Source of the DNA: Lysobacter changpingensis
Lineage (GTDB): Bacteria; Pseudomonadota; Gammaproteobacteria; Xanthomonadales; Xanthomonadaceae
NCBI RefSeq assembly: GCF_017308985.1
Contig: NZ_JADWPE010000001.1
Location: 1-64,000 of the forward strand
Length of the DNA stretch: 64,000 bases
Reading direction: 5' to 3'
Every line of letters begins with the position of its first letter. Positions within the stretch are counted from its first letter, which is position 1. The translations under genes and the position numbers were made by a program. Positions 1 through 64,000 of this stretch are shown here, in pieces. The notes beneath the pieces are model-generated. The model did no database searches. It saw nothing but the letters and a program-made list of their open reading frames with translations, and was not told the DNA's origin.

Positions 1-235
1 GGCATCAGCGCCGTTTCGCCCGTGGCCGTCGCGAAGCAATCGCGCTTCCCGATGTCCGCTATGGGTCGAAAGCGGACGTATGAAGTCGACTCGGGGCAGC
101 GCATGTCCACGGGGATCCAAGCTTAACCCCGACTCGCCCTTGCCCACCGGATGCCCCTTCAGATCAGGCTCTCAGCCCGCAGCCGGCATCGCAGCGCGGC
201 CTGGGGCAGCAATGTCCGCTTCCGGCCAGCAGCCG
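1..235. other. gene-free left edge
   Basis: I see no supported gene here. The stretch holds one good and one degenerate copy of the dispersed TGTCCGCT palindrome (listed separately). The short open frames crossing it look like chance frames of high-GC DNA and have no recognisable product. A gene cut by the left edge cannot be excluded. Confidence 0.5.
53..78. repeat. dispersed TGTCCGCT palindrome, copy 1
   Basis: The arms TGTCCGCT (53-60) and AGCGGAC (71-77) are inverted around a centre related to TGGGTCGAA. The same design recurs at 710-735 and 42013-42038, with weaker copies at 213-238 and 7621-7646. All lie between genes, as expected for REP-type elements. Function unknown. Confidence 0.7.
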
Positions 236-238
236 TCA
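213..238. repeat. dispersed TGTCCGCT palindrome, degenerate copy 2
   Basis: The left arm TGTCCGCT is intact and is followed by TCCGGCCAGC, but the right arm is decayed (AGCCGTCA). It lies at the 3' end of the small secreted-protein gene on the minus strand, a usual REP position. Confidence 0.5.
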
Positions 239-664
239 TCGGATCACCATTCGTTCCAATACCGAAAGCCTATCTTGCAGTTGCTGTTCGGTGTCGGCCA
301 TCACCCAAATATGCGCGACATACCCGTTCTTTCTATCCAGCATCGATAAGGTCTGCCGGCCCCACGGCTGCTCGCCCTCTGTCGCGTCCAGGTGATACCA
401 CGCGACGCGCCTACCCGCGACCCGGCCCTTGCCGCTACGGACAGCTCCGTCCGAATGAAAGCTGGGATGGTTGCCGAGATAGACGCCGAAGGCGGTGGCT
501 TCCGAACCAGGTTCACGGGCGTAGTAAACATCGAAGTCCGGTCCTTCTTGGTAGGACCAAGCCAAATTGGAGTAGCCAGGCAACTCGGGACACACTTCAA
601 TGGATCGCGCCGCTGCCGACGCGGAGAAGGCCATCGCAGCAGCAAAGACAACGAGGTGTTTCAT
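236..664 (-). CDS. small secreted protein, unknown function
   Basis: A 142-aa protein. The open frame reaches further upstream, but the ATG at 664 is preceded by a GGAG ribosome site and opens a clean Sec signal peptide (MKHLVVFAAAMAFSASAAA, cleavage near residue 19), so I place the start there. The mature part is about 120 residues, has one cysteine and many aromatic residues, and contains no family motif that I recognise. It is probably periplasmic. The gene stands alone on the minus strand, bordered by palindromic repeats on both sides, and the context gives no clue to its job. Confidence 0.6.
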   Translation of the reverse strand: MKHLVVFAAAMAFSASAAARSIEVCPELPGYSNLAWSYQEGPDFDVYYAREPGSEATAFGVYLGNHPSFHSDGAVRSGKGRVAGRRVAWYHLDATEGEQPWGRQTLSMLDRKNGYVAHIWVMADTEQQLQDRLSVLERMVIR

Positions 665-709
665 GTGAACTCCAGATCGACGAATGCATTGCCGAAAGAC
701 CTCGAATAA

Positions 710-735
710 TGTCCGGTTAGGGCCGAAAGCGGACA
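710..735. repeat. dispersed TGTCCGCT palindrome, copy 3
   Basis: TGTCCGGT (710-717) is inverted against AGCGGACA (728-735) around TAGGGCCGAA. It sits between the secreted-protein gene and the DUF2231 membrane-protein gene and matches the copy at 53-78 in arm sequence and spacing. Confidence 0.7.
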
Positions 736-776
736 TCAACACCGCGCCATGCTCCATGACCCCCCACCGCCCGCAA

Positions 777-1205
777 TCACGAAACCCGACGCTTCCGCAC
801 ACCAACCCCATGCTCGTACACGAGCTTCCCGCCCATCCACCCCGCTAGACCCATGACGACGAAGCCCAGCGTGCTCAGTCCGATGCCGAGCGCGTCGGGC
901 CGGGCCAGCGTGGTTCCGTCCAGGCGGAAGAACAGGCTCGCGGCGTAGCAGCACCAGGTGGTCATCATGAGCAGCATGTGGCGCGTGGCGTCCCGGTTCG
1001 CCGCGCTGTCGGCGTCCAGTTTCAGCAGTTCGACGAAGCCGGTCGCCATGGCCGCGAGGGCGGTGACGACGCCGACCACGATCGACACGCCCGCGAACCG
1101 CCACGCGGGCTCTCCCCACAGCAGGCTCGCGAGGTCGCCCGCGGTGCCCAGCGACCACGTCGCAATCGGGAAGTGGACGAGCGCGGGGTGCAGCGGATGC
1201 CTCAT
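777..1205 (-). CDS. DUF2231-type membrane protein
   Basis: A 142-aa integral membrane protein with about four hydrophobic helices. The start RHPLHPALVHFPIA, with its paired histidines before the first helix, is the hallmark of the DUF2231 family, whose function is not established. The true start is the ATG at 1205, which overlaps the stop of the upstream gene in an ATGA junction, so the two are translationally coupled. A longer in-frame extension on the same strand is only the shadow of that upstream gene. The C-terminus is basic (residues RKRR). Confidence 0.75.
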   Translation of the reverse strand: MRHPLHPALVHFPIATWSLGTAGDLASLLWGEPAWRFAGVSIVVGVVTALAAMATGFVELLKLDADSAANRDATRHMLLMMTTWCCYAASLFFRLDGTTLARPDALGIGLSTLGFVVMGLAGWMGGKLVYEHGVGVRKRRVS

Positions 1206-1546
1206 ATTCCCAGCACCGCGCTGAGCAGCGTGAGGAACCCGACCATGGCGACGCCCGCGTGCAGGAAAACCACGCCCTTCGGCGCGACCTTCTTGCGCAG
1301 ATGGATCGACGCGAGATAGAAGCCGCCCAGCGCCGCCAGGACCAGCAGACCCAACGCCGCGGTGACGCGTCCGGCCGCCGAACCCTGCAGCACCACGACG
1401 ACCAGCAGCACCAGGCCGCTGGCCCCCAGCAAGGCGTGCAGCAGCGAGATGGCCCAGGGCGCCAGTCGACCCCTCAGCACGCTGGCGGCCAGCACCAGCC
1501 CGCCCAGCGCGGCGATGGCGAAAATGCACAGTGCATAGATCAACAT
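1202..1546 (-). CDS. four-helix membrane protein, unknown
   Basis: A 114-aa, very hydrophobic protein with about four predicted transmembrane helices joined by short basic loops, such as RLAP and HLRKKVAPKG. It has no cysteine and no motif that I recognise. It overlaps the DUF2231 gene downstream by 4 bp (ATGA) and follows the ECF sigma gene by 42 bp, so the three minus-strand genes probably form one unit. Two small membrane proteins next to an ECF sigma factor could act as its sensor or anti-sigma partner, but neither has a recognisable anti-sigma domain. That link is only inference. Confidence 0.6.
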   Translation of the reverse strand: MLIYALCIFAIAALGGLVLAASVLRGRLAPWAISLLHALLGASGLVLLVVVVLQGSAAGRVTAALGLLVLAALGGFYLASIHLRKKVAPKGVVFLHAGVAMVGFLTLLSAVLGI

Positions 1547-1588
1547 GTCGGTCCTCCGTCGGGTTCTGAAAGCAACGGCGCGGTGATG

Positions 1589-2305
1589 TCAGTCGCCACG
1601 CGAATCGGTGTCCTGCATGCGAAGCCGTTGCATCACCGCGTCGGTCATGCGATCGCAGCGCGCCCCGAGGAACGGGAACGCGTCGTGCAATGTCTCCGAC
1701 AAGGTGTCGTGCAGCGCCGCACGCAACAGGCGACGCGCGCGGTGCAGGCGCGTTTTCACCGTTTCGGGACGCAGGTCGAGGCTGGCCGCGGTTTCCTCGA
1801 CCGTGCAGTTCTCGATTTCGCGCATGACGAACACGATCCGGAACGGCTCGGGCAGATGATCGATGGCCTGTTCGATCAACCTGCGCGCCTGGTCGCGCGC
1901 CGTCGCGGCGGCGGGGTCCTCGTCGCCGAACTTCGCGGGAAACGGAAGGATGCTTGCGCTGTCCATCTGCGATGCCTCGATTTGTTCAACACCCACGACA
2001 AGGCGAAGCCCGCGCAGTCGCCCATAGGCTTCGTTGAGCACGATGCGCGTCAGCCAGGTCAGCAGCGCGGCGTCGCCCCGGAAGGTCGGGAGCTTCTCGA
2101 ACGCATGCGCATACGCCTCCTGGACCACGTCCTCGGCTTCGGCGTCGTCGTTGACCACGCCGCGCGCCACGCGGAACAGCCGCTGGTTGCTGCGCCGCAT
2201 GATGTGGCGGAACGCCTCGCGGTCGCCATTACGCACCGCTCCCACCAGCGCGGCGTCGTCCATCGAGGCGTAGTCGACGGAAAGCATGTTGCCTGGCCTG
2301 GCCAT
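1589..2305 (-). CDS. ECF-family RNA polymerase sigma factor
   Basis: A 238-aa sigma-70-family factor of the extracytoplasmic-function type. Region 2 (about residues 15-90) carries the DAEAEDVVQEAYAHAF core-binding motif and TFRGDAALLTWLTRIVLN. Region 4 (about 150-210) carries LPEPFRIVFVMREIE and TVEETAASLDLRPETVKTRL, the -35-binding helix-turn-helix. The start at 2305 follows a strong AGGAGGG eight bases upstream; other in-frame ATGs (2329, 2287) lack this. The gene heads a minus-strand set with two small membrane proteins and faces a TlpA-like thioredoxin across a 207-bp gap. No classic zinc-finger anti-sigma is adjacent. Confidence 0.9.
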   Translation of the reverse strand: MARPGNMLSVDYASMDDAALVGAVRNGDREAFRHIMRRSNQRLFRVARGVVNDDAEAEDVVQEAYAHAFEKLPTFRGDAALLTWLTRIVLNEAYGRLRGLRLVVGVEQIEASQMDSASILPFPAKFGDEDPAAATARDQARRLIEQAIDHLPEPFRIVFVMREIENCTVEETAASLDLRPETVKTRLHRARRLLRAALHDTLSETLHDAFPFLGARCDRMTDAVMQRLRMQDTDSRGD

Positions 2306-2512
2306 GGTGTTTTCCCTCCTTCTACTCATCGGATGCGGCAGCGGGCGTGAGGTTCCCGGGTTCGCACCGCTGAGGCTGGCAATCCCTCAAGAGGACCAGC
2401 CTGCCTGCATCAGTGCGTGCGCATGGCCACGAACCTGGCACTGGCCCGCGCCCCTCATCCCACATGCTAAGTTCGCAATCAAAGTCGCAGGAGCGACCAG
2501 GGGGACAGGGGC

Positions 2513-3088
2513 ATGATCAAGCGATGGACGGCCGGCGTGCTGCTGGCGTGCGCGATGGCGTTCGGTGCGCACGCCGCGGCGCCGAAGGTCGGCAGCGGCG
2601 ACGTGCCGCCGGACCTGTTCGGCAGGGACGAATCGGGCCAGCCGATCTCGCTGGAAAGCCAGCGCGGCAAGGTGGTGATCGTCACCTTCTGGGCGACATG
2701 GTGCCCCTACTGCCTCAAGGAACTTCCTGTCCTGGAGAACATCCAGAATCTCGCCGGAAAGGACCGCATCGAAGTCATCGCGGTCAACTGGAAGGAAGAC
2801 CGCAACACGTACCGCGCCATCAAGCGCAGGCTCAAGGACCTGACGCTGACCCTCACCAGCGACGCCACCGGCCGCATAGGCGAGGCCTACGGCGTCCAGT
2901 CGATCCCGCACATGCTGATGATCGGGAAGGATGGACGCGTGGACAGCGTCCGTCGTGGCTACACCGAAGACGACCTGGACGAGATCGCCGCCGATCTCAA
3001 CCGGCTGTTGAAGGCCCCTGCTCCCGATGCCACGACGGCAGCGTCAGCTGCGACGAGTCCGCCGGCTGCAACCGGACCTGCGCCCTGA
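2513..3088 (+). CDS. TlpA/ResA-type periplasmic thioredoxin
   Basis: A 191-aa exported thioredoxin-fold protein. The signal peptide ends near AHAAA (residue 23). The redox motif is WCPYC in FWATWCPYCLKELPVLE (about residues 60-75), and the cis-proline loop is SIPHMLMI with GKDGRV. These features are typical of TlpA/ResA reductases, which reduce disulfides in the cell envelope, often for cytochrome c or copper-site maturation. The C-terminus (about 25 residues) is a low-complexity Ala/Thr/Pro tail. A purine-rich GGGGACAGGGGC precedes the ATG. It is divergent from the ECF sigma gene and convergent with the amidohydrolase gene; the exact partner is unknown. Confidence 0.85.
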   Translation: MIKRWTAGVLLACAMAFGAHAAAPKVGSGDVPPDLFGRDESGQPISLESQRGKVVIVTFWATWCPYCLKELPVLENIQNLAGKDRIEVIAVNWKEDRNTYRAIKRRLKDLTLTLTSDATGRIGEAYGVQSIPHMLMIGKDGRVDSVRRGYTEDDLDEIAADLNRLLKAPAPDATTAASAATSPPAATGPAP

Positions 3089-3119
3089 CTCCTGACGGAC
3101 GCCGCTGCGCGCGGCGCCC

Positions 3120-4409
3120 TCAATCGTCTGCCGATGCAGGAGGCGCGACAGGCGCTCTGGCGTCATGGATCACCTCCCCGCCCCGCACGGTCATCCGCAC
3201 GTCGGCGTACGCGTCCGACGCACGTTGCGGATCGGTGCCGAGCACGACCAGATCGCCCGCGTATCCCTCCTCCAGCCGGCCGCGCACCTTCGATTGACCG
3301 AAGCGCTGCGCCGGCGCGGTGGTCAGGCTGGCGAGAATCTGCCGCCAGTCCAGGCCGGCGCCGGCCATCAGGCGGTACTCCGCACGCGTGTCGTAGATCT
3401 CGATGTAACCCGCGTCGGTGCCGAACAGGATCTGCCCGCCGCCGCGCGCCATCGCCCCGAGCTGCTGCTGCGCGCTGCCGACGAAACGCTTCACCACCGA
3501 TTCGGGCGCGTTCTCGCGACGCAGCTCGGATTCGAACAGCGTCAGCGTGGGCACGAAGGCCACGTCTTCGGACTTGAGGCGCTCCACGAACGCCGGCGAC
3601 CACTCGCCCGCATCCGGCGCCGCATGCACCAGCACATCGACGCCGCTGTCGAGCGCAACCTCCAGGCCCGCCTGATCGGTTGGATGCGCGAACGCCGGCT
3701 TGCCGTGCGCGTGCGCTTCGTCCACCGCGGCGCGGGCGATCTCGCGCGACATCGGCAACACGCCTTGCGGTGGCCCGACGATCGCGCCGGTGAACAACTT
3801 CACGCCGTCCGCGCCCGCTTCGAGCTGCGCCGCCGCGCGCGCCCGCGCCTGTTCGGCGGTGGCAACCTCGCCGCTGGGCGTTTTCGTGCGCTGCCACAAC
3901 TCGCGCACGTAGATCGGCGTGCCGTGCTCCGGGAAGAACGGCATGTCGACGGTCAGCAACTGCGGCCCGACGACTTCGTCCCGCTCGATGCGCGCGCGCA
4001 GGGCGCGCACGTCGCCCGGAAGCGAGGAGATGTCGAACAGCGTCGTGAAGCCCCAGCGCGTGAAGCGCTCGCGCAATGCGTCGTTCAGCGCCTGGGCGGG
4101 TCGTTCGTCGGGATCGAGGAACGGCGGCGAGGTCAGGTGCACGTGGCTGTTCCAGAAACCCGCGGTGACGCTGGTGCCGCGGCCGTCGATCACGCGCACG
4201 CCGTCGGGCACCTTGATGCTCCCGCGCGGACCGACCGCCGCGATGCGACCGTCGCGGATCCACACCGTCGCATCGTTGATCGGTGCGACATCGGGAGCGG
4301 GATACACCCGTGCCCCGACCACCGCCAGATCCTGCGCCAGCGCGGGACTCGCCAGCGCGAGGAGCACGGCGCCAGCGAGTGCGTGAATTCCTTGAACGAC
4401 GTTCGCCAT
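3120..4409 (-). CDS. exported amidohydrolase-superfamily enzyme
   Basis: A 429-aa metal-dependent hydrolase of the imidazolonepropionase-like class. The chosen ATG (4409) follows GAGGAGC and opens a signal peptide (cleavage after ASPALAQ), so the enzyme is periplasmic. The N-terminal beta segment (AVVGARVYPAPD) leads into the TIM barrel. The metal motif HVHLTSP lies near residue 100, GVKLFTGAI supplies the usual bridging lysine, FAHPTDQAG and DVLVHAAPDAGEW follow, and LFGTDAGY carries the catalytic aspartate. Relatives act on cyclic amides or dipeptides, and the substrate here cannot be read from the sequence. The gene is monocistronic. Confidence 0.85.
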   Translation of the reverse strand: MANVVQGIHALAGAVLLALASPALAQDLAVVGARVYPAPDVAPINDATVWIRDGRIAAVGPRGSIKVPDGVRVIDGRGTSVTAGFWNSHVHLTSPPFLDPDERPAQALNDALRERFTRWGFTTLFDISSLPGDVRALRARIERDEVVGPQLLTVDMPFFPEHGTPIYVRELWQRTKTPSGEVATAEQARARAAAQLEAGADGVKLFTGAIVGPPQGVLPMSREIARAAVDEAHAHGKPAFAHPTDQAGLEVALDSGVDVLVHAAPDAGEWSPAFVERLKSEDVAFVPTLTLFESELRRENAPESVVKRFVGSAQQQLGAMARGGGQILFGTDAGYIEIYDTRAEYRLMAGAGLDWRQILASLTTAPAQRFGQSKVRGRLEEGYAGDLVVLGTDPQRASDAYADVRMTVRGGEVIHDARAPVAPPASADD

Positions 4410-4515
4410 TGGGCGCTCCTCATGTGGAAAGCCGCATCGTGCGACACGCGGCCTGAGCGGTGAACCGCCAGAAGTCAGGAAATCGATCCGCATCTCCGCA
4501 CCGCACGCGAGGCGG

Positions 4516-4923
4516 TCATCCACTGTCTGGATGCGCCGCATGTTCGACCAGTTGCATGGCGAGCCTGGCCCACGGCGGACGCTGCCCGACGAAGAGCGCC
4601 TCGCGCGGCTCGAACAGCGTCGGATCGTCCAGGCTGCCCGCGTAGATCGTCACGAACCCTGGCGCCGACTGCGGCGTGCCGAACAGCAGGCTGCCGCATT
4701 GCGTGCAGAAATTCCGGATCGCGGGCTGGCCGCTGCCGCCCTGCGTGATCGACTGCCTGATCGGCCCCGATGACGCGAACGACGTCTTGTCCACGCCGAG
4801 CACCGGCACGCCGCCGGTGCCCGATGCGCGCTGGCAGTCGCGGCAGTGACATACGCAGGAAAACAGCGCCGGCCCCGGCGACCGGTACTGCGCCGCGCCG
4901 CACAAGCATCGACCGGTGATCAT
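4516..4923 (-). CDS. GFA/CENP-V-type zinc protein
   Basis: A 135-aa protein of the GFA family, named after the glutathione-dependent formaldehyde-activating enzyme. The zinc ligands are visible: GRCLCGAAQY at the N-terminus, CVCHCRDCQRASG (residues about 24-36) and NFCTQCGSLLF (about 71-81). Members bind two zinc ions in a beta-tent fold, and many have no proven enzymatic role. The start at 4923 follows a GGAGG ribosome site. The gene stands alone, and no formaldehyde dehydrogenase is nearby, so the family name should not be read as a function. Confidence 0.85.
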   Translation of the reverse strand: MITGRCLCGAAQYRSPGPALFSCVCHCRDCQRASGTGGVPVLGVDKTSFASSGPIRQSITQGGSGQPAIRNFCTQCGSLLFGTPQSAPGFVTIYAGSLDDPTLFEPREALFVGQRPPWARLAMQLVEHAAHPDSG

Positions 4924-4990
4924 CGACCGCCTCCGGTGTATCCGCTGTCGGGCGAAGACTACTCTGCTATCCAGGCGCGCGCCCGCTCCG

Positions 4991-5019
4991 GTAGCCCGGG
5001 TAAGCGAAGCGCACCCGGG
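4991..5019. repeat. GTAGCCCGGGTAAG palindromic repeat, single copy
   Basis: GTAGCCCGGGTAAGCGAAGC followed by GCACCCGGG is one arm-pair of the repeat that forms the tandem array at 34709-35172 and recurs at 39737-39832 and 53055-53081. It lies between a minus-strand and a plus-strand gene. Confidence 0.75.
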
Positions 5020-5192
5020 GCCGACACCGCTGCAGCCCTATCCGGCCCATCGATACGCACGCGCTCGCCTCCTTGGCCGCTCAAGGCAACGCCATTACGT
5101 TCGGCTGTAATACAAGGCCGAACCCTGCCCGCCTTCGGGCAGTGCACTCCGCAACCGCACCTCACCCCACGCGATCAAGCAGGAGAGAACCG

Positions 5193-5735
5193 ATGACCAG
5201 GTGGACGACGTTGGGAAGCATCGCGGCGCTGGCCTGCGGCTACGCGGGGTGGTCGGATGCGCAGACGGTCGCCGCCGCGACGTCGGCGCCTACACCCGCA
5301 ACCGGCACGGCCACGCAGGGCGATCGCCTGGTGCTGGCCGACAACGAGTCGTTCCTGCTCCCGCTGGACGACATGAAGAACGTCCACCCGAGCTATCCGC
5401 AGGACCTGCTTGGCCGCAACCTGCCGCCGCGCACGGTGTGCCTGAAGGTGGGCATCGACGAGAAGGGCACCGTCACCGTCGTCTACAAGGCGCCGGTCAC
5501 GGAGTTCTGCCCCGCGGGTGCCGAGCCCGAGTTCCTCGCCGCATCGGAACAGGCCGCCCGGACGTGGAAGTTCGACCCCGCGCTGCGGTGCGTTTTCCGC
5601 AATGTGGCGGACAAGGAGCGCGCCGTGGCCAGTTGCGACGGCGGCAAGTCGGTTCCGCAGGCCGTCACGCTGGTGTATCGATTCCGCTTCGAACAGGCCG
5701 ACGGCAAGCCCAAGGTGCATGTGATCGGCGGATAG
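5193..5735 (+). CDS. secreted protein with possible TonB-C-like domain
   Basis: A 180-aa exported protein. The ATG at 5193 follows AGGAGAG and opens a signal peptide (cleavage near SDAQT). After a Thr/Pro-rich linker, the segment from about residue 55 onwards (NVHPSYPQDLLGRNLPPR, then VCLKVGIDEKGTVTVV and AARTWKFDPAL) recalls the C-terminal domain of TonB-like energy transducers: a PxYP-like entry, a V-x-V-I-x-x-x-G strand and an A-x-x-x-x-W-F-P-A helix. There is no N-terminal membrane anchor, so it cannot be a working TonB. It is probably a soluble periplasmic relative with unknown partner. Confidence 0.65.
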   Translation: MTRWTTLGSIAALACGYAGWSDAQTVAAATSAPTPATGTATQGDRLVLADNESFLLPLDDMKNVHPSYPQDLLGRNLPPRTVCLKVGIDEKGTVTVVYKAPVTEFCPAGAEPEFLAASEQAARTWKFDPALRCVFRNVADKERAVASCDGGKSVPQAVTLVYRFRFEQADGKPKVHVIGG

Positions 5736-5750
5736 CGTGCGGCAGCCCGC

Positions 5751-6668
5751 CTACCCCGTCGTTCCCTGATGCAGCGTCAGCCACTCGCGCGGCGACGAGC
5801 CCGTCCTCCTGCGGAATGCGCGCGATAACGACGGCGCATCGACGAATCCCAGGTCCAGCGCGACCTGCTTCACCGATCGCCCGGCGCGCAGCAGCGAGGT
5901 CGCCACGTTGAGTTTCCAGTCCAGCGAATACGCGGCCGGCGTCGTGCCGGTGGCCGCCTTGAACGCGGCGGCGAACGCGCTTCGCGACATGCCCGCGGTG
6001 GCGGCCATGCGTTCGAGCGACCAGTCCGCATCCGGGGCTTCATGCAGCGCGATCAGCACCTTGGCGAGCCTCGGATCGGACAGGCCCATCATCATTCCCT
6101 GCGACACCCGCGCTTCCTCCGGATGGTCGAGGATCCATCGCAGCACCTGGATCAGCACCACTTCGAACAGGCGGTTGACCAGCAGCCTGGAACCGCATCG
6201 CACCTGATCGGATTCGGCGAACAGCAGGTCCAGCGCGGCGCCCAGTCCCGCGATCCGTTCCAGCGGCAGCGCGACGAGATCGGGCAGCGACTGGACGATC
6301 GGGTTGCGCGCGCCGCCGTCGAAATCGAGCGTCGCGCAGGTGAAGTCCGAGCCGTCGACCGGCGGGTTGATGAACTCGTGATGCACCGCGCGCGCAAACA
6401 GCAGCAACGTCGGCTCGGAGAGATGCGTGCGCGACTTTCGCGGTCCCTGCCCGTGCAGCATGTCCATCTCGCCCCGGCGCAGCACGTGCAGGAAACCGCG
6501 ACCGGGTGTCGCGTCGAACACCTGATGCCCGCACAACGGGCCGGAATGGAACAACGAGGCCTGGACGCGGAAGCGTTCGAGCACCGGCGTGAGCCGGTCG
6601 ATCGGAGCGCGGGCCGTTTCCGCAGTGGTCGCGGATTCCTTGGACGGAATGCCATCTTTCAGCGACAT
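5751..6668 (-). CDS. AraC-family transcriptional regulator
   Basis: A 305-aa regulator. The N-terminal 190 residues form a cupin-type effector domain (AraC-binding-like, with GPLCGHQVFD and GFLHVLRRGEM). The C-terminal 100 residues hold two helix-turn-helix motifs: WSLERMAATAGMSRSAFAAAF and SVKQVALDLGFVDAPSLSRA, ending in FRRRTGSSPREW, the AraC signature. It is divergent from a carboxymuconolactone decarboxylase-like gene with an 81-bp shared promoter region. This is the common arrangement in which the regulator switches the redox enzyme on in response to an unknown small molecule. Confidence 0.9.
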   Translation of the reverse strand: MSLKDGIPSKESATTAETARAPIDRLTPVLERFRVQASLFHSGPLCGHQVFDATPGRGFLHVLRRGEMDMLHGQGPRKSRTHLSEPTLLLFARAVHHEFINPPVDGSDFTCATLDFDGGARNPIVQSLPDLVALPLERIAGLGAALDLLFAESDQVRCGSRLLVNRLFEVVLIQVLRWILDHPEEARVSQGMMMGLSDPRLAKVLIALHEAPDADWSLERMAATAGMSRSAFAAAFKAATGTTPAAYSLDWKLNVATSLLRAGRSVKQVALDLGFVDAPSLSRAFRRRTGSSPREWLTLHQGTTG

Positions 6669-6749
6669 ATCACCACCAATCGTCCCGGGCGGGTCCCTAG
6701 TATGCCCCTCAACCGGCCATCCCGGACGGTCCAACAGGAGCCCGATCTC

Positions 6750-7286
6750 ATGTCCCGCATTCCCCTCATCAACCCGCAAGAGACCCACGGCGAACGCCAG
6801 GCCCTCCTCGGCCAGATCCACTCGGCGTTCGGCGCCACGCCCAACATGTTCCGCGCGGTCGCCAACTCCACCGCCGCATTGAAGAGCATGTGGGGCGCGT
6901 TCGGCGCGCTCGGCGGCGGCGTCATCCCGGCGAAGCTCGGCGAGCAGATCGCCGTGGCGATCGCCAATCGCAACGCGTGCGGATACTGCCTCGCCGCGCA
7001 CACTGCGCTGGGCCGCAAGGCCGGCGCCAGCAGCGAGGAGATGACCGCCGCGCAAGGCGGCGAATCGCAGGATCCGAAGACCGCCGCCGCGCTCCGCTTC
7101 GCGCTGCGCGTGGTCGAAGGTCGCGGCGGAATCGCGGACGCCGACGTCGCGGACCTGCGCGCGGCCGGCTTCGACGACGAGGAAATCGTCGAGATCCTCG
7201 CGCACGTCGCGCTGAACCTGTTCACCAACTACGTCAACGTGGCGTTCGCGGTTCCGGTCGATTTCCCCGGCGTCAAACTGCGTTGA
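6750..7286 (+). CDS. carboxymuconolactone decarboxylase / AhpD-like protein
   Basis: A 178-aa protein of the CMD family. The AhpD-like active-site region NACGYCLAAHTALGRKAG (about residues 75-92) has the CxxC pair and downstream histidine used in peroxidase-type chemistry. The preceding segment (LLGQIHSAFGATPNMFRAVA) is typical of the YciW/uncharacterised peroxidase-related subgroup. The start at 6750 follows AGGAG. It is transcribed away from the AraC regulator next door, its probable controller. A role in peroxide or electrophile defence is likely from the family, but the substrate is unknown. Confidence 0.85.
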   Translation: MSRIPLINPQETHGERQALLGQIHSAFGATPNMFRAVANSTAALKSMWGAFGALGGGVIPAKLGEQIAVAIANRNACGYCLAAHTALGRKAGASSEEMTAAQGGESQDPKTAAALRFALRVVEGRGGIADADVADLRAAGFDDEEIVEILAHVALNLFTNYVNVAFAVPVDFPGVKLR

Positions 7287-7347
7287 TGCCACATCGCTCC
7301 AGCGCTGGCCGGGAATGCGCCCGGCCAGCCATTCGAGGACGACTCCG

Positions 7348-7596
7348 ATGTCACAGGCCTACGTTCCCATCAATTGCGAATTCCACGACGTGCTGGAAGC
7401 GACTGCCGTGCGCAGGCAGCCGGCGACCATCCGTTATCTCGATGAAGAGGGACACCTGCGCGTCGTTCAGGCGCGGATTCTCGATCTCCATGCGGCCGAT
7501 TCGGTGGAGTACATGCGCCTGGACGATGGCGGCGTCGTGCGGTTGGATCGGATTGTCGGCGTGGACGATGCGGAACGCGGAGCCTTCGAGGCTTGA
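7348..7596 (+). CDS. rof: Rof-like Rho-binding antiterminator
   Basis: An 82-aa protein. YVPINCEFHDVLE at the N-terminus closely mirrors the YxPINCDxYDxLE opening of Escherichia coli Rof (YaeO). The remaining Sm-like barrel pattern also fits: TIRYLDEEGHLRVVQARILD, then EYMRLDDGGVVRLDRI. Rof binds the Rho primary site and blocks Rho-dependent termination. The start is the ATG at 7348 (GAGGA upstream), giving the family's usual length of about 80 residues. It follows the AhpD-like gene by 61 bp and may be cotranscribed. Assignment rests on pattern recognition without an alignment. Confidence 0.75.
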   Translation: MSQAYVPINCEFHDVLEATAVRRQPATIRYLDEEGHLRVVQARILDLHAADSVEYMRLDDGGVVRLDRIVGVDDAERGAFEA

Positions 7597-8108
7597 GACC
7601 CACGGGGTGATCCAGCTCGATCTCCGCTGTCGGCCAATAGCAGACATGGGCCAACGCCTGATCGAGCTGGCCAGCGAAGCGGGCTCGGCTTGAATGAATT
7701 GTCAGCCATCATCGGGCGAACCCGAAGAGAGCACCTTTCCATATCCGCCAGGTGTTCGAACGCGGCGGACGCACGCAGGCCACCGCCTATGTGCGTGCGA
7801 CGTTCCCCGGGCGGGATGGCGCCGTTCCTCCCGCGACGGTACTGGCGAGCGCCGGGCAATCCAATCGAACCTGCACGCATGCCATTGCTGGTGTCGCATC
7901 TGCAGGCCCCCGCCCGCACGATGCGACTTGAACAGATGGAAGGCGATGGGGTCCGAACGCCGTTGGCCGTCAAGAACCAGCAAGCGCTGAGGTCCTGTTC
8001 GACCCCGGCATCCTTCGAGGCTGCGTCTTCACGGAGCTACAAACCCGTCATTCCCACCGGAAGCGTACTATCGCGACCAGGCACAAGCCGACCAGGGAGC
8101 GGAACCTC
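7597..8108. other. gene-free stretch with a palindromic repeat
   Basis: About 510 bp without a supported gene. Its start holds a weak copy of the TGTCCGCT palindrome (7621-7646). Between about 7745 and 7930 one plus-strand frame reads through without stops and has a protein-like composition (HIRQVFERGG, then TAYVRATFPG), but it has no start codon or ribosome site. It may be the relic of a decayed gene. I assign nothing here. Confidence 0.5.
7621..7646. repeat. dispersed TGTCCGCT palindrome, degenerate copy 4
   Basis: TCTCCGCTGTCGGCCAATAG followed by CAGACA keeps the arm-centre-arm layout of the family with three or four substitutions. It lies just after the rof-like gene. Confidence 0.5.
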
Positions 8109-8594
8109 ATGAAGACGAAGATGCACTGGCTTCTTTCCACCGCGATGTTCTGCTGCGCGACGTCGGCAGCGGCGGGATCGACGGATACCTCGCCGCTGGT
8201 GGGCCGTTGGGCGCTCGACGTGTCGAAGCTGGCGATGCCGCCGGATGCGCGTCCGAGAAGCGTGACCATGGAATTCCGCGATGCCGGCGACGGGAAATGG
8301 ACGACGCAGGTGGTCATCGTGCATCCCAGCGGCGAGCAGATGCATGCCGAAACGTCGCTGTCGCTGGACGGCAGCCCCGGACGCATCGGCGGCAACTACT
8401 GGGCCGACGTATCCGCGGTGAAGATGCCCGCGTCGAACGTGCTGGTGATGCAGTTGGCCGACGACGGCAAGCCGGCGTCGACGCGCATCTATTCGGTCGG
8501 CGGGGATCGCGCGACGATGACCGAAACCAAAGCCATCTTCGGCGACGACGGAACGCCGATCCTGCAGACCAACACCTTCACGCGCCTGCCATAG
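8109..8594 (+). CDS. secreted protein, unknown function
   Basis: A 161-aa protein with a signal peptide (cleavage near SAAAG, residue 23). The mature part begins with SPLVGRWALDVSKLAMPPD and continues as alternating beta strands (VTMEFRDAG, WTTQVVIVHPSGE, MHAETSLSLDG, NVLVMQLADDGK). The GxW start and strand rhythm suggest a small lipocalin-like barrel. It is probably periplasmic; no catalytic motif is visible. It is a single gene, followed by a perfect 11-bp-stem hairpin. I do not recognise a named family. Confidence 0.65.
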   Translation: MKTKMHWLLSTAMFCCATSAAAGSTDTSPLVGRWALDVSKLAMPPDARPRSVTMEFRDAGDGKWTTQVVIVHPSGEQMHAETSLSLDGSPGRIGGNYWADVSAVKMPASNVLVMQLADDGKPASTRIYSVGGDRATMTETKAIFGDDGTPILQTNTFTRLP

Positions 8595-8603
8595 CGCGCC
8601 AGG

Positions 8604-8633
8604 GGCGCACCCGCCGCGCAGCGCGGGTGCGCC
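8604..8633. terminator. strong hairpin after a gene, no T-run
   Basis: The stem GGCGCACCCGC (8604-8614) pairs perfectly with GCGGGTGCGCC (8623-8633) over an 8-base loop, ten bases after the stop codon of the secreted-protein gene. No T-run follows on either strand, so it may work as a 3'-end stabiliser instead of an intrinsic terminator. Confidence 0.45.
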
Positions 8634-8737
8634 GGATTCCGTTCAAGATCCGGTACGGATCGACAAGGGCCGCCGATCGCGAAAGCTCCCATCACGCGGG
8701 GTTCGATGCGCACCTGGATAAGCCGCTTGAGAACGCC

Positions 8738-8971
8738 CTACCCGCTGCACCCGCCACAACACACCGAAGGCAGCCGCTGCACGTCCGACGCGGACACGTC
8801 GCACCCCGCATCGCGCAGGACGGACACGAGCGTCGGTATGTCGAACACGCCAGCGATGCGGAGCGAACCGCCGTCCGCATCGACCAGCGCGGCGGGGTCC
8901 ACTTCGCGGAGGGCTTCGTCGATCCGCGCGAGATCGACGGAACCCAGATCGAGGGCGACGGCGAATTCCAT
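8738..8971 (-). CDS. small HMA-like protein with CCGGC tail
   Basis: A 77-aa protein started at the ATG at 8971 (AAAGGA upstream). Residues about 1-58 look like a ferredoxin-like heavy-metal-associated fold: a first strand, helix ARIDEALREVDPAALVDAD, strand GSLRIAGVF, helix DIPTLVSVLRDAGCDV. The usual CxxC after strand 1 is missing. Instead the C-terminus ends in SVCCGGCSG. It is clearly paralogous to the gene at 14478-14738 (shared ALRExDPxAxVD core and CCGGC tail). It lies after azurin on the same strand, separated by a terminator-like hairpin. A metal-carrying role is plausible, but nothing proves it. Confidence 0.7.
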   Translation of the reverse strand: MEFAVALDLGSVDLARIDEALREVDPAALVDADGGSLRIAGVFDIPTLVSVLRDAGCDVSASDVQRLPSVCCGGCSG

Positions 8972-9043
8972 GCGGTGTTCCTTTGTGGTGTGGAGCCTGC
9001 GCGCGAGCCGCTGCCGATCGATCGCAGCGCAACGGCTCCGCAA

Positions 9044-9070
9044 GGAAAGGGCCGCCCGCTAAGGCGGCCC
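9044..9070 (-). terminator. probable terminator of the nirK-azurin operon
   Basis: On the minus strand GGGCCGCC, a short loop and GGCGGCCC are followed by TTTCC, seven bases past the azurin stop codon. The stem is GC-rich and the T-run is short, so read-through into the small Cys-tail gene is possible. Confidence 0.6.
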
Positions 9071-9077
9071 GGTGGCC

Positions 9078-9536
9078 TTACCGGGTGACGACCAGCTTGC
9101 CCTTCATCAGCATCGAATGGCCCGGGAAGCTGCAGAAGAAGCTGTAGTCGCCGCCGGCGGTGAGCTTCTTGCCGGGGAAGGAGACCTTCGTCTTCTGCCC
9201 GCCGCCGACCAGCGTGGTCGCGGCGATCACGCGCGCGTCGGCCTTGTTGACGTAGTGGCCGGCGACGCCCGCCTTGATGCCGTCGCGTGCGACGGCGTCC
9301 AGGTCCTTCGTCGCGGTGACGACGACGTTGTGCCCCATCGCCGCGGCCGGCAGCTTGCCGGTGTGCGTGAGTTCGACGGTGATGGTCGGGCACGATGCGG
9401 AGACGGTGGCCTCCTTCAGATCGAACTTCATCGCATCGTCGCCCTTGAGCGCGACGGTGCAGTTGCCGGCGGCCTGGGCGAATCCGGCAGCGCCGAGCAG
9501 GCCGGCGAACAGGAGGGAACGGGTGACGAACTTCAT
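9078..9536 (-). CDS. azu: azurin, periplasmic blue copper protein
   Basis: A 152-aa azurin. The signal peptide ends at AQAAG (about residue 23). The type-1 copper ligands are all present: His in AMGHNVVV, then Cys, His and Met in FFCSFPGHSMLMKG, the canonical azurin loop. The N-terminal disulfide pair (NCTVALKG and SASCPT) is also kept. Azurin shuttles electrons in the periplasm, and next to a copper nitrite reductase it is the natural electron donor. It is the last gene of the minus-strand operon nirK-nirV-SCO-azu, 47 bp after the SCO gene. The start at 9536 is chosen because it opens the signal peptide. Confidence 0.95.
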   Translation of the reverse strand: MKFVTRSLLFAGLLGAAGFAQAAGNCTVALKGDDAMKFDLKEATVSASCPTITVELTHTGKLPAAAMGHNVVVTATKDLDAVARDGIKAGVAGHYVNKADARVIAATTLVGGGQKTKVSFPGKKLTAGGDYSFFCSFPGHSMLMKGKLVVTR

Positions 9537-9583
9537 GGCGACTCCTTTGGATGGAAACGTGTGGGTGAAAAGCGAAGCGAAAG

Positions 9584-10180
9584 TCAATGCGCGGCCATCG
9601 GAACGGACAGGTGATCGCGCACCGTCTCGACGAAGCGCGGATCGGGTTGCAGGCCCGTCACCTCGCTGCGCGCGACGATGCGTCCGTCGCGGTCCAGGAG
9701 GATCAGGACGCTGGTGTGATTGAACGTGCCGTCGGGCTGCGCGCGATAGCGGATGCCCAGGGCCGCCGCGAGCGTGCGCACGTCGGCGTCGTCCGGGCGG
9801 AGCAGCCGCCAGTGCGCGTCGTCGAGGCGATGCGCCTGCGCCACTTCCCGCAGCGCGGCGGGCGTATCGCGCGCCGGGTCGATGCTGATCACCGCGAAGT
9901 CGAGCGCGTCGCGCTGCCGCGGTTCAAGGCGCGTCTGCAGTGCCTTTCCGCTGGCGACGATCAGCGGACACATCAGGTGGCAGTTGGCGTAGAACATCGA
10001 GACCATCGTCGGCCGGCCGCGCAACTGCCGCCACGCGAGCGGGCGACCGTCCTGGTCGACGACGTGCGCGTCCACCTGGTAGACCGAATCGCCGGGAAGC
10101 GGCGTGTCGTCGGCGATCGCGGGCATTGCCCCCGCGAACAGCAGCGCGATGACGTGAAATCCTCGAAGCAGTCGTTTCAT
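9584..10180 (-). CDS. SCO1/SenC-family copper chaperone
   Basis: A 198-aa exported thioredoxin-fold protein. The signal peptide ends near MPAIADD. The copper-binding CxxxC is seen in YANCHLMCPLIVA (about residues 77-89), and the third ligand is the histidine in GTFNHTSVLILLD. SCO proteins load copper into CuA of cytochrome oxidase or into other periplasmic cuproenzymes. Here it sits between nirV and azurin, and its start overlaps the nirV stop by 4 bp, so nitrite reductase or azurin is the likelier client. The cyo oxidase in this window lacks a CuA site. Confidence 0.9.
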   Translation of the reverse strand: MKRLLRGFHVIALLFAGAMPAIADDTPLPGDSVYQVDAHVVDQDGRPLAWRQLRGRPTMVSMFYANCHLMCPLIVASGKALQTRLEPRQRDALDFAVISIDPARDTPAALREVAQAHRLDDAHWRLLRPDDADVRTLAAALGIRYRAQPDGTFNHTSVLILLDRDGRIVARSEVTGLQPDPRFVETVRDHLSVPMAAH

Positions 10181-10950
10181 GGCGAACTCCGCGCGCAACG
10201 GAAACCCAGGTTGCCCAGCGTGTTGCGCGGCTCCATCGCCGACAGCAGGGCGACCCGTTTGAGGATGGCGTAGTCGTCGCGATTGGCGAACGACAGCCCG
10301 GTGGCGCCGCAGAACTGCAGGCGGTCGCCGTCGTCGGACCCGCGCTTGTCGGCGTCGCCCAGCAACGTGGCGTAATCGCCGACCCACTCCCACGCCGCGC
10401 CGTGCATGCCGGACACGCCGTACGCATTGGGCAGCGCGCCCGGACGCGCGTCCATCGCGCGCGGCGTGCCGTCGTCGAAGGTGCGTGCGCGCCATGCGGC
10501 GTCGCCGCGGGCGTCGTGGCGGGCGGCGTCCGCTGCGGCGACGTACTCCCATTCGGGCCAGTCGGGCAGGCGCGCGCCGATCGACTTGCAGTACGCATCG
10601 GCGGCGAACCAGCTCACGTGCGTCACCGGCGCATCCTCGCGAACGGCATCGCCGGCGTCGTCGGCATCGCGCCAGTTCGACAGATAGCCCGCATCGGCGA
10701 GCAGCGAAGGCACCTGCCCGCGCTTCCATTGGGGATGCGTGCGCACGAACGTCTCGAACTCGGCAACGGTCACCGCGCGGACGGACAGTTCGAAGGCGGC
10801 GACATCACGCGTGCCGTTGTCGCCTTCGTAACGAACGGTGGATCGGATTTCGCCCGCCGGAATCTCGACGAACCGCCCGGCGGGCTCCGCTTGCACTGCC
10901 GGCGCCGTGGCCGCCAGCAATGCGGTTGCGAGGATGGAAGCGGCAAGCAT
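10177..10950 (-). CDS. nirV: NirV-type SUMF1-domain protein
   Basis: A 257-aa exported protein with the formylglycine-generating-enzyme (SUMF1/EgtB/PvdO) fold: FVEIPAGEIRST at the start, THVSWFAADAYCKSIGARLP in the middle, and GMHGAAWEWVGD and LGNLGFRCARSS at the end. The two catalytic cysteines of true formylglycine-generating enzymes, expected before the final GFRC, are not both present, so it should not modify sulfatases. Genes of this type directly after nirK are called nirV in several denitrifiers; their role is unknown, perhaps nitrite reductase maturation. An AGGAGGG site precedes the ATG. It is coupled to the SCO gene. Confidence 0.85.
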   Translation of the reverse strand: MLAASILATALLAATAPAVQAEPAGRFVEIPAGEIRSTVRYEGDNGTRDVAAFELSVRAVTVAEFETFVRTHPQWKRGQVPSLLADAGYLSNWRDADDAGDAVREDAPVTHVSWFAADAYCKSIGARLPDWPEWEYVAAADAARHDARGDAAWRARTFDDGTPRAMDARPGALPNAYGVSGMHGAAWEWVGDYATLLGDADKRGSDDGDRLQFCGATGLSFANRDDYAILKRVALLSAMEPRNTLGNLGFRCARSSP

Positions 10951-10977
10951 GCGATTGCCCTCCTCTCGTTTCGTGCT

Positions 10978-12051
10978 TCAGTGACCGGCCTGCGCCGGCG
11001 CCGTGTATTCCCCGCTGGCCTGCTGGCCGGTGTAGATCGACGCGTCCTTCTCGCCGTCCACCTTGAGGATGCCGAGCGTGCCCTTGTGGAAGGTGCGGAA
11101 GATGCTGTGGTCGACCAGCACGAAATTGCCCGGCACGTCCGCCTTGAACTCGACAATCGCCGAACCACCGGCGGGCACCAGCGTGGTCTGCACGTTCTCC
11201 TGGTACTTCGAACCGCCTTCGGTGTAGACCTTGTCGAAGATCTCGCCGATCACGTGGAAGCTCGACACCAGGTTCGGACCGCCGTTGCCGACGTACATGC
11301 GGATCGTCTCGCCCGCCTTCGCCGTCAACGCGTTGTCGCCCGTCAGCGCGCCTTCCGAACCGTTGAACACCACGTAGGTCGGATGCTCGTCGATGGCCTT
11401 TTCCAGGCTGAAAGGCTGCAGTCCCGGATCGCCGTGCTTGCCTTCGGTGTAGAAGTCGCCCTGCATGACGTAGAACTCCTTGTCCACCTTCGGCAGGCCT
11501 TCCGGCGGCTCGACCAGGATCAGGCCGTACATGCCGTTGGCGATGTGCATGCCTACCGGCGGCATCGCGCAGTGGTAGACGTACAGGCCGGGATTCATCG
11601 CCTTGAAGGTGAACTTGCTCTTGTGGCCCGGCAGCGTGAACGTCGCTTCGGCGCCGCCGCCCGTGCCTGTCACGGCATGCAGGTCGATGTTGTGCGGCAT
11701 GTGCGAGTCGTGCGCGTTCTTCAGCGTGAACTCCACCGTGTCGCCCTGGCGCACGCGGATGAAGCTGCCCGGCACGGTTCCACCGAACGTCCAGAAGTTG
11801 TAGGTGACGCCGTCGGCCAGGCGCATGTCCTTCTCGATCACTTCCAGATCGACGACGACCTTCGCCGGTTTGTTGCGGTTGGTCGGCGGCGGCACCAGCG
11901 GCGGTGCGGTGAGCACGGCCTGGATGGTGTCTTTCGGCGCCGGGGCTTCGTTGTGGTCCGCGGCGACCGCCACCGGCACGCCGAAGCCGAGCGCGCATGC
12001 CAGTGCGTAATGCAGCAGCACATTCCCCTTTCCCTGTGTTGCACGAATCAT
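10978..12051 (-). CDS. nirK: copper nitrite reductase, AniA type
   Basis: A 357-aa periplasmic two-cupredoxin enzyme that reduces nitrite to NO. The signal peptide ends near VAVAADH. Ligands can be traced: type-1 copper His120, Cys161, His169 and Met174 ([17 protein letters not shown] is the AniA/class II signature), and type-2 copper His125, His160 and His315 ([10 protein letters not shown]). His266 in [11 protein letters not shown] is the active-site histidine. The ATG at 12051 is chosen over one at 12117 because it opens the signal peptide. An FNR-type box lies 70 bp upstream with a TAATGT -10 hexamer (12093-12098) at the standard spacing. First gene of nirK-nirV-SCO-azu. Confidence 0.96.
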
Positions 12052-12120
12052 GGGTTGCTTGCCTTGCGAATGGCTTTCCAGCCGTTGGGCGCACATTAGG
12101 TACGCCACCGCATGCACGCC

Positions 12121-12134
12121 TTGATATAGGTCAA
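12121..12134 (-). promoter_or_regulatory. FNR-type box of nirK
   Basis: TTGATATAGGTCAA is a near-perfect FNR/Anr palindrome. Its proximal edge is 22 bp from the hexamer TAATGT on the minus strand (12093-12098), the geometry of a class II activated promoter centred at -41.5. The predicted start of transcription is about 12086, giving a leader of roughly 35 bases. Confidence 0.85.
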
Positions 12135-12170
12135 GCCTTTCGTTGGCCTGTTCAGCCGATTCGGCACGAT

Positions 12171-12184
12171 TTGATCAGGATCAT
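12171..12184. promoter_or_regulatory. second FNR-type box in the nirK-oprC gap
   Basis: TTGATCAGGATCAT matches 9 of 10 consensus positions. It lies between the divergent nirK and oprC-like genes. Relative to the nirK start of transcription it is near -91.5, a known class I position; relative to oprC no good -10 is visible at the standard distance. It may serve either gene. Confidence 0.65.
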
Positions 12185-12276
12185 TTTTGCGGTGATCCGG
12201 CACGCGGAGACTTCGCTCCGACACGCGACCTGCGCGCAGGTCGCCAGCGAATTCCTCGACACGACCGGTGACTTCC

Positions 12277-14370
12277 ATGCCCTGCTCCACTGCGTTCCGC
12301 CGTCGCGACCGCATCCCCGTCGCGCATCCGCTCTGCGTCGCCCTTTCGCTGCTGATCGCCGGCACGTGCGCGGCGGCCGACGGCACCGCTCCACATCACG
12401 CGGGCGACGGCATGGTCACGCTCGACACGCTCGTGGTGACCGACGTGACACCCACGCTGGCGATGACCTTCGTCACCGACACCAAACTGCCGCGCCAACC
12501 GGTTCCGGCCAGCGACGGTGCCGATTACCTCAGGACGGTGCCGGGCTTTTCGCTGATCCGCAGCGGCGGCACGAACGGCGATCCGGTGCTTCGCGGCATG
12601 TTCGGTTCGCGCCTGAACCTGCTGACCGATGGCGGCCACATGCAGGGCGCGTGCCCGGCGCGCATGGACAACTCGCTCTCGTACGTGTCGCCGGAAACCT
12701 ACGACCGTCTCGAAGTCATCAAGGGCCCGCAGACGGTGCTGTGGGGGCCCGGCGCTTCGGCGGGCACGGTGCGTTTCGAACGCGACATCCCGTTCTTCGA
12801 CGCGCCCGGTGCGCAGTTCAACGGCAGTCTCACGTTCGGCAGCTTCGACCGCAACGACCAGGTGATCGACACGGCTTTCGGCAACGCCGATGGCTACGCG
12901 CGCGTCACGGCGAACCGTTCCGAAGCGGACGACTACGAGGACGGCGACGGACGCACCGTGCCGTCGGCCTGGAAGAAATGGAATGCCGACGTCGCGTTCG
13001 GCTGGACGCCCGACGCGGATTCGCTGGTGGAAGTGAGCGCCGGCAGGGGCGACGGCGAAGCGCGATACGCCGGCCGTGGAATGGACGGATCGCAGTTCGC
13101 CCGGACCACGTACGGCCTGCGCGCGGAACGCCGCAATCTGGAGGGCGCGTTCGACAAGATCGAGGCGCGGCTTTACTACAACGACGTCGACCACGTCATG
13201 GACAACTACACGCTGCGCGATCCCGACCCCGACAGCAGCATGCCGATGCCGATGGCGAGCAACGTCGCGCAACGAACGCAGGGCGGACGCCTCGCGCTGG
13301 CGTGGAATACGGACGCGTGGGATCTCAACGCCGGCCTCGACGTGCGCGACAGCCTGCATCGCAAGCGCAGCGCGATGGGACGCGATGCGTACCGCAGCCA
13401 GCCGTGGACCACCGACGCGCGTTCCGACAACATCGGCGTGTTCGCGGAACTGGGCTGGAACTTCGCCCCGCGACAGCGGCTCGTCGGCGGCCTTCGCGTC
13501 GATCGCGCATCGGTGCAGGACGAACGCGCGAGTACCGGCGGCATGATGCCGCAGCCGAATCCGACGCACGGCGTGACGCGCCGCGAAACGCTCCCGTCCG
13601 GGCTCATCCGCTGGGAAGTCCAGCCGCAAGGCTCGGCGACGATGTGGCATCTCGGCCTGGGCCACGTGCAGCGCATGCCGGACTACTGGGAACTGTTTTC
13701 CCCGACGCTGGGCCCGGCCGGTTCGATCAACGCGTTCGCGGGTATCGAACCCGAACGCACCACCCAGCTCGACATCGGCATGCACTACCGCGAAGGCCGC
13801 TGGGACGCGTGGGCGTCGCTGTACGCGGGGCGCATCCAGGACTACATCCTGTTCGAATACGCCGAAGGCACGATGGGCTCGATCACGCGCGCGACCAACG
13901 CCGATGCCGACACGCGCGGCGGCGAACTCGGCGTCGAGTTCCGTCCGAACGGCGAATGGAAACTCGGCGGCAGCCTCGCCTATGCGTGGGGCGACATCGA
14001 CGGCATCGGCGCGATGCCGCAGACGCCGCCGCTGGAAGCGCGCCTCAACGCCGCCTACGACAACAAGCGCTGGTCGCTTGGTGCGCTGCTGCGCGTGGCC
14101 GCCGCGCAGGATCGCGTGAATCCGGGCTACGGCAACGTGGTGGGACAGGATCTCGGCACGACGCCCGGCTTCGCGGTGTTCTCGATCAACGGCGGTTACC
14201 GCTTCACCAAGCGGCTCCAGCTCGCCGCCGGCATCGACAACCTCTTCGACCGCACCTACGCCGAACACCTGAACCTGGCCGGCAACAGCGCGTTCGGTTA
14301 TCCCGGCGAACCGGTGCGTATCCACGAACCGGGTCGCAGCGCGTGGCTGAAGCTCAACTACAGGTTCTGA
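12277..14370 (+). CDS. oprC: OprC/NosA-like TonB-dependent copper receptor
   Basis: A 697-aa outer-membrane receptor. The plug domain (about residues 45-170) includes VPGFSLIRSGGTNGDPVLRG and RLEVIKGPQTVLWGPGASAG, and the beta barrel ends in the aromatic LKLNYRF. The receptor carries CPARM (Cys126, Met130) in the plug and HVM (His306, Met308) in the barrel, matching the CxxxM and HxM copper-binding pairs described for Pseudomonas OprC. Copper import fits its position opposite nirK, which with azurin needs much copper. I chose the ATG at 12277; a GTG three codons earlier is possible. Two FNR-type boxes lie upstream. Confidence 0.9.
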   Translation: MPCSTAFRRRDRIPVAHPLCVALSLLIAGTCAAADGTAPHHAGDGMVTLDTLVVTDVTPTLAMTFVTDTKLPRQPVPASDGADYLRTVPGFSLIRSGGTNGDPVLRGMFGSRLNLLTDGGHMQGACPARMDNSLSYVSPETYDRLEVIKGPQTVLWGPGASAGTVRFERDIPFFDAPGAQFNGSLTFGSFDRNDQVIDTAFGNADGYARVTANRSEADDYEDGDGRTVPSAWKKWNADVAFGWTPDADSLVEVSAGRGDGEARYAGRGMDGSQFARTTYGLRAERRNLEGAFDKIEARLYYNDVDHVMDNYTLRDPDPDSSMPMPMASNVAQRTQGGRLALAWNTDAWDLNAGLDVRDSLHRKRSAMGRDAYRSQPWTTDARSDNIGVFAELGWNFAPRQRLVGGLRVDRASVQDERASTGGMMPQPNPTHGVTRRETLPSGLIRWEVQPQGSATMWHLGLGHVQRMPDYWELFSPTLGPAGSINAFAGIEPERTTQLDIGMHYREGRWDAWASLYAGRIQDYILFEYAEGTMGSITRATNADADTRGGELGVEFRPNGEWKLGGSLAYAWGDIDGIGAMPQTPPLEARLNAAYDNKRWSLGALLRVAAAQDRVNPGYGNVVGQDLGTTPGFAVFSINGGYRFTKRLQLAAGIDNLFDRTYAEHLNLAGNSAFGYPGEPVRIHEPGRSAWLKLNYRF

Positions 14371-14406
14371 ACGCCGCGTGCGTCGCGCGGGCAAAGTGCC
14401 GCGCCC

Positions 14407-14420
14407 TTGACTTCGGTCAA
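14407..14420 (+). promoter_or_regulatory. FNR-type box of the ubiD-ubiU-ubiV operon
   Basis: TTGACTTCGGTCAA is a perfect palindrome of TTGAC-N4-GTCAA. A TAGCCT hexamer follows 23 bp downstream (14444-14449). Activation at -41.5 would start transcription near 14455, about 23 bases before the first ATG of the operon (14478). Confidence 0.85.
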
Positions 14421-14477
14421 GGGCAGGCACCCGGGTGCGGACCTAGCCTGAGCACCCGACCTGCAGAGAACACCTCG

Positions 14478-14738
14478 ATGATCGCCGTGCACAACCCGCA
14501 ACCGCTCGACGAGCGCGAAGCGCGCATCACCCGCGCACTGCGCGAATTCGATCCGGACGCCGTCGTCGATTTCGAATCCGAAAACGGACAGCTGAGCATC
14601 TCGACCGTGCTCGACGAACTGGAGGTCATCGCCATCCTCGGCGGCCTCGGCGTGGACGCGGCGCCCAAGCGCGTCCGTGGCGAGGACGAGGACGCCCATC
14701 GCGAGGGCGGATGCTGCGGCGGCTGTGGCTGCGGCTGA
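14478..14738 (+). CDS. small HMA-like protein with CCGGCGCG tail
   Basis: An 86-aa acidic protein, paralogue of the gene at 8738-8971. The core pattern is ARITRALREFDPDAVVDFES, then GQLSISTVLDELEVIAILGG and LGVDA: helix, strand, helix of a heavy-metal-associated-like fold without its CxxC. The C-terminus is an Asp/Glu/His-rich stretch followed by GGCCGGCGCG, a compact four-cysteine cluster. It is the first gene of an FNR-controlled operon and is followed after 21 bp by ubiD, ubiU and ubiV. A metal or Fe-S delivery role for that operon is attractive but unproven. Confidence 0.7.
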   Translation: MIAVHNPQPLDEREARITRALREFDPDAVVDFESENGQLSISTVLDELEVIAILGGLGVDAAPKRVRGEDEDAHREGGCCGGCGCG

Positions 14739-14759
14739 TCGCCACGCCCCTGCATCACG

Positions 14760-16268
14760 ATGAGTTTCCACGATCTGCGCCAGTTCCTCGATCTGCTGTC
14801 CGCACGCGGCCAGCTGCTCGAGATCGACGCACCGATCGATCCGGAACTGGAAAGCACCGCGCTGAGCCTGCGCGCGCTTCGCGCCCGCGGGCCGGCGCTG
14901 CTGATGCACAACCCCACCGGATCGGCGCATTCCTTACTGGGCAATCTGTTCGGCCATCGTTCGCGCATCGAACTGGCGATGGGCGACCGGCCGATCGCAT
15001 CGCTGCGCGAACTCGGCGAGCTGCTCGCGGCGATCAAGGAACCGCGCTGGCCGTCGAGCCTGCGCGGCGCGCTCGCGACGTGGCCGGAACTCGCGCAGCT
15101 GGCGCATGTCGCGCCGAAGCGCGAGCCCGATGCGGCGTTCGATGAGGAAGTGCTCGAAGGGGCGGACATCGATCTGCGCCGCCTTCCGATCCAGCGCTGC
15201 TGGCCCGAGGACGTGGACCGCCTGATCACCTTCGGTCTGGTGATCACGCGCGGCACGCGGCAGGAGCGGCAGAACGTCGCGATCTACCGGCAGCAGCCGA
15301 TCGGCCGCAACCGCGTGATCATGCGTTGGCTCGCCCATCGCGGCGGCGCGCAGGATTACGCGAGCTGGCAGGCGGCGCATCCACAGCGGCCGTTCCCGGT
15401 GCTGGTGGCGATCGGTGCGGACCCCGCGACAATGCTCGCCGCCGTGGCGCCGGTGCCCGACACGCTGTCCGAATACGAATTCGCCGGCCTCCTGCGCGGC
15501 GCGCGCACGCGCGTGTGGCACAGCGAACTGACCGGACTCGATGCGCCCGCCGGTGCGGAAATCCTGCTGGAAGGCTTCATCCATCCCGACGACACCGCGC
15601 TGGAAGGCCCGTTCGGCGATCACACCGGCTACTACAACGTGCAGGCGCCGTTCCCCGTGCTGACCGTGGAACGCATGCGCCTGCGGCGCAACGCGATCTA
15701 CCACGGCAGCTACATGGGCCGCGCGCCGTTCGACGAGCCTTCGGTGCTGTCGATGGCGCTCAACGACATCTTCGTGCCGATCCTGCGGCGCGTGTTCCCG
15801 GAGATCGTCGACTTCTACCTGCCGCCGGAAGCCTGTTCGTACCGCGTGGCGGTGGTCAGCATCCGCAAGCAGTACGCGGGCCACGCGCGGCGCGTGATGC
15901 TCGGCGTGTGGTCGTACCTGCGCCAGTTCACCTATACCAAGTTCGTGATCGTGACCGACGAGGACATCGACGTGCGCGACTGGGGCGCGGTGATCTGGGC
16001 GATCTCCACGCGCGTGGACCCGGCGCGCGACAGCGTGCTGATCGAGAACACGCCGATCGATTACCTGGATTTCGCGAGTCCAGGTTCCGGCCTGGGTTCC
16101 AAGCTCGGCCTGGATGCCACGCGCAAATGGGCCGGCGAAAGCGACCGCGAATGGGGCCGGCCGATCACGCTCGATCCGCGCGTGGAACGCCGCATCGATG
16201 CGATCTGGGAGCAGCTGAGCCGCTCGCGCAGCGGCGAAGGCGACTACGGAGGCGACGACGCGCGTTGA
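14760..16268 (+). CDS. ubiD: UbiD-family decarboxylase
   Basis: A 502-aa UbiD-type (de)carboxylase; family members use prenylated FMN to decarboxylate 3-polyprenyl-4-hydroxybenzoate in ubiquinone synthesis. Typical features are [19 protein letters not shown] at the N-terminus, [20 protein letters not shown] in the cofactor region, and [12 protein letters not shown], which carries a catalytic acidic residue. Length matches the family (about 490). Being in one operon with ubiU and ubiV, it looks like the isoenzyme of the oxygen-independent ubiquinone pathway, with a constitutive ubiD expected elsewhere in the genome. The prenyltransferase UbiX that makes the cofactor is not in this window. Confidence 0.92.
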
Positions 16269-16306
16269 GGCGTCACGCCGTCCTTCCCCACGCGACTGGA
16301 GTTCCC

Positions 16307-17305
16307 ATGCAACTCGTCTGCCCCGCCGGCAACCTGCCGGCGCTGCGCGCGGCCATCGACGCCGGCGCCGATGCGGTGTACCTCGGCTTTCGCGACCAGA
16401 CCAATGCGCGCGCGTTTCCCGGACTGAACTTCAGCGACGATGAGATCCGCCAGGGCATCGCCTACGCCCACGCGCGTGGCGCCAGCGTCTACGTCGCGCT
16501 GAACACCTATCCCGACAGTGCGCGCCTCGCGCACTGGCATCGCGCCGTGGACACAGCCGCCGGGCTCGGCGTGGACGCGATCATCGCGGCGGAAATGGCG
16601 GTGCTCGATTACGCCTGCAAACACCATCCCGCCCTGCCCCGGCACCTGTCCGTGCAGGGCTCGGCGACGACCGCGCCGGCGCTGCGTTACGCGCACGAGC
16701 GCTTCGGCATCGCGCGCGCGGTGTTGCCGCGGGTGCTATCGGTGCAGCAGGTGGAACGCCTGTGCCGGACCGCGCCGGTGCCGCTGGAGGTGTTCGCGTT
16801 CGGCAGCCTGTGCATCATGGTCGAAGGACGCTGCCAGCTGTCGAGCTACGTCACCGGCGCATCGCCGAACCGGCACGGCGTGTGTTCGCCCGCGAAGTTC
16901 GTGCGCTGGGAGGAGCACGCCGGCGGCGAGCGCAGCGTGCGGCTGAACGACGTGCTGATCGACCGTTTCGAACCCGACGAACCGGCGGCGTATCCGACCG
17001 TCTGCAAGGGCCGGTACGGCGTCGGCGGCGAGATCTTCCACGCGCTGGAGGAACCGACCAGCCTCAACACGCTGGAACTGCTGCCGCGTCTCGCGCAGGC
17101 GGGCGTGGCCGCGCTGAAGATCGAAGGCCGCCAGCGCGGCGCCGCGTACGTCGAAGCGGTCACGCGCACCTGGCGGGCCGCGCTGTCGCGTTATCGCGAC
17201 GCACCCGCCGGATGGACGCCGCAACCGCAATGGCAATCCACCCTCTCCGCCCACGCCGAAGGTCGCCAGACCACGCTCGGCCCCTACCACCGCGCCTGGC
17301 ACTGA
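16307..17305 (+). CDS. ubiU: UbiU, O2-independent ubiquinone hydroxylation (U32 family)
   Basis: A 332-aa protein of peptidase family U32, recast as a hydroxylase component. Four cysteines that hold a [4Fe-4S] cluster are at 169, 176, 193 and 233, nearly the same numbering as in Escherichia coli UbiU (169, 176, 193, 232). The N-terminus MQLVCPAGNLPALRAAIDAG and the core FGSLCIMVEGRCQLSSY are typical. UbiU acts with UbiV to hydroxylate the ubiquinone ring without oxygen. The ATG at 16307 gives the usual length. It follows ubiD by 38 bp and precedes ubiV by 1 bp, so UbiU and UbiV should be made together, as needed for the heterodimer. Confidence 0.95.
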   Translation: MQLVCPAGNLPALRAAIDAGADAVYLGFRDQTNARAFPGLNFSDDEIRQGIAYAHARGASVYVALNTYPDSARLAHWHRAVDTAAGLGVDAIIAAEMAVLDYACKHHPALPRHLSVQGSATTAPALRYAHERFGIARAVLPRVLSVQQVERLCRTAPVPLEVFAFGSLCIMVEGRCQLSSYVTGASPNRHGVCSPAKFVRWEEHAGGERSVRLNDVLIDRFEPDEPAAYPTVCKGRYGVGGEIFHALEEPTSLNTLELLPRLAQAGVAALKIEGRQRGAAYVEAVTRTWRAALSRYRDAPAGWTPQPQWQSTLSAHAEGRQTTLGPYHRAWH

Positions 17306-17306
17306 C

Positions 17307-18188
17307 ATGCGACTGACCCTCGGTCCACTCCAGTATTTCTGGCCGCGCGAACGCACGCTGGCCTTCTATCGCGAAGCCGCGAAGTGGCCGCTGCACACGA
17401 TCCATCTCGGCGAAACCGTGTGCAGCAAGCGACGCGAGCTGCGCACGCGCGACTGGATCGCGCTGGCGGAGGAACTCGCATCGAACGATCGCCAGGTCGT
17501 GCTGTCGTCGCTGGCGTTGATCGAAGCCGAATCCGAACTCGGCGTGCTGCAACGCCTGGTCGATCACGGCGGCTTCTGGATCGAGGCGAACGATCTGTCC
17601 GCCGTGCAGCTGTGCCGCGAACGCGGCGTGCCCTTCATCGCGGGCCCCAGCCTGAGCGTCTACAACCACGTGGCGCTGGCGATGCTCATGCAGGATGGAC
17701 TGCGTCGCTGGGTGCCCGGGGTCGAACAGGGCCAGACGCTGGTCGACGAGTTGCTTCGCGCGCTCGACGCGCAGGGTTCGACGCGGCCCGAGGTGGAGGT
17801 GATCGCCTGGGGCCGGCTGCCGCTGTCGTATTCCGCGCGATGCTTCACCGCGCGGGCACTGGACGTCGGCAAGGACCAGTGCGGTTTCCGCTGCATCGAA
17901 CATCCCGACGGCCTGCCGCTGTCCACGCGTGAAGGCCGGCCGTTCCTGCGCATCAACGGCATCCAGGTGCAGGGCGAGGAACTCACCGACCTCAGTCCGG
18001 AACTGCCCGCGCTGCGCGCGATGGGCGTGGACCTGCTGCGGCTGTATCCGCAGGCCGAAGGCATGCAGGCGGTGGTCGAGCATTTCGTCGGGGCGCTTGC
18101 AACGCGTGACGCGGTCGCACCGCTGGGCCACCGCAACGGGTACTGGCACGGCGAGCCCGGCATGAGCGGCATGGCGGCGGACGCCTGA
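17307..18188 (+). CDS. ubiV: UbiV, O2-independent ubiquinone hydroxylation (U32 family)
   Basis: A 293-aa U32-family protein, partner of UbiU. The four Fe-S cysteines are Cys39 (ETVCSKRREL), Cys179 (SARCFTARA), Cys192 and Cys196 (DQCGFRC), one residue off the Escherichia coli UbiV positions (39, 180, 193, 197). The N-terminus RLTLGPLQYFWPRE is characteristic. It starts one base after the ubiU stop codon. Its own stop is only 6 bp from the stop of the convergent nadB gene, so the two FNR-box operons meet end to end. Confidence 0.95.
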   Translation: MRLTLGPLQYFWPRERTLAFYREAAKWPLHTIHLGETVCSKRRELRTRDWIALAEELASNDRQVVLSSLALIEAESELGVLQRLVDHGGFWIEANDLSAVQLCRERGVPFIAGPSLSVYNHVALAMLMQDGLRRWVPGVEQGQTLVDELLRALDAQGSTRPEVEVIAWGRLPLSYSARCFTARALDVGKDQCGFRCIEHPDGLPLSTREGRPFLRINGIQVQGEELTDLSPELPALRAMGVDLLRLYPQAEGMQAVVEHFVGALATRDAVAPLGHRNGYWHGEPGMSGMAADA

Positions 18189-18194
18189 TGCGCT

Positions 18195-19619
18195 TCACGC
18201 ATCCACGCGCCAGTGCGCGCCGAGGCTGGCCGGTCGCTGCAGCGCCGCTTCCAGCACGGCCTGCGCCACTCGCGCCTGCCATCCCGACGCTGCCATCGCC
18301 CTGATCTCGCGGATCGCACTGGCGAGGGCGAGCTTCGTCCGCACCGGTCCCGCCGCGTGCCACAGCGTGCGTCGCACCGTGGCGAGCGCGGACGCGCCCA
18401 GGCCCTCGCCCAGTGCCACGGTGCGGAACGCGTCCTCGTGCGAAACCCGCGCCGGCGCCAGGCGCAGGTGCGCGCCGAGCCAGCGACCGCAGACCACGCC
18501 TTCGAGCAGCGAATTGCTCGCGAGCCGGTTCGCGCCGTGCAGGCCGTTGCAGGCCACCTCGCCCACGGCGAAGAGATTCGGCACCGACGTGCGGCCGAGC
18601 GCGTCGGTGGCGATCCCGCCCATGTGGAAATGCGCGGCGGCGGTGACCGGAATCGGCTGCGTGCGCGGGTCCACGCCGTGCGCGCGGCAGGTGCCGGCGA
18701 CGGTCGGGAACGCACGCTCCCAGCCAGGGGTCAGACCGGTCGCGTCGATCCATACCGGGCCATCGCGCCCGGCTTCCCAGACGCGGCGCGACACCACGTC
18801 GCGCGGCGCCAGATCGCCCAGCGGATGACGGCCGCGCATCAGCCGCCGGCCGCGATGATCGCGCAACCGCGCACCGGCGCCGCGCAACGCTTCGGTGATC
18901 AGCGGCAGTCGCGGGCCGTCCGCATCGAGTGCGGTCGGATGGAACTGCACGAACTCCAGGTCGCGCGTATGCGCGCCGGCGGCCATCGCGAGCGCGAGCC
19001 CCGAACCGCTGGTCGTCTCGGCATTGGTGCTGCGTTCGAACAGCGCGCCGAGTCCGCCGGTGGCGAGCACGACGGCGCCGGCCTCGATGACTTCGATGCG
19101 CCCGTCGTCGCCGCGCACCTCCACGCCCGCCACGTTGCGGCCCCGCATCAGCAACGACTGCACGCTCGCGCCCGTGCGCCGATGCACGTGGGCCGCGCGC
19201 GCAAGGCGGGCCTGCAGCGCGGCGACGACGCATTCCCCGGTGCGGTCACCACCCGCGTGCACGATGCGATGCACGCCGTGCCCGCCTTCGCGCCCGAGCT
19301 GCAGGCCCTGGCCATCGCGATCGAAACCCACGCCCATCACCTGCAGCCACGCGACCGCATCGGGCGCCGCGCCGATCACCGACCAGGCGATCGCCGCATC
19401 GTTGTGGAACGCGCCCGCCTGCAAGGTGTCGGCCACGTGCGCGCGGACGCTGTCGCCGGCGGCCAGCGCCGCCGCGATGCCGCCCTGCGCGAGGCGGCTG
19501 CTGCCGATGCCGCCGGGGTCGAGCAGGATCACCTCGCGCGGCGCGGCCGACAACGCCACGCTCAGGCCCGCGACGCCAGCGCCGACCACGACGACGGGCG
19601 GCGTCGCGGGCCGTCTCAC
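18195..19619 (-). CDS. nadB: L-aspartate oxidase
   Basis: A 474-aa flavoprotein that oxidises L-aspartate to iminoaspartate for NAD synthesis. Signs are the FAD-binding VVVVGAGVAGLSVALSA at the N-terminus, SSRLAQGGIAAAL (succinate dehydrogenase/fumarate reductase family), HPTALDADGPRLPLITEALRG, and LFAVGEVACNGLHGANRLAS near residue 345. The C-terminus is shorter than in Escherichia coli NadB (about 540 aa). NadB can use fumarate in place of oxygen, which suits anaerobic expression. Its start overlaps the nadA stop by 4 bp; it is the last gene of the CM-ubiT, nadA, nadB operon. Confidence 0.93.
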   Translation of the reverse strand: MRRPATPPVVVVGAGVAGLSVALSAAPREVILLDPGGIGSSRLAQGGIAAALAAGDSVRAHVADTLQAGAFHNDAAIAWSVIGAAPDAVAWLQVMGVGFDRDGQGLQLGREGGHGVHRIVHAGGDRTGECVVAALQARLARAAHVHRRTGASVQSLLMRGRNVAGVEVRGDDGRIEVIEAGAVVLATGGLGALFERSTNAETTSGSGLALAMAAGAHTRDLEFVQFHPTALDADGPRLPLITEALRGAGARLRDHRGRRLMRGRHPLGDLAPRDVVSRRVWEAGRDGPVWIDATGLTPGWERAFPTVAGTCRAHGVDPRTQPIPVTAAAHFHMGGIATDALGRTSVPNLFAVGEVACNGLHGANRLASNSLLEGVVCGRWLGAHLRLAPARVSHEDAFRTVALGEGLGASALATVRRTLWHAAGPVRTKLALASAIREIRAMAASGWQARVAQAVLEAALQRPASLGAHWRVDA

Positions 19620-20635
19620 ACGTGCTCCAGCCGGCCGGCGTCGAGCATCCGTTCCAGCGCCCGGCGCGCGCGTGCGGACACGTCCGCCGGCACCGTCACT
19701 TCATGCCGCAACTCCTTCAGGCAGGCGTGGATGTTCGGCAGCGTGATGCGCTTCATGTGCGGACACAGGTTGCAGGGCTTGATGAACTCGACGTCCGGGA
19801 ACCGCGCGCGCAGGTTGTCGGCCATCGAACATTCGGTGATGAGCGCGACGCGCCTGGGCCGTGCCTTCTCCAGCCAGCGTCCCATCGCGGTGGTGGAGCC
19901 GACGAAGTCGGCTTCGGCCTGCACGTCGGGCGGGCATTCCGGGTGCGCCACCAGGGCCGCGTCGAAGCGCTCGCGCGCATGCCGCGCCTGCTGCACGGTG
20001 AACTGCTCGTGCACCTCGCACCGGCCGTTCCACAGCACCAGTTCGACGTCGACCTGCGCGGCGACGTGCGCGCCGAGGAAGTTGTCGGGAAGGAAGATCA
20101 CCTTCTCCGCGCCCATCGCGCGCACCACCTGGACGGCGTTGGCCGACGTGCAGCAGGCGTCGGATTCGGCCTTCACCGCCGCCGACGTGTTGACGTAGGT
20201 GACCACCGGCGCGCCGGGATGGCGTTCGCGCAGCGCACGCACGTCGTCGGCGGTGATCGACGAGGCCAGCGAGCAGCCGGCTTCCAGGTCGGGAATCAGC
20301 ACCGTGCGTCCGGGCGCGAGGATCTTCGCCGTCTCGGCCATGAAGTGCACGCCGCACAGCACGATCAGTTCGGCGTCGCACGTGGCCGCGGCCTGCGCCA
20401 GCGCGAGCGAATCGCCGGTGACGTCGGCGACGCCGTGGAAGATCTCCGGCGACTGGTAGCTGTGCGCCATGATCACCGCGCCACGCTCGCGCTTGAGGCG
20501 TTCGATCGCGTCGATCCACGGCAGGTGCAGCGTGAGTTCCAGGCACGGCACCAGCGGCGCCAGGCGCTCAATCAGGTCGGCATGCCGCGTTTCGAGTTCG
20601 GGATGCCAGTACGGCATCGCGTCGTCCGCGCTCAT
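19616..20635 (-). CDS. nadA: quinolinate synthase A
   Basis: A 339-aa enzyme that condenses iminoaspartate with dihydroxyacetone phosphate to quinolinate. Three cysteines for the oxygen-sensitive [4Fe-4S] cluster are in VLCGVHFMAET, DACCTSANAVQ and CNLCPHMKRITL, as in known NadA. VIMAHSYQSPEI near the N-terminus is the substrate-binding signature. It overlaps both neighbours by 4 bp (ATGA junctions), so CM-UbiT, NadA and NadB are tightly coupled. nadA-nadB linkage is common, but joining it to ubiT under an FNR box is unusual. nadC is not in the window. Confidence 0.94.
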   Translation of the reverse strand: MSADDAMPYWHPELETRHADLIERLAPLVPCLELTLHLPWIDAIERLKRERGAVIMAHSYQSPEIFHGVADVTGDSLALAQAAATCDAELIVLCGVHFMAETAKILAPGRTVLIPDLEAGCSLASSITADDVRALRERHPGAPVVTYVNTSAAVKAESDACCTSANAVQVVRAMGAEKVIFLPDNFLGAHVAAQVDVELVLWNGRCEVHEQFTVQQARHARERFDAALVAHPECPPDVQAEADFVGSTTAMGRWLEKARPRRVALITECSMADNLRARFPDVEFIKPCNLCPHMKRITLPNIHACLKELRHEVTVPADVSARARRALERMLDAGRLEHV

Positions 20636-21468
20636 GCGATGGCCTCATGCGTCGCGCGATGCGCCGCGCGCGCGGCGCGCAAGGTCCGGGCGGTGCGATG
20701 CAGCGCGATGCGTACGCCGAGCGGAAGCGTGTCCCACGGCAGGCGATCGAGCAGGTTGCGCACGGTGAGGCCGAGTTCGACGTCGCCGGTCAGCTTCAAT
20801 CTTCGCTGGAAGAACAGCGTGTCCGCGTCCTCCTGGCGGCTGCTGAGCAGCAGCAGGTCGGTGGCGCTGCCGTGCACCACGGCTTCGGCGGGCTCGTTGG
20901 TGCGATGCAGGCCGCCGTCGCGCAGTTCGAGCACCCAGCGCAGGTCGAGGTCGGTCACCTCGATGCCGAGTCGCCGATGGGCGACGACGGAGAGATCGTC
21001 GCCATCGAGCGACCCGGCCAGCGCGTTCGAGAGCACGTGTTCGGCGAGCAGGTCGCGCAGGTTCCGCGGCACCAGCGACAGCGGCAGGCGCCAGTAACGC
21101 GGCGGTGGAAGCAGCCGCAGCGCCGAACGGCGCGTCGGTCTGCGGGCCGACTTCCGTGCGCGCGTTCCGGCAACGTTCGCCTGCTGCTGGCAGGCGTCCG
21201 TCACGAGCGCTTCCATCAGGTGATCGGCGGACGCTGCCGGCACGCGCAGGCGCCCCGCGAGCCGGCGCGCGCGTTCGTGCACCTGTTCCTCGCGCAGGAG
21301 GTCGCGCATCGGAACCTCCAGCGCCCGCTTCGCCGGCGCGACCGCCGAGACCAGCCGCCTGCGCGCGGCCAGCAGCACGATCATCGCGTCGTCGACGCGG
21401 TCGATGCCGAGCCGCGCGCCATGCAGCGCCAATCGCGCGACGTGTTGCGTCGAGCCGATCCGGATCAT
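20632..21468 (-). CDS. ubiT: chorismate mutase-UbiT (SCP2) fusion
   Basis: A 278-aa two-domain protein. Residues about 12-96 form an AroQ-type chorismate mutase. Set against Escherichia coli mutase residues 11, 28, 39, 48, 51, 52 and 88, the matching residues are Arg19, Arg36, Lys47, Asp56, Arg59, Glu60 and Gln96 at identical spacing, so it should be active; only Ser84 is replaced (Ala92). A basic linker follows (97-130). Residues about 135-258 are an SCP2 lipid-binding domain of the UbiT type (SLVPRNLRDLLAEHVLSNAL, DTLFFQRRLKLTGDVELGL). UbiT binds ubiquinone precursors for UbiU/UbiV. A GGAGGGG site precedes the ATG; an FNR box and TAGCAT -10 lie upstream. First gene of its operon. Confidence 0.88.
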   Translation of the reverse strand: MIRIGSTQHVARLALHGARLGIDRVDDAMIVLLAARRRLVSAVAPAKRALEVPMRDLLREEQVHERARRLAGRLRVPAASADHLMEALVTDACQQQANVAGTRARKSARRPTRRSALRLLPPPRYWRLPLSLVPRNLRDLLAEHVLSNALAGSLDGDDLSVVAHRRLGIEVTDLDLRWVLELRDGGLHRTNEPAEAVVHGSATDLLLLSSRQEDADTLFFQRRLKLTGDVELGLTVRNLLDRLPWDTLPLGVRIALHRTARTLRAARAAHRATHEAIA

Positions 21469-21525
21469 GTGGCCCCTCCCCGTGGAATCGAGCGCAGATG
21501 CTAGGCGCGCGGGATGGGCGCGCCA

Positions 21526-21539
21526 TTGACGCAGGTCAA
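21526..21539 (-). promoter_or_regulatory. FNR-type box of the CM-ubiT-nadA-nadB operon
   Basis: TTGACGCAGGTCAA is a perfect palindrome. The hexamer TAGCAT on the minus strand (21498-21503) is exactly 22 bp away, the class II layout. Predicted transcription start is about 21491, leaving a leader of some 23 bases with the GGAGGGG ribosome site. Confidence 0.85.
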
Positions 21540-21718
21540 GTCGGGTGGTGGCGCGGGGCGAGCGATGCCCGCTCAGCCAGGGAAGCGCATTCTGCGACCG
21601 GGGTCATGCGCTGCCACGGTCATCCTGCCTCACAAGGCCGGATGAGTTCGAAGGAACTGGTGCCGCGCGTCAGGACGCCAAGCGCCTAACGGAGTGCGTC
21701 CGGAATCCAATGCGCAGC

Positions 21719-21745
21719 TCAGGAAGAGCTGCGCGATGCCAGCAT
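21719..21745 (-). pseudogene. start-stub of a third Sel1 immunity gene
   Basis: Reading on the minus strand, ATG at 21745 gives MLASRSSS and then TGA. The intact gene at 21751-22938 starts MLSSRSSSW, and both starts lie six bases after the stop of the preceding copy. This is the scar of a tandem duplication: the first nine codons of another copy survive and the rest has been lost. Confidence 0.7.
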
Positions 21746-22171
21746 CGCGGTCAACTCGCCCGCACGAGGCGCCATGTCACGTCACGGTCGTCGATCTGTG
21801 GGAAGAAATGGCCGTGGCTCATCAACCGTGCGCCGGTGGGCACGTCTTCGTTGGCCCAGGCGCCGGGCCATGGGCATGGCTCGCCGGACTTGCATCTGGC
21901 ACCTGGCAGTTCGGTTGGGAGCCACTTCCAATGCACCGCCTGCTCGTTGAACATCGGCAGCACCTGGCCGCGTTCGCTCACGCGGAAGAACAAGCTGTCG
22001 TCATCGCGTCCGCGCCAAAGGCCGATGCGAGGTGCCGGTTGACCGCTTTGCAGTTCGGTGGCCGGAGGCGGCGGCAAGGGACAGCGTTGGTCGATGTCGG
22101 GGAAGGCCTTGCCGGGCTCTTCGTCCTGTTCGCTGCGCATCTGGTTGTAGCACGCCGCGCGCACAGGATCC
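21723..22171. repeat. near-identical direct repeat (second copy at 22915-23363)
   Basis: About 450 bp are almost the same at 21723-22171 and 22915-23363. The block covers the 3' third of each Sel1 gene, the gap and the first codons of the next copy. Identity falls sharply beyond it into the 5' parts of the genes. This pattern indicates recent unequal recombination or gene conversion within a tandem array. Confidence 0.8.
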
Positions 22172-22938
22172 TTAGCGAGGCCGTAGTCACCCTCATCGAA
22201 CAACGCATAGAGCATATAAAGGCTTTGACTATGGCCGAGTGCTGCCGCCTTCTGGAAGTACGGTAACGCCCGACCGACGTCAGCCTCTGCGAAGTGCATT
22301 CCGAGCGTATGCCCCGCTTCTGACAACCCTTGTCCGAGCGCACATTCCAGCATCTGAATGCCGATGGCTTCGCCACGTGACTTGTCGGGCTCGGGCTCCA
22401 GCGCGAAGGCCGTAAGAATTTCATCGCCAGTAGCCCACATTCCATAGCGATACCCAAGATCTGCCGAACGGCGGAAATAGGCCAGCGCGGCCGCCTTGTC
22501 CGGCTTTACGCCGATGCCTTGCTGCAAATGTATGCCCATTCCGTAATAGCCCATCGGCACATTCATCTGCACCAGACGCTCCGTGAGTTCAAGCGCCTTC
22601 TCATCATCCTGTGGGACGCCCGTGCCCTCGGCGTACAGTATCGCCAGGTTATTGATCGCCTTGTAGTGACCACGCTCCGCCGCCTGCTGGTACAGCCGGA
22701 CCATCTCCGCGTCGTTGCGTTCATCATCCAACTTATGTAGCGCACGAGCGCGCTTGAACCACACGTCCGCCTCCGGATCCATAGCTGGATTCCGCTCTTC
22801 GGTGCACGTGAACTGCAGGGCCTTCCAGTCGACCTTTGCCGCGATACTGTTGTCCGTATCGGCATGGCAACCGGAGCCCATCAGCGAGAGGCCGAGCGCG
22901 AGCAGCAAGCGCCATGAAGAGCTGCGCGATGACAGCAT
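21751..22938 (-). CDS. Sel1-repeat lipoprotein, probable immunity protein (copy 2)
   Basis: A 395-aa exported protein. The ATG at 22938 opens a lipoprotein-like signal (LALGLSLMGSGC). Residues about 60-270 hold Sel1/TPR-like repeats with the motif A-x-x-x-G-x-x-x-A, for example AERGHYKAINNLAILYAEGTG and AAALGHSQSLYMLYALF. The C-terminal 120 residues (QPAPRIGLWRGRDDDSLFFRV to the end) are a separate beta-rich domain, nearly identical to that of the upstream copy. Sel1 proteins beside type VI phospholipase D effectors act as periplasmic immunity proteins. Copy 2 probably guards against the same or a variant toxin. Confidence 0.82.
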   Translation of the reverse strand: MLSSRSSSWRLLLALGLSLMGSGCHADTDNSIAAKVDWKALQFTCTEERNPAMDPEADVWFKRARALHKLDDERNDAEMVRLYQQAAERGHYKAINNLAILYAEGTGVPQDDEKALELTERLVQMNVPMGYYGMGIHLQQGIGVKPDKAAALAYFRRSADLGYRYGMWATGDEILTAFALEPEPDKSRGEAIGIQMLECALGQGLSEAGHTLGMHFAEADVGRALPYFQKAAALGHSQSLYMLYALFDEGDYGLAKDPVRAACYNQMRSEQDEEPGKAFPDIDQRCPLPPPPATELQSGQPAPRIGLWRGRDDDSLFFRVSERGQVLPMFNEQAVHWKWLPTELPGARCKSGEPCPWPGAWANEDVPTGARLMSHGHFFPQIDDRDVTWRLVRAS

Positions 22939-22943
22939 CACGA

Positions 22944-24110
22944 TCAACTCGCCCGCACGAGGCGCCATGTCACGTCACGGCCGTCGACTTGCGGGAAGAA
23001 CTGGCCATGGATCATCAACCGTGCGCCGGTGGGAACGTCTTCGCTGGCCCAGGCGCCGGGCCATGGGCATGGCTCGCCGGACTTGCATCTGGCACCTGGC
23101 AGTTCGGTTGAGAGCCACTTCCAATGCACCGCCTGGTCGTTGAACATCGGCAGCACCTGGCCGCGTTCGCTCACGCGGAAGAACAAGCTGTCGTCATCGC
23201 GTCCGCGCCAGAGACCGATGCGAGGGGCCGGTTGGCCGCTTTGCAGTTCGGTGGGCGGAGGCGGCGGCAAGGGACAGCGCTGGTCGATGTCGGGAAAGGC
23301 CTTGCCGGGCTCTTCGTCCTGTTCGCTGCGCATACGGTCGTAGCACGTCGCGCGTACTGGATCTTTATCTAGGCCATAATCACCCGCATCGAAAAGCGAG
23401 TACAGCATGTAGAGGCTTTGGCTGTGCCCCAGCGCCGCCGCCTTCTGAAAATAGGCAAGCGCACGGCCCACATCAGGCTCCACAAAGAACATGCCAAGCT
23501 TATGACCTGCATTGGCCAATCCTTGCCCGAGTGCACATTCGAGCATCTGTATCCCGATGGCTTGCCCGCGCGACTTGTCAGGCTCCGGCTCTAGCGCGAA
23601 TGCGGTGAGGATCTCATCACCAACAGCTGCCATGCCATACCGATTCCCCATGTCCGCGGCCTTGCGGAAGTATGCCATCGACGCAGCCCGGTCCGTCTGG
23701 ACCCCAATACCCTGCTGCAAATAGGTTCCCATCAGGTAGAACCCCTGCGGAACATTCATACGCATCAGTTGCTCAGCCAGCTCTACGGCCTTGCCATCAT
23801 CAGCTGGAACGCCCGTGCCCGTGCTGTACAGCAGCGACAGATTGTGGATGGCTTTGTAATGACCGCGCTGCGAAGCTTCCTGATACAGCCGAACCATCTC
23901 CGCATCATTTCGCTCGTTGTTGAGTTTCTCCAACTCGCGAGCACGCTTGAACAGGTCGTCCACATCGGACTCAAGCGGCGGATTCTGTTCCTCAATGCAG
24001 GTGAACTGCAGAGATTTCCATTCGATCTTTCTGACTTGCATGTCCACTCCGTCGCGCGCAGTGCAACTGGTTACCAATACAGCAACAAGCGCCATCAGAA
24101 CTTTAACCAT
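22944..24110 (-). CDS. Sel1-repeat lipoprotein, probable immunity protein (copy 1)
   Basis: A 388-aa lipoprotein with lipobox VTSC at residue 16 (MALVAVLVTSCTARDG). It has the same plan as copy 2: Sel1 repeats (ASQRGHYKAIHNLSLLYSTGTG, ADMGNRYGMAAVG, AAALGHSQSLYMLYSLF) and a conserved C-terminal domain. Its ATG overlaps the stop of the phospholipase D effector gene by one base, the tight coupling expected of a toxin and its antidote. The 5' two-thirds diverges from copy 2 while the 3' third is nearly identical at DNA level, so the variable half may set toxin specificity. Confidence 0.86.
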   Translation of the reverse strand: MVKVLMALVAVLVTSCTARDGVDMQVRKIEWKSLQFTCIEEQNPPLESDVDDLFKRARELEKLNNERNDAEMVRLYQEASQRGHYKAIHNLSLLYSTGTGVPADDGKAVELAEQLMRMNVPQGFYLMGTYLQQGIGVQTDRAASMAYFRKAADMGNRYGMAAVGDEILTAFALEPEPDKSRGQAIGIQMLECALGQGLANAGHKLGMFFVEPDVGRALAYFQKAAALGHSQSLYMLYSLFDAGDYGLDKDPVRATCYDRMRSEQDEEPGKAFPDIDQRCPLPPPPPTELQSGQPAPRIGLWRGRDDDSLFFRVSERGQVLPMFNDQAVHWKWLSTELPGARCKSGEPCPWPGAWASEDVPTGARLMIHGQFFPQVDGRDVTWRLVRAS

Positions 24111-25897
24111 CAGTCGAGCGCCAGTCCCACTTCCACATTCGATTGAAAGTCAATCATCGATGCAACCAAGGGACGATTGTCCCTCATTCTTTCCCTATTG
24201 ACCTCCATGATTCGCTTCCATCGCTCAAACTCCACCTTTATGTTGTCACCGACCGGCTCCAGCGTATGCATCTTCCAGAGATCGAGCCTCCACTGCCGCG
24301 TGAGTGAAGGCGATGGGCAACTCAAACACAGCTCGCTGTCTCCATGCATGCTGCGGTCGTTTACATTGGCCGATCCCAGGATGAAGTGCGTATCGTCTGT
24401 CAGCAGCAGCTTTGAATGAACATAGATCGGCTCGTAGATCACTTTCTGTACGGGTAGGGAAACCTGAGACATCCCGCCCGAAGCCGTTCCCGACACCATT
24501 GGCACTCCGTCGTATGCCATTCCGCTATTGAGCAGTGTCGCGATGTGGATCTTCACGCCCTGAAGGTCGGATTTCCGAAGTTCCTCGTCCCTCGTTTTCG
24601 CGTTCGCCTTCTTGTGATACTCAGGCATTCGCCCCCCCTGCCCCATCTCAGCCAGCATGTCGTACGTCGCCGCGGCCTTGTCTTTCTCAGGCAGATTCGT
24701 CACGACAAAAACGTAGAACTCCCCCCGCCATCGATCGCTCTTTAGCTTGCGACGGTTATCTCGCAACTTTGTCGCGAGCGGTTTGTAACGAAAATACTGG
24801 TTTTCGAAGTACAGGTAATTTCGCGCGTTATCGATCGCCTTCTCGTATGCAGAAAGAATCGAAAAATCCTCCTCCTGCACCTGGGTGCGGCAAATCTGGG
24901 CTAGGGAACCCCCAGCTTGTCGCTGCGCTGGGAGACGAAAATCCTCGCTGCGACGAGCCATGCGCGCATGTCCCCAAGGCCGTCTAGAAAGCACACTCCG
25001 CTCCCACGCCCGTTTGAAGTTCTCGTGCAAGTCGTACAGCACCGGACCCCAAACCTGACTCGATATGTCCTGCCATCCGACAAATCCATTCCGGCGAGGA
25101 TCGGCCCAGGTGTGCTGGTCCGTATCCCAGTAGTTGCGCATGAGGTTATGCCCCATCACAAAACCGGTCGCGAGGAGAGGGTCCTGGTAATCCACAAGGA
25201 TCGCTTTCTGATGATGGGTGACGGTCGCCCCCAGCACCGCGCTACGGGCCACGTGCTCAGACCTATTTCTTGAGAACGCATCCAAACCTATCGCAAGATG
25301 CTCTTTGCCGGTGTAGCCACGCGTGTGGAATTCCAGCATCGGGTATTCGGACCATCGCTTAAACCAATTGCGATTATATGAGCGCGCGTCATCGTCTCCG
25401 CGTGCAACAGCCGCGCTGTTCCCGATTCCGTGACCGTAGCCATTGTCCGGCTTGCTGCGACTGGCTCCGCCTGCCGACGTGCTGCCGATGCCGGAACCCA
25501 GAACGGTTCCTCCCATGCCATTGATGCCATTTCCAGGCAAATTGTTCTCCACGAAGCCGGCGTACATTAGTTCCCAGATCAGAACCCGAACTTCCACGCC
25601 CTCTCTCGCCTTGGTGGTCAGCAGATCGCCAAGCCGCACACCGTCCGGTGGGACGAGTCGCATGCTCGGATCGAACCCCCAACTGACGATATCGACGCTG
25701 TGCTTCGCCTTCGCAATGGTCTCCTGGATCTTCGCGAAGGTACGCTGGCCATTAATGAGAGGCTTGACTGCGATGCCTTGTCTTGGTGGAAAGGTCGCAG
25801 TCTTGACGAACCAACCCATAGTTGCGTTCGCGTCACGCTTGTCCTTCAGTGACACTGCCACTTTCTGGAGGTTCTTCTCACTTCCGTCTGCCATCAC
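24110..25897 (-). CDS. phospholipase D-type T6SS effector (Tle5-like)
   Basis: A 595-aa phospholipase D-superfamily enzyme. Two HKD motifs are intact: THHQKAILVDYQDP (about residue 236) and YVHSKLLLTDDTHFILGSAN (about residue 489). HSVDIVSWGFDPSMRL near residue 65 is the usual start of the fold. A Gly/Ser-rich insertion (GGTVLGSGIGSTSAGG) precedes the first HKD. There is no signal peptide, as expected for delivery by the VgrG encoded just upstream, whose stop overlaps its start by 4 bp. Tle5 effectors hydrolyse phosphatidylethanolamine in the target cell. The gene is clearly richer in AT than the metabolic genes around the island. Confidence 0.9.
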   Translation of the reverse strand: MMADGSEKNLQKVAVSLKDKRDANATMGWFVKTATFPPRQGIAVKPLINGQRTFAKIQETIAKAKHSVDIVSWGFDPSMRLVPPDGVRLGDLLTTKAREGVEVRVLIWELMYAGFVENNLPGNGINGMGGTVLGSGIGSTSAGGASRSKPDNGYGHGIGNSAAVARGDDDARSYNRNWFKRWSEYPMLEFHTRGYTGKEHLAIGLDAFSRNRSEHVARSAVLGATVTHHQKAILVDYQDPLLATGFVMGHNLMRNYWDTDQHTWADPRRNGFVGWQDISSQVWGPVLYDLHENFKRAWERSVLSRRPWGHARMARRSEDFRLPAQRQAGGSLAQICRTQVQEEDFSILSAYEKAIDNARNYLYFENQYFRYKPLATKLRDNRRKLKSDRWRGEFYVFVVTNLPEKDKAAATYDMLAEMGQGGRMPEYHKKANAKTRDEELRKSDLQGVKIHIATLLNSGMAYDGVPMVSGTASGGMSQVSLPVQKVIYEPIYVHSKLLLTDDTHFILGSANVNDRSMHGDSELCLSCPSPSLTRQWRLDLWKMHTLEPVGDNIKVEFERWKRIMEVNRERMRDNRPLVASMIDFQSNVEVGLALD

Positions 25898-28578
25898 TCT
25901 CCACTCCCTTTCGTCCAGATAGCGCCAAAGTTCTTCCCCTGGAACTCCTCGCCCATGGGCTCCTCGCCCTCGTGTTCATACGGATGCCGCCCTTCGTTGG
26001 CATGGAGCTGCTGCGCCCGCTCCTCTTTGTCGTCGGAGAAGGACTCGAGCGCATCGATCTCAAAGCGCTGCCCGGTCGTGAGCTCCACGGCGTAGGTCTG
26101 CGTGCCGTCCTTGTGCTCCCACTTGATGGTCCCGCGGTCGTCCGCGAGCCCCTGATCCAGCAGCGCACCGTCGGCGAACAAGCGGTAGGGCTCGCCTTCG
26201 TATCCCTGGATGAAGCCCGGCAGCGCACCGAGCGTGAGGCGCATGGTGCGGCGCATGGGCAGGCGGCTGGTGATGGGGAAATCCGGGAACGGAACGGTCC
26301 TGCTGTCCGGGCCGATCTTGTGGAATTCGGTCGCCTTGACCGTGAACGTTCCGGGCAACACGAATTCGACGTCGCCGTCGCGCATGGTCATGCAGGCGCC
26401 GCCGCACAGCAGGCGCAGTTCTTCCTTGGCGGCTATCTGGATGTGTTTCTCGCTGGCGCTGATCTCGATGCTCTGATCGGCCTGGACACGGATGCTGTCG
26501 CTCTGCGCCTGCACGACGAACTCGCCCTGGTGGGCAATATGGCGAATGCCGCCCTCGACGGCGAACTGCGCGATGCCCTTGCCTGCGGTGATGCGTACGT
26601 GCTCTCCCGCAGTGGTGGAGTGGTCGCGCTCCGCAACGCAGTCCACCGCCTGCCCGGCACCGAGCAGCATGCTTGCTGGAGTCGCCAGCACGAGTCCGGC
26701 GGGCGCGGTCGCGGCGAGGATAGACTTTGCGCCTGTTTCGCCCTTGCGATCGTTCGCGCCAGCGCCGAGCTTGTCCACCGCATCCAGAAGCCCTTCGCTG
26801 GGGCCGCTCTCGGGCGACAAGCCCTGATGTTGACCTGCGGTTCCGGTCAGCGTTCTGATGAGGTCGACCAACGCCGTAGCGCACTCCAGCAGTTCGCGCT
26901 GATCGAGCTGGCCGCTGCCCGCGTTGGCGCGCTCGAACGCGGTGAACAGCAGGCCTCGCGCGGCACGCACCGCGCCGGCCGCGTCGGTGCGCAGTTCGAA
27001 CCCCTCACCGCGTGGCTTGCCGCGCCCATCCGGCTCGCGCGGATGCGTGATGTATCCCATCGTGAGTTGCGTCGACGCATGCGTGCTGCGGAGTTGCGTC
27101 TTCAACTCGCCAGTGGTGTCGTCGATCAGCAACTCGTTGTAGCCGCCGCCCTTGTGTTCCTTGCTTTTCAGCGTGCTGAGCGTCTTCAGCGCAGGAAGTC
27201 TGTACGGGGGCAGGTTGCGCTCCGTGTAGGCTCTCCCGGTAACGACCGGCTGATCGGGGTCTCCGTCCATGAAGCTGACGATGACCTGATGTCCGACTCG
27301 CGGCGGAAGCATGCCTCCGTATCCGGCACCGGCCCAATCCTGGCTTACGCGAATCCAGCAGCTCGCCCCGTCGCGTTCACCCGCCCGGTCCCAAGGGAAC
27401 CACACCATGATTCTGCCTTGCGGGTCGACGTGCACCTCCTCATTCGCCGGACCTACGACCAGCGCGACCTGGGGCCCGTCCATGACAGGGCGCGGCAGCG
27501 GCGCCGGTCGCCACTCCATGTCGCCGGGAACCGCTTGCGCGGTGTAGGAATAGTGAGTGCCGGTGCTCGCGGCAGCGCTTTCCTCTTCCTGCGAGACCGC
27601 CTGTTCGCCACTGTGGTGCATCGCGATCACGCGCCAATCGCGGTTGATCGCGTCACTGGTGTGGTCCTCTAGCAGGAAGCTCAGTCCGGGCCAGAGGCGC
27701 GCGTCGTCGCCCTCCAGCGTTGCTATCGTGGACCCGGTACGCAGTTGTTGAAGCCTGGTAGCGGTGAAGGGTTTACCAACTTCGTCCCTTTTGTACCTCC
27801 CCAGTGCGTCGTAGTGCTCGAACTCACCGACTCCATCCCGCGCATCGCTGCGATGTTCGAGCGAATACTGGGGATTGCGAAACGTCGTGTCGCGCTGCAC
27901 GGTCCGCGTCGGCGCGAGCTGGCGGCGCAGGCCGAAGTGCCAGAGTCGGGGCTCACCGGCATCGCCGCCGGGGTTCGGCTGGTATGCCACGGTGCCGATA
28001 TCATCCGCTCCGGGCAGACGCGGCCCCGAGATCAGCTGATCGGTCAGTACCAGCTGCGAATGCTGGCGCGGATCGAAGTAGTAGACGAAGCCCTCTTCAG
28101 CGGCCAGCCGCGACACGAATCCGAGTTCGGTTTCGCGATGCTGGACGCAGTACTCGCGGGTTTCGTGGGATCGCAACGCAGTGATGCGGGCTTGCACACC
28201 ACGTTGAGCCAGCCGTTCACGCAGGATGTCCGGGACGGTCTGTTGCTGATGGATCTGGCTGCCATGCCATAGCCCGAGCCGCGCAAGCGCGGGTTCGATC
28301 ACCGCACGATAACGGGTGCGCCTGAAGCCGGTCTCGCAACGCTCGAACATCGTGCAGACACCGAGGAGATTGCGGACCGGATGACTGTCGCACTCGATGG
28401 CGAAGGTGGCCTCGGTGTCGAGCACCGCATCGAGGTCGATGTCATCGGATTCGCTCGACAGTTCGAGGCTGAGCCGAAACGGCCTGGAGAGGCCTTCTTC
28501 GAGATCGAAACGGACCACATCGAGCGCGACATCTGCGTCGAAGTGAATCCTGAACCGCAGGTCCGAGCGATTTGCCAT
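25894..28578 (-). CDS. vgrG: VgrG/TssI, type VI secretion spike
   Basis: An 894-aa spike protein. The N-terminal gp27-like part (about 1-380) includes ELGFVSRLAAEEGFVYYF, and the OB-fold with WFPWDR and SCWIRVSQDWAGAGYGGMLPPRVGHQVIVSFMDGDPDQPVVTG marks VgrG (motifs here cited in pieces: SCWIRVSQDWAG, PPRVGHQVIV, DGDPDQPVV). A DUF2345-type segment follows (about 560-770) and then a C-terminal extension of about 130 residues, probably a docking domain for the effector. I chose ATG 28578 (GGAAG upstream); ATGs at 28593 and 28638 are possible. No other T6SS structural genes are present, so this is an orphan vgrG-effector island. Confidence 0.93.
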   Translation of the reverse strand: MANRSDLRFRIHFDADVALDVVRFDLEEGLSRPFRLSLELSSESDDIDLDAVLDTEATFAIECDSHPVRNLLGVCTMFERCETGFRRTRYRAVIEPALARLGLWHGSQIHQQQTVPDILRERLAQRGVQARITALRSHETREYCVQHRETELGFVSRLAAEEGFVYYFDPRQHSQLVLTDQLISGPRLPGADDIGTVAYQPNPGGDAGEPRLWHFGLRRQLAPTRTVQRDTTFRNPQYSLEHRSDARDGVGEFEHYDALGRYKRDEVGKPFTATRLQQLRTGSTIATLEGDDARLWPGLSFLLEDHTSDAINRDWRVIAMHHSGEQAVSQEEESAAASTGTHYSYTAQAVPGDMEWRPAPLPRPVMDGPQVALVVGPANEEVHVDPQGRIMVWFPWDRAGERDGASCWIRVSQDWAGAGYGGMLPPRVGHQVIVSFMDGDPDQPVVTGRAYTERNLPPYRLPALKTLSTLKSKEHKGGGYNELLIDDTTGELKTQLRSTHASTQLTMGYITHPREPDGRGKPRGEGFELRTDAAGAVRAARGLLFTAFERANAGSGQLDQRELLECATALVDLIRTLTGTAGQHQGLSPESGPSEGLLDAVDKLGAGANDRKGETGAKSILAATAPAGLVLATPASMLLGAGQAVDCVAERDHSTTAGEHVRITAGKGIAQFAVEGGIRHIAHQGEFVVQAQSDSIRVQADQSIEISASEKHIQIAAKEELRLLCGGACMTMRDGDVEFVLPGTFTVKATEFHKIGPDSRTVPFPDFPITSRLPMRRTMRLTLGALPGFIQGYEGEPYRLFADGALLDQGLADDRGTIKWEHKDGTQTYAVELTTGQRFEIDALESFSDDKEERAQQLHANEGRHPYEHEGEEPMGEEFQGKNFGAIWTKGSGE

Positions 28579-28650
28579 CGGTACGTCTTCCATGAGTGGG
28601 CCGCGGCAAGACTCGGCCCACACACGGTGGTCAAGCAATGGGATTAAGCC

Positions 28651-29919
28651 TCAGTCACAACTGGCGATTGTGTCCTCGCAATCCCGATGCGCCACTCGCA
28701 CGCGCTGGCCGCAACGCATCCACGCGGCGAGCGTGACCAGCCACGCAGATGCGAAGGCGAGTCCAGCCGCCGCGTGCCACCGATGCGACGACATCGCAGC
28801 GATCAACGACGCCCCCGAAAGCACGTGGGCGAGCAGCACGCGGCGCTTGTCGCGCTCTGGCATCAGCGTGCCGACGCCGGGAACGCGGCGGCCGCGTGGC
28901 ACGACGCGGCGCAGGTGGATCCAGGCGAGGAAGCCGGCGATCTCCAGCATCATCCCGACGACGAGGAACGGGAATCCGATCGCCAGTGCAAGCGTGCCGA
29001 CCAGCATCGCGCCATCGATGCCCGCCGGCAGCGGCGCGGCCATGCACACGGCCGCGGCGAACAGCGCGATCGTTCCGAGCGCCCAGAACACCACGAGCGT
29101 CGGATTGCGCCGGAGCCGCGCCTGCGCCTGCAGCCACAGCGACGTCGCGACGAGCGTGCACGTTGCCGCCGTCGCGGTGAATGCCAGCACCACACCGTTA
29201 CCTTCTACGCGCCGCCACGCGCCGAAAGCCAGGCCGAGCGCGACGGAGCACATCCACGCGGGCAGCATCCACGGCGGCGGGTTGCGCGTTCCCTGCAGCA
29301 TCGGCAGCGTGACGGCACCGATCGCGGCGATCAACGCAAGCACCGCGCCGATCGCACCGAGCGACGCGTGCACGTCCACGAGCCCGCCCAGGTCGAACGC
29401 GAACCGCCCCGCCAGCGTCAGCAGCGCCACGACGCCGAGCGTGGCGGTGATCGCAAGCGCGCACATCGACCCGCCGATGCCGGCACGCAGCCAACGCGCC
29501 CCTGTTCCGCGCCACAACGAGACGCACGCGAGGGCGGCGAACGCGATCAGCGATCCGCCCAGCAAGGCCGCCGCGACGTGCATCATCGACGTCGACATGC
29601 GCGTCATCGCGAACGCGAATGCCGCCAGCCCCGCGTTGAAACAGACGTGCAACGCGGGCACGAACCGCGCGCCGACGAAGCGGCTCGTCGCCGCCACCGG
29701 CAGGAACTGCGTCAGCGCCCCGAGCATCGCGTTGCCGATCACGCCCAGCGTGAGCAGATGCACCAGCACGACCGTCGCCGGCGTCCAGCGCGACGCGAAT
29801 CCGTCGCCGCCGTGCCATGCGATCCACGCGCCCGCGACGATGCCCCACAGCACGGACGCAACCAGGAAGCGCAGCGGCGTGCTCGCCGTCGGCGCCTGCG
29901 TGATGGCCAGTCCGCTCAC
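28651..29919 (-). CDS. polytopic membrane protein of the nnrS operon
   Basis: A 422-aa protein with about 12 hydrophobic helices. VLVHLLTLGVIGNAMLGALT followed by QFLPVA resembles the histidine-bearing helix pattern of NnrS and heme-copper-like membrane proteins, and further histidines lie in helices (PALHVCFN, SMMHVAAALL, VDVHASLG). It is thus a candidate heme- or copper-binding protein related to NnrS, though I cannot place it in a named family. Its start overlaps the stop of the DUF2249 gene by 4 bp; it is the last gene of the FNR-box operon nnrS, SirB2-like, 40-aa protein, DUF2249. Confidence 0.65.
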   Translation of the reverse strand: MSGLAITQAPTASTPLRFLVASVLWGIVAGAWIAWHGGDGFASRWTPATVVLVHLLTLGVIGNAMLGALTQFLPVAATSRFVGARFVPALHVCFNAGLAAFAFAMTRMSTSMMHVAAALLGGSLIAFAALACVSLWRGTGARWLRAGIGGSMCALAITATLGVVALLTLAGRFAFDLGGLVDVHASLGAIGAVLALIAAIGAVTLPMLQGTRNPPPWMLPAWMCSVALGLAFGAWRRVEGNGVVLAFTATAATCTLVATSLWLQAQARLRRNPTLVVFWALGTIALFAAAVCMAAPLPAGIDGAMLVGTLALAIGFPFLVVGMMLEIAGFLAWIHLRRVVPRGRRVPGVGTLMPERDKRRVLLAHVLSGASLIAAMSSHRWHAAAGLAFASAWLVTLAAWMRCGQRVRVAHRDCEDTIASCD

Positions 29920-30170
29920 GCGTGGTCGCGTCCCCTGCCCCGTTCGCCGGGATCGTGCGCTTGCGCGCGGGTGATGCGCACGCGGAAACCGCCTTCATCC
30001 GGTGCGACATCGGTGTGGAAACCGTCTGCCTGAAGGATCGCCAGGAGCGGCGTCGGATACAGCGGCGTCAACGCTTCGATCGACTCGCCGATGCCCAGCG
30101 ATCCGACGGCCGCGAGGATGCGCTCCATCGGTTCCGGCGGTGCGAGGTGGCGCAGGTCGAGGGTGGGCAT
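29916..30170 (-). CDS. DUF2249-domain protein
   Basis: An 84-aa protein. LDLRHLAPPEPMERILAAVG, IEALTPLYPTPLLAILQADGF and FRVRITRA make the DUF2249 pattern (short SirA/TusA-like fold without the conserved cysteine). The start at 30170 gives the normal domain length; the open frame continues upstream without sense. DUF2249 proteins cluster with NO- and nitrite-metabolism genes in many bacteria, but their role is unknown. It is coupled by ATGA overlap to the membrane-protein gene downstream. Confidence 0.78.
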   Translation of the reverse strand: MPTLDLRHLAPPEPMERILAAVGSLGIGESIEALTPLYPTPLLAILQADGFHTDVAPDEGGFRVRITRAQAHDPGERGRGRDHA

Positions 30171-30228
30171 GTCGGAGATTCGGAATTCGGGATTTGAAGA
30201 AGCATCGCGTGTGCCGTCCTTTCCCGAC

Positions 30229-30351
30229 TCAGTCCTCATCGATCCCATCGCGCGGATCCGCCTCCAGCGACACGCCCGCCGCTTCCAGCGATTCCACGAT
30301 CATCGCGAAGCCCTCCGATGCCGGATCGAAATGTTCGAGCGATTGATCCAT
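30229..30351 (-). CDS. 40-aa acidic mini-protein
   Basis: A short gene of 40 codons: MDQSLEHFDPASEGFAMIVE leads on to a second half with SLEAAGVSLEADP and the acidic end GIDED. A GAGGTGA ribosome site sits just before the ATG, 8 bp after the stop of the SirB2-like gene, and the frame lies in the right strand and position within the nnrS operon. It is acidic, without cysteine or membrane segment. I do not recognise it. Placement and ribosome site make it a credible real gene. Confidence 0.55.
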   Translation of the reverse strand: MDQSLEHFDPASEGFAMIVESLEAAGVSLEADPRDGIDED

Positions 30352-30359
30352 GGCTCACC

Positions 30360-30755
30360 TCAGGTCCAGAAATAGAGAACGCCCAGCGGGTGATGCGCAC
30401 GCGCGATGGCGTACACCTGCGCGTACGTCAGCAGCGCCAGCACGAACATCGCCACGCGCGTGCGTGTGCGCCGCGATCGCATCGCGAGGATGCCCAGCAC
30501 GACATACGCGATGACCAGCGCGACCTTCACCAGCAGCCAGCCGTTCGCGAACAGCGCGCCGGGCAGGATCGTCAGCAGCATCATCGCGGCGGTGAGCAGC
30601 ACGGTGTCGATGGTGTAACTGAGGTAACGCACCGGCGCCGTCATCGGCCAGCGCAGGCCGGCCAGCGCGGAGGAGCCGCGCAGAAGGAACAGCGCGCCGC
30701 TGCACGCGATCGCCGCGATGTGCGCCAGCTTGATCTGCGGATAGAACTCGATCAT
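30360..30755 (-). CDS. SirB2-family membrane protein
   Basis: A 131-aa protein with four hydrophobic helices. IKLAHIAAIACSGALFLLRG at the N-terminus, RYLSYTIDTVLLTAAMML and WLLVKVALVIAYVVLGILA are the SirB2 pattern. Conserved histidines (AHIA, ARAHHPLG) suggest possible heme contact. SirB2-like proteins are frequent in denitrification loci, with no proven function. It is 10 bp downstream of nnrS and 8 bp upstream of the 40-aa gene, hence in the same operon. Confidence 0.8.
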   Translation of the reverse strand: MIEFYPQIKLAHIAAIACSGALFLLRGSSALAGLRWPMTAPVRYLSYTIDTVLLTAAMMLLTILPGALFANGWLLVKVALVIAYVVLGILAMRSRRTRTRVAMFVLALLTYAQVYAIARAHHPLGVLYFWT

Positions 30756-30765
30756 CGAAGCGTCC

Positions 30766-31995
30766 TCATCCCGGCTTGCCGTCCACGCGCGGCGACAGGT
30801 AGATGCGCCCCAGGCGCGTCACCCACGGCACGAACGCCACCAGCCAGCCGATCGCCGCCGCCACATGCCACGCGTACGCATCGGGCGCGAGTTCAGCTGC
30901 CACGCGCATCGCCGCGACAACCTGCACCGCGACGAACGCGAACCACGCCACCGGAGGCATCACCAGCGGCCGGCCCGAATGTCCCTGCGTCACGCGCGTG
31001 ACCATCGCCACCAGCAGGCTGCCGAAGAAGCCGATGAACAACGCGTGCGCCGGTGCGCGGCCCAGTTCGAAAGCGCCGGTCGTCGCGTAGAGCAGGCTCT
31101 GCACCGAATACAGCGCGAAGGTGACAGGCAGCCACGCGGTGCCGATGAACAGCACGGCGAGCAGCCCCGGCATGCGACCACGCGGCCACCAGCGCCATAG
31201 TGCGTAGGCGCTCGCGCCGAGCAGCGGCAGATCGGCGAGCCACAGCCACGCGTAGGCGTGGGTGAGTTCCAGCACCAGATGCGCCATCAGCAGCGCCCAC
31301 ACGATCGCCAGCCATCCCATCGGACGCCACGGCTTGTAACCGGGCACCGCGTTGCCGGCGAAGAACGGGAACATCCGGTGCGCGACGGTCACGTACACCG
31401 GCAACAGCAGGCCGACCGTGCCGAGCTTGATGCTCGCCATCGCCCACATCGGCGAGGCGCCGAGCACGAAGCCGGCGAACGCCACCAGGCCCAGCCATCC
31501 CAGCACGAGCGCGGCGAAGCAGGAGCGCGCGTGCCACGTCGCGCCCTTCTCCCGCACCAGTTGCGTGCAGAGGATGACGACGCCGGCGGTCCAGCCCGCC
31601 GTCGCCATCAGCAGGCCGACAAGGAAACCGACGTCCCAGCCGCACGCGCCGACGAGAATGGCGAGCTGCCCGCCCATCAATCCGGCCCCAACCGGCAGGT
31701 AATGCCAGCGCGACAGGTCCGGCAGGCCCATCCAGCGCGGGAAGACGGTGAGGAGGAAGCCGAAGATGAAGCTCGGCAGCACCAGGTACTGCATCACGAA
31801 TGCATGCAGCCAGCCGGCGGGCACCGGTGGTGGCGTCATGGCGAAGGTGTCGGGCCAGCGCGTGGACGCCAGCCACAGCGCCCACCACAGCATCGCCAGC
31901 AGGACATTCCCCGCCCCGATGAAGAACATCAGCCGATGCGGCGCCTGCGCCAGGCGGCGGGGAGAGAGGGCGGTTTCGGCGGTTTTCTGGAGCAT
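30766..31995 (-). CDS. nnrS: NnrS-family heme/copper membrane protein
   Basis: A 409-aa protein with about 12 helices. APHRLMFFIGAGNVLLAM, the central GFLLTVFPRWMG and HALFIGFFGSLLVAMVTRVT followed by QGHSGRPL are classic NnrS features. NnrS contains heme and copper and protects against nitric oxide stress. The ATG at 31995 has no ribosome site (CACTCCCCCC upstream), and the FNR box at 32030-32043 predicts a transcription start at the ATG itself, so the message may be leaderless. It heads an operon of five genes reaching 28651. Confidence 0.93.
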   Translation of the reverse strand: MLQKTAETALSPRRLAQAPHRLMFFIGAGNVLLAMLWWALWLASTRWPDTFAMTPPPVPAGWLHAFVMQYLVLPSFIFGFLLTVFPRWMGLPDLSRWHYLPVGAGLMGGQLAILVGACGWDVGFLVGLLMATAGWTAGVVILCTQLVREKGATWHARSCFAALVLGWLGLVAFAGFVLGASPMWAMASIKLGTVGLLLPVYVTVAHRMFPFFAGNAVPGYKPWRPMGWLAIVWALLMAHLVLELTHAYAWLWLADLPLLGASAYALWRWWPRGRMPGLLAVLFIGTAWLPVTFALYSVQSLLYATTGAFELGRAPAHALFIGFFGSLLVAMVTRVTQGHSGRPLVMPPVAWFAFVAVQVVAAMRVAAELAPDAYAWHVAAAIGWLVAFVPWVTRLGRIYLSPRVDGKPG

Positions 31996-32029
31996 GGGGG
32001 GAGTGTCGGCGTGGCGATCTGTTTTCGCC

Positions 32030-32043
32030 TTGACGCAGGTCAG
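32030..32043 (-). promoter_or_regulatory. FNR-type box of nnrS
   Basis: TTGACGCAGGTCAG matches the palindrome in all but the last base. The minus-strand hexamer GACACT (32002-32007) is 22 bp away. The implied transcription start coincides with the nnrS ATG (31995). Confidence 0.75.
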
Positions 32044-32262
32044 GCGGATGCGCAATCCGAGGCCGTCGTCCCGGCGAAGGCCGGGATCCACGCTGTCACG
32101 TGTTTCGCGCCTTGTTCGTCCTTCCAGCTGCAGAAACCACTTGCTCTTGGTCGCGCGAAAAGCAACGGCGCAGTTTGGATATGCAACGGCAGATCGGCGG
32201 TATCCCTCCGTTGCCCATCGCCCCAACCCGCTTTCGCTCGGAGAGGGGCTCAAAAAAACCTG

Positions 32263-32290
32263 AAAAAAGCCCGGCCGAAGCCGACCGGGC
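32263..32290 (-). terminator. intrinsic terminator of norB
   Basis: On the minus strand the stem GCCCGG...CCGGGC (32269-32290) with inner TCGGCTTCGGC is followed by TTTTTT (32263-32268). It lies 22 bp after the norB stop codon and isolates norB from the nnrS operon. Confidence 0.85.
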
Positions 32291-32312
32291 GAACCGATGA
32301 ACCCACTCCGGA

Positions 32313-34586
32313 TCAAGCCCGGGCCGGCTCCACCGCGGGTGCCGCGACTCGCCGCGGCGCCACCCAGAGGCGGAAGACGAACCACGCCAGCGCGAGCGCA
32401 CCCACGCTGAAGATCGTGTCGGCCGGAACGCGCATCCACACCAGCAGGTCGACGATCGGCTGCTGCATGAACTCGGCCGAACGCGCGTACCAGTAACCGT
32501 GGTCGAGCGCCGCATTGAGCTGCAGGATGCCCAGCGGCAGCAGCGTGAACGCCGCCATTCCGGCCAGGCCGATGTTGAATGCCCAGAAGCTGGTGCGCAG
32601 GACCTTCTCGTTCCACTCCACGTCCGGCTTCAGGCCGCGCAGGCAGAACAGCATCAAGCCGATGCCGAGCATGCCGTACACGCCGAACAGCGCGGTGTGG
32701 CCGTGGGTCGGCGTCAGGTTCAGGCCCTGCATGTAGTACAGCGACAGCGGCGGGTTGATCAGGAAGCCGAACAGCCCCGCACCGACGAGGTTCCAGAACG
32801 CCACCGCGATGAAGAACATGATCGGCCAGCGGTAGCGCTGCATCCACGGCGTGGCCTTGCCCATCTTGTAGCTCTGGTAGGCCTCGAAACCGACGTACGC
32901 CAGCGGCACCACTTCCAGCGCGGAGAAGCTCGCGCCCAGCGCGATGACCGCCGTCGGCGTGCCGGTGAAGTACAGGTGGTGCAGCGTGCCGAGCACGCCA
33001 CCGGCCATGAACACGATGGTCGCGAACAGCACCGCGATGGTCGCCGTCCTCACCTGCAGCAGGCCCAGGCGCGTGAACAGGAACGACATCACCGCGACCG
33101 CGAAGACCTCGAAGAACCCTTCCACCCACAAGTGCACGACCCACCAGCGCCAGTATTCGACCATCGACAGCGAGGTGTGCTCGCCCCACATCAGGCCGGC
33201 CGCGTAGAACAGGCCGATCGCGACGGTGGACAGGAACAGCAGCACCACGATCGAACGCGACTCGCCGCCGCCCCTGATCGCCGGCCACAGCGAGCGGCCC
33301 ACCAGCGTCAGCCACAGGCCGAGGCCGATGAACAGGAACCACTGCCAGAAGCGGCCCAGGTCCACGTATTCCCAGCCCTGGTGACCGAACCAGAAATTGC
33401 GTTCCAGGCCGAGCTTCTGCATCACCGCGAACCACTGCCCGGCGAACGCGCCGACCACGATGATCAGCAGGCACACCCACAGCAGGTTGACGCCCAATCG
33501 CTGGAATCTGGGCTCATGCCCGGAAATCGCCGGCCCGATGTACAACCCCATGCCGAGCCACGCGGTGGCGATCCACAGCACCGCCAGCTGCGTGTGCCAG
33601 GTGCGCGTGAGCGAGTACGGCAGCACGTCGGCCAGCGCGAAGCCGTACGCCTGCTGGCCTTCGACCTGGTAGTGCGCGGTGATCGCGCCGAGCAGGATCT
33701 GCGTGAGGAACAGCGCGATCACCACCCAGAAGTACTTGGCGGTGGCCTTCATCGACGGCGTCACCTTGATCGACGCCAGCGGATCGGTCTTGGGCAACGT
33801 CGGCGCCAGTTCCTCGCCATGGTTGACCGCGTAATGCCAGCCCAGCAGCGCGATGCCGGCGATCAGGAACAACACGCTGAACACCGTCCACACGAACGCG
33901 CCGGTGGTCGGCTTGTTGCCGACGAGGTCGTCGGCCGGCCAGTTCGCCGTGTAGGTGATGTCCGAACCCGGGCGCTCCGTCACCGCCGCCCACGACGTCC
34001 ACCAGTAGAACGCGGTCAGCTTGCGGCGATGTTCGGCGTCGGGAATCGTGTCGTTGCGCATCGCATACGCTTCGCGCAGTTCCGCCGTGGCCGGATCGTT
34101 GCCGAACAGGCTGGTGTAGTGCGACGCGACGGCCTGGATCGCCTCGATGCGATCGGCATCCAGCTGGATCGTCTTCGTCGCCTCGTCGTAGGTATTGGGC
34201 CGCAGCAGCGCCTGCACGCGCGCCTCGTAGGTCGCGCGGATGCCGGGCTCGAGCTTTCTGTAGCTGTCGACGCCGCCTTCGCGCTTCGCCCAGACGTCCA
34301 TCACCGCCTCGGCTTCGCGGTGCAGCCAGTCGGCACTCCAGTCCGGCGCGACGTAGCCGCCGTGGCCCCAGATCGAGCCCAGCTGCTGCCCGCCGATCGA
34401 CTGCCACACCTGGCGGCCGGTCTCGATGTCCTTGCGCGTGAAGACCACTTCGCCCTCCGGACCGACCACCTGTTCGGGCATCGGTGGCGACTGGCGGTGG
34501 ATTTCGCTGCCGACCCATAGCAGGACGGCGAACGAAGCGATGAGCAGGGTCGCCAGCCCCACCCACAACTTTCGGGTCGAATTCAT
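32313..34586 (-). CDS. norB: quinol-dependent nitric oxide reductase (qNOR)
   Basis: A 757-aa single-subunit NO reductase (NorZ type) that reduces NO to N2O with quinol electrons. The N-terminal helix and periplasmic domain (about 1-215, with QQLGSIWGHGGYVAPDWSAD) replace the NorC subunit of cytochrome-c-dependent enzymes. The catalytic core shows heme and FeB histidines in RTWHTQLAVLWI, WWVVHLWVEGFFEVFA and GTLHHLYFTG, and PTHGHTALFGVYGM. Length fits qNOR (about 760). A GGAGTG site precedes the ATG, and an FNR-type box lies 56 bp upstream. It is transcribed alone, ending at a clear terminator. Confidence 0.95.
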   Translation of the reverse strand: MNSTRKLWVGLATLLIASFAVLLWVGSEIHRQSPPMPEQVVGPEGEVVFTRKDIETGRQVWQSIGGQQLGSIWGHGGYVAPDWSADWLHREAEAVMDVWAKREGGVDSYRKLEPGIRATYEARVQALLRPNTYDEATKTIQLDADRIEAIQAVASHYTSLFGNDPATAELREAYAMRNDTIPDAEHRRKLTAFYWWTSWAAVTERPGSDITYTANWPADDLVGNKPTTGAFVWTVFSVLFLIAGIALLGWHYAVNHGEELAPTLPKTDPLASIKVTPSMKATAKYFWVVIALFLTQILLGAITAHYQVEGQQAYGFALADVLPYSLTRTWHTQLAVLWIATAWLGMGLYIGPAISGHEPRFQRLGVNLLWVCLLIIVVGAFAGQWFAVMQKLGLERNFWFGHQGWEYVDLGRFWQWFLFIGLGLWLTLVGRSLWPAIRGGGESRSIVVLLFLSTVAIGLFYAAGLMWGEHTSLSMVEYWRWWVVHLWVEGFFEVFAVAVMSFLFTRLGLLQVRTATIAVLFATIVFMAGGVLGTLHHLYFTGTPTAVIALGASFSALEVVPLAYVGFEAYQSYKMGKATPWMQRYRWPIMFFIAVAFWNLVGAGLFGFLINPPLSLYYMQGLNLTPTHGHTALFGVYGMLGIGLMLFCLRGLKPDVEWNEKVLRTSFWAFNIGLAGMAAFTLLPLGILQLNAALDHGYWYARSAEFMQQPIVDLLVWMRVPADTIFSVGALALAWFVFRLWVAPRRVAAPAVEPARA

Positions 34587-34641
34587 GTCAGCACTCCGTG
34601 GAAAACGGAGGCATGTTCGGCCGGCGGCACCCGCCTACGAC

Positions 34642-34655
34642 ATGACGCAGATCAA
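34642..34655 (-). promoter_or_regulatory. FNR-type box of norB
   Basis: ATGACGCAGATCAA matches 9 of 10 half-site positions. Centred 62 bp before the norB ATG; at -41.5 it would start transcription near 34607 with a leader of about 21 bases. Confidence 0.75.
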
Positions 34656-34708
34656 GTGCAATGCGAATGTTTCGCAGTCGGCGGAGATCGACGCGGGACG
34701 GCCGCGTT

Positions 34709-35172
34709 TGTAGCCCGGGTAAGGCCGAAGGCCGCAGCCGGGATTGCCACGTCACCGCGACGCACACCTTGACGGCCCCCGGGTGCGCTTCGCTTACCCG
34801 GGCTACAACGGCCCCGCAGTGCGCCGCTTTTGTAGCCCGGGTAAGGCCGGAGGCCGCACCCGGGTCCCCACGTCACCGCAAGGCAAACCTTGACGGCCCC
34901 CGGGTGCGCTTCGCTTACCCGGGCTACAAGTGCCCTGTCAGTGCGCCGCTCGTGTAGCCCGGGTAAGGCCGGAGGCCGCACCCGGGTCGCCACGTCACCG
35001 CGAGGCAAACCTTGACGGCCCCCGGGTGCGCTTCGCTTACCCGGGCTACAACGGCCCCGCAGTGCGTCGCTTTTGTAGCCCGGGTAAGGCCGAAGGCCGC
35101 ACCCGGGATTGCCACGTCACCGCGAGGCAAACCTTGACGGCCCCCGGGTGCGCTTCGCTTACCCGGGCTACA
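34709..35172. repeat. four-unit tandem array of a 121-bp palindromic repeat
   Basis: Units begin at 34709, 34830, 34952 and 35073 (spacing 121-122 bp). Each has a head TGTAGCCCGGGTAAGGCCG, a middle with CACGTCACCGC and CCTTGACGG, a tail CCCGGGTGCGCTTCGCTTAC ending CCGGGCTACA that is the inverse of the head, and a spacer of about 24 bp. Single copies occur elsewhere in the window. The array fills the gap between norB and fnr, both on the minus strand. Confidence 0.92.
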
Positions 35173-35186
35173 ACGGCGACCGGCGG

Positions 35187-35942
35187 TCAGTGGCGCAGGA
35201 CGGTCAGCGCCATGGCTTCCAGCCGCGCCATGTCGAGGATTTCGACGTCCCGCTGCTTGATCGATACCAGCCCGTCGCGTTCGAACCGGCGCAGCACGCG
35301 GCTCACGGTCTCCGGCGCCTGGCGCAGGTAGTTGGCGATGTCGGTGCGCGACATCGTCAGCTGGAAGCGCCTGGGCGAAAACCCGCGCTGCGCGAGGCGG
35401 CGCGAGAAACCGATCAGGAACGCCGCCATGCGCTCATCGGCGGAATGATCGCCGGCGAACAGCGACGCCACACCGATGTCGCGGCTCATCAGGCGGAACA
35501 GGTGCCGCTGCAGGTACGGCAGGCGCGTGGCCAGCATCGCGATGCGCGGGAACGAGAACCGGCACAGCATCACCGTGTCCAGCGCCACCGCGTTGCACGG
35601 GTAGCGATCTTCATGCACGGCGTTCAACCCGATCACCTCGCCCGGCAGGTGGAAACCGAGCACCTGCTCGCGTCCGTCCGAATCGAGCATGTAGGTCTTG
35701 ACGGTGCCCGCGCGCACGGCCGCGATCGCGCCGAACGCATCGCCTTCGCGGAACACGTGCTCGCCCGCGTGCAGCGGGCCGACGTGTTCGACCAGCACGT
35801 GCAGGTCCATCAGCGCGCTCTTGTCCATGCCTTCGGACAGGCACGCCTGCGAGAACGCGCAGGTGGAACAGAAGGTCAGCGAGTCGCCGTCGTCGGCGAT
35901 GATCGATGAATCGGTGCGCGGAAAAACGATCCCGGAACTCAT
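35187..35942 (-). CDS. fnr: FNR-type oxygen-sensing regulator
   Basis: A 251-aa CRP/FNR-family regulator. The cluster ligands Cys25, Cys28 and Cys34 (FCSTCAFSQAC, spacing Cx2Cx5C as in Escherichia coli FNR) and Cys116 (RYPCNAV) imply an oxygen-labile [4Fe-4S] cluster. A cyclic-nucleotide-type beta roll follows, and the helix-turn-helix TDIANYLRQAPETVSRVLRR carries the E-x-x-S-R recognition residues that read TTGAT half-sites. It is 19 bp downstream of hemN on the same strand, so it is probably cotranscribed from the FNR-box promoter before hemN, giving autoregulation. Confidence 0.95.
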   Translation of the reverse strand: MSSGIVFPRTDSSIIADDGDSLTFCSTCAFSQACLSEGMDKSALMDLHVLVEHVGPLHAGEHVFREGDAFGAIAAVRAGTVKTYMLDSDGREQVLGFHLPGEVIGLNAVHEDRYPCNAVALDTVMLCRFSFPRIAMLATRLPYLQRHLFRLMSRDIGVASLFAGDHSADERMAAFLIGFSRRLAQRGFSPRRFQLTMSRTDIANYLRQAPETVSRVLRRFERDGLVSIKQRDVEILDMARLEAMALTVLRH

Positions 35943-35961
35943 GCCCTGCCCGATCGCGACG

Positions 35962-37359
35962 TCAGACGGTCCTGGAGAACTGGGTCACCGCCCCGTCCTG
36001 CGGGACGAGGTAGCGGTCGAAACACGCCGCCAGCACCCGCAACAGCAGCCGGCCCCGGGGCGTGGCCCGTACGGCGCGTGAAGACAGTTCCACCAGCCCG
36101 TCCCTTTCCAGCGTCTCCAGTTGCGGCCAAGAGTGTGCGAAATAGTCTCGGAAGTCCATCAGGTGCCGACGCTCGGTCTGCCGGATGTCGATCTCGCCAA
36201 GGCACATCAACTGCTGGATGACGTCGGCCCGCACCAGGTCGTCCTCGTCCAGGTGCATGCCGCGCCACACCGGCAGGCGTCCTTCGTCGATGGCGCGCTC
36301 CCAGCTCGGCAGGTCGCGCGGGTTCTGGCTGAAACTCGCGCCGACGTGGCTGATCGCGCTCACGCCCAGGCCGACCAGGTCGGTGTCGGCGCAGGTCGTG
36401 TAGCCCATGAAATTGCGATGCAGATCGCCGCGCGACTGTGCCTGCGCAAGGTCGTCGTCCGGCAGCGCGAAATGGTCCATGCCGATGTAGACGTACCCGG
36501 CCGCGCCGAGCCGCTCGATCGCCCGCTGCAACAGGCGCAGCTTCTCGTGCGGCGACGGCAGGTCTTCGGCGTTGATCTGCTGCTGCGGCCGGAAGAGCTT
36601 CGGCAGGTGCGCGTAGCTGTAGATCGCGAAGCGGTCCGGCCGCGCCTGCAGCGCGATTTCGAGCGTGCGGTCGAAGCCGCCCAGTGTCTGCAACGGCAGG
36701 CCGTAGATCAGGTCCACGTTCACCGAACGGAAGCCGTGCGTGCGGCAGGCGTCGATGATCGCAAGCGTCTCCTCCACGCCCTGGATGCGGTTCACCGCCT
36801 TCTGCACCACCGGATCGAAGTCCTGCACGCCCAGGCTGGCGCGATTGAACCCGGCCTGCGCCAGCGTGTGGATGTCGTCGGGGCTGACGAAACGCGGATC
36901 GAGCTCGATCGAGCATTCGCGCCGTTGCGCATCGGCGAAGGCGAAGTGGTTGCCGATCACGTCCACCACCTCGGCGATCTGCCCCGCCGCGAGGAAGTTC
37001 GGCGTGCCGCCGCCGAAGTGCAGCTGCACCACTTGGCGGTCGCGGTCGAACAGCGTCGACATCATGCCGACCTCGCGGTACAGGCGCGTCAGGTACGCCT
37101 CGCCGCGCGCCTTGTCGCGCGTGATGATGCGATTGCAGCCGCAGTAGAAGCACGGACTGGTGCAGAACGGCACGTGCACGTACAGCGACAGCGGGCGCGG
37201 GATCGGATCGCCGTTGGTGAGCGCGGCAGCCTCGCGCAGCTGGGTCGCGCCGAAATCCGCGCGGAACTGCGGCGCGGTCGGATACGAGGTGTAGCGCGGC
37301 CCCGGCCGGTCGTAGCGGCCCAGCAGCTCGGAATCGAAAAGGATGGACGAAGTGGCCAT
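35962..37359 (-). CDS. hemN: oxygen-independent coproporphyrinogen III oxidase
   Basis: A 465-aa radical-SAM enzyme that makes protoporphyrinogen without oxygen. The cluster motif CxxxCxxC is in VPFCTSPCFYCGCN, followed by GGGTPNFLA and LDPRFVSPDDI. The C-terminal HemN domain and total length (about 460) match HemN itself, not the shorter HemW-like proteins. The ATG at 37359 has a poor ribosome site (TAGGCT is better read as the -10), and the FNR box upstream places the transcription start on the ATG; the mRNA may be leaderless. It provides heme for the anaerobic respiratory enzymes; operon with fnr. Confidence 0.95.
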   Translation of the reverse strand: MATSSILFDSELLGRYDRPGPRYTSYPTAPQFRADFGATQLREAAALTNGDPIPRPLSLYVHVPFCTSPCFYCGCNRIITRDKARGEAYLTRLYREVGMMSTLFDRDRQVVQLHFGGGTPNFLAAGQIAEVVDVIGNHFAFADAQRRECSIELDPRFVSPDDIHTLAQAGFNRASLGVQDFDPVVQKAVNRIQGVEETLAIIDACRTHGFRSVNVDLIYGLPLQTLGGFDRTLEIALQARPDRFAIYSYAHLPKLFRPQQQINAEDLPSPHEKLRLLQRAIERLGAAGYVYIGMDHFALPDDDLAQAQSRGDLHRNFMGYTTCADTDLVGLGVSAISHVGASFSQNPRDLPSWERAIDEGRLPVWRGMHLDEDDLVRADVIQQLMCLGEIDIRQTERRHLMDFRDYFAHSWPQLETLERDGLVELSSRAVRATPRGRLLLRVLAACFDRYLVPQDGAVTQFSRTV

Positions 37360-37392
37360 GGACGCAGCCTAGCGGCGCCATAAAACCGTGCC

Positions 37393-37406
37393 TTGATTTC
37401 GGTCAA
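37393..37406 (-). promoter_or_regulatory. FNR-type box of hemN-fnr
   Basis: TTGATTTCGGTCAA is a full palindrome. The minus-strand hexamer TAGGCT (37366-37371) follows after 21 bp. Transcription would begin at about 37359, the A of the hemN start codon. Confidence 0.82.
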
Positions 37407-37481
37407 GGAGAACGTGTCGCCCCTCGCGGAAGGCCGCTCATGGCCCCCGGGGCAGCATCCGATGCGGAGATCGCATCCGGC

Positions 37482-37495
37482 TTGACCTGGATCAT
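37482..37495 (+). promoter_or_regulatory. FNR-type box before the CopD-like gene
   Basis: TTGACCTGGATCAT matches 9 of 10 positions. A GATGCT hexamer (37518-37523) lies 22 bp downstream on the plus strand. The predicted transcription start is near 37530, 56 bp before the ATG at 37586. Confidence 0.7.
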
Positions 37496-37585
37496 GTCCG
37501 CCTGAACAGGGCGCGCGGATGCTGTCGCCGTCGCGGACCGGCGCCCATCGGCGCATCGCGGGCCGCCACGGGGAAACGCGATGCC

Positions 37586-38026
37586 ATGCCGTACTACGTG
37601 ATCCTGACGATCCACCTGCTGTGCGCGTTCGTGTTCGTCGGCACGGTGTTTTTCGAAGTGCTGGTCATGCACGCGGTGCGCCGGAAGGTGCCGCCGGATG
37701 TGTTCGCCGCGATCGAACGCGCCATCGGCGACCGCACGCGCCGGCTGATGCCCTGGGTGCTCGCGCTGCTGTACGCCGCCGGCATCGCGCTGGCGTGGCA
37801 GTACCGCGCGCTGCTCGCGCACCCGCTGGACTCCGCGCCCGGCACGTTGCTGTGCATCAAGATCGCGCTGGCGATCAGCGTGTTCGGCCACTTCCTGTGC
37901 GCGATGCGGCTGCGTCGCCGGGGACGATTGCGCGGACGCACGTCGCGCTGCCTGCACCTGAGCGTGTTCGCGCACGTGGTCGTGATCGTACTGCTGGCGA
38001 AGGCGCTCTTCCACGTCGGCTGGTGA
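37586..38026 (+). CDS. CopD-like four-helix membrane protein
   Basis: A 146-aa membrane protein with four helices. YVILTIHLLCAFVFVGTVFF, the basic loop RRKVPPD, LALLYAAGIALAWQY, TLLCIKIALAISVFGHFLCA and LHLSVFAHVVVIVLLAK are seen. Paired histidines at helix positions suggest heme or copper binding, as in CopD-type and related proteins. The FNR box upstream ties it to anaerobic respiration, but the actual role is unknown. The barrel-protein gene follows after 74 bp and may share the promoter. Confidence 0.7.
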   Translation: MPYYVILTIHLLCAFVFVGTVFFEVLVMHAVRRKVPPDVFAAIERAIGDRTRRLMPWVLALLYAAGIALAWQYRALLAHPLDSAPGTLLCIKIALAISVFGHFLCAMRLRRRGRLRGRTSRCLHLSVFAHVVVIVLLAKALFHVGW

Positions 38027-38100
38027 TCCATTCCCGTTTCCGCCCGCGCGCCGCGTCGATGCGGCGCCGTGGCCACGATTCCACCTCACGAGACTTCGCC

Positions 38101-39339
38101 ATGCTCCACGCGTCCCGCTTCGCCGCCGCGCCGCTTGCGCTCGCGGTATTCCTTGCGCTGCCCGTGCACGCGGAATCCGACCGCGACCAGCCGATCTTCG
38201 ACATGCGTTACCGCTTCGAGCACGTCGATCCCGACAACGCGCTGCGCAATGCCGACGCGCAGACGCTGCGCACCCGCATCGGTTACCGCAGCGCACGCGT
38301 CGCGGGCTGGTCGGGCCTGGTGGAAGTGGACAACGTCAGCCACCTCGGCGCGGAACGCTTCAACAGCACGCGCAACGGGCGCACCGCGTACGCGGCTGTG
38401 CCCGACCCCGACGGCACCGGCTTCAACCAGGCGCTGCTGCGTTTCGACAGCGACACCGCCGCGGTGATCCTCGGCCGGCAGCGCATCAACCTCGACAACC
38501 AGCGCTTCATCGGCGGCGTCGGCTGGCGGCAGAACGAACAGACCTTCGATGCGGCATCGCTGCAGTTCAAGCCGGCGGACAAACTCGCGTTCTGGTACAG
38601 CTACGTCGACGACGTGGACAGCGTGTTCGGCCCCGACGACCGCCACGCCAACGCGACCAACCCGGCCGATTACGAAGGCCGCAGCCATCTGTTGAACGTG
38701 CAGGCGAAGCTGTTCCCTGCGCTCGCCTTCACCGCGTATCAGTACCGGCTCGAACTGGACAACGTCGCCGTCACCGCGAACGCGCCGCTCGGCACGCTGT
38801 CCAGCATCACCACCGGCCTGCGCGCCAGCGGCCGCGCGGGCGCGTGGAGTTATGCGGTCGAGTTCGCCCGGCAGAAGGACAACGACGGTAATCCGTGGCA
38901 ACTCGACAGTCGTTACGTGCTTGCCGAACTGGGCCATGCAATCGACAAGGTCCAACTCCGCGCGGGTTACGAAAAGCTCGGCGCGGGGCGCGGAACGGGC
39001 AGCGGGAACCGCGCGTTCCAGACGCCGCTGGGCACGCGGCATGCATTCCAGGGCTGGGCGGACCAGTTCCTCACGACGCCGGCCGGCGGCATCGAAGACC
39101 GCTACATCGGCGTCACCGCACCGCTGTGGGGCGGCAGCGTGCAGGCGTGCCTCCACGACTTCATCGCCGATCGTGGCGGTGCGGACTACGGGAGCGAACT
39201 CGATCTCTCGTACCAGCATCGCCTGCCGTGGTCGCCGCGCCTGACGGTGCTGGGGAAGCTCGCGCGTTACCGCTCGGACGATGTTGCCTTCACCGTCGAT
39301 ACCGACAAGGCGTGGTTGCAGCTGCAGTACAGCCATTGA
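38101..39339 (+). CDS. alginate-export-like outer-membrane beta barrel
   Basis: A 412-aa outer-membrane protein. The signal peptide ends at PVHAES (residue 22). The rest is a series of amphipathic strands: MRYRFEHVDPDNALRNADAQ, LRTRIGYRSARVAGW, AVILGRQRINLDNQRFIGGV, ending in the aromatic LQLQYSH. The pattern, particularly the conserved GRQRINLDNQRFIG segment, is that of the alginate_exp family of porin-like proteins. In this setting it may admit an anion such as nitrite, or simply be a porin induced at low oxygen; no alginate genes are near. The ATG at 38101 opens the signal peptide. Confidence 0.8.
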   Translation: MLHASRFAAAPLALAVFLALPVHAESDRDQPIFDMRYRFEHVDPDNALRNADAQTLRTRIGYRSARVAGWSGLVEVDNVSHLGAERFNSTRNGRTAYAAVPDPDGTGFNQALLRFDSDTAAVILGRQRINLDNQRFIGGVGWRQNEQTFDAASLQFKPADKLAFWYSYVDDVDSVFGPDDRHANATNPADYEGRSHLLNVQAKLFPALAFTAYQYRLELDNVAVTANAPLGTLSSITTGLRASGRAGAWSYAVEFARQKDNDGNPWQLDSRYVLAELGHAIDKVQLRAGYEKLGAGRGTGSGNRAFQTPLGTRHAFQGWADQFLTTPAGGIEDRYIGVTAPLWGGSVQACLHDFIADRGGADYGSELDLSYQHRLPWSPRLTVLGKLARYRSDDVAFTVDTDKAWLQLQYSH

Positions 39340-39359
39340 CCTCGGCCAATCGCAAGCGC

Positions 39360-39373
39360 TTGACCTGCGTCAA
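39360..39373 (+). promoter_or_regulatory. FNR-type box of the second DUF2249 gene
   Basis: TTGACCTGCGTCAA is a perfect palindrome. At -41.5 the transcription start would be near 39408, 23 bases before the ATG at 39431. It starts 20 bp after the stop codon of the barrel gene. Confidence 0.8.
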
Positions 39374-39430
39374 GGTCCGGCGCTCCGCGCGGTGCGCGAA
39401 TTACCTCTCCATCCCAAGCGGATCCGATCG

Positions 39431-39706
39431 ATGAACATGTATCCCTTCGACGCGCGCGGCATCGGCAAGCGCTTCCGCCATGCGGCGATCTTCGGCGCAC
39501 TCGACGCGCTGACCCCCGGCGAAACCATGCGCTTCTTCAACGATCACGACCCCGTTCCGCTGCTGCGCCAGATGGAGCAGCGCTACGGTGAGGCGGTGCG
39601 CGTCGAATACCTGCAGCGCGAACACGGCGTGGTGATCATCGACTTCACGGTCGTGGCGCAGAACGATGGCGCGACGCGGGCGTTGCCGCCTGCGGGGTGT
39701 GGGTGA
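39431..39706 (+). CDS. DUF2249-domain protein, second copy
   Basis: A 91-aa protein. The core FGALDALTPGETMRFFNDHD then PVPLLRQMEQRYGE is the DUF2249 signature, in which the H-D-P-x-P-L-L-x-x-M helix start is most conserved. It differs clearly from the copy at 29916-30170, so the two are diverged members and not recent duplicates. It has its own FNR box, which supports a role in low-oxygen or nitrogen-oxide metabolism. The biochemical role of the family is unknown. The ATG at 39431 gives the full domain. Confidence 0.8.
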   Translation: MNMYPFDARGIGKRFRHAAIFGALDALTPGETMRFFNDHDPVPLLRQMEQRYGEAVRVEYLQREHGVVIIDFTVVAQNDGATRALPPAGCG

Positions 39707-39736
39707 GGCGGGCTTCGCGATGAAGCGTTCGCCCTT

Positions 39737-39832
39737 GTAGTCCGGGTAAGGCCGAACGCCGCACCCGGGGGAACGCAGGATGGCACCTCTCGCGAAAAGC
39801 CCCGGGTGCGCTTCGCTTACCCGGGCTACAAA
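39737..39832. repeat. single unit of the 121-bp palindromic repeat
   Basis: Head GTAGTCCGGGTAAGGCCGAA and tail CCCGGGTGCGCTTCGCTTAC then CCGGGCTACA face each other across about 30 bp, the same layout as one unit of the array at 34709-35172. Its right end supplies the stop codon of the minus-strand gene at 39826. Confidence 0.85.
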
Positions 39833-40224
39833 TGCCGGCTAACGATCACCCGAGCATGCCGGCGCCAGCCCGCCGCGCGTTCGCGGACGTGCCGGCAGGC
39901 CGACACCATCAGTCCCACGAGCACGTCCGGAGTGTGGATGGCAACAACCAATCCGAAGGCAAGGGGCGCCAGATACGCAAGGCTCGCCGCCATGATCGGG
40001 ACGACAAGCACGTTGAACGTCAGCGCCTGGCCGGGCGCCGGCCAGACGATGATGCAGGCCACCACGAGCATGAGCGCTGCGATGGCATGAAGCTGCAACC
40101 AGCTGTTGAACAGTCGTGGCGCCGTGCGCCTGAGCCGCGCTTCGATGCGCTCGATGCTCCACAGGAGCAGCATGACCAGGCCGATCAAGGCGAGGAAACA
40201 AGAGAGGCCGACTACAAATTCCAT
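39826..40224 (-). CDS. membrane protein, unknown
   Basis: A 132-aa protein with three or four hydrophobic helices (FVVGLSCFLALIGLVMLLLW, LHAIAALMLVVACIIVW, FNVLVVPIMAASLAYLAPLA). I chose the ATG at 40224, which has GAGAG upstream; an ATG at 40245 is possible. The stop codon TAG lies inside the palindromic repeat, so the repeat insertion may have reshaped the C-terminus (SRHL). I recognise no family, and it has no neighbours in the same direction. Confidence 0.55.
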   Translation of the reverse strand: MEFVVGLSCFLALIGLVMLLLWSIERIEARLRRTAPRLFNSWLQLHAIAALMLVVACIIVWPAPGQALTFNVLVVPIMAASLAYLAPLAFGLVVAIHTPDVLVGLMVSACRHVRERAAGWRRHARVIVSRHL

Positions 40225-40424
40225 TTGCGTGTCTCTCGAAGACATCGTGAAGCGCGATCCCGGATTGCATACGCCGCGCAGTGTTCCCCTCGCGAACGCC
40301 ACCACAGGATACCGCTGGACATGCCCGCTGGCTTTCCACGACGCAGCGGCGAACGAGGCTCAACCATTCACGCCCGCATAACGCGAGTGAGGGCATCACG
40401 TATGCCACCTCAGGAGAGACGGCC

Positions 40425-41990
40425 ATGGCTTGCCGTCGGGCAAAAGGATCGCGCATGAAAGCCGAACTCCGTCGCGGTGCCGTCGCGATGATCGCCTCGC
40501 TCCTGGTCATCGCCAGCGCCGCCTGCCAACGCGAGCAAGCCACGACGACGACAGCCAGCGCGCCTGAGCCATCCCGGCCCGCACCAGCACCTTCCGATTC
40601 CACGGACGTCGCCGATGCCAGCAAGGTGCCCGGTCCGGTGGAGAACACCCGCCTCACCGAGCCGTACGTGCGCATGGCCGCGCGCGACGTGTATTTCTGG
40701 GCGTGGCCGATGGTGAATATCTACAACCGCCGCCTCGGCTTCAAGGACCTGCCCGGTCCCGGGAAACTCGGCGGCGTACTGCCGGCCGCGCCCCCGAACC
40801 GCATGAGCATGCTCACCGACTACGTCGCTCCATCGGAACGCGAGGTGGCCTGTCCCAACCAGGACGTCGTGTATGGCGGCGGGCCGCTCGCGTTGGACAT
40901 CGAACCGGTGGTGGTGCAGGTGCCGGATTTCGGCGATCGCTTCTGGGTCTACCAGATCGTCGACTCGCGCACGGACAGTTTCGTCAGCCTGGGCAAGATG
41001 TACGACACGAAACCGGGCTTCTACCTGCTGGTGGGTCCGGACTGGAGCGGCACCACGCCGCAGGGAATCGCGCAGGTGTTCCGCGCGGGCACCAACACCG
41101 GCTACGCCATTCCACGCGTGGCCCTGCTCGACACGCCGGAGGATCGCGCCGCCGTGCAGCCGCTGGTCGCGCAGATCGACATGTACCCCCTGTCCGAATT
41201 CGACGGGAAGATGAAGCGGCACGACTGGGCGGCATCGCCGTCCTTCCCCGAACCGCCACGGCCGGCGGGCGGCGGTGAAGCGCCAAAGGTGGTTCCGGAG
41301 AAATTCTTCGACGAACTGCCGGTCGTGCTCAAGGACGCCAAGCCCCTACCCGGCGAGGAAGCGCGCTACGCGAATGCGCTCGCACTGGTGGCCGCGCTGC
41401 AGAAGGACCCGAAGCTGAAGGCCGCCGCGATAGACGAAGCCCGCAAGACGGAACAGGACGTGATCGCCCCGCTCCTGCAGTTCCGCAACTTCGGCGTGCC
41501 GCTGCCGCACCACTGGACGACCGTGCGCAACGGCGCCGGATTCGGCAGCGACTACTTCACCCGGACGGCAGTGGCGCGTTCGAACATCTACGTGAACAAG
41601 CCCAACGAAGCCACCTACTTCTACCAGGACCTCGACGACACCGGCGCGCGCCTGGACGGCAGCAAGCGCTACACCGTCACCTTCGACAAAGGCGGCCCGC
41701 CGGTCAGGGGATTCTGGTCGCTGACGCTGTACGACGCGGACCACTTCTTCGCGCCCAATGCGATCAATCGATATTCGGTCGGGACGAAGAACAAGGATCT
41801 GAAACCCAATCCCGATGGTTCGCTGACGATCTACGTGCAGGCCGACGAGCCGACCGACCCCGTGCAGCGCGCCAACTGGCTGCCTTCGCCTGATGGCGCG
41901 GAGTTCTCGCTGTACGTACGCACCTATTGGCCCGAGCAGGCGATCCTCGACGGAACTTGGTCGCCGCCGGCGGTCAGACCGGCTTCGTGA
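40425..41990 (+). CDS. DUF1254/DUF1214 lipoprotein
   Basis: A 521-aa exported protein. A lipoprotein signal (MIASLLVIASAAC) is followed by a Thr/Pro/Ala-rich linker. The DUF1254 part (about 80-250) holds DVYFWAWPMVNIYNRR, ACPNQDVVYGGGPLALDIEP and DFGDRFWVYQIVDSRTD. The DUF1214 part (about 370-510) holds NKPNEATYFYQDLDDTG, FDKGGPPVRGFWSLTLYDAD and the ending WLPSPDGAEFSLYVRTYWPE. The two domains usually occur together in secreted bacterial proteins of unknown function. The start is the ATG at 40425 (AGGAGAG); the ATG at 40455 is also possible and gives a shorter signal. Confidence 0.82.
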   Translation: MACRRAKGSRMKAELRRGAVAMIASLLVIASAACQREQATTTTASAPEPSRPAPAPSDSTDVADASKVPGPVENTRLTEPYVRMAARDVYFWAWPMVNIYNRRLGFKDLPGPGKLGGVLPAAPPNRMSMLTDYVAPSEREVACPNQDVVYGGGPLALDIEPVVVQVPDFGDRFWVYQIVDSRTDSFVSLGKMYDTKPGFYLLVGPDWSGTTPQGIAQVFRAGTNTGYAIPRVALLDTPEDRAAVQPLVAQIDMYPLSEFDGKMKRHDWAASPSFPEPPRPAGGGEAPKVVPEKFFDELPVVLKDAKPLPGEEARYANALALVAALQKDPKLKAAAIDEARKTEQDVIAPLLQFRNFGVPLPHHWTTVRNGAGFGSDYFTRTAVARSNIYVNKPNEATYFYQDLDDTGARLDGSKRYTVTFDKGGPPVRGFWSLTLYDADHFFAPNAINRYSVGTKNKDLKPNPDGSLTIYVQADEPTDPVQRANWLPSPDGAEFSLYVRTYWPEQAILDGTWSPPAVRPAS

Positions 41991-42012
41991 TCGGGTGGGT
42001 GACGTTTCGGAA

Positions 42013-42038
42013 TGTCCGCTATCGGCCAGAAGCGGTCA
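42013..42038. repeat. dispersed TGTCCGCT palindrome, copy 5
   Basis: TGTCCGCT (42013-42020) and AGCGGTCA (42031-42038) around ATCGGCCAGA. It lies 22 bp after the stop of the DUF1254/DUF1214 gene. Confidence 0.65.
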
Positions 42039-42210
42039 CCCATGAGGTGACAGCGCTTTGCGAACTCCATGGATCGTCCGCTGACGCAATGGCTCGACAA
42101 TGAGGAGGAAGCCCGGTGATACAACGGAGCTTGTGGGGGCCGGAAAAACCCTGCAGCAACGGGATTCGTAAGCGCTCGACCACACCAGAGCCAACACGAC
42201 ACAGCGCCCA

Positions 42211-42903
42211 TCACTGCTGGGCGGACCGTCCTCGTTTCCTGTCGTCGTGCTGCGCGGTGGCGCGACTTTGCACGAACTCCGGAAAGGTCTCCGCCAGCGA
42301 CGCCGTGTCCGGCAGGATGTAGAACAGCCCGCCCCGTTCGAATGTCGGCGCGATGATCTGCGTGTAAAACTCCGGCGCGACGTTGATGCAGCCGTGGGTG
42401 ACGCGGTTGTCGTCCGGCGAGGGCGATGCAAGGCGTTCGGGGCGCTTCTCGGCCGGCACGCCAGTCGCCGTGGGATGCATGGAGACCGCGGAATCGTAGT
42501 CCACCCACAGGACGCGCCCGGCGTCGATGGAGGGGCCGAAACCGCCGACGAAGCGACCGGCGGGCGTGGTGCGATCACGGCCCGGAATTTCGCGAAGCGC
42601 GAGACCGGCAACGCCGGGGGCGGCATGATCGCCGACCGCCGAGCCGAACAGCCCGGGCGCCGCGCCGCGAAGCCGGCCGTCGCCGCCGAACACCAGGATC
42701 TGTGCGGCGGCCTTGTCGATGATCGCGAACGGATAGCCTTCGCTGTCCCTGGATGCGACAACCCAGCCCGCGAGCTCGGTCACCGTGTCGGACACTTCCT
42801 GGCCTGGCGGTAGCAGGTCGATGGGGGCCACCGGTTGCTCGGTGGCGGCTTCCTCGGCGCTGGCCACGCCGAAACTGGCGCACGCCAGCGCCAGCGCTAG
42901 CAC
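42211..42903 (-). CDS. L,D-transpeptidase (YkuD domain)
   Basis: At least 230 aa. The catalytic motif is in VSMHPTATGVP and DDNRVTHGCINVAPEFY, with the essential histidines and cysteine. Such enzymes crosslink peptidoglycan or attach proteins to it. The first normal start codon (GTG, 42903) would cut off the charged end of the signal peptide. Upstream in frame there is a good AAGGAA site followed by ATC ATT and then TRLHPAIRAASG, giving a complete signal peptide if translation starts at the ATT (42942). The real start may thus be a rare codon. Neighbour upstream is a small alanine-zipper lipoprotein. Confidence 0.82.
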   Translation of the reverse strand: MLALALACASFGVASAEEAATEQPVAPIDLLPPGQEVSDTVTELAGWVVASRDSEGYPFAIIDKAAAQILVFGGDGRLRGAAPGLFGSAVGDHAAPGVAGLALREIPGRDRTTPAGRFVGGFGPSIDAGRVLWVDYDSAVSMHPTATGVPAEKRPERLASPSPDDNRVTHGCINVAPEFYTQIIAPTFERGGLFYILPDTASLAETFPEFVQSRATAQHDDRKRGRSAQQ

Positions 42904-42984
42904 GCCGGAAGCGGCGCGGATCGCAGGGTGTAGGCGCGTAATGATGGGAAATTCCTTGGAACGACGACTAGAAACAGCAAAGAT

Positions 42985-43013
42985 AAGAGACCGGTGGCCA
43001 GCAAGGCCACCGG
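42985..43013 (-). terminator. terminator of the alanine-zipper lipoprotein gene
   Basis: CCGGTGGCC and GGCCACCGG form a perfect 9-bp stem (42991-43013) with a 5-base loop, followed on the minus strand by TCTCTTATCTTTG. It lies 40 bp after the lipoprotein stop codon. Confidence 0.75.
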
Positions 43014-43053
43014 ATCCCGGGTTTTACAACGTTCGTCACAAATTGCGGCGCGA

Positions 43054-43323
43054 TCAACCGCGCGGAACGCGGCGCGGCGCCGCTTCGAGCTGCTGGACGC
43101 GGCCTTCGATCTGATCCAGTCGCTGGTTGGCCTGCTGCGCCGACTGGTTGGCGGATTCGGCGCTCTGGGCTGCGCTCTGCACCCTCGTGTCGAGCTGATC
43201 GAGGCGTGAGTTGATCGTTGCAAACTCGTCGGTATAGGTGGCGCAACCACCGAGACCCAGGGCGGCGACGATCGCCACGCCGAGCGTACGCGCCATCGTC
43301 AGGTTTTGCTTGGTCAGAAACAT
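43054..43323 (-). CDS. alanine-zipper (Lpp-like) lipoprotein
   Basis: An 89-aa lipoprotein. The signal ends at the lipobox GLGGC (Cys27). The mature part is a single long coiled coil (INSRLDQLDTRVQSAAQSAE, ANQSAQQANQRLDQIE) with alanines and leucines at heptad positions, like Escherichia coli Lpp. The C-terminus (PRRVPRG) has no terminal lysine, so it cannot be bound to peptidoglycan in the Lpp manner. It is abundant-protein-like: short and followed by a strong terminator. It stands upstream of an L,D-transpeptidase, but the terminator separates them. Confidence 0.82.
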   Translation of the reverse strand: MFLTKQNLTMARTLGVAIVAALGLGGCATYTDEFATINSRLDQLDTRVQSAAQSAESANQSAQQANQRLDQIEGRVQQLEAAPRRVPRG

Positions 43324-43475
43324 CCCAATCCTCCTTCGTCTTGGATATCGGAAATCGCGGCCTTTTTGTTGGTGCCAAGAGCGGCTTCAGCTTGCTTCGG
43401 AATATGTAGATGGATTGTGAAGATGCGTCAACCCGCGAGGGTGCGGCTTGGTTCCAGCCGTGCCCCGCACCGCGC

Positions 43476-44018
43476 CTACTTGATCCGCCGCTTCTCCAGC
43501 TTCCGCGCCAGCGTGCGGCGATGCAGGCCGAGGCGGCGCGCGGCTTCGGAAATGTTGAAATCGCTCGCGGCGAGCGCTTCGTGGATGTGTTCCCACTCCA
43601 GCGTCTTGATCGAGGTGGTGCGTTGCGTGAGCTCCACTTCGGTGTCGCCCGCGGCGCGATCGAACGCCGCCTCGATGTCGTCGGTGTTCGAAGGCTTGGC
43701 GAGGTAGTGACGCGCGCCGAGCTTGATCGCTTCCACCGCGGTGGCGATGCTCGCGTAGCCGGTCAGCACGACGATGACGAGATCGGGATCGAACGCGTGC
43801 AGGCGCTTCACGCTCGACAGTCCGGACGCGCCGCCGGCGAGTTTCAGGTCGACCACCGCGTGCGTCGGCACGAAGTCCTCCAGCAGCGCGGGCATGCCCT
43901 CCTCGCCCGCGAGGTGGCGCACCTGGTAGCCGCGGCGTTCGAACGAACGCACCAAGGTGCGCGCGAAAGCCTCGTCGTCCTCGACGATCAGCAGGCGTCG
44001 GTCAGTCTTCGTCGTCAT
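43476..44018 (-). CDS. regA: RegA/ActR-type response regulator
   Basis: A 180-aa response regulator. The receiver domain (about 10-125) has the acidic pair in LLIVEDDEAF, the phosphorylated aspartate in HAVVDLKLAGG, VLTGYASIATA and the lysine in HYLAKPS. After a linker, a Fis-type helix-turn-helix closes the protein: FNISEAARRLGLHRRTLARKL, close to RegA/PrrA/ActR. These regulators adjust respiration, and often cytochrome oxidases and denitrification, to redox state. I use the ATG at 44018, inside the 3' end of the sensor gene (17-bp overlap); one frame-extended ATG at 44039 is less likely. Confidence 0.9.
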   Translation of the reverse strand: MTTKTDRRLLIVEDDEAFARTLVRSFERRGYQVRHLAGEEGMPALLEDFVPTHAVVDLKLAGGASGLSSVKRLHAFDPDLVIVVLTGYASIATAVEAIKLGARHYLAKPSNTDDIEAAFDRAAGDTEVELTQRTTSIKTLEWEHIHEALAASDFNISEAARRLGLHRRTLARKLEKRRIK

Positions 44019-45399
44019 CGTGTTCGTCCTCGATGGCAAGGGCCGACAGCGGGAGCGTCATCGTGACCACCGCCCCGCCCTGCGGCCGGTTCTTCGCCGT
44101 GAGGCTGCCACCCAGCGTACGCGCAACGTTCACCGAGAGGAACAGCCCCAGGCCGCCGCCCGGGCGCCCCTTGCTGGTGTTGTACGGCGAGCCCAGCCGC
44201 TGCAGGATGCCGCCCGCGAAGCCGCCTCCGGCATCGCTGACTTCGATGACGAGCTGATCGTCGTCGCAGTCGGCGTCCAGCGCGACCCATTGCGGCGAGG
44301 CTTCCAGCGCGTTGTCGAGCACGTTGAAGACCATCTGCCGCAGGCTCGTGTCGGAGACGATGCGCGGGTCCACGCTGCAACGATTGGCATAGCTGAACGA
44401 CGCCGGATTGCGCGCTTCGCGCCACTCGCGCGCCAGGCCGTCGAGCATCGCGTGCAGGCCCATTTCGGTGGGCGCTTCCGCGCGCGGGCCGCCGGCGGCG
44501 AGCAGGATGTTGGTGACGATCGATTTGCAGCGCGCCACCTGCGCCTGCATCTCGACCACGTCGTGGTGCAGCTCGCCATCGGAGGCGATGGTCGGCAGGT
44601 GCTGCCAGTCGCCGAGGATCACCGACAGCGTCGACAGCGGCGTGCCCAGTTCGTGCGCGGCGCCGGACGCGAGCAGGCCCATGCGCACGATGTGTTCCTC
44701 TTCCGCCGCACGCTGGCGCAGCTCGGCCAGGCGTGCGTCGCGTTCGCGCAGGATGCGGCTGATGCGGGTGAGGAACACCACCAGCAGCCCGGCGATCAGC
44801 AGGAAACAGATCAGCAGGCCCTGGACGTAGTAATCGGCCAGTCCGTGCGAGGGCTCCATCGTCAGCACGATGGGCGTGCGCGCCAGCGCCAGGCCGGTCA
44901 CGCACAGGGCTGCGGCGACGGCGATCACCCAGCTCCACGGCGAGCGCAGCACGACGGTGCTGAGCACCACCTGCAACAGGTACAGGAACACGAACGGATT
45001 GGTGATGCCGCCGGAAAGATAGAGCTGGATCGTCAGCGAGGCGACGTCCACCAGCAGCGCGACGAGCAGCGCGTTGCTCGATGCATGCTCGCGCCGGCGC
45101 CACCAGAAATGGCTGGCGATATTGAACAGCGCCAGCGCGGCGATCACCGCGAACATCGAGGTCAGCGGCAGGGCGATGCCGAGCCCGTAATGCACGACGA
45201 GGATCGTGGCGACCTGCCCGATCACCGCGATCCAGCGCAGCTGGATCAGCTGCTGCATGTTGCGGAGGCCGGCAGTGCCGCGCGGGCCGGTCGCGGCGGA
45301 GATCCTGCGTTCCGCGTCGACGGACGGGTCGGTGGACAGATCGGCTTGCAGCGACGGTGCGGGCATGATCGGGGCGCGGTGGTTACCGGCGTCGATCAT
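44002..45399 (-). CDS. regB: RegB/PrrB-type redox sensor kinase
   Basis: A 465-aa histidine kinase. Six hydrophobic helices (about 50-215) include LSGGITNPFVFLYLLQVV, the GGxxNPF quinone-binding heptad of RegB. The H-box is ASGAAHELGTPLSTLSVILG. A cysteine at 42 residues after that histidine (QAQVARCKSIVTNIL) corresponds to redox-active Cys265 of Rhodobacter RegB. The ATPase domain shows NVLDNALEASP, DAGGGFAGG and GGGLGLFLSVN. The kinase probably reads the quinone-pool state and passes it to RegA. Its 5' end overlaps the SURF1 gene by 17 bp, so it is cotranscribed with the cyo operon. Confidence 0.92.
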   Translation of the reverse strand: MIDAGNHRAPIMPAPSLQADLSTDPSVDAERRISAATGPRGTAGLRNMQQLIQLRWIAVIGQVATILVVHYGLGIALPLTSMFAVIAALALFNIASHFWWRRREHASSNALLVALLVDVASLTIQLYLSGGITNPFVFLYLLQVVLSTVVLRSPWSWVIAVAAALCVTGLALARTPIVLTMEPSHGLADYYVQGLLICFLLIAGLLVVFLTRISRILRERDARLAELRQRAAEEEHIVRMGLLASGAAHELGTPLSTLSVILGDWQHLPTIASDGELHHDVVEMQAQVARCKSIVTNILLAAGGPRAEAPTEMGLHAMLDGLAREWREARNPASFSYANRCSVDPRIVSDTSLRQMVFNVLDNALEASPQWVALDADCDDDQLVIEVSDAGGGFAGGILQRLGSPYNTSKGRPGGGLGLFLSVNVARTLGGSLTAKNRPQGGAVVTMTLPLSALAIEDEHDDDED

Positions 45400-46156
45400 G
45401 GCGCAACCTGCGTTCGGACGCGATCAGGAACACCCCGGCCGCCAGCGCCAGCAGGGCCATGCCGAACCAGGTCACGGCGTAGGACAGGTGCGAATCGCGG
45501 AACTTCACCACGGTAAGGCCGCCGCGCGGCCACGCGTCGGAAGCGGCGCCGGCTTCATCCGCCAGACCTTCGTCCATGAAGAACGGCGCCACGCGATCGG
45601 CCGGAAGTCCATGTGCCTGCGCGATCGCCGCGACGTCGCGCGAATACCAGCGCCCCTGCGCCGGATCGTTGCGTCGAAGGAAACCGCCGCCCGGTTCGCT
45701 GATGCGCAGCAATCCGGTCACGACCACCCTGCCCTGCGGCGGCTCGCCGGCGGTCTGGCCCATCGGCACGAAGCCACGGTTGACCAGCACGTAATCGCCT
45801 GCATCGGTCTTCAATGGCGCCAGCACCCAGCTGCCCGCACCGTATGCGGTGACGGCCTGTGTGCGCGTTTCCTTGCCGGGTACGAATTCACCGGCGACCG
45901 ACACGCGCCGATAACCGTCGGACGCGTCGGTGACCCGTGGCCACTGCGCGCGAGACGGCGCGGGAACCGGTTCGGCGTGCACGCGCGCATCCACGCGTGC
46001 GATGAGGTCGTGCTTCCACGCCATGCGCTGGACCTGCCACACACCCAGCGCGAGGAATCCGAGGAACGCGACCGCCAGCAGCGCCACGAACGTCACCAGC
46101 ACGCCGGCACGTCGCGGCCGGGGAACGGAGCGCGCGTCGGCGACGGGACCGGTCAT
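45383..46156 (-). CDS. SURF1-family oxidase assembly protein
   Basis: A 257-aa inner-membrane protein. Helix 1 (VTFVALLAVAFLGFLALGVW, then QVQRMAWKHDLI) and helix 2 (YAVTWFGMALLALAAGVF) frame a periplasmic domain with VLVNRGFVPMG and WYSRDVAAIAQAHG. SURF1 helps to insert heme into subunit I of heme-copper oxidases. It overlaps the cyoD stop in an ATGA junction, so it belongs to the cyo operon. It is more often found with aa3-type oxidases, so its presence beside a bo3-type operon is slightly unusual. Confidence 0.88.
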   Translation of the reverse strand: MTGPVADARSVPRPRRAGVLVTFVALLAVAFLGFLALGVWQVQRMAWKHDLIARVDARVHAEPVPAPSRAQWPRVTDASDGYRRVSVAGEFVPGKETRTQAVTAYGAGSWVLAPLKTDAGDYVLVNRGFVPMGQTAGEPPQGRVVVTGLLRISEPGGGFLRRNDPAQGRWYSRDVAAIAQAHGLPADRVAPFFMDEGLADEAGAASDAWPRGGLTVVKFRDSHLSYAVTWFGMALLALAAGVFLIASERRLRHDRRR

Positions 46157-46548
46157 GGCGCGGTCTTCAGCATCTCCAGCATCTCGTGCGCGCCCGGCAT
46201 CATGTTGGTGTTGAGGTGGTGCATGACCCACAGCGAGCCGGTCAGCACGATCACCACCAGCACCAGCGTGAAGATCAGCGCGAGCGCGTTCCAGCCGCCT
46301 TCGGACTTCGCGTTCATGTGCAGGAAGTACACCATGTGGACGACCACCTGCACGGCGGCGAACGCCATCAGGATGATCACCAGCAAAGGCGTGGCGACGG
46401 CATTGGACTTGCCCATCACCAGCGCGAACGGAATGGCCGTCAGGATGACCGACAGCACGAAGCCGGTCAGGTACTCCTTCTTCGAGACGTGCGGGATGCC
46501 GTCCTCGAGGAAGTCGTCGTCGTGGTCGTGGTGTGCGTGGTCACTCAT
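46153..46548 (-). CDS. cyoD: cytochrome o ubiquinol oxidase subunit IV
   Basis: A 131-aa subunit with a His/Asp-rich N-terminal (DHAHHDHDDDFLEDG) and three helices (YLTGFVLSVILTAIPFALVM, TPLLVIILMAFAAVQVVVHM, LALIFTLVLVVIVLTGSLW). VVHMVYFLHMNAKSEG is typical of CyoD. It supports assembly of subunits I and III. The start (46548) overlaps the cyoC stop by 4 bp. The extra length at the C-terminus (HEMLEMLKTAP) is modest. Confidence 0.9.
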   Translation of the reverse strand: MSDHAHHDHDDDFLEDGIPHVSKKEYLTGFVLSVILTAIPFALVMGKSNAVATPLLVIILMAFAAVQVVVHMVYFLHMNAKSEGGWNALALIFTLVLVVIVLTGSLWVMHHLNTNMMPGAHEMLEMLKTAP

Positions 46549-47174
46549 CGCAGCGAGCCCATCAGGTAGACGAAGGTGAAGACGCCGATCCAGACGACGT
46601 CGAGGAAATGCCAGAACATCGAAAGGCAGGCCACCCGGCGCGTGTTGGCGCGCGTCAGGCCGTGCTTGCGCACCTGCAGGCACAGCACCACCAGCCAGAT
46701 CACACCGAAGAACACGTGCAGGCCGTGTGTACCCACCAGCGCGAAGAACGCGGACAGGAACGCGCTGCGCTGCGGGCCCGCGCCCAGGTGGATCATGTGG
46801 TGGAACTCGTACAGCTCGATGCCGAGGAACGCCGCACCCAGCAGGCCCGTCACCACCAGCCAGCCGATCACGCCGGCCTTGCGGCGGGCCTGCATCGACA
46901 GCATCGCGAAGCCGTAGGTGATCGACGACAGCAGCAGCACCGCGGTGTTCACCGCGACCAGTTTCAGGTCGAACAGGTCCGCGCCCGACGGGCCGGCCGC
47001 GTAGCTGCGGCCCAGCACGCCGAAGGTGGCGAACAGGCACGCGAAGATCATCAGGTCGCTGAGCAGGTAGATCCAGAAGCCCAGCAGCGTGCCGTTCTGC
47101 GGATGATGATGGCCCTGCGTGTCGAGGAACACCGGCGCGCCGTCCTCACGGGTCATAGCGATGGAATCAGCCAC
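46545..47174 (-). CDS. cyoC: cytochrome o ubiquinol oxidase subunit III
   Basis: A 209-aa subunit with five helices. [59 protein letters not shown] and [19 protein letters not shown] match CyoC. I place the start at a GTG (47174) with GGAG upstream, overlapping the cyoB stop by 8 bp; an ATG six codons downstream (47156) is an alternative without a good ribosome site. Third gene of cyoABCD. Confidence 0.92.
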
Positions 47175-49182
47175 GGAAGGTCTCCAGCTGCAGGGTGCGC
47201 GCGTGTTCGGTCGCAGCCACCTCATTGGCGGGGATGTGATAGTCGCGGTCGTAGTTGAACGTGTGCCAGATCGCGTAACCCACCACGCCGACCAGCGAGG
47301 CGATCGCCAGCCACCACACGTGCCAGATCATCGCGAAACCGCCGATGGTGCTCAGCACCGCCAGCACCAGGCCGGCCGGCGTGTTCTTCGGCATGTGCAC
47401 GGGCAGGAAGCCCGACCGCATGCGCGTGAACCCGCGCTGCTTCATGTCCCACCACGCGTCGGTGTCGTGCACGACCGGCGTGAAGGCGAAGTTGTACGCC
47501 GGCGGCGGCGAGGACGTGGACCACTCCAGCGTGCGGCCGTCCCAAGGATCGCCGGTGACGTCGCGCAGCTGCTCGCGCTTGCGGAAGCTGACGTAGATGC
47601 AGATCAGGAACGCGGCGATGCCGATGGCGATGAGCACTGCGCCGAACGCGGCGATCTGGAACCAGATCTGCAGCGACGGATCCTCGAAGTGGCTCATGCG
47701 GCGGGTCACGCCCATCAGGCCCAGCACGTACAGCGGGGTGAAGGCGAACCAGTAGCCGGCGAGCCAGAACCAGAACGAGACCTTGCCCCAGAAGTCGTCG
47801 AGCTTGAAGCCGAAGGCCTTCGGGAACCAGTGCGTCATCGCCGCGAACAGGCCGAACACCACGCCGCCGATGATCACGTTATGGAAGTGCGCGATCAGGA
47901 ACAGGCTGTTGTGCAGCACGAAGTCCGCCGGCGGAACGGCCAGCAGCACGCCGGTCATGCCGCCCACGACGAAGGTGATCATGAAGCCGATCGTCCACAG
48001 CATCGGCACCTCGAACCGGATCCGGCCGCGGTACATGGTGAACAGCCAGTTGAAGATCTTCGCGCCCGTCGGGATCGAGATGATCATCGTGGTGATGCCG
48101 AAGAACGAGTTGACGCTCGCGCCCGACCCCATCGTGAAGAAGTGGTGCAGCCACACCAGGTACGACAGCACCGTGATGCACACCGTCGCGTAGACCATCG
48201 ACGAGTAGCCGAACAGGCGCTTGCCCGAGTACGTGGACACAATTTCCGAGTACACGCCGAACAGCGGCAGGATCAGGATGTAGACCTCCGGATGGCCCCA
48301 GATCCAGATCAGGTTCACGTACATCATGGCGTTGCCGCCAAGGTCGCTGGTGAAGAAGTTCGTGCCGACGTAGCGGTCCAGCGCCAGCAGCGCCAGCACG
48401 GCGGTCAGCACCGGGAACGACACCACGATCAGCACGTTGGTGCACAGCGAGGTCCAGGTGAAGACCGGCATCTTCATCATGGTCATGCCGGGCGCGCGCA
48501 TCTTGATGATGGTCACCAGCAGGTTCACGCCCGATAGCAATGTGCCCACGCCGGCTATCTGCAGCGCCCACAGGTAATAGTCGACGCCCACGCCCGGACT
48601 GAACGCCAGGCCCGACAGCGGCGGATACGCCAGCCAGCCGGTCGCGGCGAATTCACCGAAGAACAGCGACATCATCACCAGCACGGCGCCGGAGACGGTC
48701 ATCCAGAAGCTGAAGTTGTTGAGGAACGGGAACGCGACGTCGCGCGCGCCGATCTGCAGCGGGACGAGGTAGTTCATCAGGCCCGTGACCAGCGGCATCG
48801 CCACGAAGAAGATCATGATCACGCCGTGCGCGGTGAAGATCTGGTCGTAGTGGTGCGGCGGCAGGTAACCGACGCTGTCGCCGAACGCGATCGCCTGCTG
48901 CAGACGCATCATCAGCGCGTCGGCGAAGCCGCGAAGCAGCATCACCAGACCGAGCACGATGTACATGATGCCGATCTTCTTGTGGTCGATGCTGGTGAAC
49001 CACTCGTTCCAGAGGTAGCCCCACAGCTTCTGCTTCGTGATCACCGCCATCAGCGCGAGGCCGGCGATCACGGTGCCGATGAAGGTCACCAGCAGGATCG
49101 GCTCATGGAACATGGGAATGGCATCCCATGACATGCGTCCGAAGATCGGTGAGGTCGGGAGGGTGCTGCTTTCGAGGGACAT
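47167..49182 (-). CDS. cyoB: cytochrome o ubiquinol oxidase subunit I
   Basis: A 671-aa catalytic subunit. The low-spin heme histidine is in [18 protein letters not shown]. The CuB and cross-linked His-Tyr site is [17 protein letters not shown], the HH pair is in [14 protein letters not shown], and the two heme ligands are in [18 protein letters not shown]. The extra N- and C-terminal helices and the length near 660 identify a quinol (bo3-type) oxidase. It reduces oxygen to water with quinol electrons and pumps protons. It lies between cyoA and cyoC in the operon; heme o synthase (cyoE) is not in the window. Confidence 0.96.
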
Positions 49183-49234
49183 CGCAGGGAATTCCGGAAT
49201 GAGGTCTGGCCGGTCGGGAGGCGGTCGGGCGCGA

Positions 49235-50296
49235 TCAGGGCGCCTTCATGCCACCCACCGCACCGGTCAGCGAGCGGGGCGCGGCATCGTCGATCGAACA
49301 GACTTCGGCCGACACGTACGCGCCCAGGCGCGGGTCGCCGCGGCGCGGCGTGGCGAGCGGCTTCAGGCCGTCCAGGCCCAGGCCGCCGGCGGCGTCGATC
49401 GCCATCATCTGGTTCATGCACAACCGGTCCAGGTCGACGCAGCGGTTGAGCACCGCATCGAACAGGCCGCTGTCCACGCTGGCGAAGTGGCGCACGGGCT
49501 CGCGCTCGGACGGCTTCTCCAGCTCCAGATACGCCGCGCGCGTAAGCGACAGTTCGCTGCCGCGCACGTCGTTGAGCCAGCGCTGGTACTCGGCTTCGGA
49601 CCGGCCATGGAACTTGAAGCGCATGTGCGAGAAACCCGCGCCGCTGTAGTTGGCCGAGAAGCCGTCGTACACGCCGGGCGCATTGATCACCGCGTTCAAC
49701 TCGCTCTCCATGCCCGGCATGCCGTAGATCATTCCGGCCAGCGCGGGCACGTAGAAGGTGTTCATCACCGAGGAGGCCGTGATGCGGAAATGCACCGGGC
49801 GATCGACCGGCACGACGACTTCGTTCACCGTCGCCACGCCCTCTTCGGGATAGACGAACAGCCACTTCCAGTCGAGCGCGACGACCTGGATTTCCACCGG
49901 CTTCACGTCCGCCGGCACCGGGCGCCCCTCGGAGAGGCGGTCGAGCGGACGGAACGGATCGAGCAGGTGCGTGCTGATCCAGGTGATCGCGCCGAGCGCG
50001 ATGATGATCAGCAGCGGAACGCCCCAGATGACGAGCTCGAGCTGGGTCGAATGATCCCAGTCCGGCTTGTAGGTGGCGCTGCGGTTGGAGGCGCGGTAAC
50101 GCCAGGCGAACAGCAGCGTGAGCGCGATCACCGGGACGATCACGATCAGCATGAGCACGGTCGCCACGACGATCAGCTGCCCCTGGCGGGCGGCGATGTC
50201 GCCGGCGGGATTGAGAACCAGCAGGTTGCATCCCGACAGCGCGACCGTGGCGAGAAGCAACACGGCGGCCTGCAGGAATCTGCGCGCGATGGACAT
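49235..50296 (-). CDS. cyoA: cytochrome o ubiquinol oxidase subunit II
   Basis: A 353-aa lipoprotein subunit. The lipobox LSGC is at residue 22, two helices follow ([20 protein letters not shown] and [19 protein letters not shown]), and then a periplasmic cupredoxin domain ([40 protein letters not shown]). The CuA ligand set of cytochrome c oxidases is missing, which confirms quinol as electron donor. The C-terminal extension (about 80 residues, with [11 protein letters not shown]) is longer than in Escherichia coli CyoA. An FNR-type palindrome lies 21-34 bp upstream of the ATG, a position suited to repression. Confidence 0.94.
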
Positions 50297-50316
50297 GTGG
50301 GATGGGGGCTTACGGA

Positions 50317-50330
50317 TTGAGCAGGATCAA
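50317..50330. promoter_or_regulatory. FNR-type box overlapping the cyoA promoter region
   Basis: TTGAGCAGGATCAA matches 9 of 10 positions. Its centre is only about 27 bp before the cyoA ATG, too close for -41.5 activation, but suited to blocking RNA polymerase. Activation of the divergent MFS gene (ATG at 50472) is possible in principle. Confidence 0.6.
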
Positions 50331-50471
50331 TGTATTCCGGCCGTCGCGCGGGGAGAATTGGACGTTTTGTCCTATCGTCCAGGCCGGTTGTCTCTGTCAG
50401 GCTATCGTCGCATCCTCCTTTGTCCAACCGGCTTCGGACGTTCCGGGCCGGTATTCCGAGTGTCCCGCGCG

Positions 50472-51797
50472 ATGTCATCCGCCAGCCCCACCGCCGCAAA
50501 CTCCACCGTTTCGACCCACGACCACGGCACCAAGGCGCACACCGACGTCGCGCCGGGCGAAATCGCCGTCGGCGTGGTCATCGGGCGCGCGTCCGAATAC
50601 TTCGACTTCTTCGTCTTCGGCATCGCCGCCGCGCTGATCTTCCCGTCGGTGTTCTTCCCGTTCACGGGCCGGCTGGAAGGCGCGCTGTGGTCCTTCGCGG
50701 TGTTCGCGCTGGCCTTCATCGCGCGCCCGCTGGGCACGATCCTGTTCATGTCGGTGCAGGAACGCTGGGGCCGCGGCATCAAGCTGACGCTGTCCCTGTT
50801 CATGCTGGGCACCGCCACCGCCGGCATCGCCTTCCTGCCCAGCTACGCCACGCTCGGCGGCGCCTCGATCGCGCTGCTGGCCGGCTTCCGCATGCTGCAG
50901 GGCGTGGCGCTCGGCGGCTCGTGGGACGGCCTGCCCTCGCTGCTGGCGATGAACGCGCCGAAGGAACGCCGCGGCTGGTACTCGATGCTCGGCCAGCTCG
51001 CCGCGCCGGTGGGCTTCATCGTCGCCGCCAGCGTGTTCGCGTTCCTGTACGCCAGCCTGGGCGAGGCCGACCTGCTGTCGTGGGGCTGGCGCTATCCGTT
51101 CTTCGTCGCCTTTGCGATCAACGTCGTTGCGCTGTTCGCGCGACTGCGCATCGTGGTGGCCGACGAATACCAGAAGAAGATGAGCGAACTCGAGCTCGAA
51201 CCGACGCCGATCCGCGAACTCTTCCGCGCCAAGGGCCGCCACGTGGTGATCGGCGCTTTCGCCGCGCTCGCCAGCTACGCGCTGTTCCACATCGTCACGA
51301 TCTTCCCGCTGTCGTGGATCCTGCTGTATTCGCAGAAGTCGATCGTGGACTTCCTGCTGGTCCAGATCCTCGGCGCGTTCATCGCCTGCGGTGGCGTCGT
51401 GGCCTCGGGCCTGATCGCCGACCGCGTGGGCCGTGCGCGCACGCTGGGCGGCCTCGCCATGGGCATCGCGATGTTCAGCGGCTTCGCGCCCACGCTGATG
51501 GGCGGCGGCGACGTCGGCCAGGCGGCGTTCGTGCTGATCGGCTTCGCGCTGCTCGGCCTCTCGTACGGCCAGGCAGCCGGCGCGGTGACGGCGAACTTCG
51601 GCCGTCGCTACCGCTACACCGGCGCGGCGCTCACCTCCGACCTCGCCTGGCTGATCGGCGCCGCCTTCGCCCCGCTCGTCGCGCTGGGCCTGTGCTCGCA
51701 GTTCGGCCTGGCCTGGCTGGGCGCGTACCTGCTCTCCGGCGCCATCGGCACGCTGGCCGCGCTGGGCATCAACCGGGCGATGAACTACAAGAGCTGA
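50472..51797 (+). CDS. MFS transporter, metabolite:H+ symporter type
   Basis: A 441-aa transporter with 12 helices. IGRASEYFDFFVFGIAAALI at the start and FIARPLGTILFMSVQERWGR then RMLQGVALGGSWDGLPSLLA belong to the MHS branch (relatives of ProP, ShiA and KgtP) of the major facilitator superfamily. The substrate cannot be read from the sequence. A soluble N-terminal tail of about 30 residues (HDHGTKAHTDVAPGE) precedes helix 1. It diverges from cyoA, sharing a 175-bp control region, and ends at a strong terminator. Confidence 0.88.
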   Translation: MSSASPTAANSTVSTHDHGTKAHTDVAPGEIAVGVVIGRASEYFDFFVFGIAAALIFPSVFFPFTGRLEGALWSFAVFALAFIARPLGTILFMSVQERWGRGIKLTLSLFMLGTATAGIAFLPSYATLGGASIALLAGFRMLQGVALGGSWDGLPSLLAMNAPKERRGWYSMLGQLAAPVGFIVAASVFAFLYASLGEADLLSWGWRYPFFVAFAINVVALFARLRIVVADEYQKKMSELELEPTPIRELFRAKGRHVVIGAFAALASYALFHIVTIFPLSWILLYSQKSIVDFLLVQILGAFIACGGVVASGLIADRVGRARTLGGLAMGIAMFSGFAPTLMGGGDVGQAAFVLIGFALLGLSYGQAAGAVTANFGRRYRYTGAALTSDLAWLIGAAFAPLVALGLCSQFGLAWLGAYLLSGAIGTLAALGINRAMNYKS

Positions 51798-51839
51798 GGC
51801 GCGGCGGCTGTTCGCCCCGCTGCACCGATCGAAACGCAA

Positions 51840-51868
51840 CGCCCGCGGTTCATCCCCGCGGGCGTTTT
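51840..51868. terminator. terminator between the MFS and YgjP-like genes
   Basis: CGCCCGCGG (51840-51848) pairs perfectly with CCGCGGGCG (51856-51864) over 7 bases and is followed by TTTT. It lies 43 bp after the MFS stop and 30 bp from the stop of the convergent metallopeptidase gene, so it may serve both. Confidence 0.88.
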
Positions 51869-51897
51869 CGTTGGATGCACCGCATGCGGCGAACGGA

Positions 51898-52395
51898 TCA
51901 GCGTCGCACCAGGTCCAGATGCGTCAGGTACAGACGCAGATCGAACTCGAGCTGGTGGTAGTCCGCCTCCATGTGCGTGCACAGCTGGTAGAAGGCCTTG
52001 TTGTGCTCGGGTTCGCGCATGTGCGCAAGCTCGTGCACGACGATCATCTTCAGAAAGTCCGCAGGCGCATCGCGGAACACCGTGGCGATGCGGATCTCGC
52101 GGCTGGCCCTGAGTCGTCCGCCATGCACGCGCGAGATGGCCGTATGCGTGCCGAGCGCATGCTTCATCACCTGCAGCCTGCTGTCGTAGACCACCTTCCC
52201 CAGCGGTACGGATTTGCGAAGGTGACGGTCCTTCAGCGCCTGCACGTAGTCGTACAGCTGCGCGTCGTTGCGGACGGTATTGGGCTGGTCGTACCTGTTC
52301 GCGAGCATCGCGCCCAGCCGGTCCTCGTCGATCAGCCGGCGCACCCGCGCCAGCAGGTGTTCGGGGTAGCCGGAAAGGTATTTCAGCGTGTCCAT
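51898..52395 (-). CDS. YgjP-like zinc metallopeptidase-domain protein
   Basis: A 165-aa protein with the SprT/YgjP-type zinc motif: IVVHELAHMREPEHNKAFYQ, i.e. HExxH plus a third histidine seven residues later. RIATVFRDAPADFLKMIVV before the motif is also typical. YgjP-family proteins are predicted metal-dependent hydrolases whose substrate is not settled. The ATG at 52395 is the first sensible start; the longer open frame continues into the antisense of the next gene. It is divergent from the DUF2058 gene. Confidence 0.82.
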   Translation of the reverse strand: MDTLKYLSGYPEHLLARVRRLIDEDRLGAMLANRYDQPNTVRNDAQLYDYVQALKDRHLRKSVPLGKVVYDSRLQVMKHALGTHTAISRVHGGRLRASREIRIATVFRDAPADFLKMIVVHELAHMREPEHNKAFYQLCTHMEADYHQLEFDLRLYLTHLDLVRR

Positions 52396-52458
52396 CGGCG
52401 GGCAAGTGGCGGCAACGGCAGTATCATGGCCCCGAATCCAACGGCACGAAACCGCGAC

Positions 52459-53004
52459 ATGGCGAAGGCGAATCCCCTCCAGGAACAGTTGCTCAAGGCG
52501 GGCCTGGTCAAGAAATCCAAGGTGGCCGAGGTCGCGCGCGAGCAGAACAAGGCCCGGCACGCCAAGTCGCCGTCCGACATCCAGCTCGACGCCCAGCGCG
52601 CACGCGCGGAGAAGGCCGAGCGCGATCGCGCGTTGCAGGCGCAGCGCAAGGCGCAGGCGCACGCGGCGGAGCTTCGTGCGCAGGCGCGGCAGATCGTCGA
52701 GGACCGCAAGGTCCCGCGCACCGGCGAGAGCGAATACCGCTTCACCGAAAACGGCGCGATCCGCACGCTGCTGCTCAACGAGGACCTGCGCGGGAAACTG
52801 GCGTCCGGTGCCCTGGCGATCGCCCGCATCGACGATCGCCATGAGCTGATCCCGCGCGCGGCTGCCGACAAGGTGCGTGAGCGCGACGCGACCATGATCG
52901 TGCTCGATCACGGCGCGGACGCCGGCACCGACGCCGACGTCCCCACGTCCGAGGACGATGCGTACTACGCGCAGTTCAAGGTGCCGGACGATCTGATCTG
53001 GTGA
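52459..53004 (+). CDS. DUF2058 family protein (YaiL-like)
   Basis: A 181-aa soluble protein. The N-terminus (PLQEQLLKAGLVKKSKVAEV) and the long charged coiled coil (ARAEKAERDRALQAQRKAQA) followed by EYRFTENGAIRTLLLNEDLR and the end AYYAQFKVPDDLIW are diagnostic of DUF2058. In Escherichia coli the family member is YaiL, of unknown function. I use the ATG at 52459; an upstream in-frame ATG at 52426 would add 11 residues. Single gene. Confidence 0.88.
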   Translation: MAKANPLQEQLLKAGLVKKSKVAEVAREQNKARHAKSPSDIQLDAQRARAEKAERDRALQAQRKAQAHAAELRAQARQIVEDRKVPRTGESEYRFTENGAIRTLLLNEDLRGKLASGALAIARIDDRHELIPRAAADKVRERDATMIVLDHGADAGTDADVPTSEDDAYYAQFKVPDDLIW

Positions 53005-53054
53005 TCGATGCGGTGACCGCGCCCGGGTGGATCGTGCGCATGGTCACCCGATCC

Positions 53055-53081
53055 CGGATGCGCTTCGCTTACCCGGGCTAC
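53055..53081. repeat. GTAGCCCGGGTAAG repeat, single arm-pair
   Basis: CGGATGCGCTTCGCTTACCC followed by GGGCTAC is the tail half of the 121-bp palindromic unit, here with a decayed head. It lies 5 bp past the stop codon of the CaiB-family gene. Confidence 0.7.
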
Positions 53082-53086
53082 GAAGG

Positions 53087-54268
53087 CTACAAGGGCGCGG
53101 TGTCGCGGGTAGCCGACGCCAGCACCGCATCCGTGTCCTGTCCGAGCACCGGCGCGGCGAATGGCGCCGGGCCAGGCGTGCGGCCGAAGCAGATCGGCTC
53201 GGCGACGCCGCGATAGCGACCGACCACGGGATGCTCGATGCTGGTCATGATGCTCTCGGCCAGCACCTGCGGATGGTCGAACATGTCCTCGACCTTGCGC
53301 GCCGCCGCGCACGGCACGTGGTCGGCGAGCAACGCCTCCCACTCGGCCGCGGTGCGCGAGGCCAGCGCGTCGTGCAGCAGCGGCACGATTTCGGCCGCGT
53401 GCTCGGCCCGCTTGCGCACGGAGTCGTAGCGCGGATCGTCGGCCAGCGCGTGCAGGCCGGTTTTCTCGCACAGGGCGCGCCAGAACCGCGGCGTGTTCGC
53501 CGAGATGTACAGGTGCCCCTCGCGCGCCGGATGGATGCCGGTCACGCCGCCCGAACGCATGTCGCGCCCGATGTCGAGCGATTCGCCTTCGACGTAGATC
53601 AACCGGGCCGACTGCATCGTCAGCGCGCTGCGCAGCAGCGAGATGCCGACGTACTGGCCGAGTCCGCTTCGTTCGCGCTCGTACAGCGCCGACGACACGC
53701 CCGCCGCGAGCAGCGCCGCCGCGTAGTAGTCCACGACCGAGCCGTACACGATTTCCGGCGGCCCGCCGCGCTTGCCCTGCAGCGAGCAGATGCCGGTCAT
53801 CGTCTGCAGCACCTGGTCGTAGCCGGCCATGTCCTTCATCGGGCCGGAGTCGCCGTAACCGCTCACGGCGCAGTAGATCAGGCGCGGATTGATCACGCTG
53901 AGGCGATCGAAATCGATGCCCAGCCGTTTGGGAACGGAGGGCCTGAAGTTGTGCACCAGCACGTCCGCCTCGCGCACCATGCGCAGCAGCGCGTTCAGTC
54001 CCTCGGCGCTTTTCAGGTTCAGCGCGATGCCGAGCTTGCTGCGGTTGACGCCCATGAACGCGCGGCTTTCGTCCTGCAAGGTCGAGGGATACTGGCGCAG
54101 GTTGTCGCCATCGGGCGGCTCGACCTTGATCACCCGCGCGCCCTGGTCCGCCAGCAGCGTGCAACCGTAGGGGCCGGCGATGTAGGCGCTCAGGTCCAGC
54201 ACCTTGACCCCGCTGAGCGGGCCGCCGCCCTCACGCCGGATCAGATCGAAAGGCGAGGAAGATTCCAT
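53087..54268 (-). CDS. CaiB/BaiF-family CoA-transferase
   Basis: A 393-aa family III CoA-transferase. GPLSGVKVLDLSAYIAGPYG then LLADQGARVIKVEPPDGDNLR is the family start; NRSKLGIALNLKSAEG, DVLVHNFRPSVPKRLG and SGYGDSGPMKDMAGYDQVLQ follow, with the aspartate of GYDQV as the catalytic residue that forms the acyl intermediate. These enzymes move CoA between organic acids; the acid here is unknown. It is the last gene on this strand of the sugar locus, 87 bp after the GH127-like gene. Whether it shares its function or only its direction is uncertain. Confidence 0.9.
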   Translation of the reverse strand: MESSSPFDLIRREGGGPLSGVKVLDLSAYIAGPYGCTLLADQGARVIKVEPPDGDNLRQYPSTLQDESRAFMGVNRSKLGIALNLKSAEGLNALLRMVREADVLVHNFRPSVPKRLGIDFDRLSVINPRLIYCAVSGYGDSGPMKDMAGYDQVLQTMTGICSLQGKRGGPPEIVYGSVVDYYAAALLAAGVSSALYERERSGLGQYVGISLLRSALTMQSARLIYVEGESLDIGRDMRSGGVTGIHPAREGHLYISANTPRFWRALCEKTGLHALADDPRYDSVRKRAEHAAEIVPLLHDALASRTAAEWEALLADHVPCAAARKVEDMFDHPQVLAESIMTSIEHPVVGRYRGVAEPICFGRTPGPAPFAAPVLGQDTDAVLASATRDTAPL

Positions 54269-54355
54269 GGAACGGGTGACTCCTGCATTACGTGGGCCTG
54301 CAACGCGCCCAGTCTGTGCAAACGCCGGGACGCCGAACAGCCGCGAACCGTATGT

Positions 54356-56239
54356 TCAATTACCAGAATTTGTTGCGCCCGCATCCGTCTGCGGAGCGAG
54401 CGACATCCACGCCAGTCGCCATGCGCCATCGACGCGGCCACCGGCACGGTAATACGGAACGAACCGCAGCGGCGCGCGATAGCCCAGGCGCACGTCCAGC
54501 TCCATGCCGTCGGCGTCTTCCGCGGCGATTTCCGTTATCCATTCGGATGCGGGCGTCCCGGGAAGCCGCATGCTCTCCTCGATCTTGAAGCCGTCGATCA
54601 GCCCCGTCGCGTAGACCAGCGGCCCGCGCGTCAGCGCCGCGTAGTCGAAGCGCAGCACCTGCTGGGCGACGGGGCTTCCGTCCGGCGCGCGGAATTCCTG
54701 CACGTTGCGCATGCTCCGGCGATGCAGCTGCGGCGCCATCGGCAGGTGCAGCGCGACGGTGTCGCCGGCGGTCCATTGGCGGTCGATGCGCAGCCATTCG
54801 CCGGCTTCGACCGCAGCCTCGACGCCCGCACCGTTCACTTCGACGCGAACGTCCTTCGCCCATTGCGGAATGCGCACGCGCAGTTCGAAACGCGATGCCT
54901 GCGGCGGATCGACGCGGATCTCCACGCGATCGCCGAACGGATACCGCGTGGACTGCGTCAGCGCCACCTCGCCCGCGCCGTCCAGCCGCACGCGTGCGGC
55001 GCCCGGGCCGAGCAGGTTCACGAACACGCCCTGCCCGTCCGCCCCATAGGCAAGGCCCGGCAGTTCCTCCCATGCCATCGCGCCGCTGGACTTGCAGCAG
55101 CGCCAGTACGTGGTGTGCACGCGCTGCCCGTTCGGGAAGGAGTAGTAGCACCAGTCCTCGCCATTGGGATCGGCCGCGCCGAGCAGGTCGTTGTACGCGG
55201 TGCGCTCGATTTCCTCGGCGAACCGCGCCTGCCCGGTGATGCGCAGCAACTCGCCATTGAGTTGCAGCCACGACAGCACCGAACAGGTTTCCACGTAACC
55301 GTGCGGGCTGAACACGTGCGGCGGATTGAACACCTCGCGCGAACGGTGCGCGACGCCGCCCCACGGGCCGCCGCCGAGGGTCAGGTGATGCTCGCGGATG
55401 CTGCGCCACAGCGACTCCACGGCGGCGAGGAAGCGCGAATCGCCCGTGGCGCGATACAACTTCGCGAGGCCGACCAGGTTCCAGCACAGCTGGTACGCCT
55501 TGCCGGTCGCGATCTCCGATGCATCGACGCCTTCCAGCGCACGACGCAGCAGCGCCAGCTGCGGATGGCCATCGGCCTGCGCGGCGATGAGTTCCGCGAG
55601 TTCCAGGTAACGCGCTTCGCCGGTGGCGACGTACAGCTCGACCGCCGGATCCATCAGCACCGTCGCCGACATGCCGAAGTGGTTTCCCAGATCGGTGATG
55701 TCGACGTCGGTGTCGCGCAGCACGTGCAGGCACAGGTCGCCGATGCGCCGGGCGGCGTCGAGATACCGCGCATCGCCGAAGCAGCGCCAGGTCTCCAGCA
55801 ATCCCAGCACGAGGTAGCTGTGCGTCCAGATGTCCCACGTGCGCAGCGTCGGCGCGCCGTCCCAGCTCACCGGCTTGGGCGGCTGCTTGTGCATGAAGCG
55901 ACGGTCCGGGGCGTAATTGCCCAGATAGCCGCTTTCGTCCTGCCGCGACACGAGGAAGTCGGCGACGCGCCGCAGCTGTTGCGCGAGCACCTGGTCGCCG
56001 CTGCGCGCCACCGCCTTCGCGGTCGCGATCAGCCACTTTCCGGCGTGTTCGCCGTACCAGTCGCCTTCGAGGTTCCCCTCGACACGCGCGGGCTGGAACA
56101 GCGCGATCGCCGGGCTGTCCTCGTCGGTGATGAAACGGCTCAGCCGTCCGCGACGGCTCGCCTCGATCGCCTCGCCCAGCACGCCGTCCAGCCGCACCGC
56201 ATCGGCGGCGGTGCGCTGTTGCGCCGCGCGCAGGTTCAT
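54356..56239 (-). CDS. GH127-like beta-L-arabinofuranosidase
   Basis: A 627-aa protein with an (alpha/alpha)6 barrel: EGDWYGEHAGKWLIATAKAV, DESGYLGNYAPDRRFMH and THSYLVLGLLETWRCFGD. The GH127 zinc-cysteine site is present: HGYVETCSVLSW (acid and cysteine) and YWRCCKSSGAMAWEELPG (double cysteine including the nucleophile). The family's best-known activity is release of L-arabinofuranose, though members differ. No signal peptide, so it acts on imported oligosaccharides or is exported otherwise. ATG 56239 (GGAG upstream) starts 19 bp after the stop of the preceding gene. Confidence 0.85.
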   Translation of the reverse strand: MNLRAAQQRTAADAVRLDGVLGEAIEASRRGRLSRFITDEDSPAIALFQPARVEGNLEGDWYGEHAGKWLIATAKAVARSGDQVLAQQLRRVADFLVSRQDESGYLGNYAPDRRFMHKQPPKPVSWDGAPTLRTWDIWTHSYLVLGLLETWRCFGDARYLDAARRIGDLCLHVLRDTDVDITDLGNHFGMSATVLMDPAVELYVATGEARYLELAELIAAQADGHPQLALLRRALEGVDASEIATGKAYQLCWNLVGLAKLYRATGDSRFLAAVESLWRSIREHHLTLGGGPWGGVAHRSREVFNPPHVFSPHGYVETCSVLSWLQLNGELLRITGQARFAEEIERTAYNDLLGAADPNGEDWCYYSFPNGQRVHTTYWRCCKSSGAMAWEELPGLAYGADGQGVFVNLLGPGAARVRLDGAGEVALTQSTRYPFGDRVEIRVDPPQASRFELRVRIPQWAKDVRVEVNGAGVEAAVEAGEWLRIDRQWTAGDTVALHLPMAPQLHRRSMRNVQEFRAPDGSPVAQQVLRFDYAALTRGPLVYATGLIDGFKIEESMRLPGTPASEWITEIAAEDADGMELDVRLGYRAPLRFVPYYRAGGRVDGAWRLAWMSLAPQTDAGATNSGN

Positions 56240-56258
56240 CGCAATCGTCTCCACGGCG

Positions 56259-58433
56259 TCACTCCGCATCCACGACGCATCGGAAGCCCAGCATGCCGGA
56301 GCGATCCTTCGACGGCGCCATCAGCAGGTACTTGCCGTGCTGGTCGAGGCGATACGCCTGCGGGAAATACCAGTGCGAGGTCTGCGGCTGGTACGCGCTG
56401 CCGCCGCGCAGGATCGCCGCGCGCGTGTGTTCGTCGGCGAATTCGTCCGTCCACTGCCACACGTTGCCGACCAGGTCCATCACGCCGAACGGACTCGCAC
56501 CCTGCGGATGCGCATCGACGTCGGCCGGCGGCGCCAGGCGGCGTTCGCGGTTGACCGGCGGCACCGCGTCGGTGCGCCATTCGTTGCCCCACGGATACAG
56601 GCGGCCGTCGCTGCCCTGCGCGGCGTACTGCCATTCCCACTCGTGCGGCAGGCGCTTGCCCGTCCACGCGGCGTAGGCGCGCGCGTCCTCCAGCGCCACC
56701 CACGTCACCGGCTTGTTCTCCCAGCCCGGCCGCGGCGCGCCGTCGCACCAGTCGCGCAGGAAGTTGTGCGCGTCGCGCGGCACATAGCCGCTCTCGTCGA
56801 TGAAGCGCTTGAACTGCGCGTTCGTCACCGGATGACGATCGATGTGGAACGCCTTCATCGTCATGCGGCGGCGGTGGTTGCGACGCGCGCTCGGCTCCCA
56901 CGGATACTGCACGTCCAGCCCGTCCCAGGTCTGGCCTTCGATCTCCACGCCACCGACCGCGAACACGAACTCGCCCGCCGGAATCGTCACCATGCCCTCG
57001 GGCGCCCGTGCGACCGGCTTGGTCGGTGCGATGTCGGTGATGCGCTGCGGAATCGACGTCCACTGCGACGACAGCGACGCCAGCGGCACGCGCGCGTAGT
57101 TCGCCATCAACGCGAGGAGCGCGTCCACGCCCTCGCACGACGCCGCATCGCAGGCGAGCAGCGCGCCGAAACCCTTGCCCTCCATGCGCATCTCGACGAC
57201 GGCCGAACCATCGACGATGCGCGGCGACAGCTCGACGCCGTTCCACAGATCGAAGTAGCGCACGCCCTCGCGGTGCGGCACGGCCAGCTGTTCGCCTTCG
57301 ATGGCGTACTCATGCCGGTTGACCATCGTCCACAGCACCCGCCCTTCGCCCGGGAAGCGGCTGGCGAACACGCCGGCCTGCAACGTCGGGAAGTACGGCG
57401 TCCAGTCGGCGCTCACCATCAACGGCGCGAACGCGCGGTAGATCGTGCTGATGCGACGCAGCGACTCGGCATCGCGCGGGGTGAACTGGTTCCAGATGCC
57501 CCAGATGTTCTCCCACGCGTTGTAACCCACGCCATTGAAGAAGATGTACTGCAGGTCGTGGTTGCGATCGCGGCCCCAGCGGTTCTCGTAATTGATCATG
57601 TGGCGCGGCTCGAGCCACTTGAACTTCGCCACCGGCGGCACGACCTCGTTCGGCGCCTTCTTGCCCCAGCTCTGCACGTTCCAGATGAGGTGCTCCTCGG
57701 CGCTGATCGTCGACTCGGGCTGCACCACCACCGGCTGCCCCAGCGCGTCGCAGGCATCGAAGAACGCGCGCGGCACGCCGTTGTAGGTATCGCCGTTGAT
57801 GCCGTCGGCGCCGACCTCCTTCACCAGTCGCGCGATGGCCTTCCAGTCCGCCTCGCCCTGCTCGCGCGTGCCGTTGTCCCACGGCATGGTCGGCAGGAAC
57901 ACGCGAACGCCGCGGCGATGGAAATCCGCGACCGCCGAGCGCAGGCCTTCGATACCGCCCGGCAGGTCGGCGGCCATGTCGAACTGGTTGCGGTCGTCGA
58001 TGCCGATGTTCGGGTACACGTACCAGATCAGCACGCTGTCGAGGCCGCCGTAGCGCTGTTCCAGATCGTCCAGGTAGCGATCGACCGTGTAGCGCCCCTC
58101 TACCGGATCGTAGAAATAGCGGTCCTCCGCCATCATCTGCGCATGCACGAAGTTGCGCTGCGCCCATTGCAGTTCCGGACGGCGGTAGTTCGCGTCGTCG
58201 AAGCCGATGCGCGTGAGATGTTCGCGGCGCCAGTCGCGCAGCTCGGAAATCCAGTCCGCCGACGTCGCGTTGACGTCGATCTTCCAGTGGCCGATCTCCG
58301 CGAACGGCCAGCCCGGCGCCTTGCCGGGCGTGGGCAGGTAGCGCTGCGTGGTGACGTGGGAGAACTTGTATTCGGTCTTCGGAACGTGGCGCGGGCGATC
58401 GTCCGAGGGCAGCTCGTGGTCTTGGCGGTTCAT
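56259..58433 (-). CDS. TIM-barrel glycosidase-like / SUMF1-domain fusion
   Basis: A 724-aa two-part protein. Residues about 25-450 look like a glycoside-hydrolase TIM barrel: VLIWYVYPNIGIDDRNQFDM, VRVFLPTMPWDNGTREQGE, VGADGINGDTYNGVPRAFFD and QPESTISAEEHLIW, with acidic residues at strand ends. Residues about 480-724 are a SUMF1/formylglycine-enzyme-like domain (MVTIPAGEFVFAVGG, MTMKAFHIDRHPVTNAQFKR, LPHEWEWQYAAQGSDGRLYP, GMLGFRCVVDAE). The catalytic cysteine pair of true formylglycine-generating enzymes is missing, so this domain is probably for binding. I recognise no named family for the fusion. Confidence 0.75.
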   Translation of the reverse strand: MNRQDHELPSDDRPRHVPKTEYKFSHVTTQRYLPTPGKAPGWPFAEIGHWKIDVNATSADWISELRDWRREHLTRIGFDDANYRRPELQWAQRNFVHAQMMAEDRYFYDPVEGRYTVDRYLDDLEQRYGGLDSVLIWYVYPNIGIDDRNQFDMAADLPGGIEGLRSAVADFHRRGVRVFLPTMPWDNGTREQGEADWKAIARLVKEVGADGINGDTYNGVPRAFFDACDALGQPVVVQPESTISAEEHLIWNVQSWGKKAPNEVVPPVAKFKWLEPRHMINYENRWGRDRNHDLQYIFFNGVGYNAWENIWGIWNQFTPRDAESLRRISTIYRAFAPLMVSADWTPYFPTLQAGVFASRFPGEGRVLWTMVNRHEYAIEGEQLAVPHREGVRYFDLWNGVELSPRIVDGSAVVEMRMEGKGFGALLACDAASCEGVDALLALMANYARVPLASLSSQWTSIPQRITDIAPTKPVARAPEGMVTIPAGEFVFAVGGVEIEGQTWDGLDVQYPWEPSARRNHRRRMTMKAFHIDRHPVTNAQFKRFIDESGYVPRDAHNFLRDWCDGAPRPGWENKPVTWVALEDARAYAAWTGKRLPHEWEWQYAAQGSDGRLYPWGNEWRTDAVPPVNRERRLAPPADVDAHPQGASPFGVMDLVGNVWQWTDEFADEHTRAAILRGGSAYQPQTSHWYFPQAYRLDQHGKYLLMAPSKDRSGMLGFRCVVDAE

Positions 58434-58451
58434 GCGGGGGTGTTCCGGAAG

Positions 58452-59411
58452 TCAGCAGGAAGATGCGGCCAGGCCGCAATGCGCGGCAAGCGCGTCGTGG
58501 TCGTTCGAGTCTTGGTCGTTCGAACCGGACAGCATGGCGACGACCTCCTCGCGCGTCGGCACGCTCGATTGCGCGCCGGCGCGCGTGCACGCCAGCGCGG
58601 AAGCCGCGGCCGCGTAGCGCAGCGCATCGGACAATGCATCGCCCGCGCCCAGTCGCGCCACCAGCGCACCGCAGAACGTGTCGCCGGCAGCGGTCGTGTC
58701 CATGGCCTGCACGCGGAACGCCGGCTGCACGTGCATGACGCCGCCACTGCGCGCGATGCAGCCGCGCGCGCCGAGCGTCACCACGACGTCGTCCACGCCG
58801 ATGCGTTCGAGCCCGCCTGCGATGTCGTCGGTGCCGGCGAGCATCGCCAGTTCGCCTTCGTTGACGATCAGCAGGTCCACCAGCGCCAGCAGCGAGGCCG
58901 GCAATGCACGCGCGGGCGCGGCATTCAGCACCACGCGCACGCCGGCGTCGCGCGCCGCGCGCGCATAGGCTTCGACCGACGCCAGCGGGGTTTCGAGCTG
59001 CAGCAGCAGGTGCGTCGCCTCGCCGAGCGGCGGCAGGTGATGCGGCGCCAGCGCGTCGTTCGCGCCGGGCGCGACGGTGATCGCGTTCTCCGCGTCGTCG
59101 CTGACGCAGATGAACGCCGTGCCGGTCGCGGCGCCCTGCGCCCGCACGATGTGCAGTTGCACGCCGGCATCGCGAAGCGAGGTCTCCAGCGTCGCGGCGA
59201 ACGCATCCTCGCCCAGCGCCAGCAGCATGTGCGTCGCCGCTCCGCCGGCCCGCGCGCACGCGAGCGCCTGGTTGGCGCCCTTCCCGCCCGGATGCAGTTC
59301 GAGCCCGCGCCCGAGCACGGTTTCGCCCGGCGCGGGAACGTGCGCGGCACGCACGACGAAATCGAGGTTGGCCGATCCAGCAACGAAGACATGGCCCTGC
59401 GCCGGCTTCAT
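58452..59411 (-). CDS. rbsK: ribokinase-like PfkB-family sugar kinase
   Basis: A 319-aa kinase. VAGSANLDFVVRAAHVPAPG, GGKGANQALACARAGGA and the anion-hole motif DTTAAGDTFCGALVARL (with the catalytic aspartate) define the PfkB family; the order and spacing fit ribokinase. It phosphorylates ribose or a related furanose. Its start overlaps the stop of the serine-hydrolase gene by 4 bp, and it is followed by the TIM-barrel fusion after 18 bp. With a TonB receptor and a GH127-like enzyme in the operon, a pentofuranose substrate makes sense. Confidence 0.88.
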   Translation of the reverse strand: MKPAQGHVFVAGSANLDFVVRAAHVPAPGETVLGRGLELHPGGKGANQALACARAGGAATHMLLALGEDAFAATLETSLRDAGVQLHIVRAQGAATGTAFICVSDDAENAITVAPGANDALAPHHLPPLGEATHLLLQLETPLASVEAYARAARDAGVRVVLNAAPARALPASLLALVDLLIVNEGELAMLAGTDDIAGGLERIGVDDVVVTLGARGCIARSGGVMHVQPAFRVQAMDTTAAGDTFCGALVARLGAGDALSDALRYAAAASALACTRAGAQSSVPTREEVVAMLSGSNDQDSNDHDALAAHCGLAASSC

Positions 59412-60748
59412 GGCACCGCCTGGTAAACGAGGTTGAAGAAGGGAACCGACAACCGCGGCAGGTCGCCAGGGGCGTCGTCGGGAAGATGCTGGCACAGCAG
59501 CAGCGCGACCAGGCGCTCGCTGCGGTCGATGGTGAAGTACGTCGACGCCGCGCCGCTCCAGCCGAACTGGCCGACGCTGCCCAGGCGCCCGCGACGGGCG
59601 ACGTCGGTAACGACGTAACCGCCCAGCCCGAAGCCCTCGCCCGCCGCCGGCCCTGCAAGCGGCGGATCGAAGGTCGCGAGCTGGTCGCTCATCATCAGCT
59701 CCACGCTCTTGCGCGAGAGCAGCCGCGTCGCGCCGGCCCGGCCGTCGTCGGCGAGCATCTGCGCGAAGCGGAAGTAATCGCGTGCGGTGGAGTACAGCCC
59801 GCCGGCACCGCTGTCGTAGGCGCGCAGGCGTTCGCCCGGCGTGCGCGCGTCGGCGCTGCCGGCCAGCGCGAGGCGGCCGTCGGCGTCGCGCGTGGTGATG
59901 TCCACCACCCGGTCGCGCTGGCCCGGCGCCACCTCGAATCCGGTGTCGCGCATGCCCAGCGGCGCGAGAATGCGTTGCTGCAGGAGGTCGGCGAAGCGCT
60001 GCCCGCTCGCCACTTCGATCACCCGCGCGAGCACTTCGGTGTTGACGCCGTCGTAGCGGAACCGCGTGCCCGGATCGTCGGCCAGCGGCGCGCGCGCGAC
60101 GCGCCGTGCGAACTCGGCCAGCGTCGGCGCATCCTGCGGGTGCTGCTCGTCGAGCAGGCGCACGGCTTCCCCGTTCCCGCCCGTCGCGAACCCCGCGGTG
60201 TGCGTGAGCAGATGGCGGATGGTGATCGGGCGCGTCGGCTCGACCCGTTCCGGCGAGCGCGCGGTGCCGCCGGCGAAGCGCTTCATTCCGGCGAATTCCG
60301 GCAGATGGCGCGCGACCGGGTCGTCCAGCCCCAGCCGCCCTTCCTCCACCAGCATCAGCGCGGCGACCGAGGTCAGCGGCTTGGTCATCGAGTACACGCG
60401 GAAGATCGCGTCGGGCCGCATCGGCCTGTTCGATCCAAGGTCGGCATGACCGTACGCGCGCTCGTAGGCGATGCGCCCGTCGCGCGCGACCAGCGCCACC
60501 GCGCCGGTGTAACCGCCGGGCGCGGTCGCGCGTTCGAGGAACGCGTCGATCCGTTGCAGGCGCGACGCGTCCATCGACGCTTCATGCGAAACGTCCGCCG
60601 CCACCGCCTGCGCGGGCGCGACTGCGATCCACGCGGCGAGCAGCACGCGGAACCGCGCCCGCCACGCACGGGGCCTGGCGGTGCGGTGCGCGTCGCGCGC
60701 GGGATGGCGGCCCCGCTGGGGCCGCGCGGCTTCAGAACGTGACTTCAT
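59408..60748 (-). CDS. exported serine hydrolase, beta-lactamase/esterase family
   Basis: A 446-aa protein of the class C beta-lactamase/penicillin-binding fold. The catalytic SxxK is in FRVYSMTKPLTSVAALML (Ser about residue 118), the tyrosine motif in RFRYDGVNTEVLARVIE, and the third box near EGFGLGGYVV. The N-terminus has a basic stretch before the hydrophobic signal segment (VLLAAWIAVAPAQAVAA). Such proteins are often esterases or peptidases, not true lactamases. The start overlaps the end of the TonB receptor gene by 17 bp, so it is translated by coupling. In a sugar locus a carbohydrate esterase is conceivable. Confidence 0.84.
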   Translation of the reverse strand: MKSRSEAARPQRGRHPARDAHRTARPRAWRARFRVLLAAWIAVAPAQAVAADVSHEASMDASRLQRIDAFLERATAPGGYTGAVALVARDGRIAYERAYGHADLGSNRPMRPDAIFRVYSMTKPLTSVAALMLVEEGRLGLDDPVARHLPEFAGMKRFAGGTARSPERVEPTRPITIRHLLTHTAGFATGGNGEAVRLLDEQHPQDAPTLAEFARRVARAPLADDPGTRFRYDGVNTEVLARVIEVASGQRFADLLQQRILAPLGMRDTGFEVAPGQRDRVVDITTRDADGRLALAGSADARTPGERLRAYDSGAGGLYSTARDYFRFAQMLADDGRAGATRLLSRKSVELMMSDQLATFDPPLAGPAAGEGFGLGGYVVTDVARRGRLGSVGQFGWSGAASTYFTIDRSERLVALLLCQHLPDDAPGDLPRLSVPFFNLVYQAVP

Positions 60749-63014
60749 ACGTCAGCGAGGTCATGCGACCGCGACCAGCCCAGTAATTGCGCCAGCCCGG
60801 CACCTGCGACCAGGTCAGGATGTACTGCTTGTCGGTCAGGTTCTCGATGCCCAGCGAAATGCGGCCGTTCTTCGGCAGCGTGTAGCTGGCGGTGAAGTCG
60901 AACAGCGTGTAGCCGGTGGTGCTTTCCTCGTAGCTGAACTGCGCGCCGTCGTACTCGCGCACGTCGCTGCCGCTCAGGTCGCGCGAGAGCAGCGTGGTGG
61001 AGCCCAGCACCAGTTCCATCTGCTGCACCGGCCGGTAGCGCAGGTTCAGCGCGATCTTGTCCGGGTTCACGTCCAGCGCGCCCATCGGCTTGTTCAGGTC
61101 GCCCGCACCGAAGCGGCCTTCCGGATCCTCGCTCCAGAACGAGGTCTTGCCGCGGATGCGCGAGTACACGCCGCTCAGGCGCCACTGGTCGCTGAAGCGG
61201 TAGTCGCCGCTCAGCTCGATGCCCTTGATGCGCGTCGGCGCGCGGAACAGCACGTAGTCGTCGGTGGCCGGATCGATCACGAACGAGGTGCCGTACTCCG
61301 ACTCGGAGTCGTAGTACGACGCACCGAACGAGGCGCGATCGCCGATCCAGTTCACGCCGATCTCGCGGTTCTCCACCACGACCGGCTGCAGGTCGAAGAT
61401 GTCGCCGACGGAGATCGACGGATCGCCCGGGCAGCCGTCCGGCTTGGTGTCGTCCGGATCGTCCGGGCACGAGATGTTGCGCAGCGGGATGCCCACGTTC
61501 GGCAGGCCGAAGCCTTCGCCGTACGCCACGAACGTCGACCAGCCGTTGCCGATGCGCCAGATCGCGCCGAGGTTGGTCAGGTTCTCGGTGTATTCCAGCG
61601 TGCCGCCGTTGACGAAGCGGCGATCGCGGAAATACGTGGTGGTGTAGTCGTCGACCTTCAGCTCGCCGTCCTCGCGGCGGATGCCGCCGCTCAGGGTGAC
61701 CGGGCCGATGTCGTAGCTCAGCTGCATGTACGGCGCGACGCTGGTGTATTCCATCGGCGGCACCCACAGGCGGTCGGTCAGCGCCAGGCGCTGCTCGGCC
61801 GTGTCGCGCACCCAGTCCACGCCGGTGCGCAGTTCCAGTCCGTCCACGTTGAACAGCATCGGGCGCGCCCACGCCAGGCGCAGGCCTTCCTTCTCCGACA
61901 GGATTTCCGACTGGTCCCACATCTGGCCGTCGGGCCCGTTGACCGGGATCAGCGGGTCGTAGCGATCCTCGCCGGCTTCCGGCGGATAGCGCATCGCCTG
62001 GTCGGCCCAGTAGCCGTTGATGCTCAGCGTGCCCTGCGCGAAGTCGCTGTCGGTGTAGATGACGTTGACCTGCTCGAAGTCGTTGAACTCGGACTTGCTG
62101 CCGAACAGGTGGCCCTTCTCCGACGTGTTCGTCGAGGGGTTCGGGCACTCCACCGGATCGTAGCGGCAGCCGTCGACCTGGATGTAGTCGCCGTTGCCCT
62201 CGATCTTGAAGCGGCTGTAGGAGGCCTGCAGGCGCTTCTCGCCACTCTCGCCGAAGTTGATGCCGCCCTTCAGGAACACGTTCTCCGAGGAGGAATCGTG
62301 GGTCGAGCCGCTGGTGTTCATGCCCAGGCGGCGGCCGTCGCCGTCGTAGCCCATGCCGCGCTCCACGCGCGAGAGGCCGACGACCATGTCGTAGGCGTCC
62401 TGCTTGCGCATGAAGTTCATGCCGACCTTCCAGCCTTCGCTGTCGTCCTTGAACTGGGTCGAATAGCGCGTGACGAAGCGGAACTCGTTGCCTTCCTTCG
62501 TCGGCGTGGCGGACAGGTAGTTGATGATGCCGCCCGCCGCGCCGATGCCCTCCGACGCGGACGGGCCGTTGATCACTTCCACGCGATCGACGATGCCCAT
62601 GTCGGTGAAGGTCGCATTGCGGCTGCCGTCGCGCAGCGGCGAGCCCTGCGGCACGCCGTCGAACAGGCGCAGCGCGACGCGACCGCGCAGCGTCTCGCCG
62701 GAGTTGCTCATCGCCTGCGACGCCTCTGCGTAACCCGGGACGGTCTTCGCGAGCACCGCGGTCGCGTCCTCGGTGACCAGCAGCGTGTTCTTGATTTCTT
62801 CCTTGGACACCAGCGTGATCGCGCCGGGAATCTTGTCCACCGCCTTGGGCGTGCGCACGCCGGTGACGATGACGTTGTCCAGGTTGGTGGCTTCCTGCTC
62901 GCTGCCGGGGTCTTCTTCCGCGCCCTGCGACGGCGGGTTCATCGATTGCGCATTCGCCGGCAAGGCGGATGCGAGCAGCACGCACGTTATCGCTGCGGTC
63001 AACGGTTTGATCAT
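60732..63014 (-). CDS. TonB-dependent receptor
   Basis: A 760-aa outer-membrane receptor. The signal peptide ends near ANAQS (residue 23). The TonB-box/plug start is LDNVIVTGVRTPKAVDKIPG, the plug includes RLFDGVPQGSPLRDGSRNAT and VEVINGPSASEGIGAAGGII, and the barrel ends LGIENLTDKQYILTWSQVPG ... YEVTF with a terminal aromatic. A four-cysteine periplasm-facing or extracellular loop (CRYDPVEC and CPDDPDDTKPDGC) is notable. The ligand is unknown; as first gene of the sugar operon it probably imports an oligosaccharide or a catechol-type siderophore. Confidence 0.93.
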   Translation of the reverse strand: MIKPLTAAITCVLLASALPANAQSMNPPSQGAEEDPGSEQEATNLDNVIVTGVRTPKAVDKIPGAITLVSKEEIKNTLLVTEDATAVLAKTVPGYAEASQAMSNSGETLRGRVALRLFDGVPQGSPLRDGSRNATFTDMGIVDRVEVINGPSASEGIGAAGGIINYLSATPTKEGNEFRFVTRYSTQFKDDSEGWKVGMNFMRKQDAYDMVVGLSRVERGMGYDGDGRRLGMNTSGSTHDSSSENVFLKGGINFGESGEKRLQASYSRFKIEGNGDYIQVDGCRYDPVECPNPSTNTSEKGHLFGSKSEFNDFEQVNVIYTDSDFAQGTLSINGYWADQAMRYPPEAGEDRYDPLIPVNGPDGQMWDQSEILSEKEGLRLAWARPMLFNVDGLELRTGVDWVRDTAEQRLALTDRLWVPPMEYTSVAPYMQLSYDIGPVTLSGGIRREDGELKVDDYTTTYFRDRRFVNGGTLEYTENLTNLGAIWRIGNGWSTFVAYGEGFGLPNVGIPLRNISCPDDPDDTKPDGCPGDPSISVGDIFDLQPVVVENREIGVNWIGDRASFGASYYDSESEYGTSFVIDPATDDYVLFRAPTRIKGIELSGDYRFSDQWRLSGVYSRIRGKTSFWSEDPEGRFGAGDLNKPMGALDVNPDKIALNLRYRPVQQMELVLGSTTLLSRDLSGSDVREYDGAQFSYEESTTGYTLFDFTASYTLPKNGRISLGIENLTDKQYILTWSQVPGWRNYWAGRGRMTSLTYEVTF

Positions 63015-63280
63015 GACGGATCTCTATTTTTTGTTCTGGTGGCTGCGCCGGCCATTGCGGCCTGCGCTCTACGTTCGGCCCGCGCGTTCCGTGTGGCGGA
63101 TCGCGCGGACGACGCCCCTCCCGGCGCCTTCAGAAACACCGTCTTTCAACGCATGTGTTTCGGGCACAGAACGTATGCCCTTGCAGGGCCTCATTGAACC
63201 GTCGCGCGGTATGTTCAGAGGCTAGTTTTTGTTTGCAGCGATGTGACGATTTATTGCGTCGCAGCAGAAAACCGGCGGAA
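63015..63280. other. control region of the TonB receptor operon
   Basis: 266 bp between the LysR gene and the TonB receptor gene, both on the minus strand. It must hold the promoter of the receptor operon. I see AT-rich sequence close to the receptor start (TTTTTTGTTCT complement at 63027-63038) but no clear LysR-type T-N11-A site that stands out. Confidence 0.5.
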
Positions 63281-64000
63281 TCAGCACACTTTGCAGCTCT
63301 CCTCGAGCAGCACGTGCACCAGCCGCACGCGCACGCTCGATCGCGACCACACGATGCCGATGCGGCGCGGCACGCATTCGTTCGGCAGCGGCATGCGCAC
63401 CAGACGCAGGCCCTCGGGCCACGGCTGCGCCCAGTCGGGCACCAGCGACACGCCCAGCCCGCGGTCGACCATCACCGCGATCGCGTTCAGGGCGTTCAGT
63501 TCGAAGCGCTCGCGCGGCACGATGCCCGCGTTGCGCAGGTATTCGTCGGCCTGGCGACCGCCCCATTGATGCCGGTCGTAGCGGATCAGCGGCTCGTTCG
63601 CGAGCAGTTCGTGCGGATCGCGGTGCGCCATCGATTCCGGCGCCAGCACGACCAGCGGCTCTTCGCGAAGCAGCCGCCAGTCGCAGGTCTTGGGCAGGGA
63701 GAACGGCGCCTGGAGCACGATGGCGGCGTCCACGTCGCCCGCTTCCACCGCGCGGTACAGGTCGGCCGAATACCCCGGCTTGATGAACACGTTGATCTGC
63801 GGGAACTGCTGGACCATGCGCACCAGGATGTCCGGCAGCATGCCCGCGAGCGCCGTCGGGCAGGCGCCCAGGCGCAGTTCGCCGGACAGCGCCTTGTCGT
63901 TGGCGACGCTGCGCAGGTCGGCGACGTCGCGCAGCAGGTCGCGCGCGCGTTCCAGGATGCGCGCGCCCTCCTCCGTGACGCTCACCGTGCGGCCGGCGCG
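63281..64000 (-). CDS. LysR-family regulator, 5' end cut by the window
   Basis: At least 239 aa; the frame is open to the window edge. RTVSVTEEGARILERARDLL is the usual link from the helix-turn-helix to the effector domain, so most of the DNA-binding part lies outside the window. The effector domain shows LRLGACPTALAGMLPDILVR, INVFIKPGYSADLYRAVEAG and DVDAAIVLQAPFSL, typical of LysR regulators. A GTG at 63985 is only an internal codon. It is upstream of and co-directional with the sugar operon and may regulate it. Confidence 0.88.
   Translation of the reverse strand, partial: RAGRTVSVTEEGARILERARDLLRDVADLRSVANDKALSGELRLGACPTALAGMLPDILVRMVQQFPQINVFIKPGYSADLYRAVEAGDVDAAIVLQAPFSLPKTCDWRLLREEPLVVLAPESMAHRDPHELLANEPLIRYDRHQWGGRQADEYLRNAGIVPRERFELNALNAIAVMVDRGLGVSLVPDWAQPWPEGLRLVRMPLPNECVPRRIGIVWSRSSVRVRLVHVLLEESCKVC

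What the first reader, a model, noticed from the sequence alone, without database searches (positions are those of the whole stretch)
20632..21468. Chorismate mutase fused to UbiT: a built-in prephenate source for anaerobic ubiquinone hydroxylation?
The N-terminal 96 residues are an AroQ-type chorismate mutase whose aligned catalytic residues (Arg19, Arg36, Lys47, Asp56, Arg59, Glu60, Gln96) match the Escherichia coli enzyme at identical spacing. The C-terminal half is the SCP2-type UbiT lipid carrier. UbiU and UbiV, encoded 2.4 kb away, belong to family U32; for the U32 relatives TrhP and RlhA, RNA hydroxylation has been tied to prephenate, the product of chorismate mutase. A fusion of the prephenate-making enzyme with the quinone-precursor carrier suggests that prephenate is the hydroxyl donor of UbiUV and is delivered in place. 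I know of no description of this fusion.
Basis: partly seen in the sequence, partly recalled or inferred. Interest (0 to 1): 0.93.

Follow-up and report, generated by a model that had tools for sequence, protein, structure and literature searches.

The report
Chorismate mutase fused to UbiT
In some denitrifying bacteria the protein that carries ubiquinone precursors is fused to the enzyme that makes prephenate, the molecule thought to donate oxygen when ubiquinone is built without air, which suggests a built-in supply of that donor.

Summary
The fusion is real. It lies on the minus strand (20632-21468, 278 aa) and joins an AroQ chorismate mutase (CM) domain to UbiT; both halves pass curated cut-offs and the model overlays E. 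coli CM at 1.1 Å. It recurs in four families of the order, with the CM catalytic residues among its most conserved positions, and in the window's family UbiT and UbiU co-occur (45 genomes both, 3 one only). Outside the order, 6 of 89 CM matches in 90 UbiT genomes are short genes: five adjoin ubiT in five families, each with an FNR-like box (one imperfect), and one adjoins prephenate dehydratase. Best reading: the CM domain makes prephenate for UbiUV. That prephenate is the oxygen donor is already published (Ferizhendi 2024, seen only as cited); the fusion was not found in the papers I could search. Caveats: activity and in-place delivery are untested; five UbiTs in the fused families lack CM; five of the 90 genomes show no CM at all; the five stand-alone CMs lack the catalytic Gln/Glu.

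The parts
20632..21468 (-). CM-UbiT fusion gene: residues about 12-99 AroQ chorismate mutase, about 100-118 linker, 131-246 UbiT/SCP2
21172..21432 (-). segment coding for the AroQ chorismate mutase domain (residues about 13-99)
   Evidence: coordinates computed from the residue range
20731..21078 (-). segment coding for the UbiT/SCP2 domain
   Evidence: NF047962 match in G000
21526..21539 (.). FNR-like palindrome TTGAC-N4-GTCAA centred 64 nt upstream of the fusion's start codon
19616..20635 (-). nadA (quinolinate synthase), overlaps the fusion's stop by 4 bases; same order in many relatives
18195..19619 (-). nadB (L-aspartate oxidase; TIGR00551 450.9 bits, just under its cut-off of 452.75)
17307..18188 (+). 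ubiV (U32 hydroxylase subunit)
16307..17305 (+). ubiU (U32 hydroxylase subunit); searches scanned it from 16346, 13 residues short
14760..16268 (+). ubiD (UbiD family decarboxylase)
14407..14420 (.). FNR-like palindrome TTGAC-N4-GTCAA ahead of a small ORF (14478-14738), ubiD, ubiU and ubiV

Best explanation
The gene encodes a two-domain UbiT. The N-terminal AroQ domain turns chorismate into prephenate, and the C-terminal SCP2 domain holds the lipid ubiquinone precursor. Prephenate is then used by the Fe-S U32 pair UbiU-UbiV as the organic oxygen donor for the O2-independent ring hydroxylations. The fusion places donor synthesis and acceptor lipid on one protein, under an FNR-like box like the one ahead of ubiDUV in this genome, so that ubiquinone needed for denitrification need not compete with PheA for prephenate. 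Shown here: the fusion, its fold match, conservation of catalytic residues, co-occurrence with ubiU, and recurrent linkage of CM to ubiT. Taken from literature: prephenate as donor, and SCP2 lipid binding. Inferred: mutase activity, use by UbiUV, local delivery and the regulatory reading.
For: Both domains pass curated cut-offs. The AlphaFold model (mean pLDDT 71.9, pTM 0.45) matches E. coli CM 1ecm_A (target TM 0.92, 1.1 Å, 89 columns) and UbiJ-SCP2 6h6o (target TM 0.75). In 61 fusions (many of them close relatives), R19, R36, K47, R59 and E60 are invariant and D56 and Q96 are each kept in 59 of 61; all seven are among the 11 positions conserved at 95% or more in residues 15-96. In the window's family UbiT is over cut-off in 46 of 197 genomes and UbiU in 47 of 197, with 45 in common. 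Outside the order, 5 of 6 short CM genes in 90 UbiT genomes adjoin ubiT and the sixth adjoins prephenate dehydratase. None of the 83 CM matches in frames of 318 aa or more adjoins ubiT: in the 13 cases on one contig the nearest is 18 kb away; the rest are on other contigs. In the four divergent pairs a box lies between CM and ubiT (3 perfect, 1 with one mismatch); in the fifth a perfect box lies ahead of ubiT, with CM downstream. G658 (94% complete) has no prephenate dehydratase or dehydrogenase match and its only CM_2 match is beside ubiT; G605 (100% complete) is alike except for one sub-cut-off PDH_N match. The window holds norB, NnrS, a CRP/FNR-type regulator and HemN, which fits a denitrifier. 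Prephenate requirement is shown for the U32 protein TrhP (passages of PMC6599085).
Against: No activity was measured. The CM domain is dispensable in places: five UbiTs of the fused families lack it (G404, G422, G352, G104, P. sangjuensis), and all but G352 have ubiU and/or ubiV on the same locus. PheA supplies CM elsewhere in the genome. Most UbiT-bearing genomes show no CM by ubiT: 85 of 90, and 11 of 11 loci read from four other families of the order. Five of the 90 genomes show no CM_2 match at all (G732, G736, G529, G778, G458; 99, 94, 85, 88 and 86% complete), of which G732, G736 and G778 also lack PDT and PDH_N matches; if UbiUV there needs prephenate, its source is unknown (AroH-type mutase was not searched). 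The five stand-alone CM neighbours lack the Gln/Glu at E. coli position 88 (V, A, G, D, T), so they may not be good mutases; 2 of 61 fusions also lost it. The FNR-like box is found in 14 of 36 fusion loci in one set and 1 of 25 in another.
Confidence: 0.76

Rival explanations
1. The CM domain is a structural or docking module: AroQ proteins are obligate dimers (recalled), so the domain dimerises UbiT or holds chorismate/prephenate without turning it over.
For: The five stand-alone CM-like neighbours of ubiT lack the catalytic Gln/Glu at position 88, and 2 of 61 fusions lost it too.
Against: Each of the seven catalytic residues is kept in 59 to 61 of 61 fusions while most of the domain drifts; a pure scaffold would not need them.
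Confidence: 0.12
2. The fusion is a general chorismate mutase for phenylalanine and tyrosine that happens to be joined to UbiT.
For: The domain is a canonical AroQ mutase by profile, fold and residues.
Against: The same genome has another frame with CM and prephenate dehydratase domains, PheA-like. In the family the fusion is found where ubiU is found, not in all genomes.
Confidence: 0.05
3. The prephenate serves other U32 enzymes (TrhP, RlhA) or CmoA rather than UbiUV; the joining to UbiT reflects shared anaerobic regulation only.
For: TrhP, RlhA and CmoA are described as prephenate-dependent (PMC6599085, passages).
Against: Fusion and adjacency are with ubiT, and the short CM genes beside ubiT share FNR-like boxes with it. 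Whether this genome has TrhP, RlhA or CmoA was not tested.
Confidence: 0.05

Closest known systems
UbiT (YhbT) of E. coli, NF047962
   Same: SCP2 domain, same family model, partner of UbiU-UbiV; FNR-dependent induction in E. coli (PMC10470549, passages) and an FNR-like box here
   Different: E. coli UbiT is 174 aa and its described domain is SCP2 only (PMC6747719, passages)
E. coli PheA chorismate mutase domain (AroQ, 1ecm)
   Same: Three-helix fold at 1.1 Å, seven catalytic residues at the same spacing
   Different: PheA joins CM to prephenate dehydratase; here the partner is a lipid carrier; Ala replaces Ser84
ubiT-ubiU fusion of Zymomonas mobilis (Pelosi et al. 2019, PMC6747719, passages)
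   Same: UbiT fused to another protein of the anaerobic ubiquinone pathway
   Different: The partner there is the hydroxylase UbiU, not a donor-making enzyme
Prephenate-dependent U32 hydroxylation (TrhP, RlhA; UbiUV in Ferizhendi et al. 2024)
   Same: Prephenate as the metabolite needed by U32 enzymes
   Different: No dedicated mutase fused to, or beside, the pathway is described in the passages seen; the 2024 paper itself was not available

Membership tests
UbiT (anaerobic ubiquinone accessory factor) | Match to NF047962 over its curated cut-off | tested here: met
   118.6 bits against 46.9
UbiT (anaerobic ubiquinone accessory factor) | Co-occurrence and linkage with ubiU-ubiV | tested here: met
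   45 genomes with UbiT and UbiU, 1 UbiT only, 2 UbiU only, of 197; ubiUV 2.4 kb away in the window
UbiT (anaerobic ubiquinone accessory factor) | Required for anaerobic UQ synthesis | not testable with these tools
   needs a mutant
AroQ chorismate mutase | Three-helix AroQ fold | tested here: met
   1ecm_A target TM 0.92, 1.1 Å (predicted model); CM_2 45.7 bits against 27
AroQ chorismate mutase | Catalytic set R11, R28, K39, D48, R51, E52, Q88 (E. coli numbering, recalled) | tested here: met
   present in the window protein; kept in 59 to 61 of 61 fusions at each position; S84 is Ala in the window protein
AroQ chorismate mutase | Match to a curated NCBIfam chorismate mutase model over its cut-off | tested here: not met
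   best is PRK06285, 42.6 bits against 77; these models describe stand-alone or other fused mutases, so this is not a defining feature of the fold family as a whole
AroQ chorismate mutase | Chorismate to prephenate activity | not testable with these tools
   needs an assay
Isochorismate pyruvate lyase (PchB-like AroQ) | Better match to the lyase model than to mutase models | tested here: not met
   PRK07075 12.1 bits against chorismate mutase PRK06285 42.6 bits, both under their cut-offs
Catalytic CM among the stand-alone ubiT neighbours | Gln or Glu at E. coli position 88 | tested here: not met
   V, A, G, D, T in 5 of 5, against E or Q in 22 of 22 CMs not beside ubiT

The most novel reading that the evidence does not exclude
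The AroQ fold has been recruited to the ubiT locus at least twice. In one branch it is a fused, active mutase. In five other families it is a separate protein, divergently or jointly expressed with ubiT, that has lost the catalytic Gln/Glu and acts as a prephenate-carrying or docking subunit that hands the oxygen donor to UbiUV. Donor delivery, not only donor synthesis, would then be an unrecognised step of O2-independent hydroxylation.
Probability: 0.25. Interest if true: 0.85.

Novelty: new variant of a known kind. Interest (0 to 1): 0.72.

Why it matters
How UbiUV takes oxygen from prephenate is an open question: the review PMC11574389 says direct evidence for U32 enzymes catalysing this reaction remains to be demonstrated (passages). 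A protein that joins the prephenate-making domain to the lipid carrier is independent genomic support for the published donor. It also gives a handle for reconstitution: one polypeptide that can be supplied with chorismate instead of prephenate, with domains that can be switched off one at a time. The stand-alone CM neighbours extend the link to other families and point to a possible dedicated prephenate-binding partner.

Tried and rejected
Frameshift or assembly artefact: rejected, since both domains lie in one open frame in genomes of four families. Chance domain hit: rejected. PchB-like lyase: scored far lower. Fusion as the only chorismate mutase of the cell: rejected. Internal start giving a free UbiT: an ATG lies in the linker stretch in 26 of 32 fusions but without a consistent ribosome-binding site, and the window protein has none; left as a remark. 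Single common origin of fused and stand-alone CMs: the tree puts them in separate groups (97/79 and 95/80), but there are few columns, unsettled bootstraps and two long branches (one of them a stand-alone row), and one other CM (L246, the second CM of G573) groups weakly with the fused (91/75), so this is not settled. The PNAS 2024 paper and its supplement are not held, so I cannot say whether the fusion is mentioned there.

Rows dropped before counts: 99 of 369 genomes were over the UbiT cut-off. I passed 90, leaving out 3 fused genomes already studied (G000, G010, G029) and 6 weak ones (G462, G662, G445, G704, G428, G518). Of 35 UbiT genomes of families f7, f8, f9 and f11, loci of 11 were read. 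In the phylum search (158 of 398 over cut-off) I fetched only part, mostly one per genus. In one search I used 64 loci and left out L031, L032, L034, L037 and L039 (apparently the same genomes as loci already in), L051 and L119 (no CM, counted as exceptions in the text) and the contig-split cases L120-L123; family genomes beyond the 30 loci returned were not read in full except G014, G104, G126, G151 and G168. In one search, 17 of 32 family fusions and 12 of the others were used. In one search, 36 loci were used, some of them near-copies.

Full report
Observation. The ORF at 20632-21468 is on the minus strand and encodes 278 aa. Residues 19-96 match Pfam CM_2 at 45.7 bits (cut-off 27) and 156-241 match SCP2 at 57.1 bits (cut-off 21.3). 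The NCBIfam UbiT model matches 131-246 at 118.6 bits against a cut-off of 46.9; NCBIfam's chorismate mutase models match under their cut-offs (best 42.6 against 77). An AlphaFold2 model from 12 sequences (mean pLDDT 71.9, pTM 0.45) has three helices 5-49, 57-73 and 78-101, a weak stretch 102-118, and strands and helices of an SCP2 fold. Foldseek matches UbiJ-SCP2 6h6o as best hit (target TM 0.75) and 1ecm_A (target TM 0.92, 1.1 Å, 89 columns, 28% identity). By sequence, none of 18 solved chains at E up to 0.001 covers both domains.

Surroundings. The fusion overlaps nadA by 4 bases, followed by nadB. On the other strand lie ubiD, ubiU and ubiV. The window also holds a nitric oxide reductase (norB, 32313-34586), an NnrS protein, a CRP/FNR-type regulator (closest model Fnr, 196.7 bits, under its cut-off of 228), a HemN-type radical SAM protein and a multicopper-oxidase-like protein, as in a denitrifier. 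The palindrome TTGAY-N4-RTCAA occurs 5 times in the window against 0.06 expected from shuffles. One copy is centred 64 nt before the fusion's start and one precedes the small ORF-ubiD-ubiU-ubiV run. The review PMC11574389 states that ubiU and ubiV mutants of Pseudomonas aeruginosa have growth defects when relying on denitrification (passages).

Distribution of the fusion. The nearest named relatives are Lysobacter, Pseudoxanthomonas, Stenotrophomonas and Thermomonas. In the window's family (197 genomes), UbiT is over cut-off in 46 and UbiU in 47; 45 have both, 1 has UbiT only (G014, 82% complete), and 2 have UbiU only (G056, G110). CM is attached in 45 of these 46 UbiT genomes (in G151 and G168 the gene is cut by contig ends) and missing in G104. 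In the order, UbiT is over cut-off in 80 of 299 genomes. Reading loci, CM is fused in f2 (1 of 1), f3 (4 of 4) and f12 (17 of 20 UbiT genomes, all 20 read), besides f1, and absent in the 11 loci read of 35 UbiT genomes from f7, f8, f9 and f11. CM-less UbiT in the fused families: G404, G422, G352 (f12), G104 (f1) and Pseudoxanthomonas sangjuensis L051; a loose CM search of these five loci found nothing. Four of the five have ubiU and/or ubiV on the same locus; G352 has none there and its UbiT looks decayed.

Is the domain under catalytic constraint? Across 61 fusions read (of 64 loci examined; many are close relatives), R19, R36, K47, R59 and E60 never change, D56 is D in 59 and N in 2, and Q96 is Q in 59, H in 1 and L in 1. 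The only other invariant position of residues 15-96 is D26. All seven are among the 11 positions that are at least 95% conserved. On a 32-sequence set, 6 of the 7 are among 9 invariant columns of 82, chance 1.6e-6 if columns were independent. This is what an active mutase would show; it is not proof of activity.

Independent linkage outside the order. In the class search UbiT is over cut-off in 99 of 369 genomes. In 90 of these, CM_2 gave 89 matches in 85 genomes at E up to 1e-5. Eighty-three lie in frames of 318 aa or more, the size of PheA/TyrA-type proteins; where they share a contig with UbiT (13 cases) the nearest is 18 kb away. Six lie in short frames of 102-160 aa. Five of these six adjoin ubiT, with domain gaps of 159-377 bases, in five families (G711, G573, G465, G605, G658). 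The sixth (G711, contig 3) adjoins a stand-alone prephenate dehydratase. The five score 54-67 bits for CM_2. Four are divergent from ubiT: three share a perfect TTGA-N6-TCAA box with it and the fourth a box with one mismatch. In G573 CM lies downstream of ubiT and a perfect box lies ahead of ubiT. G658 has no match to prephenate dehydratase or dehydrogenase, and its only CM_2 match is beside ubiT. G605 is alike except for one dehydrogenase match under the cut-off. A scan of loci L128-L232, drawn from the class and phylum searches and from f12, found UbiT in 103 of 105 loci and no other CM beside it apart from these five and five f12 fusions.

Results against the simple reading. At E. coli position 88, all 22 CMs read that are not beside ubiT have Glu (17) or Gln (5), and the fusions have Gln (27 of 29 rows, 59 of 61), but the five stand-alone ubiT neighbours have V, A, G, D and T; they keep R11, R28, K39, R51 and E52. 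From recalled enzymology, loss of this residue in E. coli CM costs several orders of activity. So these five may be weak mutases or prephenate/chorismate-binding partners. The tree separates fused (97/79) from stand-alone (95/80) with few columns and two long branches, which suggests two recruitments without proving them. Five of the 90 UbiT genomes show no CM_2 match (G732, G736, G529, G778, G458); four are 85-94% complete, but G732 is rated 99% and also lacks PDT and PDH_N matches, as do G736 and G778. Their source of prephenate is unknown; AroH-type mutase was not searched. FNR-like boxes ahead of the fusion are not general: 14 of 36 loci in one set, 1 of 25 in another.

Mechanism. [quoted passage not shown] The review PMC11574389 states that the hydroxyl group of anaerobic ubiquinone derives from prephenate, citing Ferizhendi et al., PNAS 2024 (passages); I recall from its abstract genetic and 18O-shikimate evidence but could not open it. 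With that, the fusion is best read as a dedicated prephenate supply on the lipid-carrying factor of the same pathway. Shown: architecture, conservation, linkage. Inferred: activity, use by UbiUV, local delivery. The fusion is helpful rather than essential, since PheA carries CM too and some lineages lost the domain.

Novelty. Searches for ubiT with chorismate mutase, chorismate mutase with SCP2, and related term sets listed no paper that describes the fusion (judged from listings) in the open library. The ISME J 2024 and mSystems 2026 papers hold neither 'chorismate mutase' nor 'prephenate' in the main text, and the mBio 2019 paper does not hold 'prephenate'; the last reports a different, ubiT-ubiU fusion in Zymomonas. 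I file it as a new variant of a known kind: a UbiT with a new partner domain.

Noticed in passing
L132, L148, L150, L151, L152 (five other families): Short chorismate-mutase-like genes beside ubiT with FNR-like boxes (one imperfect); all five lack the catalytic Gln/Glu at position 88.
   Followed up: partly
window 18195-20635 and relatives: nadA and nadB follow the CM-ubiT gene in many loci (for example L031, L090, L098, L103, L105, L124) but not in all; no reason is known to me for tying NAD synthesis to anaerobic ubiquinone.
   Followed up: no
window 12121, 14407, 21526, 37393, 39360: Five perfect TTGAY-N4-RTCAA palindromes against 0.06 expected, in a window that also encodes a CRP/FNR-type regulator (35187-35942, minus).
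   Followed up: partly
linker of fused proteins (A2), about residues 98-124: An in-frame ATG lies in the linker stretch in 26 of 32 fusions, perhaps the old ubiT start; no consistent ribosome-binding site.
   Followed up: partly
L099 (G352): CM-less UbiT with changed conserved residues and no ubiUV on the locus, beside nadA-nadB; looks like a decaying pathway.
   Followed up: no
L097 (G404): The open frame ahead of UbiT reads as a membrane-protein-like stretch in place of the CM domain.
   Followed up: no
window 21751-22968 and 22944-24110, minus: Two neighbouring ORFs with closely similar translations, apparently a duplication.
   Followed up: no
G732: Genome rated 99% complete with UbiT but no CM_2, prephenate dehydratase or prephenate dehydrogenase match.
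   Followed up: partly
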